The notes under the pieces: generated by a model | What the model was told of the DNA's origin: nothing | Seen by the model: only the letters and a program-made list of their open reading frames with translations | Databases searched by the model: none | Shown: one piece after another, positions 1 to 64,000 of the stretch | How the letters are laid out: each line of letters begins with the position of its first letter | How positions within the stretch are numbered: the stretch's first letter is position 1 | Made by a program: the position numbers and the translations under genes | Assembly: GCF_019056395.1 (NCBI RefSeq) | Contig: NZ_CP077639.1 | Location: 1,552,001-1,616,000, forward strand | Reading direction: 5' to 3' | DNA from: Terribacillus sp. DMT04 | GTDB taxonomy: Bacteria > Bacillota > Bacilli > Bacillales > Amphibacillaceae | Length of the DNA: 64,000 nt

Positions 1-286
1 AGGCCAAATTGGAGATAACAACGTGACGTTGACTAGCATGCTGAAAGCTGTTGATGTAGCGGTTGCTGATATTGCGCAGCAGTCCAAGGACGGCGAATTC
101 CCTGGAGGAGAAATCGTTTCTTATGGTTTGAAAGATGATGGAATCAATATTGCAGAAACAAATAAAGATGCATATACAGAGGACATCAAGACAGCTGTAA
201 ACGAATGGAAGCAAAAGATCGTCGGTGGCGATGTAACTGCTCCTTCTACAGATGCCGAACTACAAGAATACCTAGATTCTCTATAA
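1..286 (+). CDS. nupN: BMP-family nucleoside-binding lipoprotein, C-terminal part
   Basis: The reading frame is open from the left edge, so this is the 3' end of a longer gene. The visible 94 residues include the GQIGDNNVTLTSMLKAVD stretch and a DDGINIAET segment, typical of the C-terminal lobe of BMP (Med/TmpC) lipoproteins that bind purine nucleosides outside the membrane. The next three genes are the matching ATPase and two permeases, so this is very likely the substrate receptor of that importer. The signal peptide and lipobox lie outside the window. Family assignment is strong; the exact nucleoside specificity is inferred from B. subtilis NupN (YufN). Confidence 0.85.
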   Translation, partial: GQIGDNNVTLTSMLKAVDVAVADIAQQSKDGEFPGGEIVSYGLKDDGINIAETNKDAYTEDIKTAVNEWKQKIVGGDVTAPSTDAELQEYLDSL

Positions 287-292
287 AACCAG

Positions 293-320
293 AAGGGCTA
301 GAGTGTTTACTCTAGCCCTT
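293..320 (+). terminator. Hairpin between nupN and nupO
   Basis: A 12-bp perfect stem (AAGGGCTAGAGT / ACTCTAGCCCTT) with a GTTT loop follows the nupN stop by 6 bases. No U-tract follows, so it may be a processing or stability element that lets the receptor be made in excess rather than a full terminator. Confidence 0.6.
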
Positions 321-435
321 TATAAAAAATCTTCAACTGAAGCGTCTCTTAACAAGACAATTCCCCGCTTCATTTGACGATTTTTTTTTGAAGAAAATCA
401 AAGAAAGTTCGTAATTCCGTGAAGGAGTGTAAAAT

Positions 436-1968
436 ATGGAGAATTATGTAATCGAAATGCTAAACATTCGTAAAGAATTTCCCGGAATTGTCGCCAATGA
501 CAACATCACGCTTCAAGTGAAAAAAGGAGAAATCCATGCGCTGCTAGGTGAGAATGGCGCTGGTAAATCTACCTTGATGAATGTTCTTTTCGGTCTGTAC
601 CAGCCGGAAAAGGGAGAAATCCGCGTAGACGGCAAGCAAGTAGAAATCAATGATCCGAATGTTGCCAACCGATTGGGTATCGGAATGGTTCATCAGCACT
701 TTATGCTGATCGACACCTTTACGGTCGCGCAAAATATCGTACTGGGCAGCGAGCCGAAAAAAGGCTTGAAAATTGATATGAAGAAAGCAGTCCGCGAAGT
801 GCAGGAGCTTTCTGACCGTTACGGACTGCAAGTAGATGCTGCCGCCAAGATTAGCGATATTTCGGTAGGCATGCAGCAGCGTGTTGAAATATTAAAAACG
901 TTGTATCGCGGAGCAAATGTTGTCATTTTGGATGAGCCGACAGCTGTGCTCACGCCGCAGGAAATCAAGGAGCTTATTGTCATTTTGCGTACTTTGGTCA
1001 AAGAAGGAAAATCTATCATCTTGATTACACATAAGCTGAAAGAGATTATGGAAGTATGTGACCGCTGCACAGTCATTCGCAAAGGACAAGGAATCGGAAC
1101 AGTGGAAGTTTCTGAAACAAATCCAAATGACCTAGCTTCCTTGATGGTCGGACGAGAGATTCATTTCTCAACCGATAAGAAAGCAGCTGAGCCAAAAGAG
1201 ACCATTCTGTCTATAGAAGGGTTGACTGTGCAGGATTCCCGTCATGTTGACATGGTAAAAGCGCTGGACCTGGACATTCGTGCAGGCGAAATTGTCGGAA
1301 TTGCCGGAGTAGACGGAAATGGGCAAACAGAATTAATTGAAGCAATTACTGGTCTGCGGAAGAAATCTGCCGGCAAAGTAACATTGAAAAATCAAGATAT
1401 TACAAATATGCCTGTTCGCGCTATAACCGAAAGCGGTGTTGGTCATATTCCGCAGGACCGTCACAAGCTTGGTTTGGTTCTAGACTTTTCGGTCGGTGAG
1501 AACATCGTTTTGCAAACTTATTACCAAAAACCATATGCAAAAGGCGGCATCCTTTCCTTTAAGCGCATTTTTGATAAAGCTAAAGCTCTGATTGAAGAGT
1601 ATGACGTACGCACACCAAGTCATCTTACGAAAGCGCGTGCCTTATCCGGAGGGAATCAGCAAAAGGCTATTATCGGCCGGGAAATTGACCGTAATCCGGA
1701 TTTGTTAATTGCGGCACAGCCAACACGAGGACTTGATGTAGGGGCAATAGAATTTATTCATAAACGCCTGATTGAACAGCGTGACCAAGGAAAAGCTGTT
1801 TTGCTTGTATCCTTCGAGTTAGATGAAATCTTAAACGTAAGTGACCGAATCGCTGTCATGTTCGATGGCAAAATCATCGCAACAGTGGATCCAAAGGAAA
1901 CAAATGAACAGGAGCTCGGATTACTGATGGCAGGTTCGAAGCTTGAGAAAGAAGGGGCGCACAACTAA
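436..1968 (+). CDS. nupO: Nucleoside ABC transporter, dual ATPase subunit
   Basis: 510 residues with two ABC domains in one chain, as in the RbsA/YufO class. The first half has Walker A GENGAGKS at 38-45 and Walker B VVILDEPTAVL. The second half keeps the LSGGNQQK signature, but its P-loop is degenerate (GVDGNGQT) and its Walker B reads LIAAQPTRGLD, as is normal for this class. It powers uptake through the NupPQ permeases. GAAGGAG lies just upstream of the ATG, and the stop codon overlaps the nupP start by one base, so translation is probably coupled. Function as a nucleoside (guanosine-type) importer ATPase is inferred from the BMP receptor context. Confidence 0.9.
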   Translation: MENYVIEMLNIRKEFPGIVANDNITLQVKKGEIHALLGENGAGKSTLMNVLFGLYQPEKGEIRVDGKQVEINDPNVANRLGIGMVHQHFMLIDTFTVAQNIVLGSEPKKGLKIDMKKAVREVQELSDRYGLQVDAAAKISDISVGMQQRVEILKTLYRGANVVILDEPTAVLTPQEIKELIVILRTLVKEGKSIILITHKLKEIMEVCDRCTVIRKGQGIGTVEVSETNPNDLASLMVGREIHFSTDKKAAEPKETILSIEGLTVQDSRHVDMVKALDLDIRAGEIVGIAGVDGNGQTELIEAITGLRKKSAGKVTLKNQDITNMPVRAITESGVGHIPQDRHKLGLVLDFSVGENIVLQTYYQKPYAKGGILSFKRIFDKAKALIEEYDVRTPSHLTKARALSGGNQQKAIIGREIDRNPDLLIAAQPTRGLDVGAIEFIHKRLIEQRDQGKAVLLVSFELDEILNVSDRIAVMFDGKIIATVDPKETNEQELGLLMAGSKLEKEGAHN

Positions 1969-3011
1969 TGTTTTCCAGCACAAAGTTCAATTTCATTATT
2001 CCAATTATTTCGGTTGTCCTTGGTCTGGCTGCCGGCGCAATTATTATGCTTATTTTCGGCTATAATCCTATACTTGGCTACCAGGCATTATGGAATGGTG
2101 TTTTCGACAGCGGCTTCTTTATGTCGGAAACAGTCAATCGCATTACACCATATATCCTTACCGGTCTAGCAATCGCGTTTGCATTCCGAACAGGGTTATT
2201 TAACATCGGTGCAGAAGGACAAGTACTTGTCGGATGGATTGCGTCTGTTTGGGTAGGAACAGCAATTGATGCGCCGACTATTATTCACTTGCCGCTTGCT
2301 TTGCTAGCAGCAGCGGCAGCTGGCGCATTTTGGGCGTTTATTCCTGGTATTTTGAAAGCAAAGCTAGGTGTTCATGAAGTTATTGTTAGTATTATGATGA
2401 ACTATGTTGCGTTGCATCTGACAAACTATTTGATACGTGATGTGATGACAGACAACTCAGAATCAACGGAGCCAGTGAAACAGACGGCTTCGTTAACCAA
2501 TGATTTCTTAATCGGTCTAACAGGTTCGCGTCTTCACCTGGGATTTATCGTTGCACTGTTGATGGTTTTCATTATGTGGGTTATTTTGGAACGCACGAAG
2601 CTTGGATATGAACTAAAAGCTGTAGGTTACAACCAGCATGCATCCAATTACGCTGGTATGAAAGTAGGACGTAACATTGTGATCTCGATGTTGGTTTCAG
2701 GCTTGTTCGCCGGACTTGCTGGTGCCATGCAAGGTTTGGGAAGTTTCGGTACTGCATTCACAAATACAGCCTTCTCGAATCTAGGTTTTGACGGGATTGC
2801 TGTTGCTCTTTTAGGGGGAAACAATCCGTTTGGTGTCGTTCTTTCGGCAAGCTTATTCGGATTCCTGAAAGTGGGTGCCTTGAATATGTCTACTGCAGGT
2901 GTGCCGAATGAAATTATTGAAATTGTGATTGCATTGATTATCTTGTTTGTTGCATCCGGCTTTATTATTCGCTGGGCACTGCTGCAATTGAAAAAAGGGG
3001 AGAGAAAATAA
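1968..3011 (+). CDS. nupP: Nucleoside ABC transporter permease 1
   Basis: 347 residues, strongly hydrophobic, with about eight to ten membrane segments. It contains the GLFNIGAEGQ motif near residue 75 that marks BPD_transp_2 permeases of the BMP/sugar class. A one-base overlap (TAATG) joins it to nupO, and nupQ starts two bases after its stop. It forms the heterodimeric channel with NupQ. The family is clear; only the substrate is inferred from the operon. Confidence 0.9.
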   Translation: MFSSTKFNFIIPIISVVLGLAAGAIIMLIFGYNPILGYQALWNGVFDSGFFMSETVNRITPYILTGLAIAFAFRTGLFNIGAEGQVLVGWIASVWVGTAIDAPTIIHLPLALLAAAAAGAFWAFIPGILKAKLGVHEVIVSIMMNYVALHLTNYLIRDVMTDNSESTEPVKQTASLTNDFLIGLTGSRLHLGFIVALLMVFIMWVILERTKLGYELKAVGYNQHASNYAGMKVGRNIVISMLVSGLFAGLAGAMQGLGSFGTAFTNTAFSNLGFDGIAVALLGGNNPFGVVLSASLFGFLKVGALNMSTAGVPNEIIEIVIALIILFVASGFIIRWALLQLKKGERK

Positions 3012-3012
3012 C

Positions 3013-3966
3013 ATGCTGGATATTCTTTATTCACTTATTCCGCAAACACTATTCTTTGCCGCTCCTCTTATTTTTACCGCACTAGGCGGTGTGTATAGTG
3101 AGCGTTCGGGTGTAATAAATATTGGTTTAGAAGGTCTTATGGTTATTGGGGCATTTGCTGCTGTCACGTTTAATTTGCTTTATGCTGACGCATTAGGTGC
3201 AATGACACCATGGATTTCCTTACTCGTTGCGATGGTTGCAAGCGCGGTATTTTCTTTACTTCTTGCCATACCAGCCATTACTTTCCGTGCTGATCAGACA
3301 GTTACTGGTGTAGCAATCAACATGCTGGCACTTGGATTTGGCGTGTTCATGATAAAACAAATCTTTAACAAAGGGCAAACAGAATTTATTTCACAGCCGA
3401 TTTACACAAAAGATGTGCCAGGTTTAGTTGATATACCAGTAATCGGAGAAATGTTCTTCAACAATATGTACATCACGTCATACATTGCCATTGCGCTTTC
3501 GTTTGTTGCTTGGTATGTTTTGTTTAAAACACCATTCGGCTTGCGTATTCGAGCTGTTGGAGAGCATCCTATGGCCGCTGATACGAATGGTATTAAAGTT
3601 TACACAACTCGTTATATTGCAGTAATCATTTCCGGTGCTCTTGCGGGTATCGGCGGCGGTGTGTTTGCAATGACGATTTCACTAAACTTTTCCGTGTCGA
3701 CAATTGCTGGACAAGGATTTATGGCAATTGCTGCTGTCATCTTTGGTAAATGGAATCCGCTTGGTGCGATGGGTGCTGCCTTATTCTTTGGCTTCGCTCA
3801 ATCGCTAAGTGTGGTAGGTTCTTCCATTCCGTTGCTCGAAAATGTACCACAAGTCTACTTGCTGATTGCGCCGTATGTGCTGACAATTCTTGCTTTGGCA
3901 GGTTTCATTGGCCGTTCTGTTGCACCAAAAGCAAGTGGTGTTCCATACGTTAAAGGAAGTCGTTAA
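3013..3966 (+). CDS. nupQ: Nucleoside ABC transporter permease 2
   Basis: 317 residues of polytopic membrane protein with the partner motif SGVINIGLEGLMVIGAF near residue 32, homologous to NupP but shorter. It is the last gene of the operon and is followed by a strong terminator. The order receptor-ATPase-permease-permease matches B. subtilis nupNOPQ. In many Bacillaceae this operon lies just before ymfF, as here, so its position is ordinary. Confidence 0.9.
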   Translation: MLDILYSLIPQTLFFAAPLIFTALGGVYSERSGVINIGLEGLMVIGAFAAVTFNLLYADALGAMTPWISLLVAMVASAVFSLLLAIPAITFRADQTVTGVAINMLALGFGVFMIKQIFNKGQTEFISQPIYTKDVPGLVDIPVIGEMFFNNMYITSYIAIALSFVAWYVLFKTPFGLRIRAVGEHPMAADTNGIKVYTTRYIAVIISGALAGIGGGVFAMTISLNFSVSTIAGQGFMAIAAVIFGKWNPLGAMGAALFFGFAQSLSVVGSSIPLLENVPQVYLLIAPYVLTILALAGFIGRSVAPKASGVPYVKGSR

Positions 3967-3970
3967 GCCT

Positions 3971-4005
3971 AAAGACCCGATGCAAAATAAGCATCGGGTC
4001 TTTTC
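3971..4005 (+). terminator. Terminator of nupNOPQ
   Basis: Stem AAGACCCGATGC / GCATCGGGTCTT with a short A-rich loop, followed by TTTTCGTT. It is an intrinsic terminator a few bases after the nupQ stop. Confidence 0.9.
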
Positions 4006-4128
4006 GTTCAATCCGAATCGTTTACTTCTATGCCTTTTTTCATTAATATGGTAATGGTAGCGAGGATTGTCGGATATATATAAGGAAAACAAGAAAAGCT
4101 ATACATAAAGAAGCCAGGGAGGTACCAT

Positions 4129-5415
4129 ATGAAAATCGCAGGTGAACAACTCATCACAGGAAAAGGTGCTGCACTGCATCTTATCCAAACCAAAAAATAC
4201 AAAACAATCAGCATCGCGGTGAAATTACAGGCACCGCTTGAACGGGAGACAATCACAGCGAGAGCGCTGCTTCCGTATGTTCTTCAGCAGGGAACTGCCA
4301 ATTTGCCGGATGCGCGCGCGCTTCGGCTTAAACTGGACGACCTATATGGTGCTGTTCTTTCCATTTCCGGAACAAAAAAAGGGGAAAGACATATCATTAC
4401 CATTCGCTTGGATGTGGCGAATGAAAACTTCCTAAGTGACCGAACACCTTTATTTGAAAAAGCGGTTGATTTATTACGCGAAATTGTATTTGAACCAAAA
4501 GCAGAAAATGATGCTTTTTCGGATAAGATTGTATCGCGGGAAATTCAGACATTAAAACAAAAAATAACAGCTCTGCAAGATGATAAGATGAGTTATGCGA
4601 ATACGCGTCTTATGGATGAAATGTGCAAAGAAGAACCATACAGCTTGCATGTGCATGGCTATGAAGAAGATTTAAATACACTGAACAGCTCCAAGCTGTA
4701 TGATGTGTATAAAAACATATTAAAGCAAGACAAAATGGATATTTATATTTTGGGTGATGTAGAGAAAAGCCAGGCAGAAAAAGCAGTCGCAAGCTTTATG
4801 GAACGAGACACAGAACCTCGTGAAGAGCGGGCAGCCAGTGTAAGCCCAGCACCAGAAGCCGAAAAAGAAGTAATCGAAACACAGGACGTCCAGCAGGCGA
4901 AGCTACACCTTGGTTATCGGACCAATATTCGTTATAGTGACTCAGACTATGCAGCACTGCAAGTGTTCAACGGTCTATTCGGCGGTTTCCCAAGCTCGAA
5001 GCTGTTCCGCAATGTCCGGGAGAAACATAGTCTTGCTTATTATGCTGCATCTCGTTTTGAAAGTCATAAAGGGTTATTGTTCGTATTCTCCGGAATTGAT
5101 CCGAAAGATTACACAAAAGCAAAAGAAATTATTGATGAGCAAATGACGGCTATGCAGGCGGGCGAATTTGATGATGCAGAAGTAGAAGAAGTGAAAGACC
5201 TGATTGTCAGCCAAATTCTTGAAACAATTGATAATCCAGTTGGACTGATGGAGACGCTGTATCAGCAAGTAATAGGAAATAAACAGATGCCAGTTGAAGA
5301 AATGCTGGATGCAATTCGTCAAGTGACGAAAGACGACGTGCTGCAAGCAGCTGCCAAAGTACAGCTCGATACCGTCTATCTTTTGACGAACAAGGAGGCA
5401 GAGAACCATGCATAA
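4129..5415 (+). CDS. ymfF: M16-family protein YmfF, non-catalytic partner
   Basis: 428 residues with the two-lobed M16 (insulinase/mitochondrial processing peptidase) fold. No HxxEH zinc motif is visible in the first lobe, so it is probably the inactive partner of YmfH. AGGGAGG precedes the ATG. The 3' end overlaps ymfH by 8 bases. In B. subtilis ymfF and ymfH sit beside ymfI, which is needed for 5-aminopentanol modification of elongation factor P, and current annotation links the pair to that process. That link is established knowledge for the locus, not visible in this sequence. Confidence 0.85.
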   Translation: MKIAGEQLITGKGAALHLIQTKKYKTISIAVKLQAPLERETITARALLPYVLQQGTANLPDARALRLKLDDLYGAVLSISGTKKGERHIITIRLDVANENFLSDRTPLFEKAVDLLREIVFEPKAENDAFSDKIVSREIQTLKQKITALQDDKMSYANTRLMDEMCKEEPYSLHVHGYEEDLNTLNSSKLYDVYKNILKQDKMDIYILGDVEKSQAEKAVASFMERDTEPREERAASVSPAPEAEKEVIETQDVQQAKLHLGYRTNIRYSDSDYAALQVFNGLFGGFPSSKLFRNVREKHSLAYYAASRFESHKGLLFVFSGIDPKDYTKAKEIIDEQMTAMQAGEFDDAEVEEVKDLIVSQILETIDNPVGLMETLYQQVIGNKQMPVEEMLDAIRQVTKDDVLQAAAKVQLDTVYLLTNKEAENHA

Positions 5416-6697
5416 AAAGCACTATGAGCAATTGCAGGAAACAGTATATGCGGAAACACTTCCGAATGGTCTGAAAGTGTTTCTGCAGCCAAAGCCAGAG
5501 ATGTCAAAAACCTATGCCATTTTTTCCACAAATTATGGCTCCATTGATCAAACCTTCGTTCCGTTAGACGGTAAAGAAAAAATCACGGTACCAGAGGGAA
5601 TCGCCCATTTTCTGGAGCACAAACTATTTGAAAAAGAAGATCGAGATGTATTCCAAGACTTTACGAAACAAGGAGCATCAGCGAACGCATTTACTTCTTT
5701 CACGCAGACAGCATATTTGTTCTCTGCTACTTCTAATATTGATGAGAACGTGAAAACATTGCTTGACTTTGTGCAGGATCCGTATTTCTCAGATAAATCG
5801 GTAGAGAAAGAAAAAGGTATCATTGCACAGGAAATTCGTATGTACGATGATCAGCCGGATTGGCGCTCCTTCTTTGGCACAATTCAAAGTATGTTCCAAT
5901 CGCATCCTGTTCGAATTGACATCGCTGGCACAGTGGAGTCTATCCAGGATATTACGAAAGAAGATTTATACACATGCTATAACACATTCTACCATCCATC
6001 GAATATGACGTTATTCGTTGCTGGTGATATTGACGCGGAGAAGATGATGGAGCTTATTACGTCAAACCAAGCTGCAAAATCATTTGCGCCTCCCGCTAAG
6101 ATTGAGCGTTTCTTCCCGGAAGAACCGGAAACAGTGGCAGAGACGAAAAAGGAAGTTCGCATGCCAGTCAGTGTTTCGAAATGTATGGTTGGAATCAAGG
6201 AGAAGACAGATTATGCGTCACCAGAAGTGTATTTGAAAAAAGAATTGCTCACGGATATGGTGCTTGATTATTACTTCTCGAAGAGCGGTGTTTATTATGA
6301 GGAGCTATACAAAGAAGATTTGATTGATGACAGTTTCGGGTTTGAAACAAGCCTTGAGAAAAACTTTGGCTTTTCTATCATTGGAGGCAATACGAATGAA
6401 CCAGATCGTTTTGCTGATACAGTGAAAGATATGCTGCAGCGCATGAAGGATCATAAAGTTTCTGAAGCAGAAATGGATCGGATGAAGAAAAAGACAATCG
6501 GTCAGATGATGCGCGCAATGAATAGTTTGGAGTTCATTTCTAACCGCTTTATCCAATATCATCTAGCTGGTGTAGATCTGTTTGAGATTGTTCCGGCAAT
6601 TGAGAAGCTCACAGCACATGATGCGAACGAATTCTTGGAAAATTGGTTCAGCCCAGAACGTCTGTCTGTCTGCCAGATTCTGCCGCAGGAGGCATAA
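5408..6697 (+). CDS. ymfH: M16-family zinc peptidase YmfH
   Basis: 429 residues. The inverted zinc motif is intact: GIAHFLEHKLFEKE near residue 65 gives HxxEH, with a conserved downstream glutamate expected in the helix that follows. The start overlaps the end of ymfF (AGGCAGAGAACCATGC), consistent with translational coupling and a YmfF/YmfH heterodimer like mitochondrial processing peptidase. ymfI begins three bases after the stop. It is likely a cytosolic peptidase, since no signal peptide is present. The substrate is unknown. Confidence 0.88.
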   Translation: MHKKHYEQLQETVYAETLPNGLKVFLQPKPEMSKTYAIFSTNYGSIDQTFVPLDGKEKITVPEGIAHFLEHKLFEKEDRDVFQDFTKQGASANAFTSFTQTAYLFSATSNIDENVKTLLDFVQDPYFSDKSVEKEKGIIAQEIRMYDDQPDWRSFFGTIQSMFQSHPVRIDIAGTVESIQDITKEDLYTCYNTFYHPSNMTLFVAGDIDAEKMMELITSNQAAKSFAPPAKIERFFPEEPETVAETKKEVRMPVSVSKCMVGIKEKTDYASPEVYLKKELLTDMVLDYYFSKSGVYYEELYKEDLIDDSFGFETSLEKNFGFSIIGGNTNEPDRFADTVKDMLQRMKDHKVSEAEMDRMKKKTIGQMMRAMNSLEFISNRFIQYHLAGVDLFEIVPAIEKLTAHDANEFLENWFSPERLSVCQILPQEA

Positions 6698-6699
6698 GC

Positions 6700-7413
6700 A
6701 TGCGAAGAGTTATCTTTATTACGGGCGCAAGCGGAGCAATTGGCTCTGCTTGCGCCCGTCAGCTTGCCAGCGAAGGTCATCAGCTTTTGCTTCATTACAA
6801 CCAAAATGCACAGGCAATTGAAGACTTGCGGCGGGAGATACCGGAGAGTATACTCGGCACTGTTCAAGCTGATTTAACGAAAGAAGAAGGCATAAACGAA
6901 CTCGTTCGTTTTCTGGCTTTTCCGATTGATCAGCTCGTGTATGCTGGCGGCATGGCGCATTATGGATTGTTTCAGGATATGACTGCAGAAGCGATGGACA
7001 ATTTACTTCAGGTACATGTAAAAGCACCTTGGCGGCTCTGTCAGCATATGCTGCAGCCAATGCTGGCACAAAAAAAAGGTGGAATAGTCCTTATTTCCTC
7101 TATCTGGGGGGAGCGAGGAGCAAGCTTTGAAACGGCTTATTCGAGTGTGAAAGCAGCTCAGATTGGTTTCGTAAAAGCACTCGCGAAAGAAACGGGGACA
7201 AGCGGTGTACGCGTGAATGCAGTGACGCCTGGTGTAATTGACACAGAGATGAACAGCAATCTTAATAAAGAGGAGCGAGAGCAGCTGACAGGCGAGATTC
7301 CGATGAATCGCTTTGGTACAGCAGGCGAAGTAGCTGAGGCTGTCAGTTATTTGCTAAGTGAGAGTGCCTCTTATATAAATGGCCACGTGCTTCAAGTGAA
7401 CGGCGGCTGGTAA
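6700..7413 (+). CDS. ymfI: SDR reductase YmfI (EF-P 5-aminopentanone reductase)
   Basis: 237 residues starting at MRRVIFITGASGAIGSACA. The longer in-frame start upstream lies inside ymfH, and GCAGGAGGC directly precedes this ATG. It shows the short-chain dehydrogenase nucleotide motif TGASGAIG at 8-15, a catalytic serine in VLISSIWG, YSSVKAA (YxxxK) and the C-terminal GHVLQVNGGW. In B. subtilis YmfI reduces 5-aminopentanone to 5-aminopentanol on Lys32 of EF-P. The gene order ymfF-ymfH-ymfI supports orthology. Confidence 0.88.
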   Translation: MRRVIFITGASGAIGSACARQLASEGHQLLLHYNQNAQAIEDLRREIPESILGTVQADLTKEEGINELVRFLAFPIDQLVYAGGMAHYGLFQDMTAEAMDNLLQVHVKAPWRLCQHMLQPMLAQKKGGIVLISSIWGERGASFETAYSSVKAAQIGFVKALAKETGTSGVRVNAVTPGVIDTEMNSNLNKEEREQLTGEIPMNRFGTAGEVAEAVSYLLSESASYINGHVLQVNGGW

Positions 7414-7442
7414 AAATAAGTCATTTTTTTGTGTATAGAGCA

Positions 7443-7484
7443 CCTCCTTCTGTCACAAGCTAAACTGCAAGCTAATGAAGGAGG
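7443..7484 (+). promoter_or_regulatory. Anti-SD hairpin over the ymfJ ribosome binding site
   Basis: CCTCCTTC at 7443-7450 is perfectly complementary to GAAGGAGG at 7477-7484, which is the Shine-Dalgarno of ymfJ. Folding would leave a 26-base loop and hide the ribosome binding site. The complement is seen directly; regulation by it is inference. Confidence 0.5.
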
Positions 7485-7492
7485 AATAAACC

Positions 7493-7753
7493 ATGTCAGT
7501 TCTTGATAATTTCGACTCTTGGAAAGACTTCCTAGGTGATCGCCTGCATCAGGCGCAAGATAAAGGGATGGAAAACAGAACAGTCTCTGGTATTGCGTAT
7601 GAAATTGGTGATTATCTCGCGACGAAAGTAGATGCAAAGAACACGGAAGAGAAAATTTTGCGTGACCTTTGGACAGTTGCTTCCCAGGATGAGAAGCAAG
7701 CAATCGCCAACATGATGGTAAAGCTTGTCCAAGACAATGGCCACACACGCTAA
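7493..7753 (+). CDS. ymfJ: DUF3243 protein YmfJ
   Basis: 86 residues, acidic and soluble: SVLDNFDSWKDFLGDRL at the start, then GIAYEIGDYLATKVDAKN. Length and sequence match the YmfJ/DUF3243 family of Bacillaceae, which has no assigned biochemical role. It has a very strong ribosome binding site (GAAGGAGG) and its own terminator, so it is probably transcribed on its own. The Shine-Dalgarno may be sequestered in the leader hairpin described just upstream. Confidence 0.85.
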   Translation: MSVLDNFDSWKDFLGDRLHQAQDKGMENRTVSGIAYEIGDYLATKVDAKNTEEKILRDLWTVASQDEKQAIANMMVKLVQDNGHTR

Positions 7754-7773
7754 TTTAGCGGCCAACTTCATTC

Positions 7774-7804
7774 AAACCTGCTTCTTTTTAAGAAGCAGGT
7801 TTTC
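7774..7804 (+). terminator. Terminator after ymfJ
   Basis: Stem AAACCTGCTTCT / AGAAGCAGGTTT with a TTTTTA loop, followed by TCTTATC; the T-run overlaps the stem end. Confidence 0.85.
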
Positions 7805-7914
7805 TTATCGCTATTTTCCCAGCCTGTTATGGCTTTTCTAATCTTTTGTTTTCCTTTATAGTAAGAATAGGTTTTGTTAAGTTAATCGCTATTTTCCTGT
7901 AAAGGGGCTTTCTT

Positions 7915-8670
7915 ATGGAATCATTGGAATGGTACTTGGAATACGAAATCCAGCTTAACCGGCCAGGATTGCTTGGAGACATCTCTTCCTTGCTCGGGAT
8001 GCTGCACATTAATATTAAAACCATTAACGGTGTGGAAAATCAGCGGCGCGGGATGTTGCTAGCAGCGGAAAAGGAATTGCAGATTATTCGTCTGCACTCT
8101 ATTTTGCGTACGATGGAGCATGTGCATATTACAAAATCGCGCGAGCCAAAGCTTCGGGACCGGCTTGCTGTCCGGCATGGCAGGTACATACATAGAGATG
8201 TGGATGACAAAAAAACTTTCCGTTTCGTTCGCAGTGAAATCGGACTTCTGGTCGATTTTATGGCAGAATTGTTTAAACAGGAAGGCTCTAAGGTAATAGG
8301 AATAAGAGGTATGCCTCGTGTTGGCAAGACAGAATCAATTATAGCGGCTAGTGTCAGTGCGAACAAACGATGGCTGTTTGTCTCTAGCACCTTGTTAAAG
8401 CAGACAGCCAGAAACCAGCTGCTGCACGACGAATACAATTCGGACAACCTGTTTATCATTGACGGCATCGTCTCCACAAACCGTGCGAGTGAGCGCCATT
8501 GGGAATTGGTGCGTGAGGTAATGCGGCTCCCTGTAGCCAAAGTTATTGAACATCCGGATATCTTCGTTAGAGAAACAGAGTTTACAATAGATGATTTCGA
8601 TTATATTATTGAACTTCGGAATCATGATGACGAACAAATTATTTATGAACCGGAATTTCGACAGGTGTAA
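7915..8670 (+). CDS. ymfK: DUF3388 protein YmfK with ACT-like and P-loop regions
   Basis: 251 residues, matching YmfK in length and position. Residues 1-75 look like an ACT-type ligand-sensing domain (EIQLNRPGLLGDISSLLGML). The middle contains a Walker A-like loop, GMPRVGKTES, near residue 131, followed by a hydrophobic strand (KRWLFVSSTLL). No experimental function is known to me. The combination suggests a small-molecule-responsive nucleotide-binding protein, which is inference. AAAGGGG precedes the ATG. ymfM follows after 28 bases. Confidence 0.8.
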   Translation: MESLEWYLEYEIQLNRPGLLGDISSLLGMLHINIKTINGVENQRRGMLLAAEKELQIIRLHSILRTMEHVHITKSREPKLRDRLAVRHGRYIHRDVDDKKTFRFVRSEIGLLVDFMAELFKQEGSKVIGIRGMPRVGKTESIIAASVSANKRWLFVSSTLLKQTARNQLLHDEYNSDNLFIIDGIVSTNRASERHWELVREVMRLPVAKVIEHPDIFVRETEFTIDDFDYIIELRNHDDEQIIYEPEFRQV

Positions 8671-8698
8671 GCAACTTTAAAGATGGATGGTGGTAAGA

Positions 8699-9613
8699 AT
8701 GGACATTGGTGCAAAGCTCCGGGAAGCAAGAGAATCCAAAGGAATGACTTTGGAAGATGTACAACAGCGCACCAAAATACAAAAGCGCTACTTAAAAGCA
8801 ATTGAAGAAAATAATCACAGTGTTATGCCAGGTGATTTCTACACACGTGCCTTCATTAAAGAATATGCACAAACAGTAGGAGTTAATCCGGATGATGTAC
8901 TGGAGCCGAAACAGCAGGAAACAGCAGCTGCTCCTGTGCAAGAAGAGCGAGAGGCTCCTTCTCGTCAAGAGCGCAGCCAGGCTCGGGAAAATGACAGACC
9001 TCCGCGCCGTGAACGAAAGGGTATTCCATACTTGTCATCGATTATCATCGGCCTGCTTGTTATTGCGGCAATTGTCGTTGTCGTATTGGTCTACGCTGGC
9101 GGATCAAACGAGACAAATGAGAACAATACAGCTTCTGAAACACAGCAGCCGAACGAAGATCAAGTTGTACAGCCGAATGATGAGCAGACTGCAGAAGAAG
9201 AAGCTGATGAATCTGCGGACACAGAAGAACAAACAGATCAAGCTGCGGAAGAGCAGCAACAAAAGGAAGAAGAAGCTGCAGAACCGAAATTGTCTGTTGC
9301 TGAAGAAGGTACAGCAAGTAATCCAGTAACAACGTATACATTAGAGAATGCTGGCGAAGAGGTCACATTAACACTTGCTGCAGAAGGCGGCGACGCTTGG
9401 CTGCAAGTTGGTGACGGCAGCAGCGCAGGTAATGTGTATACCGGAACCATTGCAGCAGGCAGTGAGCCTGTGGAACAAGATGTAAGCGATTTGGAGACAG
9501 TTACCGTTCGAACGGGTTATTCAAAAGCGACAAAATTACAAATCAATGGACAGGCACTGGATTTTCCAATTGATAATGATGTCCAGACAATCGTAGTCAA
9601 CATCCAGAAATAA
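8699..9613 (+). CDS. ymfM: RodZ-like membrane HTH protein YmfM
   Basis: 304 residues from MDIGAKLREARESKG. This ATG has GGATGGTGG upstream; the ATG four codons earlier lies inside that site. An N-terminal Xre-type helix-turn-helix (about 3-65) is followed by a basic segment and one membrane span (about 106-130, IIIGLLVIAAIVVVVLVYAGG). A long Gln/Glu-rich linker leads to a C-terminal beta domain of DUF4115 type. This is the RodZ layout, which links MreB filaments to the wall machinery. It sits directly before pgsA, as in other Firmicutes. Confidence 0.85.
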   Translation: MDIGAKLREARESKGMTLEDVQQRTKIQKRYLKAIEENNHSVMPGDFYTRAFIKEYAQTVGVNPDDVLEPKQQETAAAPVQEEREAPSRQERSQARENDRPPRRERKGIPYLSSIIIGLLVIAAIVVVVLVYAGGSNETNENNTASETQQPNEDQVVQPNDEQTAEEEADESADTEEQTDQAAEEQQQKEEEAAEPKLSVAEEGTASNPVTTYTLENAGEEVTLTLAAEGGDAWLQVGDGSSAGNVYTGTIAAGSEPVEQDVSDLETVTVRTGYSKATKLQINGQALDFPIDNDVQTIVVNIQK

Positions 9614-9624
9614 CGTTGCAAGTT

Positions 9625-9652
9625 AAACCCTTTACGTTTATGGAAAGGGTTT
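9625..9652 (+). terminator. Weak terminator after ymfM
   Basis: Stem AAACCCTTT / AAAGGGTTT with a 10-base loop and ATCTTGTG after it. The U-tract is poor, so read-through into pgsA is likely. Confidence 0.5.
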
Positions 9653-9688
9653 ATCTTGTGTTTATCTTTACATACATTGGAGGCAGTC

Positions 9689-10267
9689 ATGAACATCCCA
9701 AATAAAATTACATTATCTCGAATTTTTCTAATTCCTATCTTCATCATTTTGCTTGCAGTTCCTTTTGATTGGGGAACGCTGGATATCGGAGAAAATAACT
9801 TGCCGGTTAATCATTTAGCAGGCGCAATTCTTTTTATCATCGCTTCGTGCACCGACTGGGTTGATGGCTATTATGCCCGCAAATTTAACCTTGTTACGAA
9901 TTTAGGTAAGTTCCTCGATCCGCTAGCGGATAAGCTGCTTGTTTCAGCAGCGCTCATTTTATTGGTACAATTGGAGTTAGCGCCGGCTTGGATTACGATT
10001 ATCATTATAAGCCGCGAATTTGCTGTCACAGGACTAAGACTTGTTGCCGCTGGTGAAGGCCTTGTATTGGCAGCAGGACAGATGGGCAAACAGAAAACAG
10101 CGATACAGATTGTTGCCATCAGCGCTTTGCTTTTGCATAACTGGCCGTTTTCTTATCTAGGATTTCCATTCGCTACAATCTGTCTGTATCTTGCACTTAT
10201 TCTGACGATCGTGTCCGGAGTCGACTACTTTATGAAAAACTGGCATGTGATGAAGGAGTCGAAATGA
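9689..10267 (+). CDS. pgsA: Phosphatidylglycerophosphate synthase
   Basis: 192 residues from MNIPNKITLSRI, with TTGGAGG upstream. It makes phosphatidylglycerol-phosphate from CDP-diacylglycerol and glycerol-3-phosphate at the membrane. The CDP-alcohol phosphotransferase signature D-x2-D-G-x2-A-R-x8-G-x3-D-x3-D is complete in DWVDGYYAR...GKFLDPLAD. About five membrane segments are visible. cinA begins almost immediately after the stop, forming the conserved pgsA-cinA-recA order. Confidence 0.95.
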   Translation: MNIPNKITLSRIFLIPIFIILLAVPFDWGTLDIGENNLPVNHLAGAILFIIASCTDWVDGYYARKFNLVTNLGKFLDPLADKLLVSAALILLVQLELAPAWITIIIISREFAVTGLRLVAAGEGLVLAAGQMGKQKTAIQIVAISALLLHNWPFSYLGFPFATICLYLALILTIVSGVDYFMKNWHVMKESK

Positions 10268-10268
10268 A

Positions 10269-11525
10269 ATGAAACATATTAATGCAGAAGTAATCGCCGT
10301 AGGGACGGAGATTTTGATTGGTCAAATCAACAATACAAATGCGCAATGGATTTCCAAGCAGCTGGCTGATCACGGCATCAATGTGTTTTACCATCATGTT
10401 GTGGGTGATAACTTAGGACGTGTTCAAGAATCCTTTGAAAAAGCACAGCGCGATGCTGATTTCGTTCTTGTAACTGGCGGACTTGGACCAACAGAGGATG
10501 ACCTGACGAGAGAAGCTTTTCAGCTTGTGTCTGGGTTAGAGATGCATGAAGATCAAGAAGCAATGGATGCCATTAAGCATTTCTTTGACAAGCGAAACCG
10601 AAAAATGTCACCGAATAACCACAAGCAGGCACGTGTGTTTGAAGGGGCAGCTGTGCTGGAGAATACAGTCGGTATGGCACCAGGTATGCTTGTTGAACAC
10701 GAAGGTACTGTTTGGGCCTTTATGCCAGGTGTGCCGCGTGAAATGAAACAAATCATGTCTGATCATGTGCTGCCTTATGCACGTGAAAAATGGCAGCTGC
10801 ATTCGGTGCTGCAATCCCGTTTGCTTCATTTTATTGGAATCGGGGAGTCACAGCTGGAAACGGATCTTCTTGATCTGATTCAAGTTCAAGAGAATCCGAC
10901 GATTGCGACATATGCTTCCGAAGGAGAAGTGGCTGTTCGGCTTACAGCAAGAGCAGATACCAAAAAAGAAGCCAATCACTTAATTGATAAAGTAGAAAAA
11001 GACGTAATGGATCGAGTTGGTCATTATTTTTACGGCTATGACGAAACGTCGGTGCAGCAGCAAGTATTTGATATACTGAAACAGCGCCAGCTAACATTGG
11101 CAAGCGCTGAAAGCCTTACCGGCGGACTGTTTGGTGACGCACTTGTTTCTATAAGCGGTGCATCAGCAGTATTCCTTGGCAGTATCGTTGCGTATTCACC
11201 GCTTGTGAAACAAAATGTGCTTGGTGTGAAGGAAGAAACAATTAAAACAGCAGGTACCGTGAGCGAAGCGTGTGCTGTCGAAATGGCAGAGAACGCAGTC
11301 CGTCTTACAAATGCCGATATAGGAATCAGCTTTACTGGAACAGCCGGCCCGGATGCAGCAGAAGGTAAGGAGCCTGGCACAGTCTTTATCAGCTTGCACG
11401 AAAAAGGCAAGGCAACCAGAACAACGGAGCTGTCCATTCGCAGCTCGCGGCAAGGTGTACGAGCTTTAGCGGTGAAGAAAGGCTTTGAACTGCTCTTCCA
11501 TCACTTGAAAGCATCGATTTCGTAA
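10269..11525 (+). CDS. cinA: CinA, competence/damage-inducible and NMN-deamidase-type protein
   Basis: 418 residues with two domains. The N-terminal MoCF-like domain (about 1-170) has AVGTEILIGQINNTNA and TGGLGPTEDDLTREA. The C-terminal CinA/PncC domain has SAESLTGGLFGDALVS and SFTGTAGPDAAEGKEPGTV. The family acts in pyridine nucleotide recycling (ADP-ribose pyrophosphatase and NMN deamidase) and is part of the competence regulon in B. subtilis. GAAGGAG lies 10 bases upstream of the ATG, inside the end of pgsA. It precedes recA as usual. Confidence 0.93.
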   Translation: MKHINAEVIAVGTEILIGQINNTNAQWISKQLADHGINVFYHHVVGDNLGRVQESFEKAQRDADFVLVTGGLGPTEDDLTREAFQLVSGLEMHEDQEAMDAIKHFFDKRNRKMSPNNHKQARVFEGAAVLENTVGMAPGMLVEHEGTVWAFMPGVPREMKQIMSDHVLPYAREKWQLHSVLQSRLLHFIGIGESQLETDLLDLIQVQENPTIATYASEGEVAVRLTARADTKKEANHLIDKVEKDVMDRVGHYFYGYDETSVQQQVFDILKQRQLTLASAESLTGGLFGDALVSISGASAVFLGSIVAYSPLVKQNVLGVKEETIKTAGTVSEACAVEMAENAVRLTNADIGISFTGTAGPDAAEGKEPGTVFISLHEKGKATRTTELSIRSSRQGVRALAVKKGFELLFHHLKASIS

Positions 11526-11546
11526 AAACTTAATTTGTTAATTATA

Positions 11547-11638
11547 AAAGCGGATAAATGTTCTTTTTCTCTTAAGCAAAACATTCTTTTCGATGTGTTC
11601 GGTCAGAATGAAAAAAAGGGAACATTTATTCGCTTTTT
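11547..11638 (+). repeat. Long imperfect inverted repeat in the recA leader
   Basis: AAAAGCGGATAAATGTTC (from 11547) is nearly the exact reverse complement of GGAACATTTATTCGCTTTTT (from 11619), with one mismatch. CATTCT at 11582-11587 and AGAATG at 11605-11610 nest inside. The right arm ends in TTTTT, so the element could be a cinA terminator or attenuator, or a pair of protein-binding half sites. Confidence 0.6.
11619..11632 (+). promoter_or_regulatory. Possible LexA box upstream of recA
   Basis: GGAACATTTATTCG matches 11 of 14 positions of the Bacillus SOS box CGAACRNRYGTTYG. It is a weak match inside the inverted repeat. recA is SOS-regulated in relatives, so a box is expected here. Confidence 0.35.
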
Positions 11639-11700
11639 GCTTGTTATATCTCAATAAACAAGTTAAAATAGATATAGATAATCCAAAGGAGGAAATACAT

Positions 11701-12732
11701 TTGAGTGAACGTAAACAAGCCCTTGATATGGCTTTGAGACAAATAGAGAAACAGTTCGGTAAAGGTTCCATTATGAAACTCGGTGAAAGAGCAGAACAGA
11801 AGGTCTCTACCGTATCCAGCGGCTCCCTTGCTCTCGACATCGCCCTTGGTGTCGGCGGCTATCCAAAAGGCCGTGTTGTAGAAATCTACGGTCCGGAATC
11901 CTCTGGTAAAACAACTGTTGCACTGCATGCAATTGCAGAAGCACAGCGTAACGGCGGACAAGCGGCTTTCATTGATGCAGAGCATGCGCTTGATCCTGTT
12001 TATGCACAAAAACTAGGTGTTAATATAGATGAACTTTTACTTTCCCAGCCGGATACAGGGGAACAAGCATTAGAAATCGCAGAAGCCCTCGTACGAAGCG
12101 GTGCAGTTGATATTGTTGTTGTCGACTCTGTAGCTGCCCTTGTACCGAAAGCTGAAATCGAAGGGGAGATGGGTGACTCCCACGTCGGTCTTCAAGCACG
12201 TCTAATGTCCCAGGCTTTACGTAAATTGTCTGGTGCAATCAACAAATCAAAAACAACTGCCATCTTTATCAACCAGATTCGTGAAAAAGTCGGTGTTATG
12301 TTCGGTAACCCTGAAACAACTCCCGGCGGCCGTGCGCTTAAATTCTATTCTTCTGTCCGTCTAGAAGTACGCCGTGCAGAGACGCTCAAGCAAGGTAATG
12401 ATATGGTAGGTAATAAAACTAGAATTAAAGTTGTGAAAAACAAGGTTGCACCTCCGTTTAAACAAGCGGAAGTAGACATAATGTACGGAGAAGGTATTTC
12501 CCGTGAAGGGGAACTTATCGATATAGCCAGTGACTTGGACATCGTTCAAAAAAGTGGAGCTTGGTATTCTTATAACGATGAGCGCCTAGGGCAAGGCCGT
12601 GAGAATGCGAAGCAATTCATGAAAGAAAATCCGGAAATAGCTACAACAATTCAGATGCAAGTACGTGAGCACTATAATCTGGATGCAGATAAGAAACTTC
12701 CGGATGAAGAACAAGAATCACTGGATATGTAA
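11701..12732 (+). CDS. recA: Recombinase RecA
   Basis: 343 residues from a TTG start ([12 protein letters not shown]). AAAGGAGGA lies 7 bases upstream, and the longer in-frame ATG gives an N-terminus no RecA has. It forms filaments on single-stranded DNA, catalyses strand exchange and stimulates LexA self-cleavage. Walker A GPESSGKT is at 64-71; [18 protein letters not shown] and the [18 protein letters not shown] loop are intact. B. subtilis has pbpX between recA and rny; that gene is absent here. Confidence 0.97.
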
Positions 12733-12771
12733 GAGAGAAGCTGACATAATCGTGTTTCAGCCTGAAACAAG

Positions 12772-12815
12772 TCCAAACGAAACTGTTATTATACGCAGTA
12801 TCGTTTGGATTTTTT
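12772..12815 (+). terminator. Terminator of recA
   Basis: Stem TCCAAACGAAACTG / CAGTATCGTTTGGA with one mismatch and a 10-base loop, then TTTTTT. Confidence 0.93.
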
Positions 12816-13130
12816 ATTACATTCATATAAGCAGCAGCTCAATAACCATAATGGTTATGCCGTTCGCTCTCGGTGAGTTTCTATTTTATGGTGCAGGCTG
12901 CGAGCTGTTCTTTCATAAAACATCCCAGCCAGTCATACTTCGTTTTATATGTTCAACTTTCTAGTACTTTCCATGTTATCTTGACAACATGCGAACACAG
13001 GATTAAAATTAAGTAGTATAATTTTCTTTTATATTATACTTTTCTAAGGTTACCATCGTTTTTTAAATGAAAAACATTGTGCATGCCGACAGACATGTTT
13101 GTACAATTTCATAGCAGGGGAGGTGAAATC
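12816..13130 (+). other. recA-rny intergenic region
   Basis: About 315 bases with no convincing gene. It holds a small inverted repeat, ATAACCA-TAA-TGGTTAT (12841-12857), of unknown purpose, and the rny promoter. Short reading frames here lack ribosome binding sites. Confidence 0.6.
12981..13009 (+). promoter_or_regulatory. Sigma-A promoter of rny
   Basis: TTGACA at 12981-12986, a 17-base spacer, then TAAAAT at 13004-13009. It gives a leader of about 115 bases before rny. Confidence 0.75.
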
Positions 13131-14693
13131 ATGGAACTATTTTACCTGATCATCTCCATTTTGCTTGTTCTAATCGTCGGTGGTGTTGTTGGTTATCTTG
13201 TTCGCAAATCTATTGCTGAGAAAAAAATCTCCGGTGCGGAGGAATTAGCGAAGCAAATAGTCGCAGAAGGCCATCGCAATGCGGAAACGGCTAAAAAAGA
13301 AGCGCTTCTCGAAGCGAAAGATGAAAACTTCCAGCTGCGTCAGCAGACGGAGCAGGAATTACGTGAGCGACGTCTCGAACTGCAAAAGCAAGAAAACCGT
13401 CTGATGCAGAAGGAAGAGAATCTGGACCGTAAAAGCGATACGCTTGATAAGCGTGAAGTTACGTTAGAGAAAAAGGAACAATCATTAACTGAAAGACAAC
13501 AACAAATTGAAGAATTGGAAAGCAAAGTGGAAGTCTTGGTGAAAGAACAGCAGCTGAAATTAGAACAGATTTCTGGCTATACATCCGATGAAGCACGTCA
13601 AATCGTGCTGGATAAAGTCGAGAAGGAAGTTGCCTTTGAATCAGCTGTTATGATTAAAGATGCAGAACATCGCGCCAAAGAAGAGGCCGATAAAAAAGCG
13701 AAAAGCATTCTTTCCCTTGCACTTCAGCGCTGTGCAGCCGATCATGTTGCGGAAACGACAGTATCTGTCGTTAACTTGCCGAACGACGAGATGAAAGGAC
13801 GCATCATCGGTCGGGAAGGCCGTAATATTCGTACACTAGAGACGCTTACCGGAATTGATCTGATTATTGATGATACGCCAGAAGCGGTTATCCTATCCGG
13901 TTTTGATCCTGTCCGTCGTGAGATTGCAAGGATTGCACTCGAGAAACTTGTCCAAGATGGTCGTATCCACCCTGCCCGGATTGAGGAAATGGTGGAGAAA
14001 TCCAGACGGGAAGTGGATGAATATATCCGTGAAACAGGTGAAGAGACGACTTTCGAAGTTGGCGTACATGGTTTGCATCCGGACTTAGTTAAGATACTTG
14101 GCAGATTGAAGTATCGCACAAGCTACGGGCAGAACGTATTGAAGCACTCAATGGAAGTTGCTTATCTGTCCGGACTGTTAGCAGCCGAACTGGGCGAGGA
14201 TGTCACACTTGCAAAACGCGCAGGTCTGCTTCATGACATCGGAAAAGCGATCGACCACGAAGTAGAAGGCAGCCACGTTGAAATCGGGAAAGAGCTCGCA
14301 ATGAAATACAAAGAGCATCCAGTGGTCATCAATTCGATTGCTTCCCACCACGGAGATGAGGAAGCGACATCTATTATTGCAGTGCTAGTCGCTGCAGCAG
14401 ATGCCCTCTCAGCTGCCCGTCCGGGAGCAAGAAGTGAGACATTGGAGAACTACATCAAGCGTCTGGAGAAACTGGAGGAGATTTCTGAATCCTTCCAAGG
14501 CGTAGAGAAATCTTTCGCCATTCAAGCAGGACGTGAGATTCGTATCATGGTTAAGCCGGATGAAATTGATGACTTGGAATCCATTAAAGTCGCTCGTGAT
14601 ATTCGGAAACGAATTGAAAGTGAATTGGATTATCCAGGACACATTAAAGTTACGGTTATCCGTGAAACACGTGCAGTTGAATATGCAAAATAA
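13131..14693 (+). CDS. rny: Ribonuclease Y
   Basis: 520 residues, the same length as B. subtilis RNase Y. The start at 13131 follows AGGGGAGGTG; the earlier in-frame ATG is upstream of this site. It is a membrane-anchored endoribonuclease that starts mRNA decay. Residues 5-25 form the anchor ([19 protein letters not shown]). A long coiled coil runs to about residue 200, then a KH domain ([15 protein letters not shown]) and an HD domain with H368-D369 (HDIGKAID). Cofactor RicA is encoded nearby at 17647. Confidence 0.96.
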
Positions 14694-14720
14694 AAAAAGC
14701 GGCCCTGTGCCGCTTTTTTT
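14694..14720 (+). terminator. Terminator of rny
   Basis: Stem AAAAAAGCGGC / GCCGCTTTTTT with a CCTGT loop, directly after the stop codon, ending in a T-run. Confidence 0.92.
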
Positions 14721-14770
14721 ATATGTTAGACTATACTTAGGATACATGGTTATACAGAAAGGACTAGATT

Positions 14771-15568
14771 ATGAAGCTACTATTTATTGGAGACGTTGTC
14801 GGAGAACCTGGCCGACAAATGGTACAAGATTATTTGCCGCGTCTGAAGAAACGTTATCAACCGCAGCTGACAATCATTAATGGAGAAAACGCCGCGGACG
14901 GAAAAGGTATAAACGAGCGGATTTATAAGCAATTTCTCGAATGGGGCGCGCAAGCTGTCACAATGGGGAATCACACATGGGATAAACGCGACATCTTTGA
15001 ATTCATCGATGATGCGAAATATTTAGTTCGTCCGTCTAACTTGCCGCCAGAAACACCTGGAACAGGTATTATTTATGTGAAGATAAATCAACATGAAGTA
15101 GCTATCATTAATCTGCTGGCACGCACATTCATGATGCCGGCAGACGATCCGTTCCGAGAAGCGGATCGTCTTATTGAAGAAGCGCGCAAACGTACACATC
15201 TTATTTTTATTGATTTTCACGGAGAAGCAACAAGCGAGAAGCAGGCTTTCGGCTGGTATGTTGATGGACGTGTCAGCGCAGTTGTGGGAACCCATACACA
15301 TACCCAGACAGCTGATGAACGCATATTGCCATCTGGTACAGCATATATTTCAGATGCGGGTATGACAGGCCCTTATGAGACTATTCTCGGTATGGAGCGA
15401 GAAGCCGTTATCAAAAGATTTTTAACGAACTTGCCAGTACGTTTTGAAGTGCCCAAAACGGGTAAAGCACAATTAAATGGAGTAGTAATCGATCTGGATC
15501 CGCAAACGGGAAAGGCAACCTCTATCAAACGCATCCTGATCAATGATGACCACCCGTATATGGATTGA
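14771..15568 (+). CDS. ymdB: YmdB-family metallophosphoesterase
   Basis: 265 residues, TIGR00282 family. The metal and active-site motifs are in order: FIGDVVGEPG (N-terminal Asp), NGENAADGKG, MGNHTWDKRD and GTHTHTQTADERI. In B. subtilis YmdB is a 2',3'-cyclic nucleotide phosphodiesterase that affects biofilm and motility choice and sits next to rny. The ATG follows GAAAGGACTAG. A TATACT element at about 14732 could be a -10, but no convincing -35 was found. Confidence 0.93.
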   Translation: MKLLFIGDVVGEPGRQMVQDYLPRLKKRYQPQLTIINGENAADGKGINERIYKQFLEWGAQAVTMGNHTWDKRDIFEFIDDAKYLVRPSNLPPETPGTGIIYVKINQHEVAIINLLARTFMMPADDPFREADRLIEEARKRTHLIFIDFHGEATSEKQAFGWYVDGRVSAVVGTHTHTQTADERILPSGTAYISDAGMTGPYETILGMEREAVIKRFLTNLPVRFEVPKTGKAQLNGVVIDLDPQTGKATSIKRILINDDHPYMD

Positions 15569-15724
15569 TCTTTGCTGCTCCTTCACTAGGTCTCTTGTTT
15601 ACAAAGATGAACCAGGACAGGTTGTACCACTTTTTCAGAGATCGCCCTAAAAATGGGCATATCTACTATCCGCTAGAAATATAGTAAAAGGAAAGTAGTC
15701 CAGTAAACGAAGGAGGTACCAGTG

Positions 15725-15985
15725 TTGGATATACTAAAAGTTTCAGCGAAATCCAATCCAAATTCAGTAGCAGGCGCACTCGCGAACGTATTAAGAGAAC
15801 GTGGCTCAGCGGAAATTCAGGCAATCGGGGCAGGAGCTTTAAACCAATCGGTTAAAGCTGTCGCAATCGCTCGCGGTTTTGTCGCTCCAAGCGGAGTAGA
15901 CTTAATTTGTATCCCGGCATTCACGGATATCATGATCGACAACGAGGAACGGACTGCCATTAAATTGATCGTGGAACCAAGATAA
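15725..15985 (+). CDS. spoVS: Stage V sporulation protein S
   Basis: 86 residues from TTG at 15725 (MDILKVSAKSNPNSVAG), the usual family length, with AGGAGG 8 bases upstream. A GTG one codon earlier (15722) is the alternative and would add one residue. It is nearly identical to B. subtilis SpoVS (ALNQSVKAVAIARGFVAPSG), an Alba-like small protein needed for stage V of sporulation and affecting septation. A sigma-H promoter is expected, but I could not locate one in the 150 bases upstream. Confidence 0.95.
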   Translation: MDILKVSAKSNPNSVAGALANVLRERGSAEIQAIGAGALNQSVKAVAIARGFVAPSGVDLICIPAFTDIMIDNEERTAIKLIVEPR

Positions 15986-16010
15986 GTCCCGCCTTAAGCG
16001 GGGCTTTTTT
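15986..16010 (+). terminator. Terminator of spoVS
   Basis: Stem CCCGC-CTTAA-GCGGG followed by GCTTTTTT, directly after the stop. Confidence 0.9.
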
Positions 16011-16022
16011 ATTTCCAATACC

Positions 16023-16050
16023 TGGACGTATGTCTTGCGATTGATATAAT
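16023..16050 (+). promoter_or_regulatory. Probable promoter of miaB-ricA
   Basis: A perfect TATAAT (16045-16050) lies 16 bases after TGGACG (16023-16028). The -35 is poor; the -10 is convincing. Confidence 0.5.
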
Positions 16051-16087
16051 AGAAGTAACTAGCATGCAATGGAGGGTGAGGAATTCA

Positions 16088-17650
16088 GTGAATGAAGAAC
16101 AGCGAAAATCAGATCGTTTTATTTCTGCAAAGTATGCGAAACAAGAAGGAAAAGCCTTGCATGAGAAAACAACAGCAGATTTCGCGAAGTATTTCCAAAC
16201 GACGTATCAGCCGCCTGATTTAAAGCAGGCAAAGAAACGGCGCAGGGAAGATGTCAAGTTCCATTATGATTTCACTATTCCGCCAGCAATGCAGAAAGCC
16301 GGCACAGGTAAGAGATTTCTTATCCGTACATATGGCTGCCAGATGAATGAACATGACACCGAAGTGATGGCGGGATTGTTTGTAGAGATGGGATATGAGC
16401 CAACAACGAATACACATGATGCAGATGTTATTTTGCTGAACACATGTGCAATTCGGGAAAATGCTGAAAATAAAGTGTTCGGCGAAATCGGTCATCTTAA
16501 ACCATTGAAACTTGAAAAGCCAGACTTAATCATTGGCGTATGCGGCTGCATGTCTCAAGAAGAAGCAGTTGTGAATCGCATTTTGAAGAAACATCCGCAT
16601 ATTGATATGATTTTCGGCACGCATAATATTCACCGATTGCCGCAGCTTCTCCAAGAAGCCAGTTTCAGCAAGGAAATGGTGCTTGAAGTTTGGTCGAAGG
16701 AAGGAGATGTGATTGAAAATCTCCCAAAAGCGCGAAAAGGAAAAATCAAGGCTTGGGTCAATATTATGTACGGCTGTGATAAATTCTGTACGTATTGTAT
16801 TGTTCCTTATACGAGAGGGAAAGAAAGAAGCCGACGCCCGGAGGATATCGTCCAAGAAGTGCGGCAGCTGGCAGCGCAAGGCTATCAAGAGATTACCTTG
16901 CTCGGTCAAAACGTTAATGCATATGGCAAAGATTTAACCGATGTGAACGTCGGACTTGGCGAGTTAATGGACGAGATTCGCAAGATTGCCATCCCTCGGA
17001 TTCGTTTCACGACTTCCCATCCGCGGGACTTTGATGATAAACTAATAGAGGTACTAGCCCAAGGCGGGAATTTGCTTGACCACATACATTTGCCAGTTCA
17101 ATCCGGCAGCAGTGATATCCTGCGGGTAATGGCGCGTCGATACACACGTGAAGATTACTTGCGTTTGGTAGAAAAGATCAGACAGCATATACCGAACGTT
17201 ACACTGACTACAGACATTATTGTCGGGTTTCCGAATGAGACAGAAAAGCAGTTTCAAGAGACGTTGTCTTTAGTTAAAGAAGTTGGTTTTGAGGCAGCAT
17301 ATACGTATATTTACTCTCCTCGTGACGGCACACCTGCTGCTAAGTGGGAAGATAACGTTCCGCTGGAAGTGAAAAAAGAGCGACTCCAGCGATTGAATGC
17401 TTTAATAGATCAACAGGCAGCAGCGTCTATGCAGCTGTATGAAGGCAAAGTGGTGCATGTGCTCGTTGAAGGTGAAAGTAAGCGAAATCCAGAAGTACTG
17501 TCGGGATATACGGAAAAAAACAAGCTAGTTAATTTCCGAGGACCTGCCTCAGTAATAGGTAAAATTGTTCCCGTTATCGTGACAAAAGCCAAAACGTGGT
17601 CACTTGATGGCGAACTAGCAGAAACAACAGCGGAGGTACACAGCTTATGA
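16088..17650 (+). CDS. miaB: tRNA-2-methylthio-N6-dimethylallyladenosine synthase
   Basis: 520 residues from GTG at 16088 ([11 protein letters not shown]); GGAGGGTGAGG precedes it and removes eight poorly fitting residues of the longer frame. It is a radical-SAM methylthiotransferase that adds the 2-methylthio group to i6A37 of tRNA made by MiaA (24838). The N-terminal cluster cysteines are C84, C120 and C154; the radical-SAM cysteines are C230, C234 and C237 ([10 protein letters not shown]). A TRAM domain ends the protein. The stop overlaps ricA by four bases. B. subtilis has tdh-kbl before miaB; they are absent here. Confidence 0.96.
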
Positions 17651-18009
17651 ATTATTCCACCGAAGAGATTCTCAAACAAGCAGAAGCGTTGGCAGAGGAC
17701 ATGCGCGGACTAGATGAAATCGCGCATTTCCATCAGCTCGAGGCAAAGCTGAACGAGAATAAAAAGGTGCAGACATATATCAACCAAATTAAGATGAAAC
17801 AAAAGCAGGCAGTCAACTTACAAGCGTATGGCAAGCGGGAAGCGCAGCTGCAAATGGAGCAGGAAATCGATGAGCTGCAAGCAAAGATTGACAGCATTCC
17901 AATTGTACAAGACTTCAAGGAATCCCAAGTCATTACAAATCATATTTTGCAAAGTATCTCTCAAAACATCCAGCATACTGTCTTTCAAGAGGAAGAGACA
18001 GAGAAATAA
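17647..18009 (+). CDS. ricA: RicA (YmcA), RNase Y cofactor subunit
   Basis: 120 residues starting in an ATGA overlap with miaB. It matches the YmcA/YlbF helical family ([31 protein letters not shown]). In B. subtilis RicA forms a complex with RicF and RicT that guides RNase Y and carries iron-sulfur clusters. This copy is about 20 residues shorter than the B. subtilis protein and contains no cysteine, so it cannot supply the C-terminal cluster ligand reported there. Family assignment is firm. Confidence 0.9.
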
Positions 18010-18022
18010 GTCTTCTATAGGG

Positions 18023-18070
18023 AAAAGATGCGTACTTGTTATCATGCAAAAGTACGCATCTTTTCTTTTT
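18023..18070 (+). terminator. Terminator after ricA
   Basis: Stem AAAAGATGCGTACTT / AAGTACGCATCTTTT with a 12-base loop, then TCTTTTTG. Confidence 0.93.
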
Positions 18071-18243
18071 GTTTTCATGTCCCTTCAAAGAAGTGTTGAA
18101 GGTTACTTTAATGAATAACCTCTGCCTAGGCATCTGCATAGAATGGAGGAGCGTCCAGCTTTGGTGAAGGAATATATTTTTCCTGACACCATAGGTGAAC
18201 ACCCTGCATAACATGACTATGTAAAAAGAGGAGGTTTTCGTAC
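18071..18243 (+). promoter_or_regulatory. cotE upstream region
   Basis: Mother-cell promoters are expected here. CATAGAAT near 18139 and CATAACAT near 18208 resemble sigma-E/sigma-K -10 elements; a GACA lies about 17 bases before the second. An inverted repeat, AGGTTA...TAACCT, spans 18100-18121. None is decisive. Confidence 0.3.
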
Positions 18244-18813
18244 ATGGGTTTTCAAGATCAGTCCTACCGTGAGATAATCACGAAAGCAGTTATCGGCCGT
18301 GGCCGCAAGTTCAGCAAGAATATCGATCATATCAAGCCTGAGCACAAACCTTCCAGCATCCTTGGCTGCTGGGTCATCAACCACCTGTACAACGCAAAAA
18401 AGAAAGGCGATAAGGGTGTTGAAATTACAGGCAGTTATGATATCAACGTTTGGTATTCGCACCATGACAATACAAAGACAGAAGTAGTCACAGAGCGTGT
18501 ACCTTACAAGGAACTAGTCAAATTGAGTGTAAGAGATGAAAATTGCATCGATGATGAATACGAAGTTTATGCAAAGGCAATTCAGCAGCCAAACTGCTTG
18601 GAATGTAAAATTGTCCAGCATGGCCAAAAGATTTTCGTGGAAATTGAGAAAGAATTTCTTGTAGAAGTTATCGGCGAAACGAAACTTTGTGTGAAAGTAG
18701 ATCCAGATGGCTGTGTTGTAGAAGATGTAGAAGAAGAATGGGATTTCGAGCTTACGGATGACGATTTCAAAGATGTGGATCCAGACTTTTTGGATAAGAA
18801 GCACGATAATTAA
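18244..18813 (+). CDS. cotE: Outer spore coat morphogenetic protein CotE
   Basis: 189 residues, close to the B. subtilis length (181). The start [22 protein letters not shown] is diagnostic, and the C-terminus is very acidic ([15 protein letters not shown]). CotE assembles on the SpoIVA basement layer and directs outer coat assembly during sporulation. AGAGGAGG lies upstream. It is monocistronic between two terminators and precedes mutSL, as in B. subtilis. Confidence 0.96.
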
Positions 18814-18836
18814 ACGAGAGCAGCAGCTCTCGTTTT
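18814..18836 (+). terminator. Terminator of cotE
   Basis: Stem ACGAGAG-CAGCAG-CTCTCGT followed by TTTTTG, right after the stop. Confidence 0.92.
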
Positions 18837-18925
18837 TTGTTTGCCAAGTAAGAGACAAGGCAGGAAAAGTGAAAAAGACCTGTGTTATAATGAACATAAT
18901 TGCAATGAAACAGAGGAGTAGGAAA

Positions 18926-21526
18926 ATGGCAGGTTACACACCAATGATGCAGCAATATTTACGAATAAAAGCAGATTATAAGGATGCGTTTCTTTTCTTT
19001 CGGCTTGGAGATTTTTATGAGATGTTCTTTGATGATGCCTTGAAGGCGACAAAGGAGCTCGAAATCACCCTTACAAGCAAAAATGCAGGCGTAGAAGAAA
19101 AGGTGCCAATGTGCGGTGTTCCTTACCATTCAGCTGATAATTATATAAGAATACTAGTTTCACGCGGATTTAAAGTGGCAATTTGTGAACAAGTAGAAGA
19201 TCCGAAAACTGCTAAAGGAGTCGTGAAGCGTGAAGTAGTCCAGCTGATTACACCTGGTACCGTCATGGAGAATGGTATGCTGGACGAAAAAGAAAACAAT
19301 TACTTGGCGGCTGTAAACGAAAACGCTGATCGAACGTATAGTCTTGTTTATCATGATCTTTCTACAGGAGAAAATCGTGCGGCCCTGCTGGAAGGCGGTT
19401 TTGATACACTGCTTAGCGAACTGTACAATCAGCCGGTACGAGAAATTGTCGTTTCCGAACAACTGGAGCAGCAACTGCAAGATGAACTGAAAATGCGGCT
19501 TGGGGTAACGCTATCCTATCAGGAGCCGGGTGTATCTAGCAGTCTGTCACAAGAGAAGCTTGCTGGCGGTGTTACTGATACAAGGCTGCTAGACTGCTTT
19601 TTTATGCTTTTACATTATGTGGAGCGTACGCAAAAGCGCGGTTTGGATCACCTGAAGCCGCTTCAAGTGATGGAACTGAAGTCTTTCATGACATTAGATA
19701 TGTATTCAAAGCGCAATCTGGAGCTGACCGAAACAATTCTGAAGAAAGGCAAGCATGGAAGTTTGCTTTGGGTGCTCGATGACACCGTTACGGCAATGGG
19801 TGCAAGAATGCTGAAAAAATGGCTTGAACGACCGTTGTTGCAAAAAGAGGCAATCATGCGGCGTCAAGATTTAGTACAAGCATTTTTGGATCATTTCTTC
19901 GAGCGAGATACGATTCGCCAGCTGCTGCAATCAGTTTACGATGTTGAACGATTGTCCGGCCGTGTCGCATACGGCAATGTAAACGCCCGTGATTTATTGC
20001 AGCTGAAACGAACGCTGGCAAAACTGCCAGAACTAAAGCAGGTATTGTCGGATTTTGCAGAGACTGAGGTCCAGCGAATGGGACAAGAGCTAGATCCGCT
20101 GCCAGCATTGCATGACTATTTGGAAAGAAGTTTGCATGAAGATGCACCGATTGGTGTGCGGGAAGGCGGGCTGTTAAAGGATGGTTTTCATACGCAGCTT
20201 GATACGTATCGAGATGCATCCAGAAACGGCAAACAATGGATTGCCGCACTAGAGCAGCAAGAGCGAATAGAAACAGGCATCAAGTCGCTGAAGGTCGGCT
20301 ATAACAAAGTATTCGGCTACTATATTGAAGTTACACGAGCAAACCTGCATTTGCTGCCGGAAGGAAAGTACGAGCGAAAGCAGACGCTCAGCAATGCTGA
20401 GCGCTTTATCACACCCGAATTGAAAGAAAAAGAAGCGTTAATCTTGGAAGCACAAGATCAGAGTGTGGAGTTGGAGTATGAATTGTTCTTGGAGATCAGG
20501 GACCATGTGAAAACATATATTCCAGCACTGCAGCAGCTGGCAGATCAGATCAGCCAATTGGATGTGCTGCAAAGCTTTGCAGAAGTAAGTGAAAAGCAGC
20601 GATATGCTCGGCCGACGTTTAACAGCATCAGATCTGTATCCATTACGGAAGGCCGTCATCCGGTTATTGAGAAAGTGATGAAATCCGGTGAGTTCGTTCC
20701 GAATGATGTGCAGATGGACCAGGGATCGGACATCTTGCTAATTACTGGACCGAATATGAGTGGTAAAAGTACCTATATGCGGCAAGTTGCTTTGACGAGC
20801 ATTATGGCGCAAATAGGTTGTTTCGTGCCGAGTGAAGCGGCAGATTTGCCGTTATTTGATCAAATCTTTACTCGTATCGGTGCAGCGGACGATCTCGTTT
20901 CCGGTCAAAGTACATTCATGGTCGAGATGCTGGAATCCAGGCATGCTTTGGAGCATGCGACAGACAGGAGTTTAATCTTGCTTGACGAAATTGGCCGCGG
21001 GACAAGCACGTATGACGGCATGGCGTTAGCGCAGTCCATTATTGAATATGTGCATGACAACATTCATGCTAAAACATTATTCTCCACGCATTATCATGAG
21101 CTTACGACATTAGATGAGGATTTAGAAAAGCTTCGAAACGTGCACGTGCGAGCAGAGGAGCATGAAGGCAATGTTGTCTTTCTTCACCAAATTCGTGAAG
21201 GAGCAGCAGATGAGAGCTACGGCATTCACGTAGCAAAACTTGCTAAGCTGCCAGACAGTCTGATCGAGCGGGCGTCTGCGATTCTGCAAGAGCTGGAAGG
21301 GCAAGGGCAGAAGCTGGTAACCTCTGCTCCCGAAGCAGTCCAGGAAGACATGCAGCTGTCTTTCTTTGCAGAACCAGAACCGAAAAAGGAAGAAACAGTA
21401 AAAAAATCAGACAAGCGAGCAGATCAGGTGCTTGCGGAGCTTTCTTCCATTAATTTAATGGAGCAAACACCGATGGAAGCAATGAATTTATTGTATAAAC
21501 TGCAGCAAATGGCAGCAAAGAAGTAA
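18926..21526 (+). CDS. mutS: DNA mismatch repair protein MutS
   Basis: 866 residues from MAGYTPMMQQYLRIK with AGAGGAGTAGG upstream; the longer frame begins inside cotE. It recognises mismatches through F30-x-E32 (GDFYEMFF). The ATPase has Walker A GPNMSGKS at 608-615 and Walker B LILLDEIGRGTSTYDG. Near the C-terminus QLSFF (810-814) fits the beta-clamp-binding consensus that recruits MutS to replication forks in B. subtilis. mutL follows after 12 bases in an operon. Confidence 0.97.
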   Translation: MAGYTPMMQQYLRIKADYKDAFLFFRLGDFYEMFFDDALKATKELEITLTSKNAGVEEKVPMCGVPYHSADNYIRILVSRGFKVAICEQVEDPKTAKGVVKREVVQLITPGTVMENGMLDEKENNYLAAVNENADRTYSLVYHDLSTGENRAALLEGGFDTLLSELYNQPVREIVVSEQLEQQLQDELKMRLGVTLSYQEPGVSSSLSQEKLAGGVTDTRLLDCFFMLLHYVERTQKRGLDHLKPLQVMELKSFMTLDMYSKRNLELTETILKKGKHGSLLWVLDDTVTAMGARMLKKWLERPLLQKEAIMRRQDLVQAFLDHFFERDTIRQLLQSVYDVERLSGRVAYGNVNARDLLQLKRTLAKLPELKQVLSDFAETEVQRMGQELDPLPALHDYLERSLHEDAPIGVREGGLLKDGFHTQLDTYRDASRNGKQWIAALEQQERIETGIKSLKVGYNKVFGYYIEVTRANLHLLPEGKYERKQTLSNAERFITPELKEKEALILEAQDQSVELEYELFLEIRDHVKTYIPALQQLADQISQLDVLQSFAEVSEKQRYARPTFNSIRSVSITEGRHPVIEKVMKSGEFVPNDVQMDQGSDILLITGPNMSGKSTYMRQVALTSIMAQIGCFVPSEAADLPLFDQIFTRIGAADDLVSGQSTFMVEMLESRHALEHATDRSLILLDEIGRGTSTYDGMALAQSIIEYVHDNIHAKTLFSTHYHELTTLDEDLEKLRNVHVRAEEHEGNVVFLHQIREGAADESYGIHVAKLAKLPDSLIERASAILQELEGQGQKLVTSAPEAVQEDMQLSFFAEPEPKKEETVKKSDKRADQVLAELSSINLMEQTPMEAMNLLYKLQQMAAKK

Positions 21527-21538
21527 GGAGGTTCCAAC

Positions 21539-23386
21539 ATGGCGATTCAATTGATGCCGGATGTTTTAGCAAATAAAATAGCAGCTGGAGAAGTAGTTGA
21601 ACGGCCGGCTTCTGTCGTCAAGGAACTGGTTGAAAACAGTATTGATGCCGGAAGTACGGTAATTAAAGTAGCTATTAAAGAAGCTGGACTGACCGAGATT
21701 TGTATTGTTGACAATGGTGCTGGCATGGAAGCAGATGACGTGGAGCGTGCTTTCTTCCGTCATGCCACGAGTAAAATTCGTAATGAAAATGATTTATTTC
21801 ATGTACGAACACTCGGATTTCGCGGCGAGGCTCTCGCCAGTATCGCTGCGGTAAGTCAGCTCGAGATAAAGACGAGTACTGGAGAAGATGCGGGCGTGAA
21901 GCTAGCTTTAGAAGGCGGCATCATAAAGGAACGAGGCAAATGCGATGCGCGTAAAGGGACGGAAATTACCGTACGTCATTTGTTTTTTAATACACCTGCC
22001 CGCTTAAAATATATGAAAACCATCCATACTGAGCTTGGTCATGTATCAGAAGTGATTAATCGGATGGCATTAGCTCATCCGGAAATCCGCTTTGAACTGA
22101 CGCATAATGACAAGCCGCTGTTTCAATCGACTGGCCGCGGTGAAATGCTGCAAATTGTTGCACAGATTTACGGCAACTCGGTCGCTAAGAAAATGGTCAA
22201 CGCTTCGCATGAAACATTGGATTATCAGTTAGAGGTGTTAGCGGCAAAACCAGAAATTAACCGGGCGTCCCGGCAATATGTATCATTTATCGTGAACGGC
22301 AGATATATTCGCAATCCTATTTTAGCTAAAGCTGTCATGCAGGCGTATCATACGCTGCTGCCAATCGGAAGATTTCCGCTTGCGGTGATTTCGATTAAGA
22401 TGGATCCAATTCTTGTTGATGTTAACGTGCATCCCGCAAAACTGGAGGTACGTTTCAGCAAGGAGAAGGAATTATTTGATGCCGTGGAACAGCTTGTTAG
22501 CAAAGCATTGCGGCAGCAGCGACTTATCCCGGAAGCGGCAACACCGAAACCGAAAAAGCCACAGGAAAAAAGTGAACAGCAAAGCTTCACATTTTTTGAA
22601 ACGAAACCAAATAGAGAGCCGCAGCCTGAAAAGTGGTTTTTTGATGAAGTAAAAGAGACAGCGCCGCCGATTATTACGGAACAGCCCGCACAGCAACCGC
22701 AGCCTAACGATGGTTTTTGGACGGAACCAGCGTACAGTCCAGGAACAGTTTCCGAAGATACGATTACGGAAGAAACGATTGAGCCGGAGCAAGAGCCAGC
22801 ATATGCAGTGCCGGTGATGTATCCGATTGGACAGCATCACGGCACGTACATCTTGGCAGAAAATGAAGAAGGACTGTTTCTAGTCGACCAGCATGCTGCA
22901 CAAGAGCGGATTAAATACGAATACTTTAGAGATAAAATAGGCGATGTAGAAAAAGAGCTTCAGGAGCTGCTTATTCCGCTGACGTTTGATTTCACCAAAC
23001 AAGAGGCACTAATCGTCGAACAATATCAAACAGAATTAGAAGCGGTTGGGCTATTCTTTGAATCTTTCGGCGGCAGTACGTACATTGTGCGCTCCCACCC
23101 GCAATGGTTCCCGAAAGGTTTTGAGGAAGAAGTTATTCGTGAAATCGTCGAGCAGGTCATGCAGGAGAGTAAAGTTGATATTCATAAATTACGAGAAGAA
23201 GCGGCCATTATGATGTCTTGCAAGCGATCAATCAAAGCGAACCATCATCTGAACTATGATGATATGTTTCATTTGCTGGAAGAGCTTCGTACATCACAAG
23301 ATCCGTTTACTTGCCCGCATGGCCGGCCGATTATTATCCGTTTTACTTCCTATGAGCTGGAGAAGCTGTTTAAGCGCGTGCAATAA
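21539..23386 (+). CDS. mutL: DNA mismatch repair endonuclease MutL
   Basis: 615 residues. The N-terminal GHKL ATPase motifs are [22 protein letters not shown] and TLGFRGEAL. The C-terminal nicking endonuclease is intact: [12 protein letters not shown] at 450-461 (DQHAx2Ex4E), [12 protein letters not shown] and CPHGRP at 592-597. QELLIPLTF resembles the MutL clamp-binding motif. This fits a MutH-independent mismatch repair system. AAGGAGG precedes the ATG just after mutS. Confidence 0.97.
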
Positions 23387-23468
23387 TATTGGACGAGTCA
23401 AACGAGATTTATATTACATGAGAACAACTGCAAACAGTGTCCAGCATTTTAATTTTGATACAGGAGAA

Positions 23469-23512
23469 AATCCAAACAATGGCTGTTAATTCGGCATTGT
23501 TTGGATTTTTTT
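23469..23512 (+). terminator. Terminator of mutSL
   Basis: Stem AATCCAAACAATG / CATTGTTTGGATT with a 10-12-base loop, then TTTTTTA. Confidence 0.93.
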
Positions 23513-23633
23513 ATGGCTGAAATACGCTTATCCAAGCCGCAATTTTGCTTGTCTAGGTAGCAACCGTTACCCCAGCAATGGTTTACGCTTATACTATCTT
23601 GTAACGAAAAAATGACAGGAAGGAGTATGTGCT

Positions 23634-24257
23634 ATGGCTTTATTCATTAAACCATCTGCAGGCAGATTGACGAATGGCTTCCAAGGTGCAAGTTCTTCCC
23701 ATAACGGCGTGGATTGGGCACAATCGGGAACAGTTCGTGTAGCTGCTGCTGCAGCAGGAACTGTCTCCCGATCGTATGTATCTTCCTCTTATGGAGAAGT
23801 TATTTTTATTGTACATCAGCTAGACGGTCAGAAGTATGAAACGGTATACGCACATTTGCGTTCCGGTTCCAGACAAGTTGGCGTGGGCGATACCGTCAGA
23901 CAAGGCCAATTTATTGGCTATATGGGAAATACAGGTGATTCGACTGGTCAGCATTTGCATTTTGAATTGCATCGGGGCAGATGGAATGCAAATAAAACCA
24001 ATGCGGTTAATCCGCTAGGCTATATTGGCGCAGGTTCCAGCGCTTCACAGAATTCCGCTGGCACAGCTTATCCAGGAAGCTATATACGGACTGGATCGCG
24101 CGGAGAAAACGTTAGGAAAATCCAGCGCGCTGTCGGAGTAACAGTTGATGGCATTTTCGGTCCGAACACACGACAGGCGGTTATTAATTTTCAGCGCAAT
24201 AATGGACTTGGTGTCGATGGCATCGTTGGTCCGGAAACGTGGAATAAATTATTCTGA
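23634..24257 (+). CDS. M23 peptidoglycan endopeptidase with peptidoglycan-binding domain, no signal peptide
   Basis: 207 residues. An M23/LytM domain (about 5-125) has the zinc ligands in HNGVDW and HLHFELH, plus YETVYAHL and GYMGNTGDSTGQ. A short linker leads to a PG_binding_1 domain (about 145-207; RTGSRGENVRKIQRAVG, DGIFGPNTRQAVINFQ). It would cut peptide cross-links in the wall. No signal peptide or membrane anchor is present, so export is unexplained; lysis, forespore or phage-type release are options. AGGAAGGAG precedes the ATG. It sits alone between mutL and a Dps gene and is not part of the B. subtilis arrangement. Confidence 0.85.
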   Translation: MALFIKPSAGRLTNGFQGASSSHNGVDWAQSGTVRVAAAAAGTVSRSYVSSSYGEVIFIVHQLDGQKYETVYAHLRSGSRQVGVGDTVRQGQFIGYMGNTGDSTGQHLHFELHRGRWNANKTNAVNPLGYIGAGSSASQNSAGTAYPGSYIRTGSRGENVRKIQRAVGVTVDGIFGPNTRQAVINFQRNNGLGVDGIVGPETWNKLF

Positions 24258-24293
24258 AATTGGGCATGCTGACAGCCAGAGGGGGCGTTAGCT

Positions 24294-24752
24294 ATGCAAA
24301 CAAATCAGCATCTTATCGACTTTTTAAACCAGCAAATTGCTAATACAAGTGTACTGCACGTGAAACTTCAGCGTTATCATTGGTATGCAAAAGGTCCTTA
24401 TGGATACGTTATTGAACAATATACAAAGAATTTGCACGAGCAGCTGGATGATATAAAGCAGTGCTTAGGCGTGCGGGTGCTTGCTATCGGCGGCAGACCA
24501 ATTGCAGTAATGAGCAAATTTCTGCAAGAAGCCACCCTTATGGAAGCAGAAGCGGATGACGAAGATTATGAGGTGGTAAAAACACTGCGTCATGACTACA
24601 GTCAGCTGGCACAAGAGATAAAGATTACCGGCATACCGCTTGCCAGGAGGCAGGAAGATGAAGCGACAGCAAGTCTTCTCGTTGATATTCTTGGTAAGCT
24701 GGAATATGAAGCCATTCGTTTGACGAAATATCTCATTGATGCCAATCGATAA
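24294..24752 (+). CDS. Dps-family protein with degenerate ferroxidase site
   Basis: 152 residues with the Dps four-helix pattern: KLQRYHWYAKGP at the first helix and VLAIGGRPIAVM after the second. An ungapped comparison with B. subtilis MrgA shows only H29 of the four ferroxidase ligands retained. The second His is E41, the Asp is Q56 and the Glu is V60. Dps normally stores iron and protects DNA; this copy probably cannot oxidise iron in the usual way. GAGGGGG precedes the ATG. Its position between a wall hydrolase and miaA gives no functional hint. Confidence 0.8.
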   Translation: MQTNQHLIDFLNQQIANTSVLHVKLQRYHWYAKGPYGYVIEQYTKNLHEQLDDIKQCLGVRVLAIGGRPIAVMSKFLQEATLMEAEADDEDYEVVKTLRHDYSQLAQEIKITGIPLARRQEDEATASLLVDILGKLEYEAIRLTKYLIDANR

Positions 24753-24775
24753 GCTGTGCTGTATGCACGGCTTTT
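24751..24775 (+). terminator. Terminator after the Dps gene
   Basis: Stem AAGCTGTGC-TGTAT-GCACGGCTT with one G-U pair, then TTCGTTT; it overlaps the stop codon. Confidence 0.75.
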
Positions 24776-24837
24776 CGTTTATCTTTCTCTGTCTCGTTAT
24801 GCTAAACTAATGGCATGATGGCAAGAAGGAGACTAAC

Positions 24838-25773
24838 ATGAAAAAGCAAAAAGTAATTGTGATTGTCGGTCCAACGGGTGTTGGCAAGACACAGCTGAGT
24901 GTTGAAATCGCGAAGAAGTTTAATGGCGAGGTTATTAGCGGTGATTCCATGCAAATATACAAAGGTATGGACATCGGTACAGCGAAAGTCACAAAAGAAG
25001 AGCAGCAAGGAATACGGCATCATTTAATTGATATCCGTGAACCGGAAGAAAGCTATTCGGCTGCTGACTTTCAAAAAGATGTACAAGCCTGTATTGCAGC
25101 AATACATAGCCGAGGAAAAATTCCAATTATTGCTGGGGGAACTGGATTATACATACAAGCTGCGCTGTACAGCTATGATTTTTCTGAAGCAAAACGAGAC
25201 GATAGCTACCAGCAGCAGCTGGAACAAGAAGCACAGACCCATGGAGCGGATCATTTGCATGCGCAGCTGCAAGAAGTAGATCCGATTCAGGCAGAGCGCA
25301 TCCATCCGAACAATGTACGCCGTGTTATCCGTGCGCTGGAGATTTATCATCGTACAGGGGAAAGAATGAGTGATCATGAAGAAAACGCCCTGGATTCCCG
25401 ATATGATGCAACAATCATCGGTTTGGAAATGGATCGTGAATTGTTATACGAACAAATCAATCTCCGAGTGGATCGTATGCTGACCGACGGATTGTTAGAC
25501 GAAGTTCGCACGTTTTTCGAAGCTGGACTATGTGATACACAATCTATGCGGGCAATCGGCTATAAGGAGTTTATCCCTTATTTCGAAGGGAAAATGAACT
25601 GGGAGGATACGGTGACGCAGCTGAAACAAAACAGCCGTCGCTATGCCAAACGGCAATATACATGGTTCCGCAACAAAATGGATGTGAATTGGTATACAAT
25701 CACACCAGCAGAAAAAGCAGAAAAGTTTACAATTATTTTAGAAGAACTTGCAGGAATGCTGAAAGAAAGGTAG
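24838..25773 (+). CDS. miaA: tRNA dimethylallyltransferase
   Basis: 311 residues. It transfers dimethylallyl to A37 of tRNA, providing the substrate of MiaB at 16088. P-loop GPTGVGKT is at 11-18, then SGDSMQIYKGMDIGTAK and IIAGGTGLYIQA, all family signatures. The ATG follows AAGGAGAC. hfq starts 35 bases downstream in the conserved miaA-hfq pair. Confidence 0.96.
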   Translation: MKKQKVIVIVGPTGVGKTQLSVEIAKKFNGEVISGDSMQIYKGMDIGTAKVTKEEQQGIRHHLIDIREPEESYSAADFQKDVQACIAAIHSRGKIPIIAGGTGLYIQAALYSYDFSEAKRDDSYQQQLEQEAQTHGADHLHAQLQEVDPIQAERIHPNNVRRVIRALEIYHRTGERMSDHEENALDSRYDATIIGLEMDRELLYEQINLRVDRMLTDGLLDEVRTFFEAGLCDTQSMRAIGYKEFIPYFEGKMNWEDTVTQLKQNSRRYAKRQYTWFRNKMDVNWYTITPAEKAEKFTIILEELAGMLKER

Positions 25774-25808
25774 AAATAGGAACCGTATAGAAATTAGGAG
25801 GGGAATAG

Positions 25809-26042
25809 ATGTCACAATCTGTAAATATTCAAGATCAATATCTGAACCAGCTTCGCAAAGAGCGTATGCAAGTAACTATCTTTCTTACGAATGGATTCCA
25901 AATCCGCGGAACAGTGAAGGCTTTTGACAATTTCACTGTACTGTTCGAAACGGAAGGAAGACAGCAATTAATCTTTAAACATGCGATTTCCACATTCTCG
26001 CCAGCTAAGAATGTATCGCTGGATTATAAAGAACAAAGCTAA
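25809..26042 (+). CDS. hfq: RNA chaperone Hfq
   Basis: 77 residues, the typical Firmicutes length (B. subtilis 73). The Sm1 motif spans [20 protein letters not shown] and the Sm2 signature is FKHAIS (Y/FKHA). A hexameric RNA-binding ring is expected. AGGAGGGG precedes the ATG. A terminator follows directly. Confidence 0.96.
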
Positions 26043-26047
26043 ACAAG

Positions 26048-26077
26048 AACGGGTGCCGCTGGCGCCCGTTTTGTTTT
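26048..26077 (+). terminator. Terminator of miaA-hfq
   Basis: Stem ACGGGTGCC-GCT-GGCGCCCGT with one G-U pair, then TTTGTTTTG. Confidence 0.9.
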
Positions 26078-26183
26078 GTGGTGGTAAAGCGACTCCTTGC
26101 TGAATAAAGTAGAGAAAGACCGTTGGGCGTTTGTCACGCTATGTCTGTCTTGAGCGTAAACTACTGCAGTGAGGGGTGATCAT

Positions 26184-27107
26184 GTGGAAGCTCAAGTTAC
26201 GAATACGAAGGGTAAGATCAATATCGTCCTAAAGAACCGACAACAAGAGATGGAGCAGCTGCAGCATGCAGCCATCAAGCGCGATATCGATCCATTCCGT
26301 CATATTGATCAGGAATTCGCCGCATTCATCGGTTTGGAAAAGCTCAAAAAGACAATCAAAGAAATTTACGCCAATGTCCATATTAACCAAAAAAGAGAAG
26401 CTGCAGGATTAAAACAGGAAAAACAAGTGCTGCATATGCTATTCGAAGGCAATCCAGGTACCGGGAAAACAACGATCGCCCGCAAGCTGGCAGCTGTTTT
26501 CCACGAAATGAATGTACTTGACAAAGGACATTTTATTGAAGCAGAACGAGCTGATCTGGTTGGAGAATATATTGGCCACACAGCCCAGAAGACGAGAGCG
26601 CTCGTCCAGCGGGCCATGGGCGGCATCTTATTTATAGATGAAGCATATTCTCTGGCTCGTGGCGGAGAAAAAGATTTTGGCAAAGAAGCAATTGATACAC
26701 TAGTAAAGCATATGGAAGATGCATCCAACAGGTTTATTCTTATTCTTGCTGGCTACCCAAGAGAAATGGCGAATTTTATGAGTTTAAATCCAGGGCTGCG
26801 CTCACGGTTTCCAATCCAGCTCCAATTTCCTGACTACAAATCTGAACAGCTGATGGATATCGCCAAAGGTATGCTTGCCGAAAAAGAATACCAACTCACG
26901 AAAGAAGCAGAGTGGAAGCTGAAGGAAATCATTGTGCAGCAAAAGTCAAAGCGGACACCTGATTTCTCTAATGCCCGATTTGTTCGTAACATACTTGAGA
27001 AAGCAATTCGTATGCAGGCAGTGCGCCTCGTGCGTCATGATCACCATCTGTCGACCGAGGAACTAATGAAAGTGACTGTTGCTGATTTGAATGCAGAAGA
27101 ATCATAA
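26184..27107 (+). CDS. spoVK: Stage V sporulation protein K, AAA+ ATPase
   Basis: 307 residues from GTG at 26184 (MEAQVTNTKGKINI), with GAGGGGTG upstream; the GTG five codons earlier lies within that site. It is a CbbX-type AAA+ ATPase with Walker A GNPGTGKT at 89-96, Walker B LFIDEAYSL around D152 and the arginine-containing LNPGLRSRFP. It is needed for spore maturation in B. subtilis. Position after hfq and before hflX agrees with synteny, apart from the inserted ger operon. A tandem paralogue is encoded at 56138. Confidence 0.93.
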   Translation: MEAQVTNTKGKINIVLKNRQQEMEQLQHAAIKRDIDPFRHIDQEFAAFIGLEKLKKTIKEIYANVHINQKREAAGLKQEKQVLHMLFEGNPGTGKTTIARKLAAVFHEMNVLDKGHFIEAERADLVGEYIGHTAQKTRALVQRAMGGILFIDEAYSLARGGEKDFGKEAIDTLVKHMEDASNRFILILAGYPREMANFMSLNPGLRSRFPIQLQFPDYKSEQLMDIAKGMLAEKEYQLTKEAEWKLKEIIVQQKSKRTPDFSNARFVRNILEKAIRMQAVRLVRHDHHLSTEELMKVTVADLNAEES

Positions 27108-27118
27108 CCTTTTATAAG

Positions 27119-27149
27119 AGCTTTAGCTGCTTACAGCTAGAGCTTTTTT
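27119..27149 (+). terminator. Terminator of spoVK
   Basis: Stem AGCTTTAGCT / AGCTAGAGCT with one G-U pair and a short loop, then TTTTTA. Confidence 0.88.
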
Positions 27150-27167
27150 ATTTGCAGATTTTTACCT

Positions 27168-27197
27168 TGAATAGGCTGGAATTCATAGGGCACGATA
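27168..27197 (+). promoter_or_regulatory. Possible sigma-G promoter of the ger operon
   Basis: TGAATA (27168-27173) matches the sigma-G -35. CACGATA, 17 bases later, matches 4 of 7 of CATACTA. Forespore control is expected for germinant receptors. Confidence 0.35.
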
Positions 27198-27217
27198 CGT
27201 AGCAAGGAGTGCAGATA

Positions 27218-28858
27218 ATGGGGAGAATAATCGAATTTCTAGCAAGGACAGATGTTTGGCTTGGAACAATTGTAGTTGTGCTCGTCCCGGTTTTGAGTGC
27301 TTTACTTTTTCAGAAGCTAAAAGAGCTTCGCAGAAAAACAAATGTGCGTCCAGAACAGCATTTCAATCCGTCAAATAGCGTGTTAACAGAAAAAATAACA
27401 TCCAATGTGAAAAGTATTAAAGCAATTGTTGGAGACAGTTCAGACATTATCTTTCGTCAATTTAAATTAGGCAGTGATAATCGCAGCTGCAGCATTGTTC
27501 ATATTGATGGATTGGTCGATACGCAACAGTTGCAGCAAGCTATTCTGCATCCGTTGCTGCAGGGGAAGCAAACGAAGTCCGCCCTGCATCTATTCAAAAG
27601 TCAAAGCATCAAAGATTATTTACTGAACCATACAATTGAAGTTAGTGATATAAAAGTTACGAAAGAGATAGACAAAGTCGTTCGGCAGCTGCTGTCAGGA
27701 TCGGTTCTGTTATTAGTAGATGGATTGGACGAAGCTTTCCTATTTAGTGTGAAGAAATGGGTTACCAGAAGCGCGGAAGATCCGATTTCAGAACCACTCG
27801 TAAGAGGTCCAAGAATGGGGTTTATCGAGAATTTGCGTGACAATACAGCTATTTTACGAAGAATGACGACAGACCCAAATTTGACCTTCACGGATGTCGA
27901 AGTTGGTGAGCGAACGAAAAAGCAGCTCACAATAGCTTTTATAAGGGATATTGCTAACGAGGAACTGCTCACAGAAGTAAAAAGGCGAATCAATGACCTA
28001 GATATTGATCACGCAGCAGAATCAGGCTATATTGAACAGCTTATCGAGGACGATTATCTTTCCATTTTTCCGCAAGTACAGTCAACAGAGCGGCCGGACC
28101 GCGTCATGGCTGCCATTCTTGAAGGCAGAGTTGCAATCATGCTGGACGGCACACCTTATGTATTAATTGCACCGGTGACATTTTCAATGATGCTGCAGTC
28201 TCCGGAAGATTACTATGAACGCTGGATTCCGATGTCGCTGATTCGAGCACTTCGGTATGTAGCAGCTCTGCTAAGTGTATTTCTGCCATCTTTTTATATC
28301 GCTTTTGTTTCGTTTCACCAAGGTTTGATACCGACAGACTTGGCACTTGCGATAGCGGGAACAAGAGTTGGCGTTCCTTTTCCAACTATTATCGAAGCAT
28401 TGCTGATGGAGGTATCGATCGAATTATTAAGGGAAGCAGGGGTACGGCTGCCGAAGCCAGTAGGACAAACTGTTGGTCTAGTAGGGGCATTAATTATTGG
28501 AGAAGCTGCCGTTCAGGCGGGATTAGTCAGCCCTATCATGGTTATTGTTGTTTCTGCTACGGCTATCTCTTCTTTTGTTTCTCCGCAATACAATGCCGGT
28601 ATCGCATTACGATTGCTTCGTTTCCTGTCAATGTTTTCTGCTGCTTTGTTAGGTTTATATGGCATCAGCTTGTTTTTCTTAGCCTTGTGTATTCATGCGG
28701 TCAAGCTGAAAAGCTTCGGGCTGCCTTATGTGACACCAGGAACGTTGTACAGTAAAGAAGATTGGAAAGACTTCTTCCTTCGATTGCCTTTGTTTACCAT
28801 GCGGAAACGGCCGGCTGAGTATTATCCAAAGGATCCAGTCAGAAGGAAGAAAAGGTAG
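27218..28858 (+). CDS. GerA-type spore germination receptor, A subunit
   Basis: 546 residues from ATG 27218; AAGGAG lies 8 bases upstream. It belongs to the GerA/SpoVAF family (PF03323). A soluble N-terminal half (about 50-290) has the SDIIFRQFKLG and HIDGLVDTQ motifs; the C-terminal half has about five membrane segments including ALLMEVSIELLREAGVRLP and VGLVGALIIGEAAVQAG. It is the largest subunit of an inner-membrane germinant receptor with the next two genes. Which germinant it senses cannot be read from sequence. Confidence 0.93.
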   Translation: MGRIIEFLARTDVWLGTIVVVLVPVLSALLFQKLKELRRKTNVRPEQHFNPSNSVLTEKITSNVKSIKAIVGDSSDIIFRQFKLGSDNRSCSIVHIDGLVDTQQLQQAILHPLLQGKQTKSALHLFKSQSIKDYLLNHTIEVSDIKVTKEIDKVVRQLLSGSVLLLVDGLDEAFLFSVKKWVTRSAEDPISEPLVRGPRMGFIENLRDNTAILRRMTTDPNLTFTDVEVGERTKKQLTIAFIRDIANEELLTEVKRRINDLDIDHAAESGYIEQLIEDDYLSIFPQVQSTERPDRVMAAILEGRVAIMLDGTPYVLIAPVTFSMMLQSPEDYYERWIPMSLIRALRYVAALLSVFLPSFYIAFVSFHQGLIPTDLALAIAGTRVGVPFPTIIEALLMEVSIELLREAGVRLPKPVGQTVGLVGALIIGEAAVQAGLVSPIMVIVVSATAISSFVSPQYNAGIALRLLRFLSMFSAALLGLYGISLFFLALCIHAVKLKSFGLPYVTPGTLYSKEDWKDFFLRLPLFTMRKRPAEYYPKDPVRRKKR

Positions 28859-28870
28859 GAGCTGTGTAAG

Positions 28871-29983
28871 ATGAAATTAGGGACAAACCAGATTACGACA
28901 ACACAGATGATTGCATTGCTGTCATCTGCTTTAATTGCAGTAGGAATCTTTACACTTCCTCGAAATTTGGCATTAAAAGTCGGTACACCGGATTTATGGA
29001 TTAGCACACTAATAGGCGGCATATTTAGTTATGTGACCTGTTTAATTATCGTGTCTTTATGTCTGCGTTTTCAGCAGCTCACTTTCTTTCAATTCAATAA
29101 ATTAATTGTCGGTAAATGGTTAGGAACAATACTTAGTGTAGCCTTTATCGGATATGCACTTATGATCGGCTCCTTTGAAATCCGTTCTATGGGTGAACTG
29201 ACACAGTTTTATCTGTTGGAAGATACACCGATTGCTGTCATTATGATTAGCATGTATTGGGTGGCGATTTATCTTTTACCAAGCGGTATAAACCCTATAG
29301 CCCGCATAATTGAACTGCTGACGCCGCCTACAATCTGTATCTTCATAATCGTTATCTTGCTTGGACTGAAAGTGTTTGAATTAGACAATCTGCGGCCTGT
29401 GCTCGGATTAGGAATTACGCCAGTACTCAAAGGTTTGACCCCAACTTTTCTAACATTTAGCGGTACCGAATTTCTGCTTGTTTTTATTGCCATGATGCAG
29501 AAACCGAAAGAAGCGAAAAAGGTAGCATTAATTGGCCTGGCGATTCCAGTATCCATCTATTTACTTGCGATTGTTATCATTACAGGGGGATTATCAATAG
29601 AAAGAATGAAGCATCAGAAATGGCCAACTTTTGCGCTTATCCAAGAATACGAATACACAGGTGTTTTATTTGAACGGTTTGAATCATTATTTTTAGTGGT
29701 ATGGCTAATTCAAATGTTTCTTACCTACGTCGTTTGTCACTACGTTGCGGCAAAAGGAGTGGCAACGTTAACGCGTCTCTCTTATAAAAAAGCGAGCTAC
29801 ATGCTTTTAGCGGTCGTTTACTTTATCTGTTTAATTCCAAGTGATTTGAATCAATTAGAGGAGATGGGTACAATTATTGGCTGGACGAGCTTTGCATTCT
29901 CATTTTTAGTGCCTGCGCTGCTTCTTTTAATTGCGTGGATGAGGAGGCTGAAGCTGGATGATGAGCAAAAGGGCAGTACGTAA
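28871..29983 (+). CDS. Germinant receptor B subunit, APC-type permease fold
   Basis: 370 residues, ten or eleven membrane segments, PF03845 (spore permease). QITTTQMIALLSSALIAVGI opens the protein, as usual for GerB. The GerB subunit carries the germinant-binding pocket in related receptors. It starts 12 bases after the A subunit and overlaps the C subunit by 26 bases, supporting coordinated translation in an A-B-C operon. Confidence 0.93.
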   Translation: MKLGTNQITTTQMIALLSSALIAVGIFTLPRNLALKVGTPDLWISTLIGGIFSYVTCLIIVSLCLRFQQLTFFQFNKLIVGKWLGTILSVAFIGYALMIGSFEIRSMGELTQFYLLEDTPIAVIMISMYWVAIYLLPSGINPIARIIELLTPPTICIFIIVILLGLKVFELDNLRPVLGLGITPVLKGLTPTFLTFSGTEFLLVFIAMMQKPKEAKKVALIGLAIPVSIYLLAIVIITGGLSIERMKHQKWPTFALIQEYEYTGVLFERFESLFLVVWLIQMFLTYVVCHYVAAKGVATLTRLSYKKASYMLLAVVYFICLIPSDLNQLEEMGTIIGWTSFAFSFLVPALLLLIAWMRRLKLDDEQKGST

Positions 29984-31118
29984 AATCTGTCTGTGCATGG
30001 TATTGCTTTTGTGCATGTCTGGCTGCTGGGACAGCTCCGATATTGAGGATATAAGTTTTGCTATTGGATTTGGGATAGATTCTGTTGATGATGAACAGGC
30101 ACCAATCCAGTTAACCACGCAAGTTGCATCGACAAAGAAGCAGGGTGGTCAAGCCGCAACAGCGCAGCAAGGTAAGTTGTTTCAAAACCTTACACTAAAA
30201 GGAAATAGTATGCATGATATTCTGCGCAGTTTAGCGCTGCAGCTGCCATATCCAGTATTCACTGATCACCTAGAAACAATTGTAATTAACAAAGATACAG
30301 CTACTGATTACGACTTATTCATACTACTGGATCAAATGCTTCGTGATAATGTTACTCGTTCAAGCCCAGCTGTTTTGTTAACAAAACAGACAGCGCGTGA
30401 TGTATTAGCCGTTAATATAGAGGGAGAAATAACAAGCGCTTATATTAATAATTTTTTCGAGAATGAATCGTCCACAATGAAGATTCTTCCGCAAAAGCGT
30501 GTTGGGGAAGTCACAGCTAATCTGATATCGGGTACAAGCGTTGTATTGCCGAACATAACGAAAGAGAAAAATACAGTCAGGCTCGATGGTGCAGGTGTTA
30601 TTCGCGCAAATGATAACAAGCTTGCTGGTTTCTTAACAGATAAAGAGGTAGAGGGTATTAATTGGCTAACAGGAAATGGAAACGGTGGTTTACTTAACTT
30701 CAAGGACGAACAAGGAAATACAATTATCTACGAAATCCAGCATTACAAAACAAAGACAAAGCCGTATTATAAAAATGGAAAACTATCTTTTGATGTGCAA
30801 ATAACAGCGCAAGGGTGGATTACGGAAGATTGGTCACTAACAAGCAATAATTTATCTGAAAATTATATCGCTAAATTGGAGAGTTTGGCTGGAGATGAGG
30901 TTGTGAAGATAATCGAAGGTACGATGGAAAAGCTGCAGCAAGACTATAAAGCGGATGTAGTGGAGTTTTATAACAGCTTTCGAATCGCATATCCAAGAGA
31001 TTATCAAAAAATGAAGAAAGATTGGGATCATTATTTCGCCGATGCTAATGTGGAATATGATGTGGAACTGAAGATTGTAAATACAGGAGATTTGGTGAAA
31101 GAAGGAAAGCCCAAATAA
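29958..31118 (+). CDS. Germinant receptor C subunit, lipoprotein
   Basis: 386 residues from ATG 29958 (a second ATG follows at once). The signal peptide ends in the lipobox LCMSGC, with CWDSSDIEDISF after it, typical of GerC (PF05504). The protein should be lipid-anchored on the outer face of the spore inner membrane. Its start lies within the last 26 bases of the B gene, with AGGAGG about 10 bases upstream. It is terminated at 31171. Confidence 0.92.
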   Translation: MMSKRAVRKICLCMVLLLCMSGCWDSSDIEDISFAIGFGIDSVDDEQAPIQLTTQVASTKKQGGQAATAQQGKLFQNLTLKGNSMHDILRSLALQLPYPVFTDHLETIVINKDTATDYDLFILLDQMLRDNVTRSSPAVLLTKQTARDVLAVNIEGEITSAYINNFFENESSTMKILPQKRVGEVTANLISGTSVVLPNITKEKNTVRLDGAGVIRANDNKLAGFLTDKEVEGINWLTGNGNGGLLNFKDEQGNTIIYEIQHYKTKTKPYYKNGKLSFDVQITAQGWITEDWSLTSNNLSENYIAKLESLAGDEVVKIIEGTMEKLQQDYKADVVEFYNSFRIAYPRDYQKMKKDWDHYFADANVEYDVELKIVNTGDLVKEGKPK

Positions 31119-31170
31119 AGCAAGGTACAGATATCGCTTATCAGTCGCAATGCTTCATCTAAAATCCTTT

Positions 31171-31199
31171 AGCCTTCGTTATAAATGCGAAGGCTTTTT
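31171..31199 (+). terminator. Terminator of the ger operon
   Basis: Stem AGCCTTCG / CGAAGGCT followed by TTTTC. Confidence 0.88.
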
Positions 31200-31214
31200 C
31201 ACCGTAAGATAGGG

Positions 31215-31220
31215 TATAAT
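31215..31220 (+). promoter_or_regulatory. -10 element upstream of hflX
   Basis: Perfect TATAAT 21 bases before the hflX start. No good -35 (only T-rich terminator sequence at that distance), so the promoter may rely on other contacts. Confidence 0.4.
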
Positions 31221-31241
31221 GACTATAGAAAGGGTGACAGC

Positions 31242-32483
31242 ATGGAACGTGTATTATTGATGGCAGTACATCATCAGAATCAAACATTAGAGCGATTTCA
31301 ATCATCGCTGGACGAATTAGAAGCATTAACAAAAACAGCAGGCGGAGAAGTGGCAGGTTTTGTCACACAAAAAAGAGATCGTCTGCATCCTGGTACGTAT
31401 GTGGGCGAAGGAAAGCTGCAGGAGCTTGCAGATCTCGTTGAAGAGGAAGAACCGCTTTTGGTTATCTCTAACGATGAATTATCACCAGGTCAATTAAAAA
31501 ATATCAGCAACCGTGTCGGAGTACGTGTGATTGACCGGAGTCAGCTGATTCTTGATATATTTGCTACAAGAGCACATACAAGAGAAGGGAAGCTGCAAGT
31601 AGAGCTTGCCCAAATGCAGTATTTACTGCCAAGGCTTTATGGCCAAGGTACGGAAATGAGCCGGCTTGGTGCTGGTATCGGAACAAGAGGACCCGGTGAG
31701 ACGAAACTTGAGACCGACAGACGGCATATCCGCCGCCGGATCGATGAAATCAAGCATCAGCTAAAAGCGGTTGTGTCCCACCGTTCTCGTTACCGGGAGC
31801 GCCGTAAATCAAATAAAGCTTTCCAAATTGCTTTAGTAGGTTATACGAACGCGGGTAAATCAACCATTTTCAATCGATTAACCGGCAATGAAAGTTTAGA
31901 ACAGGATCAGCTGTTTGCTACACTGGATCCTATGACACGCCGTATGCGTTTGCCGTCCGGCTTCCAAGCATTGCTGACGGATACGGTTGGGTTTATTCAA
32001 GATTTACCGACTGCTTTAATCGCTGCTTTTCGATCTACACTCGAAGAAGTAACAGAAGCAGACTTTATCATTCATATGGTGAATAGTGCGCATCCGGATC
32101 ATGAGCAGCAGCAAGCGACTGTTTTAAAGTTGCTGGATGAACTAGGAGCAAATCAATTACCAATACTGACTGTTTATAATAAGACGGATCTTTTGACAGA
32201 GGACTTTATTCCAAGTGCACATCCGTACGTGCAAATATCTGCTTTCAAAGAAGAAGACCGCAGACGTGTAATGGAAAAAGTCCAGGAAATGATTCAGGAA
32301 GCAAGCGAATTGTATGATACAATCGTACCTGCATCTGGCGGGCGTCTGTTGGACAAGATTGCCCAGGAGACCATCATGACAAAACGTGCATTTAACGAAG
32401 AGTTGGATGCTTATGAGGTGAGCGGCTATATTATGAGCGAACACCCGCTTTACCATCAGCTGAAAGGACAGACCGAAGGATGA
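31242..32483 (+). CDS. hflX: Ribosome-associated GTPase HflX
   Basis: 413 residues from MERVLLMAVHH with AAAGGGTGAC upstream. The N-terminal HflX domain contains LGAGIGTRGPGETKLETDRR. The G domain has G1 GYTNAGKS at 200-207, DTVGFI (G3) and NKTD (G4). HflX splits or rescues ribosomes under stress. It overlaps ynbB by 4 bases (ATGA), as in the B. subtilis ynbA-ynbB-glnR-glnA order. Confidence 0.94.
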   Translation: MERVLLMAVHHQNQTLERFQSSLDELEALTKTAGGEVAGFVTQKRDRLHPGTYVGEGKLQELADLVEEEEPLLVISNDELSPGQLKNISNRVGVRVIDRSQLILDIFATRAHTREGKLQVELAQMQYLLPRLYGQGTEMSRLGAGIGTRGPGETKLETDRRHIRRRIDEIKHQLKAVVSHRSRYRERRKSNKAFQIALVGYTNAGKSTIFNRLTGNESLEQDQLFATLDPMTRRMRLPSGFQALLTDTVGFIQDLPTALIAAFRSTLEEVTEADFIIHMVNSAHPDHEQQQATVLKLLDELGANQLPILTVYNKTDLLTEDFIPSAHPYVQISAFKEEDRRRVMEKVQEMIQEASELYDTIVPASGGRLLDKIAQETIMTKRAFNEELDAYEVSGYIMSEHPLYHQLKGQTEG

Positions 32484-33730
32484 TACACGAAACAGCTAGA
32501 AGAACAGAAGAAGAAACAAGTGCGGAGCGAGCTAAGATTGATGAAATCGCCGAGCAGAATCAAAAACGCGTGATGGATGCATTTCGCCACCAGCGCGTGA
32601 GCGACAGTCATTTTAATCCTACTACTGGGTATGGGTACGATGACTTTGGACGTGACACATTGGAGCAAGTATATGCGGAGGTGTTCGGCGGGGAAGACGC
32701 ACTAGTCCGCCCGCAGATCGTCTCTGGTACTCATGCGATTACCACAGCTTTATTTGGCGTCTTGCGGCCTGGTGACGAGCTTTTGTATATCACCGGGAAA
32801 CCGTACGATACGTTAGAAGGTGTGATTGGCAATCGGGAAGAAGATACAGGATCACTGAAAGACTTTGGTGTTACGTACGATGCAGTTGATCTCACCGAAG
32901 ACGGAGCAATTGACTTTGCAGCTGTGGAAGACAAGCTATCTCAAAAAACGAAGGTGGTGGCAATCCAGCGTTCGAAAGGGTATGCCGACCGGCCTTCTTT
33001 TTCTGTTTCAGAGATTGGAGAGATGGTCCGCTTTGTTAAAGCAAAGCATCCGGAAGCTGTTATATTCGTCGATAATTGTTACGGTGAATTTGCCGAAACA
33101 GAGGAACCGCTGCATGTGGGGGCGGATTTGATTGCCGGATCACTTATTAAGAATCCAGGCGGCGGGATTGTCCGCGCTGGCGGGTACATTGCCGGCCGTG
33201 CTGAATTAATAGAACGATGCGCTAACCGTTTGACTGCACCGGGTTTAGGCAAAGAGACGGGAGCATCACTTGGCATGCTGCAGGAGCTGTTCCAAGGATT
33301 TTTCTTGGCACCGCATGTGGTAGGAGAGGCATTAAAGGGAGCGATATTTACATCACGCTTCCTAGAACTGCTCGGATTTTCGACATCTCCAAAATTCGAT
33401 AGCAAACGTGTTGACTTAATTCAATCTGTAAACTTCCATTCTGCAGATCAAATGATAGCTTTTTGCCAAGCTATCCAGCATGCATCACCTGTCAATGCAC
33501 ATGTAACGCCGCAAGCTGCACCGATGCCAGGTTATGAAAGTGACGTGATCATGGCGGCTGGAACCTTTATTCAAGGCGCCAGCTTAGAATTAACTGCCGA
33601 TGGACCAATCCGTGCGCCGTATACAGCTTTTGTTCAAGGCGGCCTCACGTATACACATGTCAAACTCGCCATTAAAGACGCAGCGCAAAATCTATTAGAA
33701 AAAGGCTTAATAACGAATAACGAAGCATAA
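32480..33730 (+). CDS. ynbB: YnbB, PLP-dependent methionine gamma-lyase-like protein
   Basis: 416 residues of the Cys/Met metabolism-type PLP fold once called aluminium resistance protein. GSLIKNPGGGIVRAGGYIAG holds the probable PLP lysine. VFVDNCYGEF and GYGYDDFGRDTLE are family motifs. It starts in a 4-base overlap with hflX. The physiological reaction is not well established; carbon-sulfur lyase activity is predicted from family. Confidence 0.88.
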   Translation: MIHETARRTEEETSAERAKIDEIAEQNQKRVMDAFRHQRVSDSHFNPTTGYGYDDFGRDTLEQVYAEVFGGEDALVRPQIVSGTHAITTALFGVLRPGDELLYITGKPYDTLEGVIGNREEDTGSLKDFGVTYDAVDLTEDGAIDFAAVEDKLSQKTKVVAIQRSKGYADRPSFSVSEIGEMVRFVKAKHPEAVIFVDNCYGEFAETEEPLHVGADLIAGSLIKNPGGGIVRAGGYIAGRAELIERCANRLTAPGLGKETGASLGMLQELFQGFFLAPHVVGEALKGAIFTSRFLELLGFSTSPKFDSKRVDLIQSVNFHSADQMIAFCQAIQHASPVNAHVTPQAAPMPGYESDVIMAAGTFIQGASLELTADGPIRAPYTAFVQGGLTYTHVKLAIKDAAQNLLEKGLITNNEA

Positions 33731-33742
33731 CAAAAATTTTCA

Positions 33743-33759
33743 TGTTAACTAAGCTAACA
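33743..33759 (+). promoter_or_regulatory. GlnR/TnrA operator
   Basis: TGTTAACTAAGCTAACA matches 15 of 17 positions of TGTNANAWWWTMTNACA and is a near-perfect dyad. It ends 4 bases before the glnR -35, the place of an operator in the B. subtilis glnRA promoter. Confidence 0.85.
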
Positions 33760-33763
33760 TGTG

Positions 33764-33793
33764 TTGACATTTAAAATTACCTGCGTATATAAT
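33764..33793 (+). promoter_or_regulatory. Sigma-A promoter of glnRA
   Basis: TTGACA (33764-33769), an 18-base spacer, TATAAT (33788-33793). It sits just downstream of the GlnR operator. Confidence 0.88.
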
Positions 33794-33829
33794 AAGCGTA
33801 GAGTACATAAGGAAAGGGGATGGACGATT

Positions 33830-34222
33830 ATGAGTGATATGAATCGCCGATCTATGCCCTTGTTCTCTATTGGAATTGTAAAATCACTTACTGCACTAAC
33901 AGCAAGACAAATCCGTTATTACGAAGATAACGGATTGATTTTCCCAGCTAGAACAGAAGGCAATCAGCGTCTTTTCTCATTTAACGATGTGGATCGACTG
34001 CTGGAAATCAAGGAATTGATCGACAAAGGGATCAACCTTGCCGGAATTAAGCAAATGCTGCCAACAAGAGAGAAACCAGCAGCAGAAACGCTTGAAACCC
34101 CGATCGAACCGGAAATATCAGATAAAGCACTGAGACAGATGCTACGTCAGGAATTGATGGATACCGGCCGCTTGGGCAAAGCTTCGTTACGTCAGGGAGA
34201 ATTATCACGATTCTTCCATTAA
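33830..34222 (+). CDS. glnR: Glutamine synthetase repressor GlnR
   Basis: 130 residues from [23 protein letters not shown] lies upstream, and the longer frame would begin within the promoter. MerR-type winged helix ([15 protein letters not shown]) and a C-terminal autoinhibitory tail ending GELSRFFH. GlnR with feedback-inhibited GlnA represses glnRA and other nitrogen genes in excess nitrogen. The operator at 33743 indicates autoregulation. Confidence 0.95.
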
Positions 34223-34238
34223 TAGAGGAGGAGAAAGA

Positions 34239-35573
34239 ATGGCGAAATTTACTAGAGAAGATGTAATCAAAACAATCAAGGAGGAAAACGTAAAGTTTAT
34301 TCGTTTACAGTTTACCGACTTGCTTGGCACAATTAAAAACGTAGAAATCCCGCTTAGCCAGCTAGACAAAGCATTGGATAACGAAATGATGTTCGATGGA
34401 TCTTCTATTGAAGGTTTCGTACGCATTGAAGAATCTGACATGAAGCTTTACCCAGACTTGGATACATTCGTTGTATTTCCTTGGACTAGCGAAAAAGGCA
34501 AAGTGGCACGTTTTATCTGTGATATCTACACTCCAGAAGGCGAACCATTCGAAGGCTGCCCGCGTTATAACCTAAAACGCAACCTGAAGAAAATGGAAGA
34601 GCTTGGATTCTCTGCATTCAATATTGGTACAGAGCCGGAATTCTTCTTGTTCAAACTAGACGAAAATGGCGAACCTTCTTTGGAATTGAATGATAAAGGC
34701 GGATACTTCGACCTTGCTCCAACAGACTTGGGTGAAACTTGCCGCCGCGATATCGTACTTGAACTGGAAGAGATGGGCTTTGAAATCGAAGCTTCTCACC
34801 ATGAAGTAGCTCCAGGTCAGCACGAAATCGACTTCAAATATGCACATGCACTAAAGCATGCGGATGATATCCAGACATTTAAACTCGTAGTAAAAACAAT
34901 CGCCAGAAAACATGGCTTGCATGCAACATTTATGCCGAAACCACTTTACGGTGTGAATGGTTCTGGTATGCACTGCAATATGTCTCTATTTAAAGATGGC
35001 AAGAACGCATTTTATGACGAAAGTGGCGAGTTGAAGCTTTCAGAAACAGCATATCAGTTCATCGCAGGTACTCTAAAGCATGCGGTTAACTTCACGGCTG
35101 TGACGAACCCAACTGTAAACTCCTACAAGCGTCTTGTACCTGGCTACGAAGCACCGTGCTACGTTGCATGGTCCGGTAAAAACCGCAGCCCATTAATCCG
35201 TGTTCCATCTGCACGCGGCATGAGCACACGTGTAGAAGTACGCAGCGTCGATCCAGCGGCTAACCCATACCTAGCAATGAGCGTTCTGCTTGCTGCAGGA
35301 CTAGACGGTATCCGTAACAATATGGACGCACCAGCTTCCATCGACCGCAACATCTACGTGATGGACAAAGCAGAAAGAGAAAAGAACGGCGTAGCAGATC
35401 TTCCAGCTACACTATTCGACGCACTAGAGCAGCTTAAGTCTGACGAAACAATCGTCGAAGCACTAGGCGAGCACCTGTTCGAACACTTCATCGAAGCAAA
35501 AGAAATCGAATGGGATATGTTCCGCACGCAAGTACACCCATGGGAACGTTCTCAGTATATGGAGAACTTCTAA
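34239..35573 (+). CDS. glnA: Glutamine synthetase type I
   Basis: 444 residues, exactly the B. subtilis length. It makes glutamine from glutamate, ammonia and ATP as a dodecamer. [17 protein letters not shown] contains the regulatory R62 used in feedback inhibition of GSI-alpha enzymes. [23 protein letters not shown] and [12 protein letters not shown] are intact metal and substrate motifs. AGAGGAGGAG precedes the ATG, 16 bases after glnR. Confidence 0.97.
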
Positions 35574-35586
35574 TCTATTAATCTGT

Positions 35587-35624
35587 AAACCTCTGATACT
35601 ATTTGTATCAGAGGTTTTTCTTTT
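35587..35624 (+). terminator. Terminator of glnRA
   Basis: Perfect 13-bp stem AAACCTCTGATAC / GTATCAGAGGTTT with a TATTT loop, then TTCTTTT. Confidence 0.95.
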
Positions 35625-35815
35625 ACATAAGTATATTTGTTTTACATCAACAGAAGTAGGAAAGAATAACAAGAGTTTGTATAGTGCAGAATTTTCAGGT
35701 GACGGTAGGAAAATTATGGAGTATTCTATTGTGGCAGGAATAATATTGTTAAGATGCGACATTACTAGATTTTGAAGATGATAGAGAAGGTTGACTGGTA
35801 GGAGGAATTTATTCA

Positions 35816-35932
35816 TTGATTACGGATATTATGTGGGATATTGAAATTTTAATAAACAGCGTTTTATATTATGGAGCAATACCTGCAATTATTTATGCAT
35901 TATATTTGCTGCAAAAAATTTCTAAAAAGTAA
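35816..35932 (+). CDS. 38-residue single-span membrane peptide
   Basis: Starts at TTG 35816 with GGAGGAA 9 bases upstream. It opens ITDIMWDIEILINSV and ends LQKISKK. One hydrophobic helix (about residues 11-32, including YYGAIPAIIYALYLL) and a basic tail are the only features. A probable terminator follows within 15 bases. Size and layout resemble small membrane toxins or microproteins, but the sequence does not match any toxin I recognise and no antisense RNA is obvious. Real translation is likely from the ribosome binding site. Confidence 0.55.
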   Translation: MITDIMWDIEILINSVLYYGAIPAIIYALYLLQKISKK

Positions 35933-35945
35933 GCTGCTTAACGAA

Positions 35946-35978
35946 TGGCCTTCTCCGAATATGGAATGGCCTTTTTGT
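35946..35978 (+). terminator. Probable terminator of the 38-residue peptide gene
   Basis: GGCCTTC / GAATGGCC stem with one bulge, then TTTTTG. Confidence 0.55.
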
Positions 35979-36211
35979 TTGCTCGAATACGAACCTGAAA
36001 GTGATAATTTGATTAATTTCTTGTGAATTATTCCTACAAAGGGTGTGTGCCATGTGGTTCTGTAAATTATGATTAGAAAAGAAGGTATTATGGGTTACGG
36101 TCTTTTTCTTATTAGAGAAATAAGGCGGCCTATTATACACTAGAATAATCAAAACGCCGTGGACAGCCTTAGAGCTCTTACGTACGATGAAGCGAAAGGA
36201 GCTAGATACGA

Positions 36212-37132
36212 ATGGCTAGAGTATCATTAGACACGTTGCTGCGTCGTTCGGAAAGGAATATGGGGAACGGCATGAATCCTATCGTGAAGCAAAGTGCGCT
36301 GGAGGTAATTCGGCGGGCATATCAGGAAGGTATCAATGTTCAAATCTCGGAGGGGATGCGGACATATGCAGAGCAGAACCGATTGTATGCGCAAGGCCGG
36401 ACTGCACCAGGAAGTATTGTAACAAATGCCAGAGGCGGTCAGTCCAACCATAACTTTGGCTTGGCAGTAGATTATTTCCTCACTACTTGGGATGGCACGA
36501 AAGCTACTTGGACAGTAAATAACAATTGGCGCCGGGTGGCCGCTATCGCTAGAAGTCTCGGCTTTGAATGGGGCGGTGACTGGCGAAGCTTCAAAGATTA
36601 CCCTCACCTTGAGATGACGGGCGGTCTTTCTACAGCGCAGCTGCGAGCAGGGAGAAGACCAAGTCTGACGGATCGTACTGGCAGCGCGACCCCTCCGCCT
36701 AGCAGTAATAATGGTAATGGCAGCAGCCCAGCACCTGGCGGGACGGAATTGGTTAAAACTGCACAAAGATGGGCGAACCAATATCAGGGAGAAGCAGGTT
36801 TTAGGGAACTTGATGTAGATGGATTGAATGGTCCGTTAACAATGGACGCCTTGCTGCGAATTTGCCAGCTGTTCGGTAAGACAGCCATTGATGGTATATG
36901 GGGACCTAGAACAAAAGCTTCTGTGCCAGAACAGAGTATCAGCAACCATCAGCCGGGCTGGACACGTTTAATTCAGGCTACGCTCGTATGTTTAGGATAC
37001 AGATTAAGCATTGATGGAATTTACGGTAATAACACGCGAGACGCAGTGCGTGCTTACCAGCGCAGCCAAGGCATTGGTGTTGATGGCATTGCTGGTCCAG
37101 AAACATTTGAAGAATTCTATAAAACTGCGTAA
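36212..37132 (+). CDS. M15 endolysin-like L-Ala-D-Glu/DD-peptidase with two peptidoglycan-binding domains
   Basis: 306 residues. An M15 (VanY/Ply500-like) domain spans about 1-150, with zinc ligands in SNHNFGLAVDY (His, Asp) and YPHLEM (His), and WGGDW before the last. A Ser/Gly/Pro linker is followed by two peptidoglycan-binding repeats (DGIWGPRTKA; DGIYGNNTRDAVRAYQRSQG). No signal peptide is visible, as in phage endolysins and some germination or lysis enzymes. GAAAGGAGC precedes the ATG. No holin gene is adjacent, although a 38-residue membrane peptide lies 280 bases upstream. Confidence 0.87.
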   Translation: MARVSLDTLLRRSERNMGNGMNPIVKQSALEVIRRAYQEGINVQISEGMRTYAEQNRLYAQGRTAPGSIVTNARGGQSNHNFGLAVDYFLTTWDGTKATWTVNNNWRRVAAIARSLGFEWGGDWRSFKDYPHLEMTGGLSTAQLRAGRRPSLTDRTGSATPPPSSNNGNGSSPAPGGTELVKTAQRWANQYQGEAGFRELDVDGLNGPLTMDALLRICQLFGKTAIDGIWGPRTKASVPEQSISNHQPGWTRLIQATLVCLGYRLSIDGIYGNNTRDAVRAYQRSQGIGVDGIAGPETFEEFYKTA

Positions 37133-37136
37133 TAGC

Positions 37137-37165
37137 AGCCCTCCTTATATTCGGAGGGCTTTTTC
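37137..37165 (+). terminator. Terminator of the M15 hydrolase gene
   Basis: Stem AGCCCTCC-TTATATTC-GGAGGGCT followed by TTTTC. Confidence 0.92.
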
Positions 37166-37631
37166 ATTACTTCTTTATACATAATTATGTAGGTCTTTTA
37201 AGAAACGTGATACCGAAACAGCAAACTGGGTATGATTTATCCGCTTTAGAACAATTGACCCGGCCTATCATCGTCAAAAGAACATGAATTCTTGTTTAAT
37301 GCTGCTGGTCTAATAATGATTAATCTACAGCTGCACCTAAAGATTCGGAGTGAGCTTGACAAGAATGCCCTCTTGCCATTTAATGGATATTAAATAGAGG
37401 TAACAGTCTAAGGAGTTTCAATTGAAGTATTTCGCTACCATTATGTACGCTATGGTCTGATAACAGTAGAGCTTTATTCTTTGGCAGTACATGGGCTTTG
37501 ATTGACAATAATGGTTAAGAAAAGTCCGTGAGTATCTAACATGTCCTGTATTAAGAATTTGTTCGTACTACAAAAGAAAAACGTGATAAAAGAAATGAAA
37601 CATCTTTCCTGAATAGTCTGGAGGAAGGCTG
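37166..37631 (+). other. Non-coding or decayed stretch
   Basis: About 465 AT-rich bases with stops in all frames. A short open run, YDLSALEQLTRPIIVKRT, near 37220-37285 could be a gene remnant, but I cannot assign it. No RNA gene or promoter was recognised. Confidence 0.5.
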
Positions 37632-38048
37632 ATGACACGGTGTATCATCTTTGTTTTAGTAGTATTGGCAGTGATATTTACTGGGTGTAGTAATTCAGAA
37701 AGGATGGCTACATCCAAGAAAGATATTTCAGAAGTATCTGTCTCTAAGTCTGAAGATTATGGCGGCTTAAACGAGGCGTTTATTGGAATACTGACAGTCT
37801 GCATGAAATGAATTTATTTGAAGAGATGATAAACAGCGCTAGAAAGGAAGAGATAAAAGCAGACGATCCTGCTTATGATGTGTTGCTCGATTACGGCGAA
37901 GGGGAATCTGGAGGCGAAAGACTTATCCATGTTACCGAGTTAGATGATGGAAGATGGGTGCTTACATATGATGGACACGAAGATAATGCATGTTGTTACA
38001 AAAGAAAGTGCTCAACAAGTTCGATACTTATTTGAATCTGTTGATTAA
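37632..38048 (+). pseudogene. Decayed lipoprotein gene with two frameshifts
   Basis: ATG 37632 follows GGAGGAAG and encodes a lipoprotein signal (CIIFVLVVLAVIFTGCSNS). The frame stops near 37810, but the -1 frame continues with YWNTDSLHEMNLFEEMIN and DDGRWVLTYDGHED. A second shift near 37990 resumes as VVTKESAQQVRYLFESVD and a stop at 38046. The three pieces join into one plausible protein of about 137 residues. The family is not recognised. Two indels argue for a pseudogene, unless they are sequencing errors. Confidence 0.65.
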
Positions 38049-38133
38049 GTCTTTCAAAAGGACAAGGACTTCATTCAAACAATAAGATAGATCGCCTTCT
38101 CCAAGCAATTAATGTTTGCAGAATAGAAAAGAG

Positions 38134-38313
38134 GTGACGATTATTCGTACAAACTGAATCTTAATAGCGTTAACAATCTTAATACTCTTATTAAACTACC
38201 CTGTAAATATGTATTTGTTAAATTATCCGCCAGAGTCAACAGGTACATTTATTGCCTTAATCTTAATCTGCATTGTTATGATGAGACTAACAGATGATAA
38301 GAAAGATAAATAA
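38134..38313 (+). pseudogene. Small membrane-protein gene with in-frame TGA
   Basis: Open from GTG 38134 (or a start at 38140) after AAAAGAGG, but TGA at 38155-38157 interrupts it. Downstream the frame reads ILIALTILILLLNYPVNMYL and later GTFIALILICIVMMRL, two hydrophobic spans with a DDKKDK tail. ATG 38209 could still give a 34-residue protein. Probably a former two-span membrane protein of about 58 residues. Confidence 0.45.
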
Positions 38314-38328
38314 GTAGCAAAGCAAAAT

Positions 38329-38881
38329 CTATGAATGTTCCGCTGTAAGACGCGCAGCTTTCTTATCTTTTATTACTGTAACTAGCATATATATGTTAAT
38401 CACGACAGCAATTGAAATCATTATTGTAAAGCTGTATGAAACGCTTATATGAAAAATGTTACTTACAACATTAAGTAAAGGGAAAATTATTAAGAAACTG
38501 AGAAAACGAGTCTTTCTCTTGGGATCTTCCCCTTCCAGTCGATGAGATTTTAAAAAGCTCAGTGACAGCCACGTGATAAACGGTAAATAGTGAACAAGTA
38601 AAATAATAATAAATAGGAGCAAATCGAAAACATCCTTCCAGCCGATCAGTTAATCCTTCGTTATTAGCTAATATTATCCAATTAACAATTATTAAAATTT
38701 TAACATAAGATTCCATAAATGTAATCAATAAATATATTCCAATATAAAAGGAAAAGTTGGATACTGATACTATGTCATTTGTCAAAAAGGTAATTGAAAT
38801 TGTTGATTCAGAAGCAAAGGTGATAGGAAAGTCGAGTCCTGCTCGGATTTCTAGCAAAGTTACAGCATTAGCAGCATGCAA
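38329..38881 (-). pseudogene. Frameshifted multi-span membrane protein gene
   Basis: Two overlapping minus-strand frames carry membrane-protein sequence. The upstream piece (38881 down to about 38630) contains NFSFYIGIYLLITFMESYVK and ILIIVNWIILANN. The downstream piece (to 38329) contains FDLLLFIIILLVHYLPFITW and IIFPLLNVVSNIF and ends KKAARLTAEHS. They would fuse near 38620-38640 into a four- or five-span protein. No ribosome binding site precedes the first ATG. The family is unknown. A stand-alone 97-residue protein from TTG 38622 is the alternative. Confidence 0.4.
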
Positions 38882-38906
38882 TCTTTATTAGAAAGGATGC
38901 AAAATA

Positions 38907-39089
38907 ATGAACAAAAGGAAGTTTCTTCAGGTACTGGCATTATCCATCATGATGGGGTCACTGCTGCTGTCTGTACTTTTATCATTTTTAACGGAGATAC
39001 ACCCTGATTACATAGATATACTTAAAATAGTTGCTTTGTGTGTTGCGCTGGGTGCGATGATTCTCTCATTTATCGTGAATGACAATTGA
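38907..39089 (+). CDS. 60-residue two-span membrane protein
   Basis: ATG follows GAAAGGATG. After MNKRKF come two hydrophobic segments, about 8-28 (LALSIMMGSLLLSVLLSFL) and 37-57 (ILKIVALCVALGAMILSFIV), ending VNDN. No family recognised. A good ribosome binding site and clean hairpin topology support a real small membrane protein. Confidence 0.6.
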   Translation: MNKRKFLQVLALSIMMGSLLLSVLLSFLTEIHPDYIDILKIVALCVALGAMILSFIVNDN

Positions 39090-39101
39090 CTGGTTCAGTA
39101 G

Positions 39102-39134
39102 AGAGGGAACGCAAAAAGCTACTGCGTTCCCTCT
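39102..39134. repeat. Perfect 12-bp inverted repeat between convergent genes
   Basis: AGAGGGAACGCA-AAAAGCTAC-TGCGTTCCCTCT. It lies between a + gene and a - gene, where a bidirectional terminator is expected, but neither side has a U-tract. Confidence 0.7.
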
Positions 39135-39137
39135 GGA

Positions 39138-39359
39138 TTAGCCTCTCGGTGGAAATGGGTCGTTGCCATAAGAGTCGCGTTCTCTTATTTTTCCGTCTTT
39201 TCCGTGGATGAAATGCTCTCCTTCTCCTTTCTTCGCGGCTTCTTTCCCGTAACTCATGGCTTCCTTTTGCGTATCAAAATGAGCAGATGCTCTTTTCGCA
39301 CCTTCTTTTTTCACCTGCCAATTGCCGTTCCCATCAGGTGTAGTATGATAATTCGCCAT
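39138..39359 (-). CDS. DUF2188 small protein
   Basis: 73 residues from ATG 39359 (MANYHTTPDGNGNWQVKKEG), with GGAGGTGAAAAT directly upstream; the longer frame ignores this site. It repeats the DUF2188 pattern NWQVKKEGAKRAS...HFDTQKEAM...GKDGKIRERDSYGNDP. Function is unknown. The fold is a small beta-alpha domain common in Firmicutes, often in stress or accessory regions. It ends close to the 12-bp inverted repeat. Confidence 0.85.
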   Translation of the reverse strand: MANYHTTPDGNGNWQVKKEGAKRASAHFDTQKEAMSYGKEAAKKGEGEHFIHGKDGKIRERDSYGNDPFPPRG

Positions 39360-39605
39360 ATTTTCACCTCCACTAGTTGTATACCACCAATGCATCAATT
39401 GAATTCCTCTTTTACATGCAGAAATAAATCTCTAAGGACTACCATGATGTATTTATCAACGACATAGCTAAAAGGGCATGAGTTACTTGCTTTATGAAAA
39501 ATAAGAGCATAGCAAAAGGAGCTTTGGAAAACAGCTTTTGGAAGGTGACGCCAGGAATACTGCTAAGCGCACTCCGCACCGAAATGAAACTAGCGAATAG
39601 CAAAG

Positions 39606-39638
39606 AAGAGGAGCTTGCCTGGTAGGTAAGCTCCTCTT
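39606..39638 (+). repeat. 15-bp hairpin with one G-U pair
   Basis: AAGAGGAGCTTGCCT-GGT-AGGTAAGCTCCTCTT. A strong hairpin just downstream (on the minus strand) of the 47-residue gene at 39655. It may be that gene's transcript end, though the U-run is missing. Confidence 0.65.
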
Positions 39639-39654
39639 CATTTACACAGCTATT

Positions 39655-39798
39655 TTATCTTTCTTTAAGATAATAATCATCCGTATTATGCTCATTTTTG
39701 CGGTAGCTTCGTGTGTATCCGCATTTACATGTATCAGAAACACTATCAATCTTGTGGCGGCCTCTTATTTTGCAAACTAACTTGTAAATCAGCTTCAC
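39655..39798 (-). CDS. 47-residue basic protein with three cysteines
   Basis: GTG start at 39798 with AAGGTGG upstream. The sequence begins MKLIYKLVCKIRGRHKID and contains DTCKCGYTRSYRKNE. Three cysteines (Cys 9 and the CKC pair) and several His could bind metal, resembling half a zinc ribbon. The family is not recognised. Codon structure and ribosome binding site support it; the short length keeps confidence moderate. Confidence 0.55.
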   Translation of the reverse strand: MKLIYKLVCKIRGRHKIDSVSDTCKCGYTRSYRKNEHNTDDYYLKER

Positions 39799-39891
39799 GA
39801 TTCCACCTTCTTTCTAACATTTGGTTATTAAATCATATTCTAATATACCCAAAAAGTGTGTCGAAAATTGCTAGAAAGTATGTAAAATTTA

Positions 39892-39916
39892 TGAAAAAAA
39901 TCGGCCGAAACCGATT
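39892..39916 (-). terminator. Terminator of lexA
   Basis: On the minus strand AATCGG-TTTCGG-CCGATT is followed by TTTTTTCAT, directly after the lexA stop. Confidence 0.88.
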
Positions 39917-40546
39917 CTACTGAATAGAACGGTATAGGCCGATTACTTTACCGAGAATACTTACATTAGAAAGAATAATAGGATCCATTGTACTGTTCTC
40001 CGGCTGCAGGCGGATTTGGTTCTCTTCTTTGAAGAAACGTTTTACAGTTGCTTCATTGTCCTCTGTCATTGCCACAACAATTTCGCCGTTTTGAGCAGTC
40101 TGCTGCTGCTTCACAATAACCATGTCGCCATCTAATATGCCTGCTTCAATCATACTTTCTCCAACTACGACTAAGACGAAGATATTATCATCCGGGCCGA
40201 CGAGATGATTCGGGACCGGCACATACTCTTCAATATTCTCCACTGCTGTAATAGGAATACCAGCAGTGACTTTACCAATTACTGGCGCATAGTTCGGTTC
40301 ACCGTGAGGAATATCTGTCTGATCCCCGCTCTCAAGCGAGAGAACTTCAATAGCTCTGGGCTTCGTTGGGTCCCGGCGGATAAGTCCTTTTTTCTCCAAG
40401 CGGGAAAGATGGCCGTGTACGGTGGAGCTGGATGCCAGCCCGACTGCCTCACCGATTTCTCTAACGGATGGCGGATAGCCTTTATCTAGAACTTGCTCTT
40501 TTATGTAAGCTAAAATTGCTTCCTGTCTTTTCGATAGTTTCATCAT
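39917..40546 (-). CDS. lexA: SOS repressor LexA
   Basis: 209 residues from the first of two adjacent ATGs ([18 protein letters not shown]), 8 bases after GGGGTG; the second ATG is at 40543. The N-terminal winged helix has [19 protein letters not shown]. The self-cleavage site Ala-Gly is in [11 protein letters not shown], the nucleophile in [14 protein letters not shown] and the general-base lysine in ATVKRFF. RecA filaments trigger its cleavage. It is divergent from the SOS operon starting at 40720 and shares an operator region with it. Confidence 0.97.
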
Positions 40547-40583
40547 GTATCGAACACCCCGTGCATATATTTTTATTACATAC

Positions 40584-40612
40584 ATTATATCATGATAGAT
40601 TTCAATATACAA
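40584..40612 (-). promoter_or_regulatory. lexA promoter
   Basis: On the minus strand TTGTAT, a 17-base spacer and TATAAT. The -35 overlaps the adjacent LexA box, so LexA should block RNA polymerase. Confidence 0.8.
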
Positions 40613-40623
40613 ACATCCGTTCG
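40610..40623. promoter_or_regulatory. LexA box 1 (lexA operator)
   Basis: Minus strand CGAACGGATGTTTG matches every defined position of CGAACRNRYGTTYG. It overlaps the lexA -35. Confidence 0.9.
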
Positions 40624-40633
40624 AAAAAACCCC

Positions 40634-40661
40634 TTGACTAGAACCTGTGTTCGTATATAAT
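40634..40661 (+). promoter_or_regulatory. Promoter of the 40720-yneB SOS operon
   Basis: TTGACT (40634-40639), a 16-base spacer, TATAAT (40656-40661). LexA box 2 fills the spacer. Confidence 0.85.
40640..40653. promoter_or_regulatory. LexA box 2
   Basis: AGAACCTGTGTTCG matches 12 of 14 SOS-box positions and sits between the -35 and -10. Confidence 0.8.
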
Positions 40662-40674
40662 GGAATTAACGATA

Positions 40675-40688
40675 AGAACGCTTGTTCC
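40675..40688. promoter_or_regulatory. LexA box 3
   Basis: AGAACGCTTGTTCC matches about 12 of 14 positions and lies just downstream of the transcription start. A third operator would tighten repression. Confidence 0.7.
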
Positions 40689-40719
40689 TAAATATCTATT
40701 TTATTTGGAGGAATCTACT

Positions 40720-40815
40720 ATGTTAAAGAAACTATCAAAATCTGATTTGTTCTATTATGTATTATTCGGCTTCACGCTTTTCTTCCTATACTTTACACTT
40801 GTGATGAGTGTTTAA
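40720..40815 (+). CDS. 31-residue SOS-controlled membrane microprotein at the yneA position
   Basis: ATG 40720 follows TTGGAGGAATC. The peptide begins MLKKLSKSDLFYYV and has one hydrophobic span (FGFTLFFLYFTLVMSV). In B. subtilis this slot, between lexA and yneB, holds yneA, an SOS division inhibitor of about 105 residues with a membrane span and a LysM domain. Here only a short span remains and no LysM follows. It is the first gene behind two or three LexA boxes. I infer a miniature division inhibitor or another SOS membrane effector; nothing in the sequence proves it. Confidence 0.7.
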   Translation: MLKKLSKSDLFYYVLFGFTLFFLYFTLVMSV

Positions 40816-40827
40816 TTAGCTGAATGA

Positions 40828-41499
<672 letters not shown>

Positions 41500-41541
41500 C
41501 ATAGTTTATGTTAACTTTAATGCTTAAAGGAGCATACACAT

Positions 41542-41766
41542 ATGATATCCAAAGACAAATTGGCGCGCATCAATGCGTTAGCACATAAAGCAAAAACAGA
41601 AGGTCTCTCTTTAGGGGAACAGAAAGAGCAGAAAGAACTAAGACAAGAATACTTGAAGAATGTTCGCTCTTCTTTTAAGAATCAATTTAAGACAATGACA
41701 GTCGTGGACCGTGAAGGCAACGATGTTACACCAGAGAAAGTAAAAAAGCTGCGTGATGAAGAATAA
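41542..41766 (+). CDS. ynzC: DUF896 protein YnzC
   Basis: 74 residues, a helical hairpin plus flexible tail: ISKDKLARINALAHKAK, SLGEQKEQKELRQEYLK and DREGNDVTPEKV are family signatures. It belongs to the SOS operon in B. subtilis (yneA-yneB-ynzC). AAAGGAGC lies upstream. Its role is unknown. The dyad TAACAT-AGTTT-ATGTTA (41497-41513) between yneB and this gene is unexplained. Confidence 0.9.
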   Translation: MISKDKLARINALAHKAKTEGLSLGEQKEQKELRQEYLKNVRSSFKNQFKTMTVVDREGNDVTPEKVKKLRDEE

Positions 41767-41810
41767 GAAGGAAATGGCTGACATTGTGTACAGCCTTTCC
41801 TTCTTTTTTC
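41766..41810 (+). terminator. Terminator of the SOS operon
   Basis: AAGAAGGAAATGGCTG / CAGCCTTTCCTTCTT with one bulge, then TTTTTCT. Confidence 0.9.
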
Positions 41811-41892
41811 TATTATAAATCCTTGTTTATTAAGCGATTTCAGTATAGGATGAACAAGAGTACATAATAAGTTAAGTGAAAGGGATGTTCAC

Positions 41893-43896
41893 ATGGTTCA
41901 TACAACAGAATTGCTTTCTATTAATACAATTCGTACGCTATCAATTGATGCAATTGAGGCTGCTAATTCCGGTCATCCAGGAATGCCGATGGGTGCTGCA
42001 CCGATGGCTTACACGCTATTTACGGATTTCATGACACACAATCCGAAAAATTCACATTGGTTTAACCGTGACCGTTTCGTATTATCTGCAGGACATGGTT
42101 CTATGCTCCTTTATTCTCTTTTGCATTTGTCTGGATACAAGGTATCTATTGACGATCTAAAATCCTTCCGTCAATTCGGCTCTCGTACACCAGGCCACCC
42201 GGAAGTACATCATACAGACGGTGTGGAAGCGACAACTGGTCCGCTTGGACAAGGTATCGCTATGGCAACAGGTATGGCAATGGCAGAAGCGCATTTAGCT
42301 GCAAAATACAATAAAGCTGACTTCCCGGTTGTTGATCATTATACGTATGCAATTTGCGGTGATGGTGACTTGATGGAAGGAATCTCACATGAAACAGCAT
42401 CACTTGCTGGTCATTTAGGATTGGACAAGCTTATTGTATTGTATGATTCCAATGATATTTCCCTTGACGGCGATTTGCATCACAGCTTCTCTGAGAATGT
42501 GGAGGATCGTTTCAAAGCTTACGGCTGGCAGGTAATCCGCGTTGAAGAAGGTACTGATGTGGATTCTATTCGTGCGGCAGTAAAAGAAGCAAAAGCGAAC
42601 ACTTCACAGCCGACACTAATTGAAGTGAAGACGGTGATTGGATTCGGATCTCCGAATAAATCAGCGAAAAGCGCTTCCCATGGTGCGCCGCTTGGTGTAG
42701 ATGAAGTCAAATTAACAAAAGAAGCTTACAAATGGGCACACGAAGATTTCCATGTGCCGAACGAAGTATACAGCGATTTTGAAGAAAAAGTTGTGAACAA
42801 AGGTGCAAAAGCGGAAGAAGCTTGGAATGCATTGTTCGCTAAATACGAAGAAGCACATCCAGAGTTAGCCAAAGAACTGGCTACAGCAATGAAAGGCGAG
42901 CTTCCTGAAGGTTGGACAGATACACTGCCAACATACGAAGAAGGCAAAGACAAAACAGCTACGCGTGCTGCATCTGGTAAAGTGCTGAATGCGATTGCTG
43001 ATGCTGTTCCAAGCTTGTTTGGCGGCAGTGCAGACCTTGCTGGGTCGAACAAAACGCTTCTTGCAAAAGAAGAGAATTTCACTAAAAACAACTATAGCGG
43101 CCGCAACATTTGGTTCGGTGTGCGTGAATTTGCGATGGGTGCTGCTTTAAACGGAATGGCACTGCATGGCGGTTTGAAAGTATACGGCGGAACGTTCTTC
43201 GTCTTTAGTGACTACTTGCGCCCGGCTATCCGTCTGTCAGCACTAATGGGAGCGCCTGTGACATACGTATTGACACACGATTCCATTGCTGTCGGAGAAG
43301 ATGGTCCTACGCATGAACCAATTGAACAATTGCCATCTTTGCGTGCTATGCCTGGATTGAGTGTTGTTCGTCCAGCAGATGGCAATGAAACACAAGCTGC
43401 TTGGAGACTAGCACTTGAATCAGAAAAGATTCCTTCCGCGCTTGTATTGACGCGTCAAGATCTGCCTACACTGCCTTCTACAAAAGAAGCTGCATATGAA
43501 GGCGTGAAGAAAGGTGCATATGTTGTCAGCCCAGCAAACAAAGAGACAGCGGATGTATTGCTGTTAGCAACTGGATCTGAAGTGCAGCTAGCTGTACGCG
43601 CACAAGAAGCACTACGCGAGAAAAACATTGAAGCTGCTGTTGTCAGCATGCCTTCATGGGATCGTTTCGAACTGCAGGACCAGTCCTACAAAGACAGCGT
43701 ACTTCCTCCTGCTGTGAAGAAACGTGTTGGTATCGAAATGGCTTCCCCACTAGGGTGGGAAAAATACGTTGGTGACGAAGGTAAAGTAATCGGCATCAAC
43801 ACATTCGGTGCTTCTGGTAATGGAAATAAATTGATTGAAGCATTCGGATTTACTGTTGAGAATGTTATCAAACAAGTAGAATCTATCTTAGATTAA
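41893..43896 (+). CDS. tkt: Transketolase
   Basis: 667 residues, same as B. subtilis Tkt. A thiamine-diphosphate enzyme of the pentose phosphate pathway. [20 protein letters not shown] is the ThDP/Mg motif. [31 protein letters not shown] and [20 protein letters not shown] are conserved. AAAGGGATG precedes the ATG. It is monocistronic, followed by a strong terminator. Confidence 0.97.
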
Positions 43897-43901
43897 TGAG
43901 A

Positions 43902-43935
43902 AAAGGTCGGCCATTTCGATGGCCGACCTTTTTAT
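43902..43935 (+). terminator. Terminator of tkt
   Basis: Stem AAAGGTCGGCCAT-TTCG-ATGGCCGACCTTT with T-run; a stable TTCG-type loop. Confidence 0.95.
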
Positions 43936-44050
43936 ATGACAAAAATCGATGAAAGCCCTGCTTCTTCGTGTCTCTTTGCAACAAGTTCCGAGGGATTAAG
44001 CAAAACTCGGCAGGTATACTAATTAACAAAGGGTGAAGGAGGACAAGCTT

Positions 44051-44440
44051 ATGAAAGAATACTTCGTCTATTGGGTGAAACATGAGATTTATTTTCGCTA
44101 TTTTTATAAAACGGATATCCTCTACCGCTTTCTCCTTTCTAGTCAAGCGGAAAATACAGCTTATGTAAAAGATCAGCTCGACTATATTACGTACGACTTT
44201 CCCCACGGTGCCTCTCTAGAGCAGGGAGAAAATAATGTTCATATTGAGACAAATCCACGTTATCTCCGCATCGTATGTGATAGTTTGACGACTGCTGAAG
44301 AGACCATATTCACAGAGCTCCGTCAGTTTGATTCTTCCTTCTTTATTATTGAACCGGCAGCTGACAATTGCGGGTGGATTTCGCCTATCATAAAAAATGA
44401 CTTGCAATCACGAGTTCATCTATTGTATTCTTCCTTTTGA
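44051..44440 (+). CDS. sirA: Sporulation inhibitor of replication SirA
   Basis: 129 residues from ATG 44051 (MKEYFVYWVKHEIYFRYF) with GAAGGAGG upstream; the longer GTG frame starts inside this site. YLRIVCDSLTT and the FPHGASLEQ region fit SirA (YneE). SirA binds DnaA domain I at sporulation onset and blocks new replication. In B. subtilis it is Spo0A-activated; I did not find a clear Spo0A box here. Position between tkt and yneF agrees with orthology. Confidence 0.88.
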   Translation: MKEYFVYWVKHEIYFRYFYKTDILYRFLLSSQAENTAYVKDQLDYITYDFPHGASLEQGENNVHIETNPRYLRIVCDSLTTAEETIFTELRQFDSSFFIIEPAADNCGWISPIIKNDLQSRVHLLYSSF

Positions 44441-44451
44441 TTGTCTATACT
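44423..44451 (+). promoter_or_regulatory. Promoter of yneF
   Basis: TTGTAT (44423-44428), 17-base spacer, TATACT (44446-44451). It overlaps the end of sirA. Confidence 0.65.
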
Positions 44452-44483
44452 AGATTAGAGATATTTTGAAGGAGGAAGCCAAT

Positions 44484-44705
44484 ATGAGCACGATCTGGAT
44501 CGTACTTATTGCACTGGCTACATTGATTATCGGCGTCGCTCTTGGATTTTTCATCGCTCGTAAATACATGATGAACTATCTTAAAAAGAACCCGCCAATT
44601 AATGAACAGATGCTTCGTACAATGATGATGCAAATGGGTCAAAAACCATCCCAAAAGAAAATCAACCAAATGATGCGCGCAATGAACAACCAACAAGGTA
44701 AATAA
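44484..44705 (+). CDS. yneF: UPF0154 membrane protein YneF
   Basis: 73 residues from ATG 44484 with GAAGGAGG upstream. One N-terminal span ([20 protein letters not shown]) followed by [20 protein letters not shown], the family signature, and a Met/Gln-rich tail. Conserved in Firmicutes and often essential-adjacent, but without a defined function. Confidence 0.9.
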
Positions 44706-44826
44706 GCAATTATTTCTATATAGCTTTAACATTTCAAGTTGGCGATATAGCATTGCAAACAAGAGATATGATTAATCAGGTTGATCTTTCTTTGATTTTA
44801 TAGGTGACTTGGTTAATTAAATTTCT

Positions 44827-44873
44827 AAACCACTTTTTCTGCTGGAAAATTAAGCGGAAGGAGTGGTTTTTTG
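44827..44873 (+). terminator. Terminator before the integrase remnant
   Basis: AAACCACT / AGTGGTTT closing stem with an inner TTCTGC / GCGGAA stem and a T-run. It is 120 bases after yneF, so read-through from yneF may end here; the left boundary of the accessory patch is nearby. Confidence 0.7.
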
Positions 44874-44966
44874 TTGTTCAATGAGGCTTTAACGGAATAT
44901 GAATATCATTGTTTAGCTAGGGGTTACGCAAAGAAGACAATGATAAATAAGAGGCAAGAGTTCTGA
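44874..44966 (+). pseudogene. Tyrosine integrase N-terminal remnant
   Basis: A 30-residue open stretch begins LFNEALTEYEYHCLARGY and continues AKKTMINKRQEF before a TGA. This is the pattern of the first helix pair in the SAM-like core-binding domain of phage/transposon tyrosine recombinases. The rest of the gene, including the catalytic domain, is absent. The family reading comes from pattern memory, so it is moderate. Confidence 0.5.
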
Positions 44967-45167
44967 AAGGTAACCATTATCATCTTCAAAACTTTCTACA
45001 GTTTTAAGGAGATTATTTAAATCTTCATTTTCCTTATTTAAATTCTTTTTAGCTGTAGATAATCCTTCTTTATGATGGTGAACTGAAGTGGCGTATGCAG
45101 CAGTTCCACCAACTCCGAGAATGGCTAAAATTAAGACACTAGTAATAATGACTGGCTTTTTCTTCAA
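44913..45167 (-). CDS. Membrane-anchored or secreted coiled-coil protein, probably 3'-truncated
   Basis: 84 residues from TTG 45167; GGAGGAA lies 7 bases upstream on the minus strand. A signal or anchor (KKKPVIITSVLILAILGVGG) precedes a charged helix (HHHKEGLSTAKKNLNKENED). The last 17 or so codons are antisense to the integrase remnant, suggesting that the original C-terminus was lost at an insertion junction. The family is unknown. Confidence 0.5.
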   Translation of the reverse strand: MKKKPVIITSVLILAILGVGGTAAYATSVHHHKEGLSTAKKNLNKENEDLNNLLKTVESFEDDNGYLSELLPLIYHCLLCVTPS

Positions 45168-45490
45168 TGAACATTCCTCCGAATTAAATACAATATAACC
45201 AAATTTTAGTTGTATTGTATCATTGCTAGGTAATTTAAACTATTGAAGTAAAAGGAATTCCATGAAGAACTGCGTTTATAGAAAAACTTCCGAGACAGCT
45301 ATTGTTCAAAAAATGAATTTAGAATAACATGGTAATTAACAGTTATAAAGGAGTAGTTGGAATTGAATTAGAATGGGTCTTCCCTATTGCTAATTCTTAA
45401 ATTTCGAATTTAGCAATTTCTTTAAATCATCATGGTGCTAAATGCACCCAAATTGATGATATACAATTAATGATAAGAAAGGGTTAGTAT
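45168..45490. other. AT-rich intergenic region with a dyad
   Basis: About 320 bases without a convincing gene. A dyad, ATTGCTAA...TTAGCAAT (45386-45417), is the only clear structure and may be an operator or a weak terminator. It lies upstream of the gene at 45491. Confidence 0.5.
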
Positions 45491-45841
45491 ATGGAATATA
45501 CAAAGGAAAATCTAGAGGCAGTCCGAGATATTATAATAGACTTATATAAGGAAAAAGGAAGAGCGATTTACTATAGTGAGCTATCAGAAGTGCTGGAAGC
45601 AAAAGGAACACCGCTACATCATAGATCACCAAAAATGCCTGAGTTACTCGAGGCAATTTCCATACATGAAGAAAAGAATAACAGGGGAATGTTTAGCGTA
45701 ATGGTCGTTGCTAAGAAAAGTCGAGTATCTGGAGAAGGGTTCTTTACATTGGCTCAACAACTGGGAAGAGATTTTGAAGATCCCAAGACATTTGCTGAAG
45801 AAGAAAGAAAAAGAGTTTCTGCAATTTGGGGCTTAGTTTAG
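45491..45841 (+). CDS. Winged-helix-like hypothetical protein
   Basis: 116 residues; GAAAGGG precedes the ATG. The first 70 residues look like a small winged helix (EAVRDIIIDLYKEKGRAIYYS, then HHRSPKMPELLEAISIHEE). The second part, GMFSVMVVAKKSRVSGEGFF, recurs in Firmicute accessory proteins as far as I recall. No function is known to me. It is followed at 16 bases by a NUMOD4 gene in the accessory patch. Confidence 0.65.
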   Translation: MEYTKENLEAVRDIIIDLYKEKGRAIYYSELSEVLEAKGTPLHHRSPKMPELLEAISIHEEKNNRGMFSVMVVAKKSRVSGEGFFTLAQQLGRDFEDPKTFAEEERKRVSAIWGLV

Positions 45842-45856
45842 TGAGGAGTGTGGCAA

Positions 45857-46084
45857 ATGGATAAAGAGTACAGACCAGTACCAGGTTATAAAGGACTATA
45901 TGAGATAGCAGTGGATGGATCAGTACGAAGCTTGGATCGTATTGGTGTTGATGGTAGGAGGCTACAAGGCCAGGATATGCTCGGTTATGGAAAGCCAAAC
46001 GGATACGCATCAGTAAAATTAACCAAGGACGGTAAATCCATAAGCCACAACGTTAAAAAGCTGATCGAAAAGACGTTCGGGTAA
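45857..46084 (+). CDS. NUMOD4-motif protein without nuclease domain
   Basis: 75 residues from ATG 45857 with AGGAG 8 bases upstream. It begins MDKEYRPVPGYKGLYEIA, the NUMOD4 DNA-binding motif of HNH homing endonucleases, and continues SVRSLDRIGVDGRRLQGQ and GYASVKLTKDGKSISHNV. It stops at LIEKTFG, exactly where an HNH domain would normally begin. It is either a nuclease remnant or a stand-alone DNA-binding protein. Confidence 0.7.
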   Translation: MDKEYRPVPGYKGLYEIAVDGSVRSLDRIGVDGRRLQGQDMLGYGKPNGYASVKLTKDGKSISHNVKKLIEKTFG

Positions 46085-46112
46085 GATATTTCTTTCACAC
46101 CAAGGAGAAAGC

Positions 46113-46253
46113 ATGGACAGAATAGATCAATTAATTGCAACTGAACTAAAACCTTATAATCTTATCCTAAGTTCTTTGGATAATAGGAGAAATGAGGAGG
46201 GAATTGCTCGCATTAGGCAAAAACACATTGCTGAAATATGCAAAACTCAGTGA
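46113..46253 (+). CDS. 46-residue hypothetical protein
   Basis: ATG 46113 after AAGGAGAA. Charged and helical: MDRIDQLIATELKPYNLI, then SSLDNRRNEEGIARIRQK. No family recognised. It lies 28 bases after the NUMOD4 gene, in the same direction. Confidence 0.5.
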   Translation: MDRIDQLIATELKPYNLILSSLDNRRNEEGIARIRQKHIAEICKTQ

Positions 46254-46391
46254 AAAGTGTTAATAAGAAAATGCAATTCCTTCAAAAATCAGCTTCTATA
46301 GAAAAGATATCCAGCGGAAAATACAAGTTGCTTAACAAAGGTAGATAGTATCCACCGCATTACTATGTAAAGCAATTAATATGATCTTATT

Positions 46392-46535
46392 ATGCTAAGA
46401 GCTATATCGCCAAGCGACTATGTTTCCCAAAGCACAATATTCGGACTTGATAATCCGATGCTTCACATGATAAATGAGTATGTCAGAAGGGTAATTTTAG
46501 AACTAAAAGCAGAGTCGGAATTAAATACGGATTGA
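46392..46535 (+). CDS. 47-residue hypothetical protein, possibly a remnant
   Basis: Open from ATG 46392 to TGA 46535: MLRAISPSDYVSQSTIFG, then MLHMINEYVRRVILELKA. The amino acid pattern looks coding, but no ribosome binding site precedes the ATG, so it may be the 3' part of a longer lost gene. The 140 bases upstream carry no gene that I can support. Confidence 0.35.
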   Translation: MLRAISPSDYVSQSTIFGLDNPMLHMINEYVRRVILELKAESELNTD

Positions 46536-46551
46536 AGTGGGAGAGCTTTTA

Positions 46552-47124
46552 ATGAAAATAGCTAATTTTGAAATAGACGTAAAAGATTATGCAGTACAGC
46601 CTGATGAAAATGGAAACCTATATATTACTGACAGTACAATTGGAGCAGAAGACTTTGAAAGTTTTCTAAAATTCTACTCGCAGCATATAGAAGGTGGCTC
46701 TTTCTTCAGTACAGATTTCTTCGGTATAAACTTCTATGGAAGGTTTGGACAATTGATTTTTGAGAATGCTGGAGTTGAATATAAATTAAGACTTGTTCTA
46801 GTAGAATCATCCGTACAGTTTCCCGAAAAAGGTTATTTAAATCCAGTTGAACATGTAATGTTTAGTCCTGTAATCCGTAATATGAGTAGAAAAGTAGTTG
46901 AACAGCAGCATGTAATTTATAAGCTGACTGAGTTACTAGTTGTTAAGGAGATTATCACTGAGGATGAAGCAGCAGCTATTACTCAACATAAAGATGCTGA
47001 AGAGGATTCTGCACAGATTTATTTAAAAGCTCAAGTAAACAATCTTGCCGAACATCTTGAAGAGACTTATGAAACAATTGACAGAATTAAACGAGATACC
47101 GAAGAAGAGGAGGGGCAGTATTAA
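46552..47124 (+). CDS. Hypothetical protein, 190 residues
   Basis: ATG 46552 with GTGGGAG upstream. Soluble: an N-terminal beta-rich part (ANFEIDVKDYAVQPDENG; GRFGQLIFENAGVEYK) and a C-terminal coiled coil (LAEHLEETYETIDRIKRD, ending EEEEGQY). No family recognised. It is the largest gene of the accessory patch. Confidence 0.65.
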   Translation: MKIANFEIDVKDYAVQPDENGNLYITDSTIGAEDFESFLKFYSQHIEGGSFFSTDFFGINFYGRFGQLIFENAGVEYKLRLVLVESSVQFPEKGYLNPVEHVMFSPVIRNMSRKVVEQQHVIYKLTELLVVKEIITEDEAAAITQHKDAEEDSAQIYLKAQVNNLAEHLEETYETIDRIKRDTEEEEGQY

Positions 47125-47257
47125 ACTAAGGGGAGCTCAACCCCCGTGGCCTCTCCATGAATCAAAGAACAGTATAAAGTCATGATGCAGTACATTGCCA
47201 ATGTAAATCGATAGGATACTTGTTAATAAATATAGAAAAGAGTGACAGACAAATAAT

Positions 47258-47307
47258 AACCATCCACTTTTTAAACTAAGTAACAAGGGATGGTTACTAT
47301 TTTTTTA
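47258..47307. terminator. Hairpin terminator between convergent genes
   Basis: AACCATCC / GGATGGTT with a 22-base loop, then ACTATTTTTTTA on the + strand. The minus strand also has ATTATTTG after it. Confidence 0.65.
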
Positions 47308-47565
47308 TGAATGCAGATTCAATTATTTTGTAGTGATCTACATCTTTTCCATACATGGCTCTTATATCCTTCTTATAAATAAATTCAAACGAGCAATCTC
47401 ATTCTTTGTGAACTGTTCTAGCTGTAGGTGATGCAGTGTCAGATTCGGCATTATCTCTTTGTCATCATCTTCGCTCCCCACAAAGTCGAGCAAAGCCTTC
47501 TGCGAAATATCCATTCTTGCCAATACATACTCTTCATATAATCTAATTTTGATTTGTTTTAACAT
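47297..47565 (-). pseudogene. Small gene, apparently frameshifted near its 3' end
   Basis: ATG 47565 has a perfect AAGGAGG upstream. Sixty-seven residues (LKQIKIRLYEEYVLARMD; SEDDDKEIMPNLTLHHLQ) end at 47362. A second frame then continues IYKKDIRAMYGKDVDHYK and ESAFIKK to a stop at 47297, right at the terminator. The two join into one protein of about 88 residues, so a single-base indel near 47375 is likely. The 67-residue product may still be made. Confidence 0.5.
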
Positions 47566-47572
47566 AATATCT

Positions 47573-47598
47573 CCTCCTTATCTGTTGTAACAAGGAGG
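47573..47598 (-). promoter_or_regulatory. Anti-SD hairpin over the ribosome binding site of the 47565 gene
   Basis: AAGGAGG (minus strand, 47579-47573) is perfectly complementary to CCTCCTT (47598-47592) with a 12-base loop. It could hide the ribosome binding site, as at ymfJ. Confidence 0.45.
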
Positions 47599-47736
47599 AA
47601 AGGGAGACTTAATTTTTGGATGAAAGAAGATAGAATTATTAAAACGATATTTACATACCAGAGAAGTATTAAATGTTACAATTCTAACTAATCTCTAGGC
47701 TTACTCTGAAACTATATAAAAAAGCGAGGTGATGAT

Positions 47737-48075
47737 TTGAGCAACTTCTCAATCCCAATTCTAGCTACATCCGTTGCAGTAATGCTACTTGTCTACCAGA
47801 GTATTTGGTTTCCTTTTTTTCTTATTATGGCGGTGTTATCTACAACTGGACTTATTGACCGAAAAAAGGAGAAAAGTTCTGGCTCGAAGTATCATGTATT
47901 CGAAATAATTTTTAGGATGGTGTTATCAATAGGGGTAGTCTTTCCCGTTCTAAATATATTTAACTTGTGGGTTGATGGAACATTATTTGTATATATTCCC
48001 TTACTACTTTTATTGGCATTTCGCTTGGCTTATGAGTATGTGCATTGCAAATCAAATAATGGGAAGCATTCATAA
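47737..48075 (+). CDS. Hypothetical membrane protein, 112 residues
   Basis: TTG start with GCGAGGTGA upstream. Four likely spans, including PILATSVAVMLLVYQSIWF and LFVYIPLLLLLAFRLAYEY, separated by a charged loop (DRKKEKSSGSK). The family is not recognised. Confidence 0.6.
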   Translation: MSNFSIPILATSVAVMLLVYQSIWFPFFLIMAVLSTTGLIDRKKEKSSGSKYHVFEIIFRMVLSIGVVFPVLNIFNLWVDGTLFVYIPLLLLLAFRLAYEYVHCKSNNGKHS

Positions 48076-48126
48076 CAGTGGTCCCGAACCTGCATAGCGA
48101 GAATAAGGGATTTGAGTTAGCGTTTC

Positions 48127-48351
48127 CTAACTATTCTTTTTCACCAGCTTGATCACAACTGGAGCATAAACTGCTGTTGTGATCATTAAAAATAGATCAC
48201 CAGATAAGTCAATGCTATTGCTGGAAACCATGGCAACGTACATTAGGAATACAATTAAGTATAAATATTCGAATGTCTTATATGCTTTTGAGAAAATAGG
48301 GGCATTTGCGATGTACAGCAGATTACCAATAAAGAAGATTGGCAATGCCAT
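48127..48351 (-). CDS. Hypothetical membrane protein, 74 residues
   Basis: ATG 48351 after AGGAGCGG. Three hydrophobic stretches: LPIFFIGNLLYIANA, EYLYLIVFLMYVAMVSS and LFLMITTAVYAPVVIKLV, ending KKNS. A promoter with TTGACT lies upstream. The + strand frame over the same bases has no ribosome binding site and is less likely. The family is not recognised. Confidence 0.6.
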   Translation of the reverse strand: MALPIFFIGNLLYIANAPIFSKAYKTFEYLYLIVFLMYVAMVSSNSIDLSGDLFLMITTAVYAPVVIKLVKKNS

Positions 48352-48384
48352 GCTAGCCGCTCCTGTTCGTTATTAGTTATAGTT

Positions 48385-48414
48385 AATGTAGCATGTTTTA
48401 ACTTTATTAGTCAA
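48385..48414 (-). promoter_or_regulatory. Probable promoter of the 48351 gene
   Basis: Minus strand TTGACT, an 18-base spacer and TACATT. Confidence 0.5.
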
Positions 48415-48562
48415 AATAATCAGAAATATATGCTCTTGTCTGAATGAAGCGGCCTGTATCCTCGCTTTTCAAGTTAGTAATATGCCTGAACTGAAACCGC
48501 AGGAAAGATGTTTAGCTTATAACCAAACAAGGTATGTGAAAGACAAAAAGGAGTGAGAAAAA

Positions 48563-48976
48563 ATGAAACATGTAAAAGCGCTAGTGATTAAATTTATCAT
48601 GATTCTTGCTGTTTTAACGATTATTTTCACCCTAATGTTTAATGTGGAGTTTAGTGATACCCTGCTGATAAGTGCTATATTGACGGTTGCTGCATATATA
48701 ATAGGGGACTTGTTTATCCTAAGCAGAGCGGGTGATCGGAGTAAATCGGGTGGCGATTATATGAAGCGCAATATAATGGCTACGATTAGTGATGCGATTT
48801 TAACATTTTTTGTGCTTTGGGTGTTAGGTGAGTTGCTGCTGAATCCAGGTAATCTTGTTATTCTGGCGTCTTTGATTTCAGCGTTTGTAATTGGGTTAGG
48901 TGAGTGGTTCTTCCATCGGTATGTGAATAATCGCGTTATTAAAGATCGCAATGCGCAGACTGTCGGTATGTTTTGA
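48563..48976 (+). CDS. DUF2512 membrane protein (YndM-like)
   Basis: 137 residues, four spans. MKHVKALVIKFIMILAVL opens it; GDLFILSRAGDRSKSGGD and GLGEWFFHRYV fit the DUF2512/YndM family of spore formers. Function unknown. AAAAAGGAGTG precedes the ATG. It has its own terminator. Confidence 0.82.
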   Translation: MKHVKALVIKFIMILAVLTIIFTLMFNVEFSDTLLISAILTVAAYIIGDLFILSRAGDRSKSGGDYMKRNIMATISDAILTFFVLWVLGELLLNPGNLVILASLISAFVIGLGEWFFHRYVNNRVIKDRNAQTVGMF

Positions 48977-49006
48977 ACTGTGCTATAGTATAGATGAAAT
49001 AATAGC

Positions 49007-49033
49007 AGGAATCCCGAGTTGGGATTCCTTTTA
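49007..49033 (+). terminator. Terminator of the DUF2512 gene
   Basis: Stem AGGAATCCC-GAGTT-GGGATTCCT then TTTACC. Confidence 0.85.
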
Positions 49034-49064
49034 CCTGTACGTAGCGCAGTGAGCGGGGGGAGAT

Positions 49065-49763
49065 ATGATGGGAGTAACGATGATACTAGCTTTGTCTGCT
49101 GGGTTCCTTTCTTTCCTTTCTCCATGTGTACTTCCGCTTTATCCGGCGTTTCTATCTTATTTAACAGGCGTAAATCCTCGTTTTAATAAACAAGAACCGC
49201 GATCTGCCGGCTGGTTTTGGCATACATTTTTCTTCCTAATCGGATTTTCGGGCATTTTCTTATTGCTGGGATATAGTGCTTTTGCTTTGTCGGAATGGCT
49301 TTATGTTTATCAGTCCTACATACGCGTGGCAGGAGGCGCATTGCTCATGATTTTCGGAGCTGTGCAGATTGGTCTGTTAGGGGGAAGGTGGCAGTCGTCG
49401 AAAACACTTTTGCGGTTTAAAAGCCGGCCGCCAGGATATGTTGGATCAGTGCTTATTGGTTTATCATTCGCAATGGGGTGGACACCATGTACAGGTCCAA
49501 TACTTGCTGGTATTATGACAAGTGCTGCCTTGCAGCCGCTGGAAGCTGTGCCTCTGATGCTGGCTTATATATTCGGTTTTAGTATACCTTTCTTTGTATG
49601 GGGCTTTTTTGGGTATAAATTACAAAAGCTGCAAAAAGCAGGAAAACTTCTGCACGAACTGAGCGGATATTTCCTTATAGTTGTTGGCATTTTGCTTTTA
49701 TTTGATTTGACTACAAGAATTACAGCATTTTTAGCTAGTTTTTTCTCCTTTTATGGTTTTTAA
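49065..49763 (+). CDS. ccdA: Cytochrome c biogenesis protein CcdA
   Basis: 232 residues, six spans. The redox cysteines are in LSPCVLPLYPAFLSYLTG and GWTPCTGPILAGI. CcdA passes electrons across the membrane to extracytoplasmic thiol-disulfide proteins for haem attachment and spore synthesis. GGGGGAGA precedes two adjacent ATGs. In B. subtilis ccdA is followed directly by yneI; here an mrpB-like gene intervenes. Confidence 0.93.
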   Translation: MMGVTMILALSAGFLSFLSPCVLPLYPAFLSYLTGVNPRFNKQEPRSAGWFWHTFFFLIGFSGIFLLLGYSAFALSEWLYVYQSYIRVAGGALLMIFGAVQIGLLGGRWQSSKTLLRFKSRPPGYVGSVLIGLSFAMGWTPCTGPILAGIMTSAALQPLEAVPLMLAYIFGFSIPFFVWGFFGYKLQKLQKAGKLLHELSGYFLIVVGILLLFDLTTRITAFLASFFSFYGF

Positions 49764-49817
49764 TTCGTGAAAAAAGACAAGAAGTAGTTTAAAATATGAA
49801 GGGAAAGGGTGTGGCTT

Positions 49818-50291
49818 GTGGAAAATTCACCAAACAATTTAATCTTTAAAACAACGACTGTGCTAATTTCCTTCCTATTGCTTGGTTTTTCGGTCTATCT
49901 ATTCTTTTCAGGCCATAATTCTCCAGGTGGTGGGTTTATCGGAGGACTTGGAACTGCAGCGGCCTTAGTACTAATGTATATGGCTTACGGCTTCAAGACT
50001 GTCAGCAAAGTTTTGCCAATTAATTATCGTATTTTAACGATGACAGGTGTGTTGATTGCTATTTTGACAAGTGCCGGTTCATTTGTTTTTGGACAGCCGT
50101 TTCTTAGTCACACATTTACATATGTACATGTACCTCTAATAGGTAAGATGGAATTGGCAACGGCGACGCTTTTTGATTTGGGCGTGTATCTTACCGTGGT
50201 CGGAATCGCCTTAACCATTATATTATCTATCGCACAAGATCGTTCAACGAGTGAGGAGAATACCAGTGGCCAAGATACTTATAGTAGATGA
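49818..50291 (+). CDS. Orphan MrpB/MnhB-like Na+/H+ antiporter subunit
   Basis: 157 residues from GTG 49818 (MENSPNNLIFKTT), with AAAGGGTG upstream; GTG 49809 is an alternative. Four membrane spans and the MnhB signature SGHNSPGGGFIGGL are clear, plus GKMELATATLFDLGVYLTVVG. MrpB normally works only in the seven-subunit MrpA-G antiporter, encoded together. No other mrp gene lies in the window. The end overlaps yneI by 26 bases, so translation is coupled. Its role beside ccdA is unknown. Confidence 0.85.
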   Translation: MENSPNNLIFKTTTVLISFLLLGFSVYLFFSGHNSPGGGFIGGLGTAAALVLMYMAYGFKTVSKVLPINYRILTMTGVLIAILTSAGSFVFGQPFLSHTFTYVHVPLIGKMELATATLFDLGVYLTVVGIALTIILSIAQDRSTSEENTSGQDTYSR

Positions 50292-50625
50292 TGCGAAATT
50301 TATGCGAAAAACATTAAGTGCTCTGCTAACAGAGGCTCAACATGAAATTGCTGGCGAGGCAGCTGATGGGAATGAAGCGATTGCTAAATTCCAGGAAACA
50401 AAACCTGATATTGTATTTATGGATATCACCATGCCGCATAAGGACGGACTTACCGCTTTGAAGGAAATCGTTAGTATGGATCCTTCTGCTAAAATTATTA
50501 TGTGTTCCGCTATGGGTCAGCAGCGCATTGTGATGCAGGCAATTGAGCTTGGGGCAAAAGATTTTATCACGAAGCCTTTTGAAGATGCACGTGTGCTTGA
50601 GACGGTGGAGCGAATTCTCGCTTAA
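50266..50625 (+). CDS. yneI: Stand-alone CheY-like receiver YneI
   Basis: 119 residues from GTG 50266 (MAKILIVDDAKFMRKTL) with GAGGAGA upstream, inside the end of the mrpB-like gene. Receiver domain only: acidic D8-D9, phosphoacceptor D53 (FMDITMP) and K in FITKPF. Also called CcdB in Bacillus, where it lies between ccdA and ccdC; no output domain is present and its partner is unknown. Confidence 0.9.
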   Translation: MAKILIVDDAKFMRKTLSALLTEAQHEIAGEAADGNEAIAKFQETKPDIVFMDITMPHKDGLTALKEIVSMDPSAKIIMCSAMGQQRIVMQAIELGAKDFITKPFEDARVLETVERILA

Positions 50626-50654
50626 ACAGATTGTAATTGAAAGAAGTGAAGGGT

Positions 50655-51128
50655 ATGACATTACCTGTTATCATTAGTACAATACTTGTAGCATGTATGG
50701 GACTAGCTGTAGCAATGATTCGGATGCGTGCTGCTGCCAGGCCGGTTACCGCAAAGAAAATCATCCTGCCGCCGCTTTTTATGAGCACGGGTGCGCTTAT
50801 GTTTCTGTTTCCCGTATTCCGGGTTCCGTGGTGGGAAGTATGGTCCTCTTTAGGAGTTGGAGTGATTTTTTCCAGCTTGCTGATCCTAACTTCAAATTTT
50901 GAGGTGAGAGATGAGGCGATTTTCCTAAAGCCATCTAAAGCATTTGCTGTTATCTTGGTTGGACTAGTCTTCGTTCGGGTGCTTCTTAAGGTGGCGATTG
51001 GTCAAACAATTGAAATCGGGACAATGGGCGGTGTCTTCTTCTTATTGGCTTTTGGTATGATTGTTTCTTGGCGGATTGCAATGTTTTGGAAGTATAAACG
51101 GCTTGAGAGGCGTATGCAAGTCTCCTAA
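50655..51128 (+). CDS. ccdC: CcdC-family membrane protein YneJ
   Basis: 157 residues from ATG 50655 (MTLPVIISTILVACMGL); a TTG at 50637 is possible but has no ribosome binding site. Five spans and the family motif KKIILPPLFMSTGALMFLFP. It sits in the ccdA-yneI-ccdC cluster linked to cytochrome c maturation; a direct role has not been shown in B. subtilis as far as I know. Confidence 0.88.
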   Translation: MTLPVIISTILVACMGLAVAMIRMRAAARPVTAKKIILPPLFMSTGALMFLFPVFRVPWWEVWSSLGVGVIFSSLLILTSNFEVRDEAIFLKPSKAFAVILVGLVFVRVLLKVAIGQTIEIGTMGGVFFLLAFGMIVSWRIAMFWKYKRLERRMQVS

Positions 51129-51133
51129 TGTTG

Positions 51134-51168
51134 TAAAAAGACTTTCTTCCCGTAAGAAAGTCTTTTTT
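51134..51168 (+). terminator. Terminator after ccdC
   Basis: Stem AAAAAGACTTTCTT-CCCGT-AAGAAAGTCTTTTT with T-run. Confidence 0.95.
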
Positions 51169-51314
51169 GTATAGGTGTATTGTCTGTACAAGATTTAGGA
51201 AAATCATGGTACGAACGTTTTGTTTTTCTCTTAATTGTAGTAACATACATAACAAAAGGACTTTTACATACATAAGATGCGCGATTAAGGTCACATATTA
51301 GGGGGCGAAGGAGC

Positions 51315-52421
51315 TTGAAAGAAGACGACTATAATAGAGAGAAACAAAAACAAGCAGCTTCATTTAATTTAATGAGCTTTGATGGACGTACTTTTGCTGG
51401 ACTTCCTAAGCCGATGCTGAAGTGGATTGATGAAAACGGCTTTGACATTGTATTCGTCTGTGACGAAGAAGGTATGATTCAATACACTTCCACATCGATT
51501 ACACGGATGCTCGGTTATCTTCCCGAGGAAGTCTATGGTACGTCTTCTTTAGCTTATTTGGATCCTTGTGATGTCCCTGTACTTCGTAATAGGATTAACT
51601 CCACAACAGAATGGCCGCAGCGATTCCATCTGACAGCTTTAGATAATCGGGGAAAACATATATGGATGGAAGCGAGTATCTCTTTTGTAGAGACGCCGGA
51701 AGCCTCGTATTATATCGGAGTTGCCAAGGATGTGTCTGACAAAAAAGAAATTGAAGAGATGATGTTTCGGTCTGAGAAGATGAGTGTAGCAGGGCAGCTT
51801 GCAGCCGGTATTGCGCACGAAATCCGAAACCCGCTGACCAGCTTGAAGGGTTTCTTGCAGCTTATTCAAGCCGGTATTAGCCGTAAAGAAGAATATTATA
51901 AAATCATGGTGGAAGAAATTGAGAAGATTGAAACGATTACATCTGAACTTCTATTCATTTCAAAGCCAGTGGCAGAGAATAAAGAAACAGAAACAATACA
52001 CGAAATGCTGCAAGACGTTATAACACTTCTTTATTCGCAAGCTCGCCTGCAGAATGTGCAAATCACTTTTGAGAAAGGGCAGAATTCCAGTTTGCTCTGT
52101 GATCGATCGCAAATCAAACAGCTGTTCATTAACCTTATCAAGAATGCACTTGAAGAAATGCCCAATGGCGGTAAGATTGATATTCGTCAAAGGCAAGCAG
52201 ACGGGGTTTGTATCGTTGATGTCGTTGATGAAGGGCCGGGTATTCCGGATAATGTGCTCGAAAAGCTGAAAGAGCCTTTCTTTACAACAAAGAAAGAGGG
52301 GACAGGTCTTGGTTTAATGATTTGTACCCAAATACTTGAAAAGCATAATGGCAGACTTGATATCCTGCGAAATGAAACGTTAGGGAGTACTTTCAGTGTG
52401 TTTCTGCCGGTTATGAACTAA
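51315..52421 (+). CDS. PAS-domain sensor histidine kinase, sporulation-kinase type
   Basis: 368 residues from TTG 51315 with GAAGGAG close upstream. One PAS domain (about 40-145; DIVFVCDEEGMIQYTSTSI). The H-box AAGIAHEIRNPLTSLKGF places the phosphorylated His at 168. The ATPase has N box (NLIKNALEEM), DEGPGIP and GTGLGL. There are no membrane spans, so it is cytosolic like KinA or KinE. It is an orphan kinase with no response regulator beside it, typical of kinases feeding Spo0F. The specific KinA-E assignment is not possible here. Confidence 0.85.
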   Translation: MKEDDYNREKQKQAASFNLMSFDGRTFAGLPKPMLKWIDENGFDIVFVCDEEGMIQYTSTSITRMLGYLPEEVYGTSSLAYLDPCDVPVLRNRINSTTEWPQRFHLTALDNRGKHIWMEASISFVETPEASYYIGVAKDVSDKKEIEEMMFRSEKMSVAGQLAAGIAHEIRNPLTSLKGFLQLIQAGISRKEEYYKIMVEEIEKIETITSELLFISKPVAENKETETIHEMLQDVITLLYSQARLQNVQITFEKGQNSSLLCDRSQIKQLFINLIKNALEEMPNGGKIDIRQRQADGVCIVDVVDEGPGIPDNVLEKLKEPFFTTKKEGTGLGLMICTQILEKHNGRLDILRNETLGSTFSVFLPVMN

Positions 52422-52433
52422 TAAATATTTATA

Positions 52434-52459
52434 CATGGCCTCTCCGTTAAGAGGCCATG
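52434..52459. terminator. Hairpin between the kinase and sspP
   Basis: Stem CATGGCCTCT / AGAGGCCATG between convergent genes. The U-tract is weak on both sides. Confidence 0.7.
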
Positions 52460-52465
52460 CTGTAT

Positions 52466-52591
52466 TTACATGTCATGAGAACTATGCTGTTTTTGTCTGC
52501 TATGATTTTTGTTTTTGACTTTTTTTGATCCGCTGAGCGGCTCGTTCACTTTCTCCGGGTGTTTCCGCTGTTTCCCTTTATGTTCTCCCAT
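52466..52591 (-). CDS. sspP: Small acid-soluble spore protein P
   Basis: 41 residues from ATG 52591 with GGAGGTGAAGAA upstream. NEPLSGSKKVKNKNHSRQ and the C-terminal HSSHDM match B. subtilis SspP (CotL, 48 residues), a minor forespore protein next to citB. In B. subtilis sspO precedes it; no sspO is visible here. A sigma-G-like pair (GCATA, about 17 bases, AATAATA) lies just upstream but is weak. Missing from simple ORF lists because of its length. Confidence 0.88.
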   Translation of the reverse strand: MGEHKGKQRKHPEKVNEPLSGSKKVKNKNHSRQKQHSSHDM

Positions 52592-52720
52592 TTCTTCACC
52601 TCCGCACTACCTATTATTCCATGTCAGAGAAACACTATGCGAGCGTTATTAAAATATTTAGGGGATGTCCAAAATGCGCTAGAATTCCCCATTTTACGCG
52701 TGGTTTTTGCTCTTAATTAA

Positions 52721-52749
52721 TTTACTTATGAATCGTTTTCATTTAGAAT
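52721..52749 (+). promoter_or_regulatory. Probable acnA promoter with cre-like dyad in the spacer
   Basis: TTTACT (52721-52726), 17 bases, TAGAAT (52744-52749). The spacer holds ATGAATCGTTTTCAT (52728-52742), a dyad resembling a CcpA cre site one base short. The promoter is plausible; the operator is speculative. Confidence 0.4.
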
Positions 52750-52835
52750 AAAAAGTGCAAATCAATGTTAGCTCGTGCTGTTCTATCATAGGATTGGGAT
52801 AGGGCAGGCAATTCACAAGGGGGTTTGTTCATACG

Positions 52836-55544
52836 ATGGTGAGTAATAATTCATACAACGCAAAAAAACAGTTTGAATTAAACGGAAAGACGTACAATTA
52901 CTATCAATTGAAAGCGCTTGAAGAGAAAGGGATCGGAACAGTTTCCCGGCTTCCATTCTCCATTCGTGTGCTGCTTGAATCGCTGATTCGTCAGCATGAT
53001 GGTTTTGCCATTAAGGACGAGCATGTCGAAGGCTTAGCGAACTGGGGGAATGGGGACATTACTGATGTACCATTCAAGCCTTCCCGCGTTATCCTGCAGG
53101 ACTTTACTGGCGTTCCGGCGGTTGTAGATTTGGCATCATTGCGAAAAGCAATGGTGGATTTAGGCGGAGATGCAGACCGCATCAACCCTGAGATCCCTGT
53201 TGATCTTGTTATTGACCATTCTGTTCAGGTTGATAAATACGGAACACAGGATGCACTGAAAGTGAACATGGAATTGGAATTTGAGCGAAACAATGAACGT
53301 TATGAATTTTTAAACTGGGCGCAGAAAGCATTTGATAACTATCGTGCTGTACCGCCTGCAACTGGGATTGTTCACCAGGTAAACTTGGAATACTTAGCAA
53401 GTGTCGTTCATGAAAATGAAGATGCAGAAGGTACGTATACTGCCTATCCGGATACGCTCGTCGGAACGGATTCTCACACGACGATGATTAACGGTCTTGG
53501 TGTGCTAGGCTGGGGTGTCGGCGGTATTGAGGCAGAAGCAAGTATGCTTGGACAACCATCCTACTTCCCTGCACCAGATGTTATTGGTGTTAAATTTGTC
53601 GGATCCATGCCAGCTGGCTCTACTGCAACTGACTTGGCGTTAAAAGTAACGCAAGTGCTGCGTCAGAAGAGCGTAGTCGGAAAATTTGTTGAATTCTTCG
53701 GTCCGGGCTTAGCCGACATGCCGCTTGCAGACCGTGCTACTATCTCTAACATGGCGCCTGAATACGGTGCAACATGCGGGTTCTTCCCAATTGATGCAGA
53801 AACACTTAATTACATGCATCTGACAGGCAGAAGCCAGGAACAGATTGACTTAGTTGAGAAATATGCAAAAGAGAATGATTTCTGGTATTCTCCTGACTTA
53901 CGTGATCCAGAGTATACGGAACTTGTTGAAATCGATCTTTCTGCACTCGAACCAAACCTTTCCGGACCAAAACGTCCGCAGGATCTTATCCCGCTTTCTG
54001 GTATGCAGAAGTCATTCAATGATTCAATTACTGCACCAGCAGGAAACCAAGGATTTGGTCTTGATAAGAGCGAGTTCGATAAATCAGTCGACATCAATCA
54101 TCCGGATGGCAGAACATCTACAATGAAAACAGGAGCCGTAGCAATTGCTGCGATTACTTCCTGTACGAATACATCCAATCCTTACGTTATGCTTGGTGCT
54201 GGACTTCTAGCGAAGAATGCAGTTGAAAAAGGGCTGAATGTACCAGCTTACGTAAAAACATCACTTGCTCCAGGTTCCAAAGTTGTTACGCGTTACTTGG
54301 CGGATGCAGGATTGACGCCGTATTTGGATCAGTTAGGGTTCACACTTGTCGGTTACGGCTGTACAACTTGTATCGGTAACTCCGGTCCATTGTCTCCGGA
54401 AATCGAAGAAGCAATTGCTTCCAATGATTTGACGGTAACATCTGTTCTTTCTGGTAACCGTAACTTTGAGGGACGTATTCATCCGCTTGTACGGGCGAAC
54501 TATTTGGCTTCTCCGCCACTCGTAGTTGCATATGCACTTGCTGGTACGGTCGATGTTGACTTGAATAATGATCCTATCGGCACAGATAAAGATGGCAACA
54601 ATGTTTACTTTAAAGATCTCTGGCCAACAAATGAGGAGATCCGTAAAGCTGTTGCGCAAGTCGTAACACCGGAAATCTTCCGCAAAGAGTATGAAGATGT
54701 GTTCCATTCCAATCAAAAATGGAATGAAATTGAAACTACGGATCAGCCGCTGTACAAGTGGAATGAAGATTCGACTTATATTCAAAACCCTACCTTCTTT
54801 GAGAATATCGCTGGAGGAAGCGGTACTGTACAGCCGCTGCAAGGCTTGCGTGTAATCGGGAAATTTGCTGACTCCGTAACAACGGATCATATTTCTCCGG
54901 CAGGTGCCATTGCCAAAGACATGCCGGCAGGTCAATATTTGCAGTCTAAAGGTGTAACACCTCGTGAATTCAACTCTTATGGTTCCCGCCGTGGTAACCA
55001 TGAAGTGATGATGCGCGGTACTTTCGCCAACATCCGTATCCGCAATCAGCTGGCTCCAGACACAGAGGGTGGATATACAACTTACTGGCCGACAGATGAA
55101 GTGATGCCGATTTATGATGCAGCAATGAAATATCAAACTGATCAAACAGGTTTGGCTATCTTTGCCGGTGAAGATTACGGTATGGGGAGCTCCCGTGACT
55201 GGGCAGCAAAAGGTACGAACCTACTCGGAATTAAGACTGTTATCGCGCAGAGCTTTGAGCGTATTCACCGTTCTAACCTTGTTATGATGGGTGTGCTGCC
55301 ATTGCAGTTCCAGCCAGGTGAAAGCGCGGATTCTCTTGGATTGACAGGCCGTGAGAGTATCAGTGTAGCTGTTGATGAGAATGTGGCACCACGAGATATT
55401 GTGAAAGTAACAGCAACGGCTGAAGATGGCAAAGTAACTGAATTCGATGCAGTTGCACGATTTGATAGTGAAGTTGAAATCGACTATTACCGTCATGGCG
55501 GTATTTTGAACATGGTGCTTCGTAATAAGTTGCAGCATGCATAA
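52836..55544 (+). CDS. acnA: Aconitate hydratase
   Basis: 902 residues, IRP/AcnA type (B. subtilis CitB 909). It isomerises citrate to isocitrate in the TCA cycle and can bind RNA when the cluster is lost. Cluster cysteines lie in [11 protein letters not shown] and [43 protein letters not shown] and [14 protein letters not shown] are substrate-binding motifs. CAAGGGGG lies about 11 bases upstream of the ATG. It is followed by a terminator and yneN, as in B. subtilis. Confidence 0.97.
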
Positions 55545-55547
55545 GGA

Positions 55548-55580
55548 AGAAGGAGTAGCCATATGGCTGCTTCTTTTTTT
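55548..55580 (+). terminator. Terminator of acnA
   Basis: GAAG-GA-GTAGCC-ATAT-GGCTGCTTC stem with one bulge, then TTTTTTT. Confidence 0.85.
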
Positions 55581-55630
55581 GGTTAGTATATCTTCTTTTC
55601 GCCTAAAATAAACGGCGAGGAGGAATCAAG

Positions 55631-56071
55631 TTGAAACGAATAGCGATACTGTTTACCTTACTTCTACTAAGTATGCCGTCTATCGTCCATGCCCAGACAT
55701 TGGAATTGAAATCCGTGGAGACGTTGCTTGCGCATAACGATAAGAAACCAATCGTTCTTGTCTACTGGGCTACGTGGTGTGAGACATGTATGGAAGACTT
55801 ATCCGAGCTGGAAGCATTTTTCGACAGCGCGGGGAACCGCGTCCATGTGTATAGTGTGAACGCCACAAAAAGTGAACAAAGCGGTGAGCAAGTTAGAAAC
55901 TTTGCAGAAAAGAGTGACCTCCATGTTCCTGTTTATTTGGATGAAAAAGGGGAGGTAGCAGATTACTTCCGTCAAAAGGCAATTCCATTCACTGTTATCG
56001 TTAACCATGGCAAGCAGCAAGTAATACCAGGACCTGTCACAAAAGAACAATTGGAGAAGTGGACAGATTAG
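55631..56071 (+). CDS. yneN: Secreted thioredoxin-like protein YneN
   Basis: 146 residues from TTG 55631 with GAGGAGGA upstream. A signal peptide (RIAILFTLLLLSMPSIVHA) with cleavage likely after HA, then a TlpA-type thioredoxin fold with active site WCETC (C50, C53) and a cis-Pro in KAIPFTVIV. It likely reduces extracellular disulfides. Keeps its place downstream of acnA. CcdA at 49065 could be its electron donor, which is inference. Confidence 0.9.
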   Translation: MKRIAILFTLLLLSMPSIVHAQTLELKSVETLLAHNDKKPIVLVYWATWCETCMEDLSELEAFFDSAGNRVHVYSVNATKSEQSGEQVRNFAEKSDLHVPVYLDEKGEVADYFRQKAIPFTVIVNHGKQQVIPGPVTKEQLEKWTD

Positions 56072-56137
56072 TGTTCGTTAGTTCACCTGTATGGCTCGAG
56101 TATGCTAAAATAATTGATAGAGAAAAGGGGCATACTT

Positions 56138-58387
56138 GTGGCACAGACAGAGAATACCCTGACCGAACAAGTGATTGCATGGCGTTCGATGGATAGCACA
56201 CCGCCTCTATCTGAGATAGAGGCGTTACGTATGGCATCGAAATTGACAGGTGAAGAAGAAACATTAAAACAAGGACTATATCGAATTATTGCTTTTTATC
56301 GGATTATGCGTGTGCACAAGCAAGATCCAATTAGCAAACAGCTGCTGGCAGCATCTGAGCGCACGCATCCAATTGTGCAGGAGATTGATCAGTTTGCACA
56401 GGTGAATTCTTATTATCTAACCTTAATGGATACTGATCTGCCGCAATGGTCGATACGTGAAACAGATTTTGATCCGGCGAAGTTAAAAAAATCACAAAGT
56501 TTGCATGACCAGCTGACAGAAGCATTGCAGATGTATCCGCGCCGTCTAAGCGGAACGAACAAGCTGGCTGCGGCTTATAATCGGTCTTATGAAGAATTAG
56601 AGGATTTGCTTGTTCTTTTGGAGCAAACAATTGAAACAATTGAAAAAAGAAAGACAGGTTCTCCTGTATCTGCCATGAATGCGACTGTTCAGCAGATTAC
56701 AAAGTCATTGACAGCTTTAAAGGATGCATTGCCGAATGTGCTGACACAGGCAAGTGAGAACCGCCCGCTTGAAGTGTTGGACCAGTTGATTGGCTTGCAA
56801 GAAGTGAAGGATTATATCCACGACTATTATCATTACTTGCGTTACCAGCAAGAGCGGAAGCAATTTGGTTTCCAAATGGTAGATGAGCCAGGGTTGCATA
56901 TGGTTATCACTGGAAATCCAGGGACAGGAAAAACGACGATTGCCAGATTGCTGGCAAAGCTATATCATCAGCTTGGCCTGCTCGAATCAGACCATCTGGT
57001 GGAGGTAAACCGTTCACATTTGGTTGGTTCATATCTTGGCCAAAGTGAAGAAAACACAACCAATTATGTGCAGCAAGCACTTGGCGGAGTTTTATTTATT
57101 GATGAAGCATACAGTCTCAAGCGAGAAGGTCAAAGCGGCAATGATTATGGCCAGGCAGTTATTGATACATTGGTATCAAGTATGACAAGCAATGAATATG
57201 GCGGCAAATTCGCTGTTATTTTGGCTGGTTACCCAGAGGAAACGCGTCAATTTCTTTTTGCTAATCCAGGATTGCGCAGCCGGATACCAGATCAGAACTA
57301 TTTGGAACTACCCGATTTTAAAACGGAGGAACTGCTTAAAATTGCGGAAAACACGGCGCTTTCCAATGATTTCTTCTTTACAGAAGATGCTTTGCGTCTG
57401 GTAGAAGATACGATTGAGCAGTCAAAAGTGGACGATACATTCGGGAATGCAAGAACAGTACGTGATATTGTACTGCGTATTATCTTCCAAAAAGGCGCTG
57501 ATCGAACCCTTACAGCAGACTCTTGGATTGATCATATGAAGCTGTCCTCTTCAGATGTGACTAATCCACATAAAGCAGAAGACACATCCGAACCGCTAGC
57601 ACAGCTCGAGCAGCTGATCGGTCTGCAAACGATTAAAAATGAAGTGAAGAAGTTATCTTCTTTCGTTCAAATTCAGCAAGAGCGTAAAAGCAAAGGAGCT
57701 CCAGCTGTACCTATCCAGCTGCATGCTGTATTTACCGGAAATCCTGGTACAGGTAAGACGACAATTGCCAAGATATATGCAGGCATATTAAAAGAGCGCG
57801 GTTTGCTGAAGCGCGGACATCTGGTTGTCGCTTCCAGAAGTGACTTAGTTGCAGGTTATGTCGGTCAGACAGCTGCTAAGACGAAGGCGGTGATTCGTGA
57901 TGCGCTTGGGGGCGTGTTGTTCATCGATGAGGCATACAGCTTATTCCGGGGTGCGCAGGACTTCGGAAAGGAAGCGATTGATACGCTAGTGGATGAGATG
58001 ACAAAGCACAATGAAAATCTAGTTGTCGTACTTGCTGGGTACCAGCAAGAGATGAAACGGTTCATTGACAGCAACCCAGGACTCGCTTCTCGATTTAAGA
58101 AGTATTTTGTATTTCCTGATTACGACAGCGAGGAGCTAGTCGCAATGTTTAAGCGGGCAATGGAAAACTATGCTTATACGCTTGCAGAAGAGGCAGAAGC
58201 ATATCTGAAGGAGCAGCTGAACACGGAAACAGTGTCGGGTAATGGCCGGTTTGTGACAAACTTGCTTGATGAAGCAATTCAGTTTCAGTCGCTGCGCTTG
58301 CTTGAAGAAGAGCAAACAAATATGGATATGTTAACAAAGTCAGATATAGAGAATGCTTGGAATATGGTTAGGAGAAGTGCTTTATGA
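56138..58387 (+). CDS. Tandem SpoVK/CbbX-like double AAA+ ATPase
   Basis: 749 residues from GTG 56138 (MAQTENTLTEQVIAW), with AAAAGGGG upstream. Residues 1-200 are helical with no known domain. AAA1 has Walker A GNPGTGKT at 259-266 and Walker B LFIDEAYSL at D322. AAA2 has Walker A GNPGTGKT at 534-541 and Walker B LFIDEAYSLF at D597. Both are CbbX-type; AAA2 shares DFGKEAIDTLV with SpoVK at 26184. EccA of type VII secretion is related. The gene lies between yneN and yneP, which are close neighbours in B. subtilis, and overlaps yneP by 4 bases. The substrate is unknown. Confidence 0.85.
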   Translation: MAQTENTLTEQVIAWRSMDSTPPLSEIEALRMASKLTGEEETLKQGLYRIIAFYRIMRVHKQDPISKQLLAASERTHPIVQEIDQFAQVNSYYLTLMDTDLPQWSIRETDFDPAKLKKSQSLHDQLTEALQMYPRRLSGTNKLAAAYNRSYEELEDLLVLLEQTIETIEKRKTGSPVSAMNATVQQITKSLTALKDALPNVLTQASENRPLEVLDQLIGLQEVKDYIHDYYHYLRYQQERKQFGFQMVDEPGLHMVITGNPGTGKTTIARLLAKLYHQLGLLESDHLVEVNRSHLVGSYLGQSEENTTNYVQQALGGVLFIDEAYSLKREGQSGNDYGQAVIDTLVSSMTSNEYGGKFAVILAGYPEETRQFLFANPGLRSRIPDQNYLELPDFKTEELLKIAENTALSNDFFFTEDALRLVEDTIEQSKVDDTFGNARTVRDIVLRIIFQKGADRTLTADSWIDHMKLSSSDVTNPHKAEDTSEPLAQLEQLIGLQTIKNEVKKLSSFVQIQQERKSKGAPAVPIQLHAVFTGNPGTGKTTIAKIYAGILKERGLLKRGHLVVASRSDLVAGYVGQTAAKTKAVIRDALGGVLFIDEAYSLFRGAQDFGKEAIDTLVDEMTKHNENLVVVLAGYQQEMKRFIDSNPGLASRFKKYFVFPDYDSEELVAMFKRAMENYAYTLAEEAEAYLKEQLNTETVSGNGRFVTNLLDEAIQFQSLRLLEEEQTNMDMLTKSDIENAWNMVRRSAL

Positions 58388-58803
58388 AAAGTTCAACATC
58401 AAAAATAAGTGTACGTTACGGCGAAACAGACCAAATGGGTGTTGTTTATCACGTGAATTATCTCGTTTGGTTCGAAATCGGCCGAACAGATTTTATTGAA
58501 ACATTAGGTTTGCGCTATGCTGCTATGGAAGAGGACGGCTTTCTTTCGCCAGTGGTGGATGCAAATTTGAACTTCCATTATCCAGTACGTTATGGGGAAA
58601 AACCAGTCGTCGAAACGTGGCTTCAATCTTATGATGGTATTCGTACGATGTATGCTTATGAAATTAGGAATGAAGACGGAAAGTTATGTGTCTCTGGTAC
58701 AAGTACGCACACCGTCGTGAAAAAAGAAAACTTCAGACCTGTTTCCATTCGTCGTTCGCTGCCAGAATGGCATGCTGCTTATTCGAAGGCATTGGAAGCA
58801 TAA
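58384..58803 (+). CDS. yneP: Acyl-CoA thioesterase YneP
   Basis: 139 residues, hotdog fold of the 4-hydroxybenzoyl-CoA thioesterase class. RYGETDQMGVVYHVNYLVWF holds the catalytic Asp, and GRTDFIETLG follows. It overlaps the AAA+ gene in ATGA and precedes yneQ by three bases, so the three are probably translated together. The physiological substrate is unknown. Confidence 0.9.
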   Translation: MKSSTSKISVRYGETDQMGVVYHVNYLVWFEIGRTDFIETLGLRYAAMEEDGFLSPVVDANLNFHYPVRYGEKPVVETWLQSYDGIRTMYAYEIRNEDGKLCVSGTSTHTVVKKENFRPVSIRRSLPEWHAAYSKALEA

Positions 58804-58806
58804 GCA

Positions 58807-59124
58807 ATGGCATTTGGTGTGAAACGGGAAGAACTGAAACAATGGAAGCAGCAAGTTCGTAACGGAGAAGTTGCTTTCTTGACGCACTACTGGCTTGATG
58901 ATCGATTTCCTGATGCAAAGACGGTTACCAAAGCAGGCTGTGCGGATCGGGAGAAGCTGATAAATTGGGGAGCGCAATATGGACTGAAAGAAGCTTGGAT
59001 TGACGAACATGGTGATTTGCCTCATTTTGATTTGATCGGCGACTATCAGCGGCATATTCTTCAGGCAGAGCAGCAATATGAACAGCTGGAGCGATTTGGA
59101 CTGACACAACAGAAAAAGCAGTAA
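58807..59124 (+). CDS. yneQ: YneQ-family small protein
   Basis: 105 residues. EVAFLTHYWLDDRFPDAKTV, CADREKLINWGAQYGL and WIDEHGDLPHFDLIGDYQ are family signatures. Function unknown. It starts right after yneP, as in B. subtilis. Its last codons (QQKKQ) form one arm of the bidirectional terminator with yidD. Confidence 0.87.
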   Translation: MAFGVKREELKQWKQQVRNGEVAFLTHYWLDDRFPDAKTVTKAGCADREKLINWGAQYGLKEAWIDEHGDLPHFDLIGDYQRHILQAEQQYEQLERFGLTQQKKQ

Positions 59125-59151
59125 TCCATGATGGATTACTGCTTTTTTTCA
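59113..59151. terminator. Bidirectional terminator between yneQ and yidD
   Basis: 16-bp perfect stem AAAAAGCAGTAATCCA-TGA-TGGATTACTGCTTTTT with T-runs on both strands; it includes both stop codons. Confidence 0.95.
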
Positions 59152-59378
59152 TGCTGTTCACAACCGCAGCCTGGAACAGGGTCGAATCCGCCCCGGTGAA
59201 ACGGCTGGCATTTTGAGATGCGTTTGATTGTGAGCCAGCCACCTTTCCATGGGCCGTATCGCTGAATTGCTTCCAATCCATATTGGGAACAGGTAGGATA
59301 AAAGCGGCAAGTAGGTGGCGTTAGCGGACTAATAAAACGGCGATAAAAACGGATCAAGGCTAAAAATACCTTGCCCAT
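59136..59378 (-). CDS. yidD: Membrane protein insertion efficiency factor YidD
   Basis: 80 residues. [21 protein letters not shown] and [18 protein letters not shown] are family hallmarks, with a C-terminal CGCEQH. YidD is membrane-associated and helps YidC-dependent insertion in E. coli. It sits four bases downstream of folE2, an unusual pairing that suggests co-transcription from the folE2 promoter. Its own AUG lacks a strong ribosome binding site. Confidence 0.93.
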
Positions 59379-59382
59379 CGGT

Positions 59383-60315
59383 TTACTCCATCTCGTCGCG
59401 TTTGTCGTAGCTCAATGTAGCGACAGCATCGTGTAAGTGGATGGATTCCTGATTGCTGCAGGAAACAGTGAATTTCTCCACGTAATCCAGTTCGTACAAA
59501 TCAGCTGCTACCAAGCGCACCATGTCTTCTACGAAACGAGGATTTTCATACGCTGTTTCTGTTACCATCTTTTCATCCGGACGCTTTAATACCGGGTGAA
59601 TCCGAGCGCTGGCATTGCTCTCGGCAGCCTCAAGCAAATCTTCTTTCCAGTCTTGCACATCTTCGTTAAAAGCATCTGTCAGCTGTACCTCCATCGAAAC
59701 AATACCACGCTGATTGTGCGCACTATACTCACTAATTTCCTTCGAACAAGGGCACAGTGTTGTGACAGTACCGGACAGTTTAGCTGTTGTACGGAAACCA
59801 GTCTCTTTATGATAAGACACTTCCAAAGAAGCATCCGCATGGTTTAAACCTGTCATGCCAGATGCAGGGCCGCTTCTTTCAAAAAACCATGGGAAAGTAA
59901 CTTTTACTTTCGCATCATCTTGCTTTAACCGTTCAGCAAGTTCGGCTACAAATGATTGTAAACTTTGGACAGAAACAGTGAAGCCATTTTTGTGGTACAT
60001 ATCCAGCTGCTCGGTAAAACGGCTCATATTCGTTCCTTTGCTATCCTGCTGAATGCTGGAAGTGAACTCAAATGTTCCGATTGTTGTCTGCATTGCCGGA
60101 CTTGTATTGCTGATCACCTGGATTGGATGTTTTACATTCGCAATACCGACTGCATCGATATGGAATAAAAAGTTCTTTTTCGTATTTTGTAAATCGGCCA
60201 TATCAGCTTTATTTTCCGGTTTTGTCTTCTCACCGGGCGGCACGGAGCCGAATAATTTATGACGTTCTGCCTTCGCAGGCAGCTGTTTTTTAGTTGGTGT
60301 GTGTAGGTGTTGCAT
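59383..60315 (-). CDS. folE2: GTP cyclohydrolase FolE2 (GCYH-IB)
   Basis: 310 residues from ATG 60315 ([17 protein letters not shown]), with AAAGGAGC upstream; the longer frame starts above this site. It converts GTP to dihydroneopterin triphosphate for folate or queuosine. [19 protein letters not shown] holds the metal cysteine, and [16 protein letters not shown] the C-terminal His. In B. subtilis the homologue is Zur-controlled for zinc shortage; I found no convincing Zur box here. It is not part of the B. subtilis yne cluster. Confidence 0.94.
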
Positions 60316-60353
60316 GTTTGTGCTCCTTTCAGACGTCCTATGGACTAGCTTAA

Positions 60354-60383
60354 AGTATACCCGATGCATCAAGGGAAATTCAA
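60354..60383 (-). promoter_or_regulatory. Probable folE2-yidD promoter
   Basis: Minus strand TTGAAT, 18-base spacer, TATACT. Confidence 0.55.
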
Positions 60384-60408
60384 TTGTCTGAGCCGGGTAA
60401 ATTATACG

Positions 60409-60447
60409 AAAAAGAAAAACAATCCCGACTATCTGGAATTGTTTTTC
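60409..60447 (-). terminator. Terminator of plsY
   Basis: Minus strand GAAAAACAATTCC / GGGATTGTTTTTC followed by TTTTTCG; it overlaps the last plsY codons. Confidence 0.85.
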
Positions 60448-61037
60448 ACGAGGAAGGATGCTTTCGGTTCCTCCCGTTTAATAATTCGGACGATGTTCTG
60501 CCGGTGTTTATATAGAATAAACACAGCGAGTATACCGAGAACAATCGTTAGTATCAGGTCTTGTGCAATAAAAATGGAAACAATAACGCTGACAACTCCT
60601 GCAGTCATGGAAGCAAGTGATACGTATTTGCTGAGCAGCAAAACGAGTACAAAGCTTGCGATGACAATTAAGAAGAGCAGCGCGTTTACACCAAGAATGA
60701 TACCAGCGGATGTGGCAACTGCTTTTCCGCCTTTAAAGCGTGCAAATACAGGGTAAACATGGCCGATGACTGCGCCTAGTCCGATGACAAGTAAGTAAAG
60801 GTCAAATCCAAACAGAACCGGCAGGATAGTCGCAATTGTCCCTTTTAAGATGTCGGCAATTAAAACGATGATTCCAGCCTTTTTACCGAGCGTGCGGAAT
60901 GTATTTGTAGCACCGAGATTGCCGCTCCCGTGCTCCCTGACATCTATATTGTAGCCTGCTTTTCCAACAATCAGTGCAGATGGAATTGAACCAATGATGT
61001 AGGCGAGCAGGATGAATAATATGTATTCCATTACCAT
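60429..61037 (-). CDS. plsY: Acyl-phosphate glycerol-3-phosphate acyltransferase PlsY
   Basis: 202 residues from ATG 61037 ([17 protein letters not shown]), 7 bases after AAAGGAG; ATG 61043 touches that site. It transfers acyl from acyl-phosphate to glycerol-3-phosphate, the first step of phospholipid synthesis. About five spans. Active-site loops are [20 protein letters not shown] and [15 protein letters not shown]. Orientation opposite to yneQ matches B. subtilis. Confidence 0.95.
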
Positions 61038-61210
61038 TCTCATTCTCCTTTAACAGCTAAGGCGTTCCTATTACTTGCTTATCCATTTTAGCACGAAGTA
61101 TCATAGGATAGCATAACTTTTTACATAGTATAGGATTAATGCCCTAGAGGCAAGGGTAATAGGGTCAATAGTGTGATTTTCTGCTGCACAGACAAAAACG
61201 AGGTGACGTA

Positions 61211-62278
61211 ATGATTGAATTTAAAGGGGTAAGTAAAACATACAGAGACGGAACGGAAGCCATCAAAAATTTCAATCTCGAAATTCGAGAAGGCGAGTTG
61301 CTTGCACTGATTGGACCGAGTGGCTGCGGCAAGACGACAACAATGAAAATGATTAATCGTCTGGTGGAGCCAACAGAAGGCGATATCTACATAGACGGTA
61401 AACGCTTGAAAGACTATAACATCAATGAACTGCGGTGGAATATCGGGTACGTGCTGCAGCAAATTGCGCTGTTCCCGCATATGACCGTAGAAGAGAACAT
61501 TGCCGTTGTGCCGGAAATGAAAAAATGGAAGAAACAAAATATCCAGAATCGTGCGAAGGAATTAATGCAGATGGTCGGAATGGAGCCGTCCATTTATATG
61601 AAAAAGATGCCATCAGAACTATCCGGCGGACAACAGCAGCGTATTGGTGTGATCCGGGCGCTTGCCGCGGACCCGCAAATTCTGCTTATGGATGAGCCGT
61701 TTAGTGCATTGGATCCCATCAGCAGAGAAGGGCTGCAAAAGGACATTCGGAAATTGCAGCAGAAAATCAAGAAAACGATCGTTTTTGTGACGCATGATAT
61801 TGACGAAGCGACAGCACTTGGAGACCGCGTCTGCCTTATGAAAGCAGGCGAAATTGTGCAAGTAGACTCCCCGCAGAATGTAATTTTGGAACCGAAAGAC
61901 TCGTTTGTACGCAGCTTTATCGGAGATAAGAAATCACCTTGGCAGACTGCTGTTGACGTTGTGGCTTCTCAAACCGCTTCGCACATGCTCTCCCTAGAGG
62001 CATTTGAAGCAGGTCAGTATGACAGCGACGTTGCTTATATTGTAACTGGCAGTGAAGGGGAACTACTTTGTGCTGCAGAAAACGGAAAACAGCAAGATGT
62101 AGGTGAACTGCCCAATGATATGAACGTATTAGATGCTGTTGCGGTGTTCGAGGAAGCTGGCACGAGTGTCTTACCGGTAACGAAGGACAATAAAGTAATT
62201 GGCACGATAACCCAGCAAGAGCTGCTGCGCTTTTTAGCCAGTAAGACGGAAGTCAAGAATGGGGTGGTAACACAATGA
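61211..62278 (+). CDS. opuFA: Osmolyte ABC transporter ATPase OpuFA
   Basis: 355 residues. Walker A GPSGCGKT at 35-42, signature LSGGQQQR, Walker B ILLMDEPFSALDP. A C-terminal CBS region (VLDAVAVFEEAGTSVLPVTK) is typical of compatible-solute importers, where it senses ionic strength or nucleotides. GACGAGGTGACG precedes the ATG. It overlaps the next gene by four bases. Pairing with a fused permease-receptor gene identifies the OpuF type; substrate range (betaines, dimethylsulfonioacetate-like solutes) is from the family. Confidence 0.9.
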   Translation: MIEFKGVSKTYRDGTEAIKNFNLEIREGELLALIGPSGCGKTTTMKMINRLVEPTEGDIYIDGKRLKDYNINELRWNIGYVLQQIALFPHMTVEENIAVVPEMKKWKKQNIQNRAKELMQMVGMEPSIYMKKMPSELSGGQQQRIGVIRALAADPQILLMDEPFSALDPISREGLQKDIRKLQQKIKKTIVFVTHDIDEATALGDRVCLMKAGEIVQVDSPQNVILEPKDSFVRSFIGDKKSPWQTAVDVVASQTASHMLSLEAFEAGQYDSDVAYIVTGSEGELLCAAENGKQQDVGELPNDMNVLDAVAVFEEAGTSVLPVTKDNKVIGTITQQELLRFLASKTEVKNGVVTQ

Positions 62279-63795
62279 ATACATTTCTTGAAGTTTTCCA
62301 GCAGCGCAGTGATTCGTTTTGGACAGCTTTAGGTGAACACTTGCAAATATCAGTGATCGCCTTACTTATTAGTATTGCAATTGCGGTACCGCTCGGTTTG
62401 TTACTGAGCCGGTCGAAAAGATTAGCAGAACCGATTATTGCGATAACAGCTGTGTTGCAGACGATACCGAGCTTGGCTATTTTAGCTTTTCTCATTCCGC
62501 TAATCGGAATTGGAACACGCCCGGCCATTGTGGCGCTTATCGCCTATGCACTGCTTCCAATTTTGCGAAATACATATACAGGTATCGCCGGCGTAGACCC
62601 AGCACTAAAAGAAGCTGCAACAGGCATGGGAATGAACAGCTTCCGGCGTCTTCGCAAAGTGGAATTGCCGTTGGCGATGCCGGTCATTATGGCAGGTATT
62701 CGGACAGCGATGGTCATGATTGTTGGAACAACGACAATTGCTGCATTGATTGGCGCCGGCGGATTAGGGGAACTTATTCTGTTAGGAATTGACCGCGGCG
62801 GAGATGTAAACTTGATTTTGCTCGGTGCAATTCCGGCAGCTTTACTGGCTATTCTATTGGATCTGGTTATTCGGGTATTTGAACGTACCAGCAGACGATT
62901 TGGATTTAAATCACTGTTAGTGCTGTTAATCGTAGCGATTATCGGTGTTGTAACCCCATTTGTGGTTGGCAAGGATAATCAAGCTGATCTAGTAATCGGC
63001 GGTAAGCTGGGTGCCGAGCCTTCTATCTTAATCAATATGTATGAACTATTAATTGAGGATCAGACCGATCTACAAGTAGAATTAGAGACGAATCTTGGGA
63101 AAACAGATTTCCTTTTTGAAGCATTACAGAGCGGCAGTATTGACATTTATCCAGAATTTACTGGAACAGCGCTTGTGACCTTCCTAGGCGAACAAGCCGA
63201 GACGAATGATGCTCAAAAAGTATATCAGCAAGCAGAAGCGGGTATGGCAGAGCGCTTTGACATGGCGTATCTGGAGCCAATGCTATACAATAATACGTAC
63301 ACACTAGCCGTGAAACAATCTTTCGCAGAAGAAAATAATCTAAAAACGATTGGCGACCTTCGACGTATCGATGATGATATGACCGCTGGTTTTACTTTAG
63401 AATTTAGTGATCGCCAAGACGGTTACCTAGGCATTCAGGATATATATGGGGTGGAATTTGGTGAATTGAAGACGTTGGATCCTGGTATTCGTCAGCAAGC
63501 TATTGAGGCTGGCGATGTCGATGTGATTGATGCTTATTCAACAGACAGCTATATTCGGGATTTGAACCTCGTTACGCTGGATGATCCAGAGAATTTGTTC
63601 CCGCCATATCAAGGAGCACCGCTAATGCGTCAAGAAACACTTGATAAATATCCGGAGCTTGCGGACATATTGAGTCAGCTTGCAGGGAAAATAACAGATG
63701 AGCAAATGACAGAGATGAACTATCAAGTGGACTTTGAAGACAAGAAGCCAAAACAAGTAGCAAAAGAATTCTTAGAACAAAAAGGACTACTTTAA
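62275..63795 (+). CDS. opuFB: Hybrid permease/substrate-binding protein OpuFB
   Basis: 506 residues. The N-terminal permease (about 1-215, five or six spans) has the EAATGMGMNSFRRLRKVELP loop that contacts the ATPase. A further span (SLLVLLIVAIIGVVTPFVV) leads to an OpuAC-type binding domain from about 235 (IGGKLGAEPSILINMYELL) to the end. Permease and receptor fused in one chain defines OpuF, described in B. infantis. It imports compatible solutes during osmotic stress. ATGA overlap with opuFA; yneT follows at 17 bases. Confidence 0.9.
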   Translation: MNTFLEVFQQRSDSFWTALGEHLQISVIALLISIAIAVPLGLLLSRSKRLAEPIIAITAVLQTIPSLAILAFLIPLIGIGTRPAIVALIAYALLPILRNTYTGIAGVDPALKEAATGMGMNSFRRLRKVELPLAMPVIMAGIRTAMVMIVGTTTIAALIGAGGLGELILLGIDRGGDVNLILLGAIPAALLAILLDLVIRVFERTSRRFGFKSLLVLLIVAIIGVVTPFVVGKDNQADLVIGGKLGAEPSILINMYELLIEDQTDLQVELETNLGKTDFLFEALQSGSIDIYPEFTGTALVTFLGEQAETNDAQKVYQQAEAGMAERFDMAYLEPMLYNNTYTLAVKQSFAEENNLKTIGDLRRIDDDMTAGFTLEFSDRQDGYLGIQDIYGVEFGELKTLDPGIRQQAIEAGDVDVIDAYSTDSYIRDLNLVTLDDPENLFPPYQGAPLMRQETLDKYPELADILSQLAGKITDEQMTEMNYQVDFEDKKPKQVAKEFLEQKGLL

Positions 63796-63812
63796 AGGAG
63801 GCAGAGAAGCAC

Positions 63813-64000
63813 ATGATATTTCAAAATCCTGAAAATAGCGTAATTCGTGATACATTAACAAAAGCAAAGACAATTGCAGTGGTTGGATTATCCGATTCTC
63901 CCACGCGCACATCTTATGGTGTATCACAGGCGATGCAGCAGGCAGGATATCGTATTATTCCTGTCAACCCGACGATAACGGAAGTACTAGGTGAAAAAGC
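63813..64000 (+). CDS. yneT: CoA-binding protein YneT, N-terminal part
   Basis: ATG 63813 with AAAGGAGG upstream; the frame runs off the right edge after 62 residues. Rossmann-type CoA_binding domain: TIAVVGLSDSPTRTSYGV, then QAGYRIIPVNPTITEVLG. In B. subtilis yneT lies downstream of plsY and before parE, so parE-parC are expected next. Function unknown. Confidence 0.9.
   Translation, partial: MIFQNPENSVIRDTLTKAKTIAVVGLSDSPTRTSYGVSQAMQQAGYRIIPVNPTITEVLGEK

What the first reader, a model, noticed from the sequence alone, without database searches (positions are those of the whole stretch)
40634..40815. 31-residue SOS-controlled membrane microprotein in the yneA slot
Between lexA and yneB a division inhibitor with a membrane span and a LysM domain is expected (YneA, about 105 residues). 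Here the only gene is a 31-residue peptide with a good ribosome binding site (TTGGAGGAATC) and one hydrophobic span, behind a sigma-A promoter whose spacer is a LexA box. The reading frame ends cleanly and yneB begins 24 bases later, so this does not look like a frameshifted yneA. It may be a minimal SOS division inhibitor or a new damage-induced membrane effector.
Basis: partly seen in the sequence, partly recalled or inferred. Interest (0 to 1): 0.75.

Follow-up and report, generated by a model that had tools for sequence, protein, structure and literature searches.

The report
LysM-less YneA reduced to one helix
In Terribacillus and its relatives, the DNA-damage gene that in Bacillus makes a roughly 100-residue cell-division inhibitor appears to have shrunk to a conserved 31-residue single membrane helix that may still stop division when DNA is damaged, and similar short helices sit among early genes of viruses resident in these bacteria.

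Summary
A 31-codon ORF (40720-40815, +) lies between lexA and yneB, with a good ribosome site and a sigma-A-type promoter whose spacer is a LexA box; two more boxes flank it.

It is a real gene: 10 of 10 genus genomes carry it. In the family the slot could be read in 134 of 146 genomes: 122 hold a 30-35 residue relative, 12 hold none, none holds full YneA. Most within-genus comparisons show purifying selection, and all 122 upstream regions have LexA boxes. In 143 family genomes no single match reaches the YneA model's cut-off.

In 51 of 69 outgroup genomes read, the slot holds full YneA, starting at nearly the same distance from lexA. The peptide profile fits YneA's membrane segment better than all column permutations, though the curated YneA model does not recognise the peptide. 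A tree puts the helix-only state in one clade. I read it as YneA stripped to its FtsW-binding helix.

The puzzle: in B. subtilis that helix alone binds FtsW but does not inhibit (PMC13396833); Caulobacter's 29-residue SidA does. I favour a SidA-like minimal inhibitor. Function is untested.

The parts
40720..40815 (+). 31-codon microprotein gene: short basic N-terminus (K4, K7), D9, then one hydrophobic stretch about F11-S30, almost no tail
   Evidence: the span is by reading, not by a predictor
40705..40715 (+). ribosome binding site TTGGAGGAATC
   Evidence: an SD-like motif in 122 of 122 family loci, no control run for that count
40634..40661 (+). sigma-A-type promoter TTGACT-16-TATAAT
   Evidence: 11 of 12; TTGAC plus a -10 in 119 of 122 family loci, 99 of them with a LexA box in it, no control run for that count
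40610..40623 (.). LexA box CAAACATCCGTTCG, nearest lexA
40640..40653 (.). LexA box AGAACCTGTGTTCG in the promoter spacer
40675..40688 (.). third LexA-like box AGAACGCTTGTTCC (8 of 10) between promoter and RBS
   Evidence: box in a similar place in most of the 30 loci
39917..40549 (-). lexA
   Evidence: PF01726, PF00717
40840..41499 (+). yneB, resolvase-like
   Evidence: NF049883, E 8.6e-104
41542..41766 (+). ynzC (DUF896)
   Evidence: PF05979

Best explanation
The peptide is YneA reduced to its membrane segment. Shown here: it is conserved, under purifying selection, behind LexA boxes in the yneA slot, with no other YneA found in the genome. Inferred from profile similarity, position and the tree: an ancestor of this family and four neighbouring families lost the LysM domain and kept the helix. 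Inferred from published work on YneA and SidA: after DNA damage LexA is cleaved, the peptide inserts with its basic N-terminus inside, its conserved residues (D9, Y12, F16, L20, Y24) pack against FtsW of the septal wall synthase and hold it inactive, much as SidA does in Caulobacter, until LexA returns.
For: Conservation: 10 of 10 genus genomes; 122 of 134 readable family slots, 0 with full YneA. In 127 peptides F16 and Y24 are in 127, Y12 122, F11 118, F22 117, K7 117, L20 115 (aligned on D9; unaligned on D9, D9 is in 126 and the exception is a frame I mis-picked). dN/dS under 0.3 in 17 of 19 genera. LexA boxes in 122 of 122. YneA model: no single match over cut-off in 143 family genomes, best 46.9 bits against 60; 96 of 150 genomes of the order have one at 63-110 bits, including all 51 whose slot I read as full YneA and none of the 18 others. 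YneA-TM similarity: 0 of 1000 and 0 of 1000 column permutations reach the true score, HHalign 0 of 200 and 0 of 200. Tree: one group of 50 rows, SH-aLRT 100, 41 helix-only and 9 empty, no full YneA. Similar short peptides among prophage early genes suggest an effector that works by itself. Literature: YneA's TM binds FtsW TM7; SidA, 29 residues, inhibits by interacting with FtsW.
Against: In B. subtilis YneA without LysM still localises but does not block division, and SosA without most of its outer tail is inactive. No NCBIfam model, YneA's included, matched the peptide or a relative up to E 10, nor did the YneA model match the f88 and f63 LysM-less forms. HHalign probabilities are modest (22% global, 41-64% local) and the reversed profile also scores somewhat above the permutations (-23.9 against -25.9, true -20.3), so part of the signal is hydrophobic composition. 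The conserved-face test is only suggestive (p 0.06-0.13). Twelve of 134 family slots have no peptide. Translation, induction and binding were not tested.
Confidence: 0.5

Rival explanations
1. The helix still docks on FtsW but does not inhibit by itself: it tunes or delays septal synthesis, competes with another partner, or needs a second factor.
For: B. subtilis YneA-TM localises to the septum and interacts with FtsW without toxicity (passages of PMC13396833).
Against: Strong conservation of the LexA-box promoter and of the helix over many genera, and phage-borne relatives, fit an active effector better.
Confidence: 0.23
2. It is a TisB- or DinQ-like SOS membrane peptide that depolarises the membrane and slows the cell.
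For: Same size class and SOS control as those E. coli peptides (TisB recalled; DinQ from a search listing). The window has a promoter-like site on the opposite strand (40726-40698, 10 of 12).
Against: That site is absent in the one relative I scanned, L005; no Rfam hit; similarity to YneA's TM; yneA slot.
Confidence: 0.1
3. It is an unrelated small membrane protein that replaced YneA in the slot; the similarity to YneA's TM is convergence.
For: The match is short and mostly hydrophobic, and the curated YneA model does not see it.
Against: Nearly the same start distance from lexA (median 160 against 152 bases), column-permutation tests, the near match by eye between the f88 34-residue peptide and the f90 YneA N-terminus, and LysM-less intermediates in the slot.
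Confidence: 0.14
4. It is a leader ORF whose translation controls yneB, not a working protein.
For: It ends 24 bases before yneB.
Against: The amino-acid sequence is conserved with low dN/dS; relatives occur without yneB beside them in prophage-like loci.
Confidence: 0.03

Closest known systems
YneA of Bacillus (NF010723)
   Same: lexA-yneB slot, LexA boxes, N-terminal membrane span with a similar profile
   Different: YneA is about 100 residues with an extracellular LysM domain needed for inhibition; here LysM is absent and the YneA model does not match
SosA of Staphylococcus
   Same: SOS-controlled, one span, no LysM (passages of PMC6851548)
   Different: 77 residues with an essential extracellular tail; this peptide has almost none
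SidA of Caulobacter
   Different: no sequence relation was tested; distant phylum
TisB / DinQ of E. coli
   Same: short SOS membrane peptides (TisB recalled, DinQ from a listing)
   Different: described as toxins with antisense RNA control; no conserved antisense promoter was seen here in the one relative scanned
Gp11 of phage PhiNM1
   Same: small phage early membrane protein that blocks division (passages of PMC11237401)
   Different: 53 residues, two predicted spans, targets MurG and DivIC

Membership tests
YneA cell division suppressor | encoded between lexA and yneB | tested here: met
YneA cell division suppressor | LexA boxes at the promoter | tested here: met
   by sequence; LexA binding and induction not tested
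YneA cell division suppressor | N-terminal membrane segment homologous to YneA's | tested here: inconclusive
   permutation tests positive; curated YneA model negative up to E 10; HHalign 22-64%
YneA cell division suppressor | C-terminal LysM domain | tested here: not met
   31 residues; no LysM in Pfam or NCBIfam scans
YneA cell division suppressor | blocks septal wall synthesis via FtsW | not testable with these tools
   needs expression and microscopy
SidA-type minimal SOS division inhibitor | about 30-residue single-span peptide behind LexA boxes | tested here: met
   span by reading
SidA-type minimal SOS division inhibitor | inhibits division through FtsW | not testable with these tools
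   not done
TisB/DinQ-type SOS toxin | antisense RNA control | tested here: inconclusive
   a promoter-like site on the - strand in the window, none in L005, the only relative scanned; Rfam none

The most novel reading that the evidence does not exclude
A whole bacterial family and several neighbours run their SOS division checkpoint with a lone transmembrane helix derived from YneA by loss of LysM, which blocks FtsW without touching peptidoglycan; their temperate phages carry the same kind of helix as an early-gene division inhibitor.
Probability: 0.4. Interest if true: 0.82.

Novelty: new variant of a known kind. Interest (0 to 1): 0.68.

Why it matters
Work on B. subtilis concludes that the YneA helix only targets FtsW and that LysM does the blocking (PMC13396833). 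A clade that keeps a helix alone behind LexA boxes and under selection is a natural truncation experiment: either a bare helix can shut FtsW off, or the checkpoint output differs there. A 31-residue peptide makes this directly testable, and it may link YneA to SidA-like inhibitors and to a set of phage-borne relatives. Neither Pfam nor NCBIfam has a model that recognises it.

Tried and rejected
YneA elsewhere: Pfam LysM in the own genome gave 9 matches, all in frames of 300-574 aa. NF010723 over 143 family genomes: 140 have some match at E 0.001 or better (LysM proteins) and 7 are counted as over the cut-off; the two such rows that were printed (G130, G137) are sums with neighbouring repeats in frames of 653 and 167 aa; the other five are beyond the printed list. 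The best single match is 46.9 bits (cut-off 60), against 63-110 bits in 96 of 150 genomes of the order.

Frameshifted or degraded yneA in the window: rejected, since the frame is intact and conserved. The 12 family slots counted as empty were judged by the absence of a recognisable frame; one (L076) has an interval of ordinary length and may be a decayed copy; I did not try to read it further.

Class-wide profile search: 35 of 398 genomes at E 0.1 or better, but only 5 under 1e-4, all in the family; the helix-only forms in f60, f64, f82, f85 and f88 were found by reading slots, not by that search. Phage records: no match. Plasmid records, with a family relative as query: no match. IMG/VR: 1 relative of 131 candidate stretches. 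Rfam none on 40400-41000. PDB by sequence none. Pfam's only match to the peptide, TLC at E 0.023, is under its cut-off; PHROGs gave E 0.23.

Dropped rows: duplicate loci of one genome (L044, L046, L075, L080, L227). Twelve of 146 family genomes had no readable slot: 11 without YneB over cut-off plus G057 (L173, no LexA hit). Second hits judged noise: L011-L013, L221. Of 23 rows outside the slot, 19 were looked at (L219, L220, L222-L226, L301-L312), four were not; five of the prophage-like sequences were in the search alignment A3 by construction. L135 was mis-picked (wrong frame), where it was left out of the profile, and corrected. In one search one YneA row (L110) lacked its membrane segment through a wrong start; mended. 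In the tree at least five rows gave no LexA residues and rest on YneB alone. Gapless codon comparison inflates dN/dS where peptide length varies (g15, g21); g21 gave 0.48 and g29 0.75, two genera were saturated.

Literature searches for a LysM-less YneA or a lexA-yneB microprotein: 8 of 8 papers listed; 25 of 867 listed; 0; 7 of 7; 9 of 9; none seen in those listings. Mo and Burkholder 2010 was not held.

Full report
What is there. Between lexA (39917-40549, -) and yneB (40840-41499, +) lies a 31-codon ORF at 40720-40815 encoding MLKKLSKSDLFYYVLFGFTLFFLYFTLVMSV, with TTGGAGGAATC before it and yneB starting 24 bases after its stop. The promoter TTGACT-16-TATAAT at 40634-40661 matches 11 of 12 positions. 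LexA boxes lie at 40610, 40640 (inside the promoter spacer) and 40675. Genome-wide the exact pattern CGAACN4GTTYG is at four places, against 22 matches of the reversed control pattern, so single boxes mean little. Besides this one, a box lies before an ORF that looks by eye like ParE, one lies between ORFs I did not identify, and one lies inside an rpoB-like frame (no library used).

It is a gene. All 10 genomes of the genus that were searched carry it at 90-100% identity. In the family search 134 of 146 genomes had a match at E 1 or better, many of them weak. I therefore read the lexA-yneB slot itself. It could be read in 134 of 146 family genomes: 122 hold a 30-35 residue relative, 12 hold none that I recognised, 0 hold full YneA. 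Over 127 peptides (122 of this family, 5 of four neighbouring families), aligned on D9, F16 and Y24 are kept in 127, Y12 in 122, F11 in 118, F22 and K7 in 117, L20 in 115. dN/dS is under 0.3 in 17 of 19 genera with a value; the exceptions are 0.48 and 0.75 from single pairs; averaged pN/pS is 0.26 against 0.19 for the start of yneB. LexA boxes at 9 or more of 10 positions occur in 122 of 122 upstream regions against 0.009 per shuffled region. A TTGAC promoter was found in 119, with a box in it in 99, and an SD-like motif in 122; for these three counts I ran no control.

Where it came from. Of 69 outgroup genomes in 42 families of the order, the slot holds full YneA in 51, a LysM-less protein with a tail in 9, a helix-only peptide in 6 and none in 3. 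YneA starts a median 152 bases from lexA, the peptide 160; the lexA-yneB interval is a median 490 bases with YneA and 278 with the peptide (117 of 122 within 254-310). The YneA model NF010723 has a full single match in 96 of 150 genomes of the order: these include all 51 that I had read as full YneA and none of the other 18. In 143 family genomes no single match reaches the cut-off (best 46.9 of 60 bits; 7 genomes pass only as counted by the tool, two of them visibly through tandem repeats, five not printed).

Is it YneA's helix? The peptide profile scores YneA N-termini better than 1000 of 1000 permutations under each of two schemes (mean -20.3 against -25.9 and -25.3; the reversed profile gives -23.9). 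HHalign scores 16.1, not reached in 200 plus 200 column shuffles (maxima 15.0 and 15.9; reversed 11.8); its probabilities are 22% global and 41-64% local. Against this, no NCBIfam model matched the peptide up to E 10, YneA's included. Pairs that strike the eye: the f80 YneA begins MFKIQKISFQDISYVAIFVVLIIYLLMSV, and the f88 34-residue peptide KRFSGEEIGIIIGFVATIVLMCASVLITS resembles the f90 YneA start RRWSGQEVFIIILFVLTVLLMISSVVVSAS.

The tree. A quick YneB plus LexA-N-terminus tree of 114 rows (one per genus and state in the family, all outgroups) puts 41 of 42 helix-only rows in one group of 50 rows with 9 empty ones, SH-aLRT 100, and no full YneA inside (no bootstrap, midpoint root for drawing). 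The group spans the window's family and f60, f64, f82 and f85. Outside it, f88 has a helix-only form, and f11, f63, f73, f9 and f84 have proteins of about 58-95 residues with no LysM match in Pfam up to E 1. In f63 one genome has LysM and one has not. The f73 form still matches the first 35 positions of the YneA model (E 0.0016, under cut-off); the f63 and f88 forms do not. LysM loss therefore seems to have happened several times.

Prophage relatives. A profile search of 143 family genomes gave 23 matches outside the slot at E 0.001 or better, in 20 genomes; I read 19 of them. Five of those sequences were in the profile by construction. Apart from the broken L224, they are open frames of 29-65 residues (106 in L312); starts were not assigned. 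In five of these loci and one IMG/VR contig that I compared with PHROGs, each has phage genes nearby: anti-repressor in L226, L302 and L308, Erf annealing protein in L226 and L307, a phage regulator in L306, an SbcC-like subunit in L302, integrase in the contig L313. The others look like prophage by eye or are unclear. L313 encodes MRSLTLTDIFYLVAFGLTLGFLYFSLINA, 52% identical to the window peptide over residues 2-28. A LexA-like box occurs somewhere in 3 of the 21 loci scanned (L223, L309, L311). The bare helix carried by phages suggests that it acts by itself; this is inference.

How it probably works. In B. subtilis the YneA membrane segment binds FtsW TM7 and brings YneA to the septum; K5A, E6A, F10A, V11A and F14A almost abolish toxicity; LysM must bind peptidoglycan for inhibition, and the segment alone does not inhibit (PMC13396833: abstract, section 6 and passages). 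The f2 YneA in my set has the same K-E-x3-F-V-x2-F spacing. Lined up at the basic residue, K5, F10, V11 and F14 fall on K7, Y12, L13 and F16 of the peptide, with the acid one place later; this is my reading, not a test. SidA of Caulobacter is 29 residues and inhibits by interacting with FtsW (PMC4211646, passages), so a bare helix can inhibit elsewhere; the 2026 paper notes that a low-confidence model puts SidA on the opposite side of TM7. SosA has no LysM but needs its outer tail (PMC6851548, passages). I favour a SidA-like mode in which the helix alone holds FtsW/PBP2B inactive. The five least variable positions of the span (D9, Y12, F16, L20, Y24) are spaced like one helix face, but the moment test is only suggestive (p 0.06-0.13).

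What is shown and what is not. Shown: conservation, selection, LexA boxes, slot, no YneA found elsewhere, LysM-less forms in several families, phage-associated relatives. Inferred: descent from YneA (about 0.75), membrane insertion, FtsW as target, inhibition (about 0.5). No description of it appeared in five searches of the held library, which lacks most subscription journals.

Noticed in passing
L242, L267 (f73), L232 (f63), L229, L230, L266 (f11), L250, L251 (f9), L249 (f84): Proteins of about 58-95 residues without a LysM match in the yneA slot, outside the main clade, pointing to repeated LysM loss.
   Followed up: partly
L219, L220, L222-L226, L301-L313: Short single-span relatives outside the slot, several among early genes of prophages or on a viral contig; those tested have no PHROGs family.
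   Followed up: partly
L084, L086-L089, L091-L093: Family members whose lexA-yneB interval is only 131-195 bases with no recognisable peptide: apparent loss of the gene.
   Followed up: no
L126: A TnpB-like ORF (by eye) lies just upstream of yneB in G285, and that genome's YneA match is about 1.7 kb upstream of yneB.
   Followed up: no
L277: A record titled Roseburia sp. 1XD42-34 carries this peptide, so the organism label is probably wrong.
   Followed up: no
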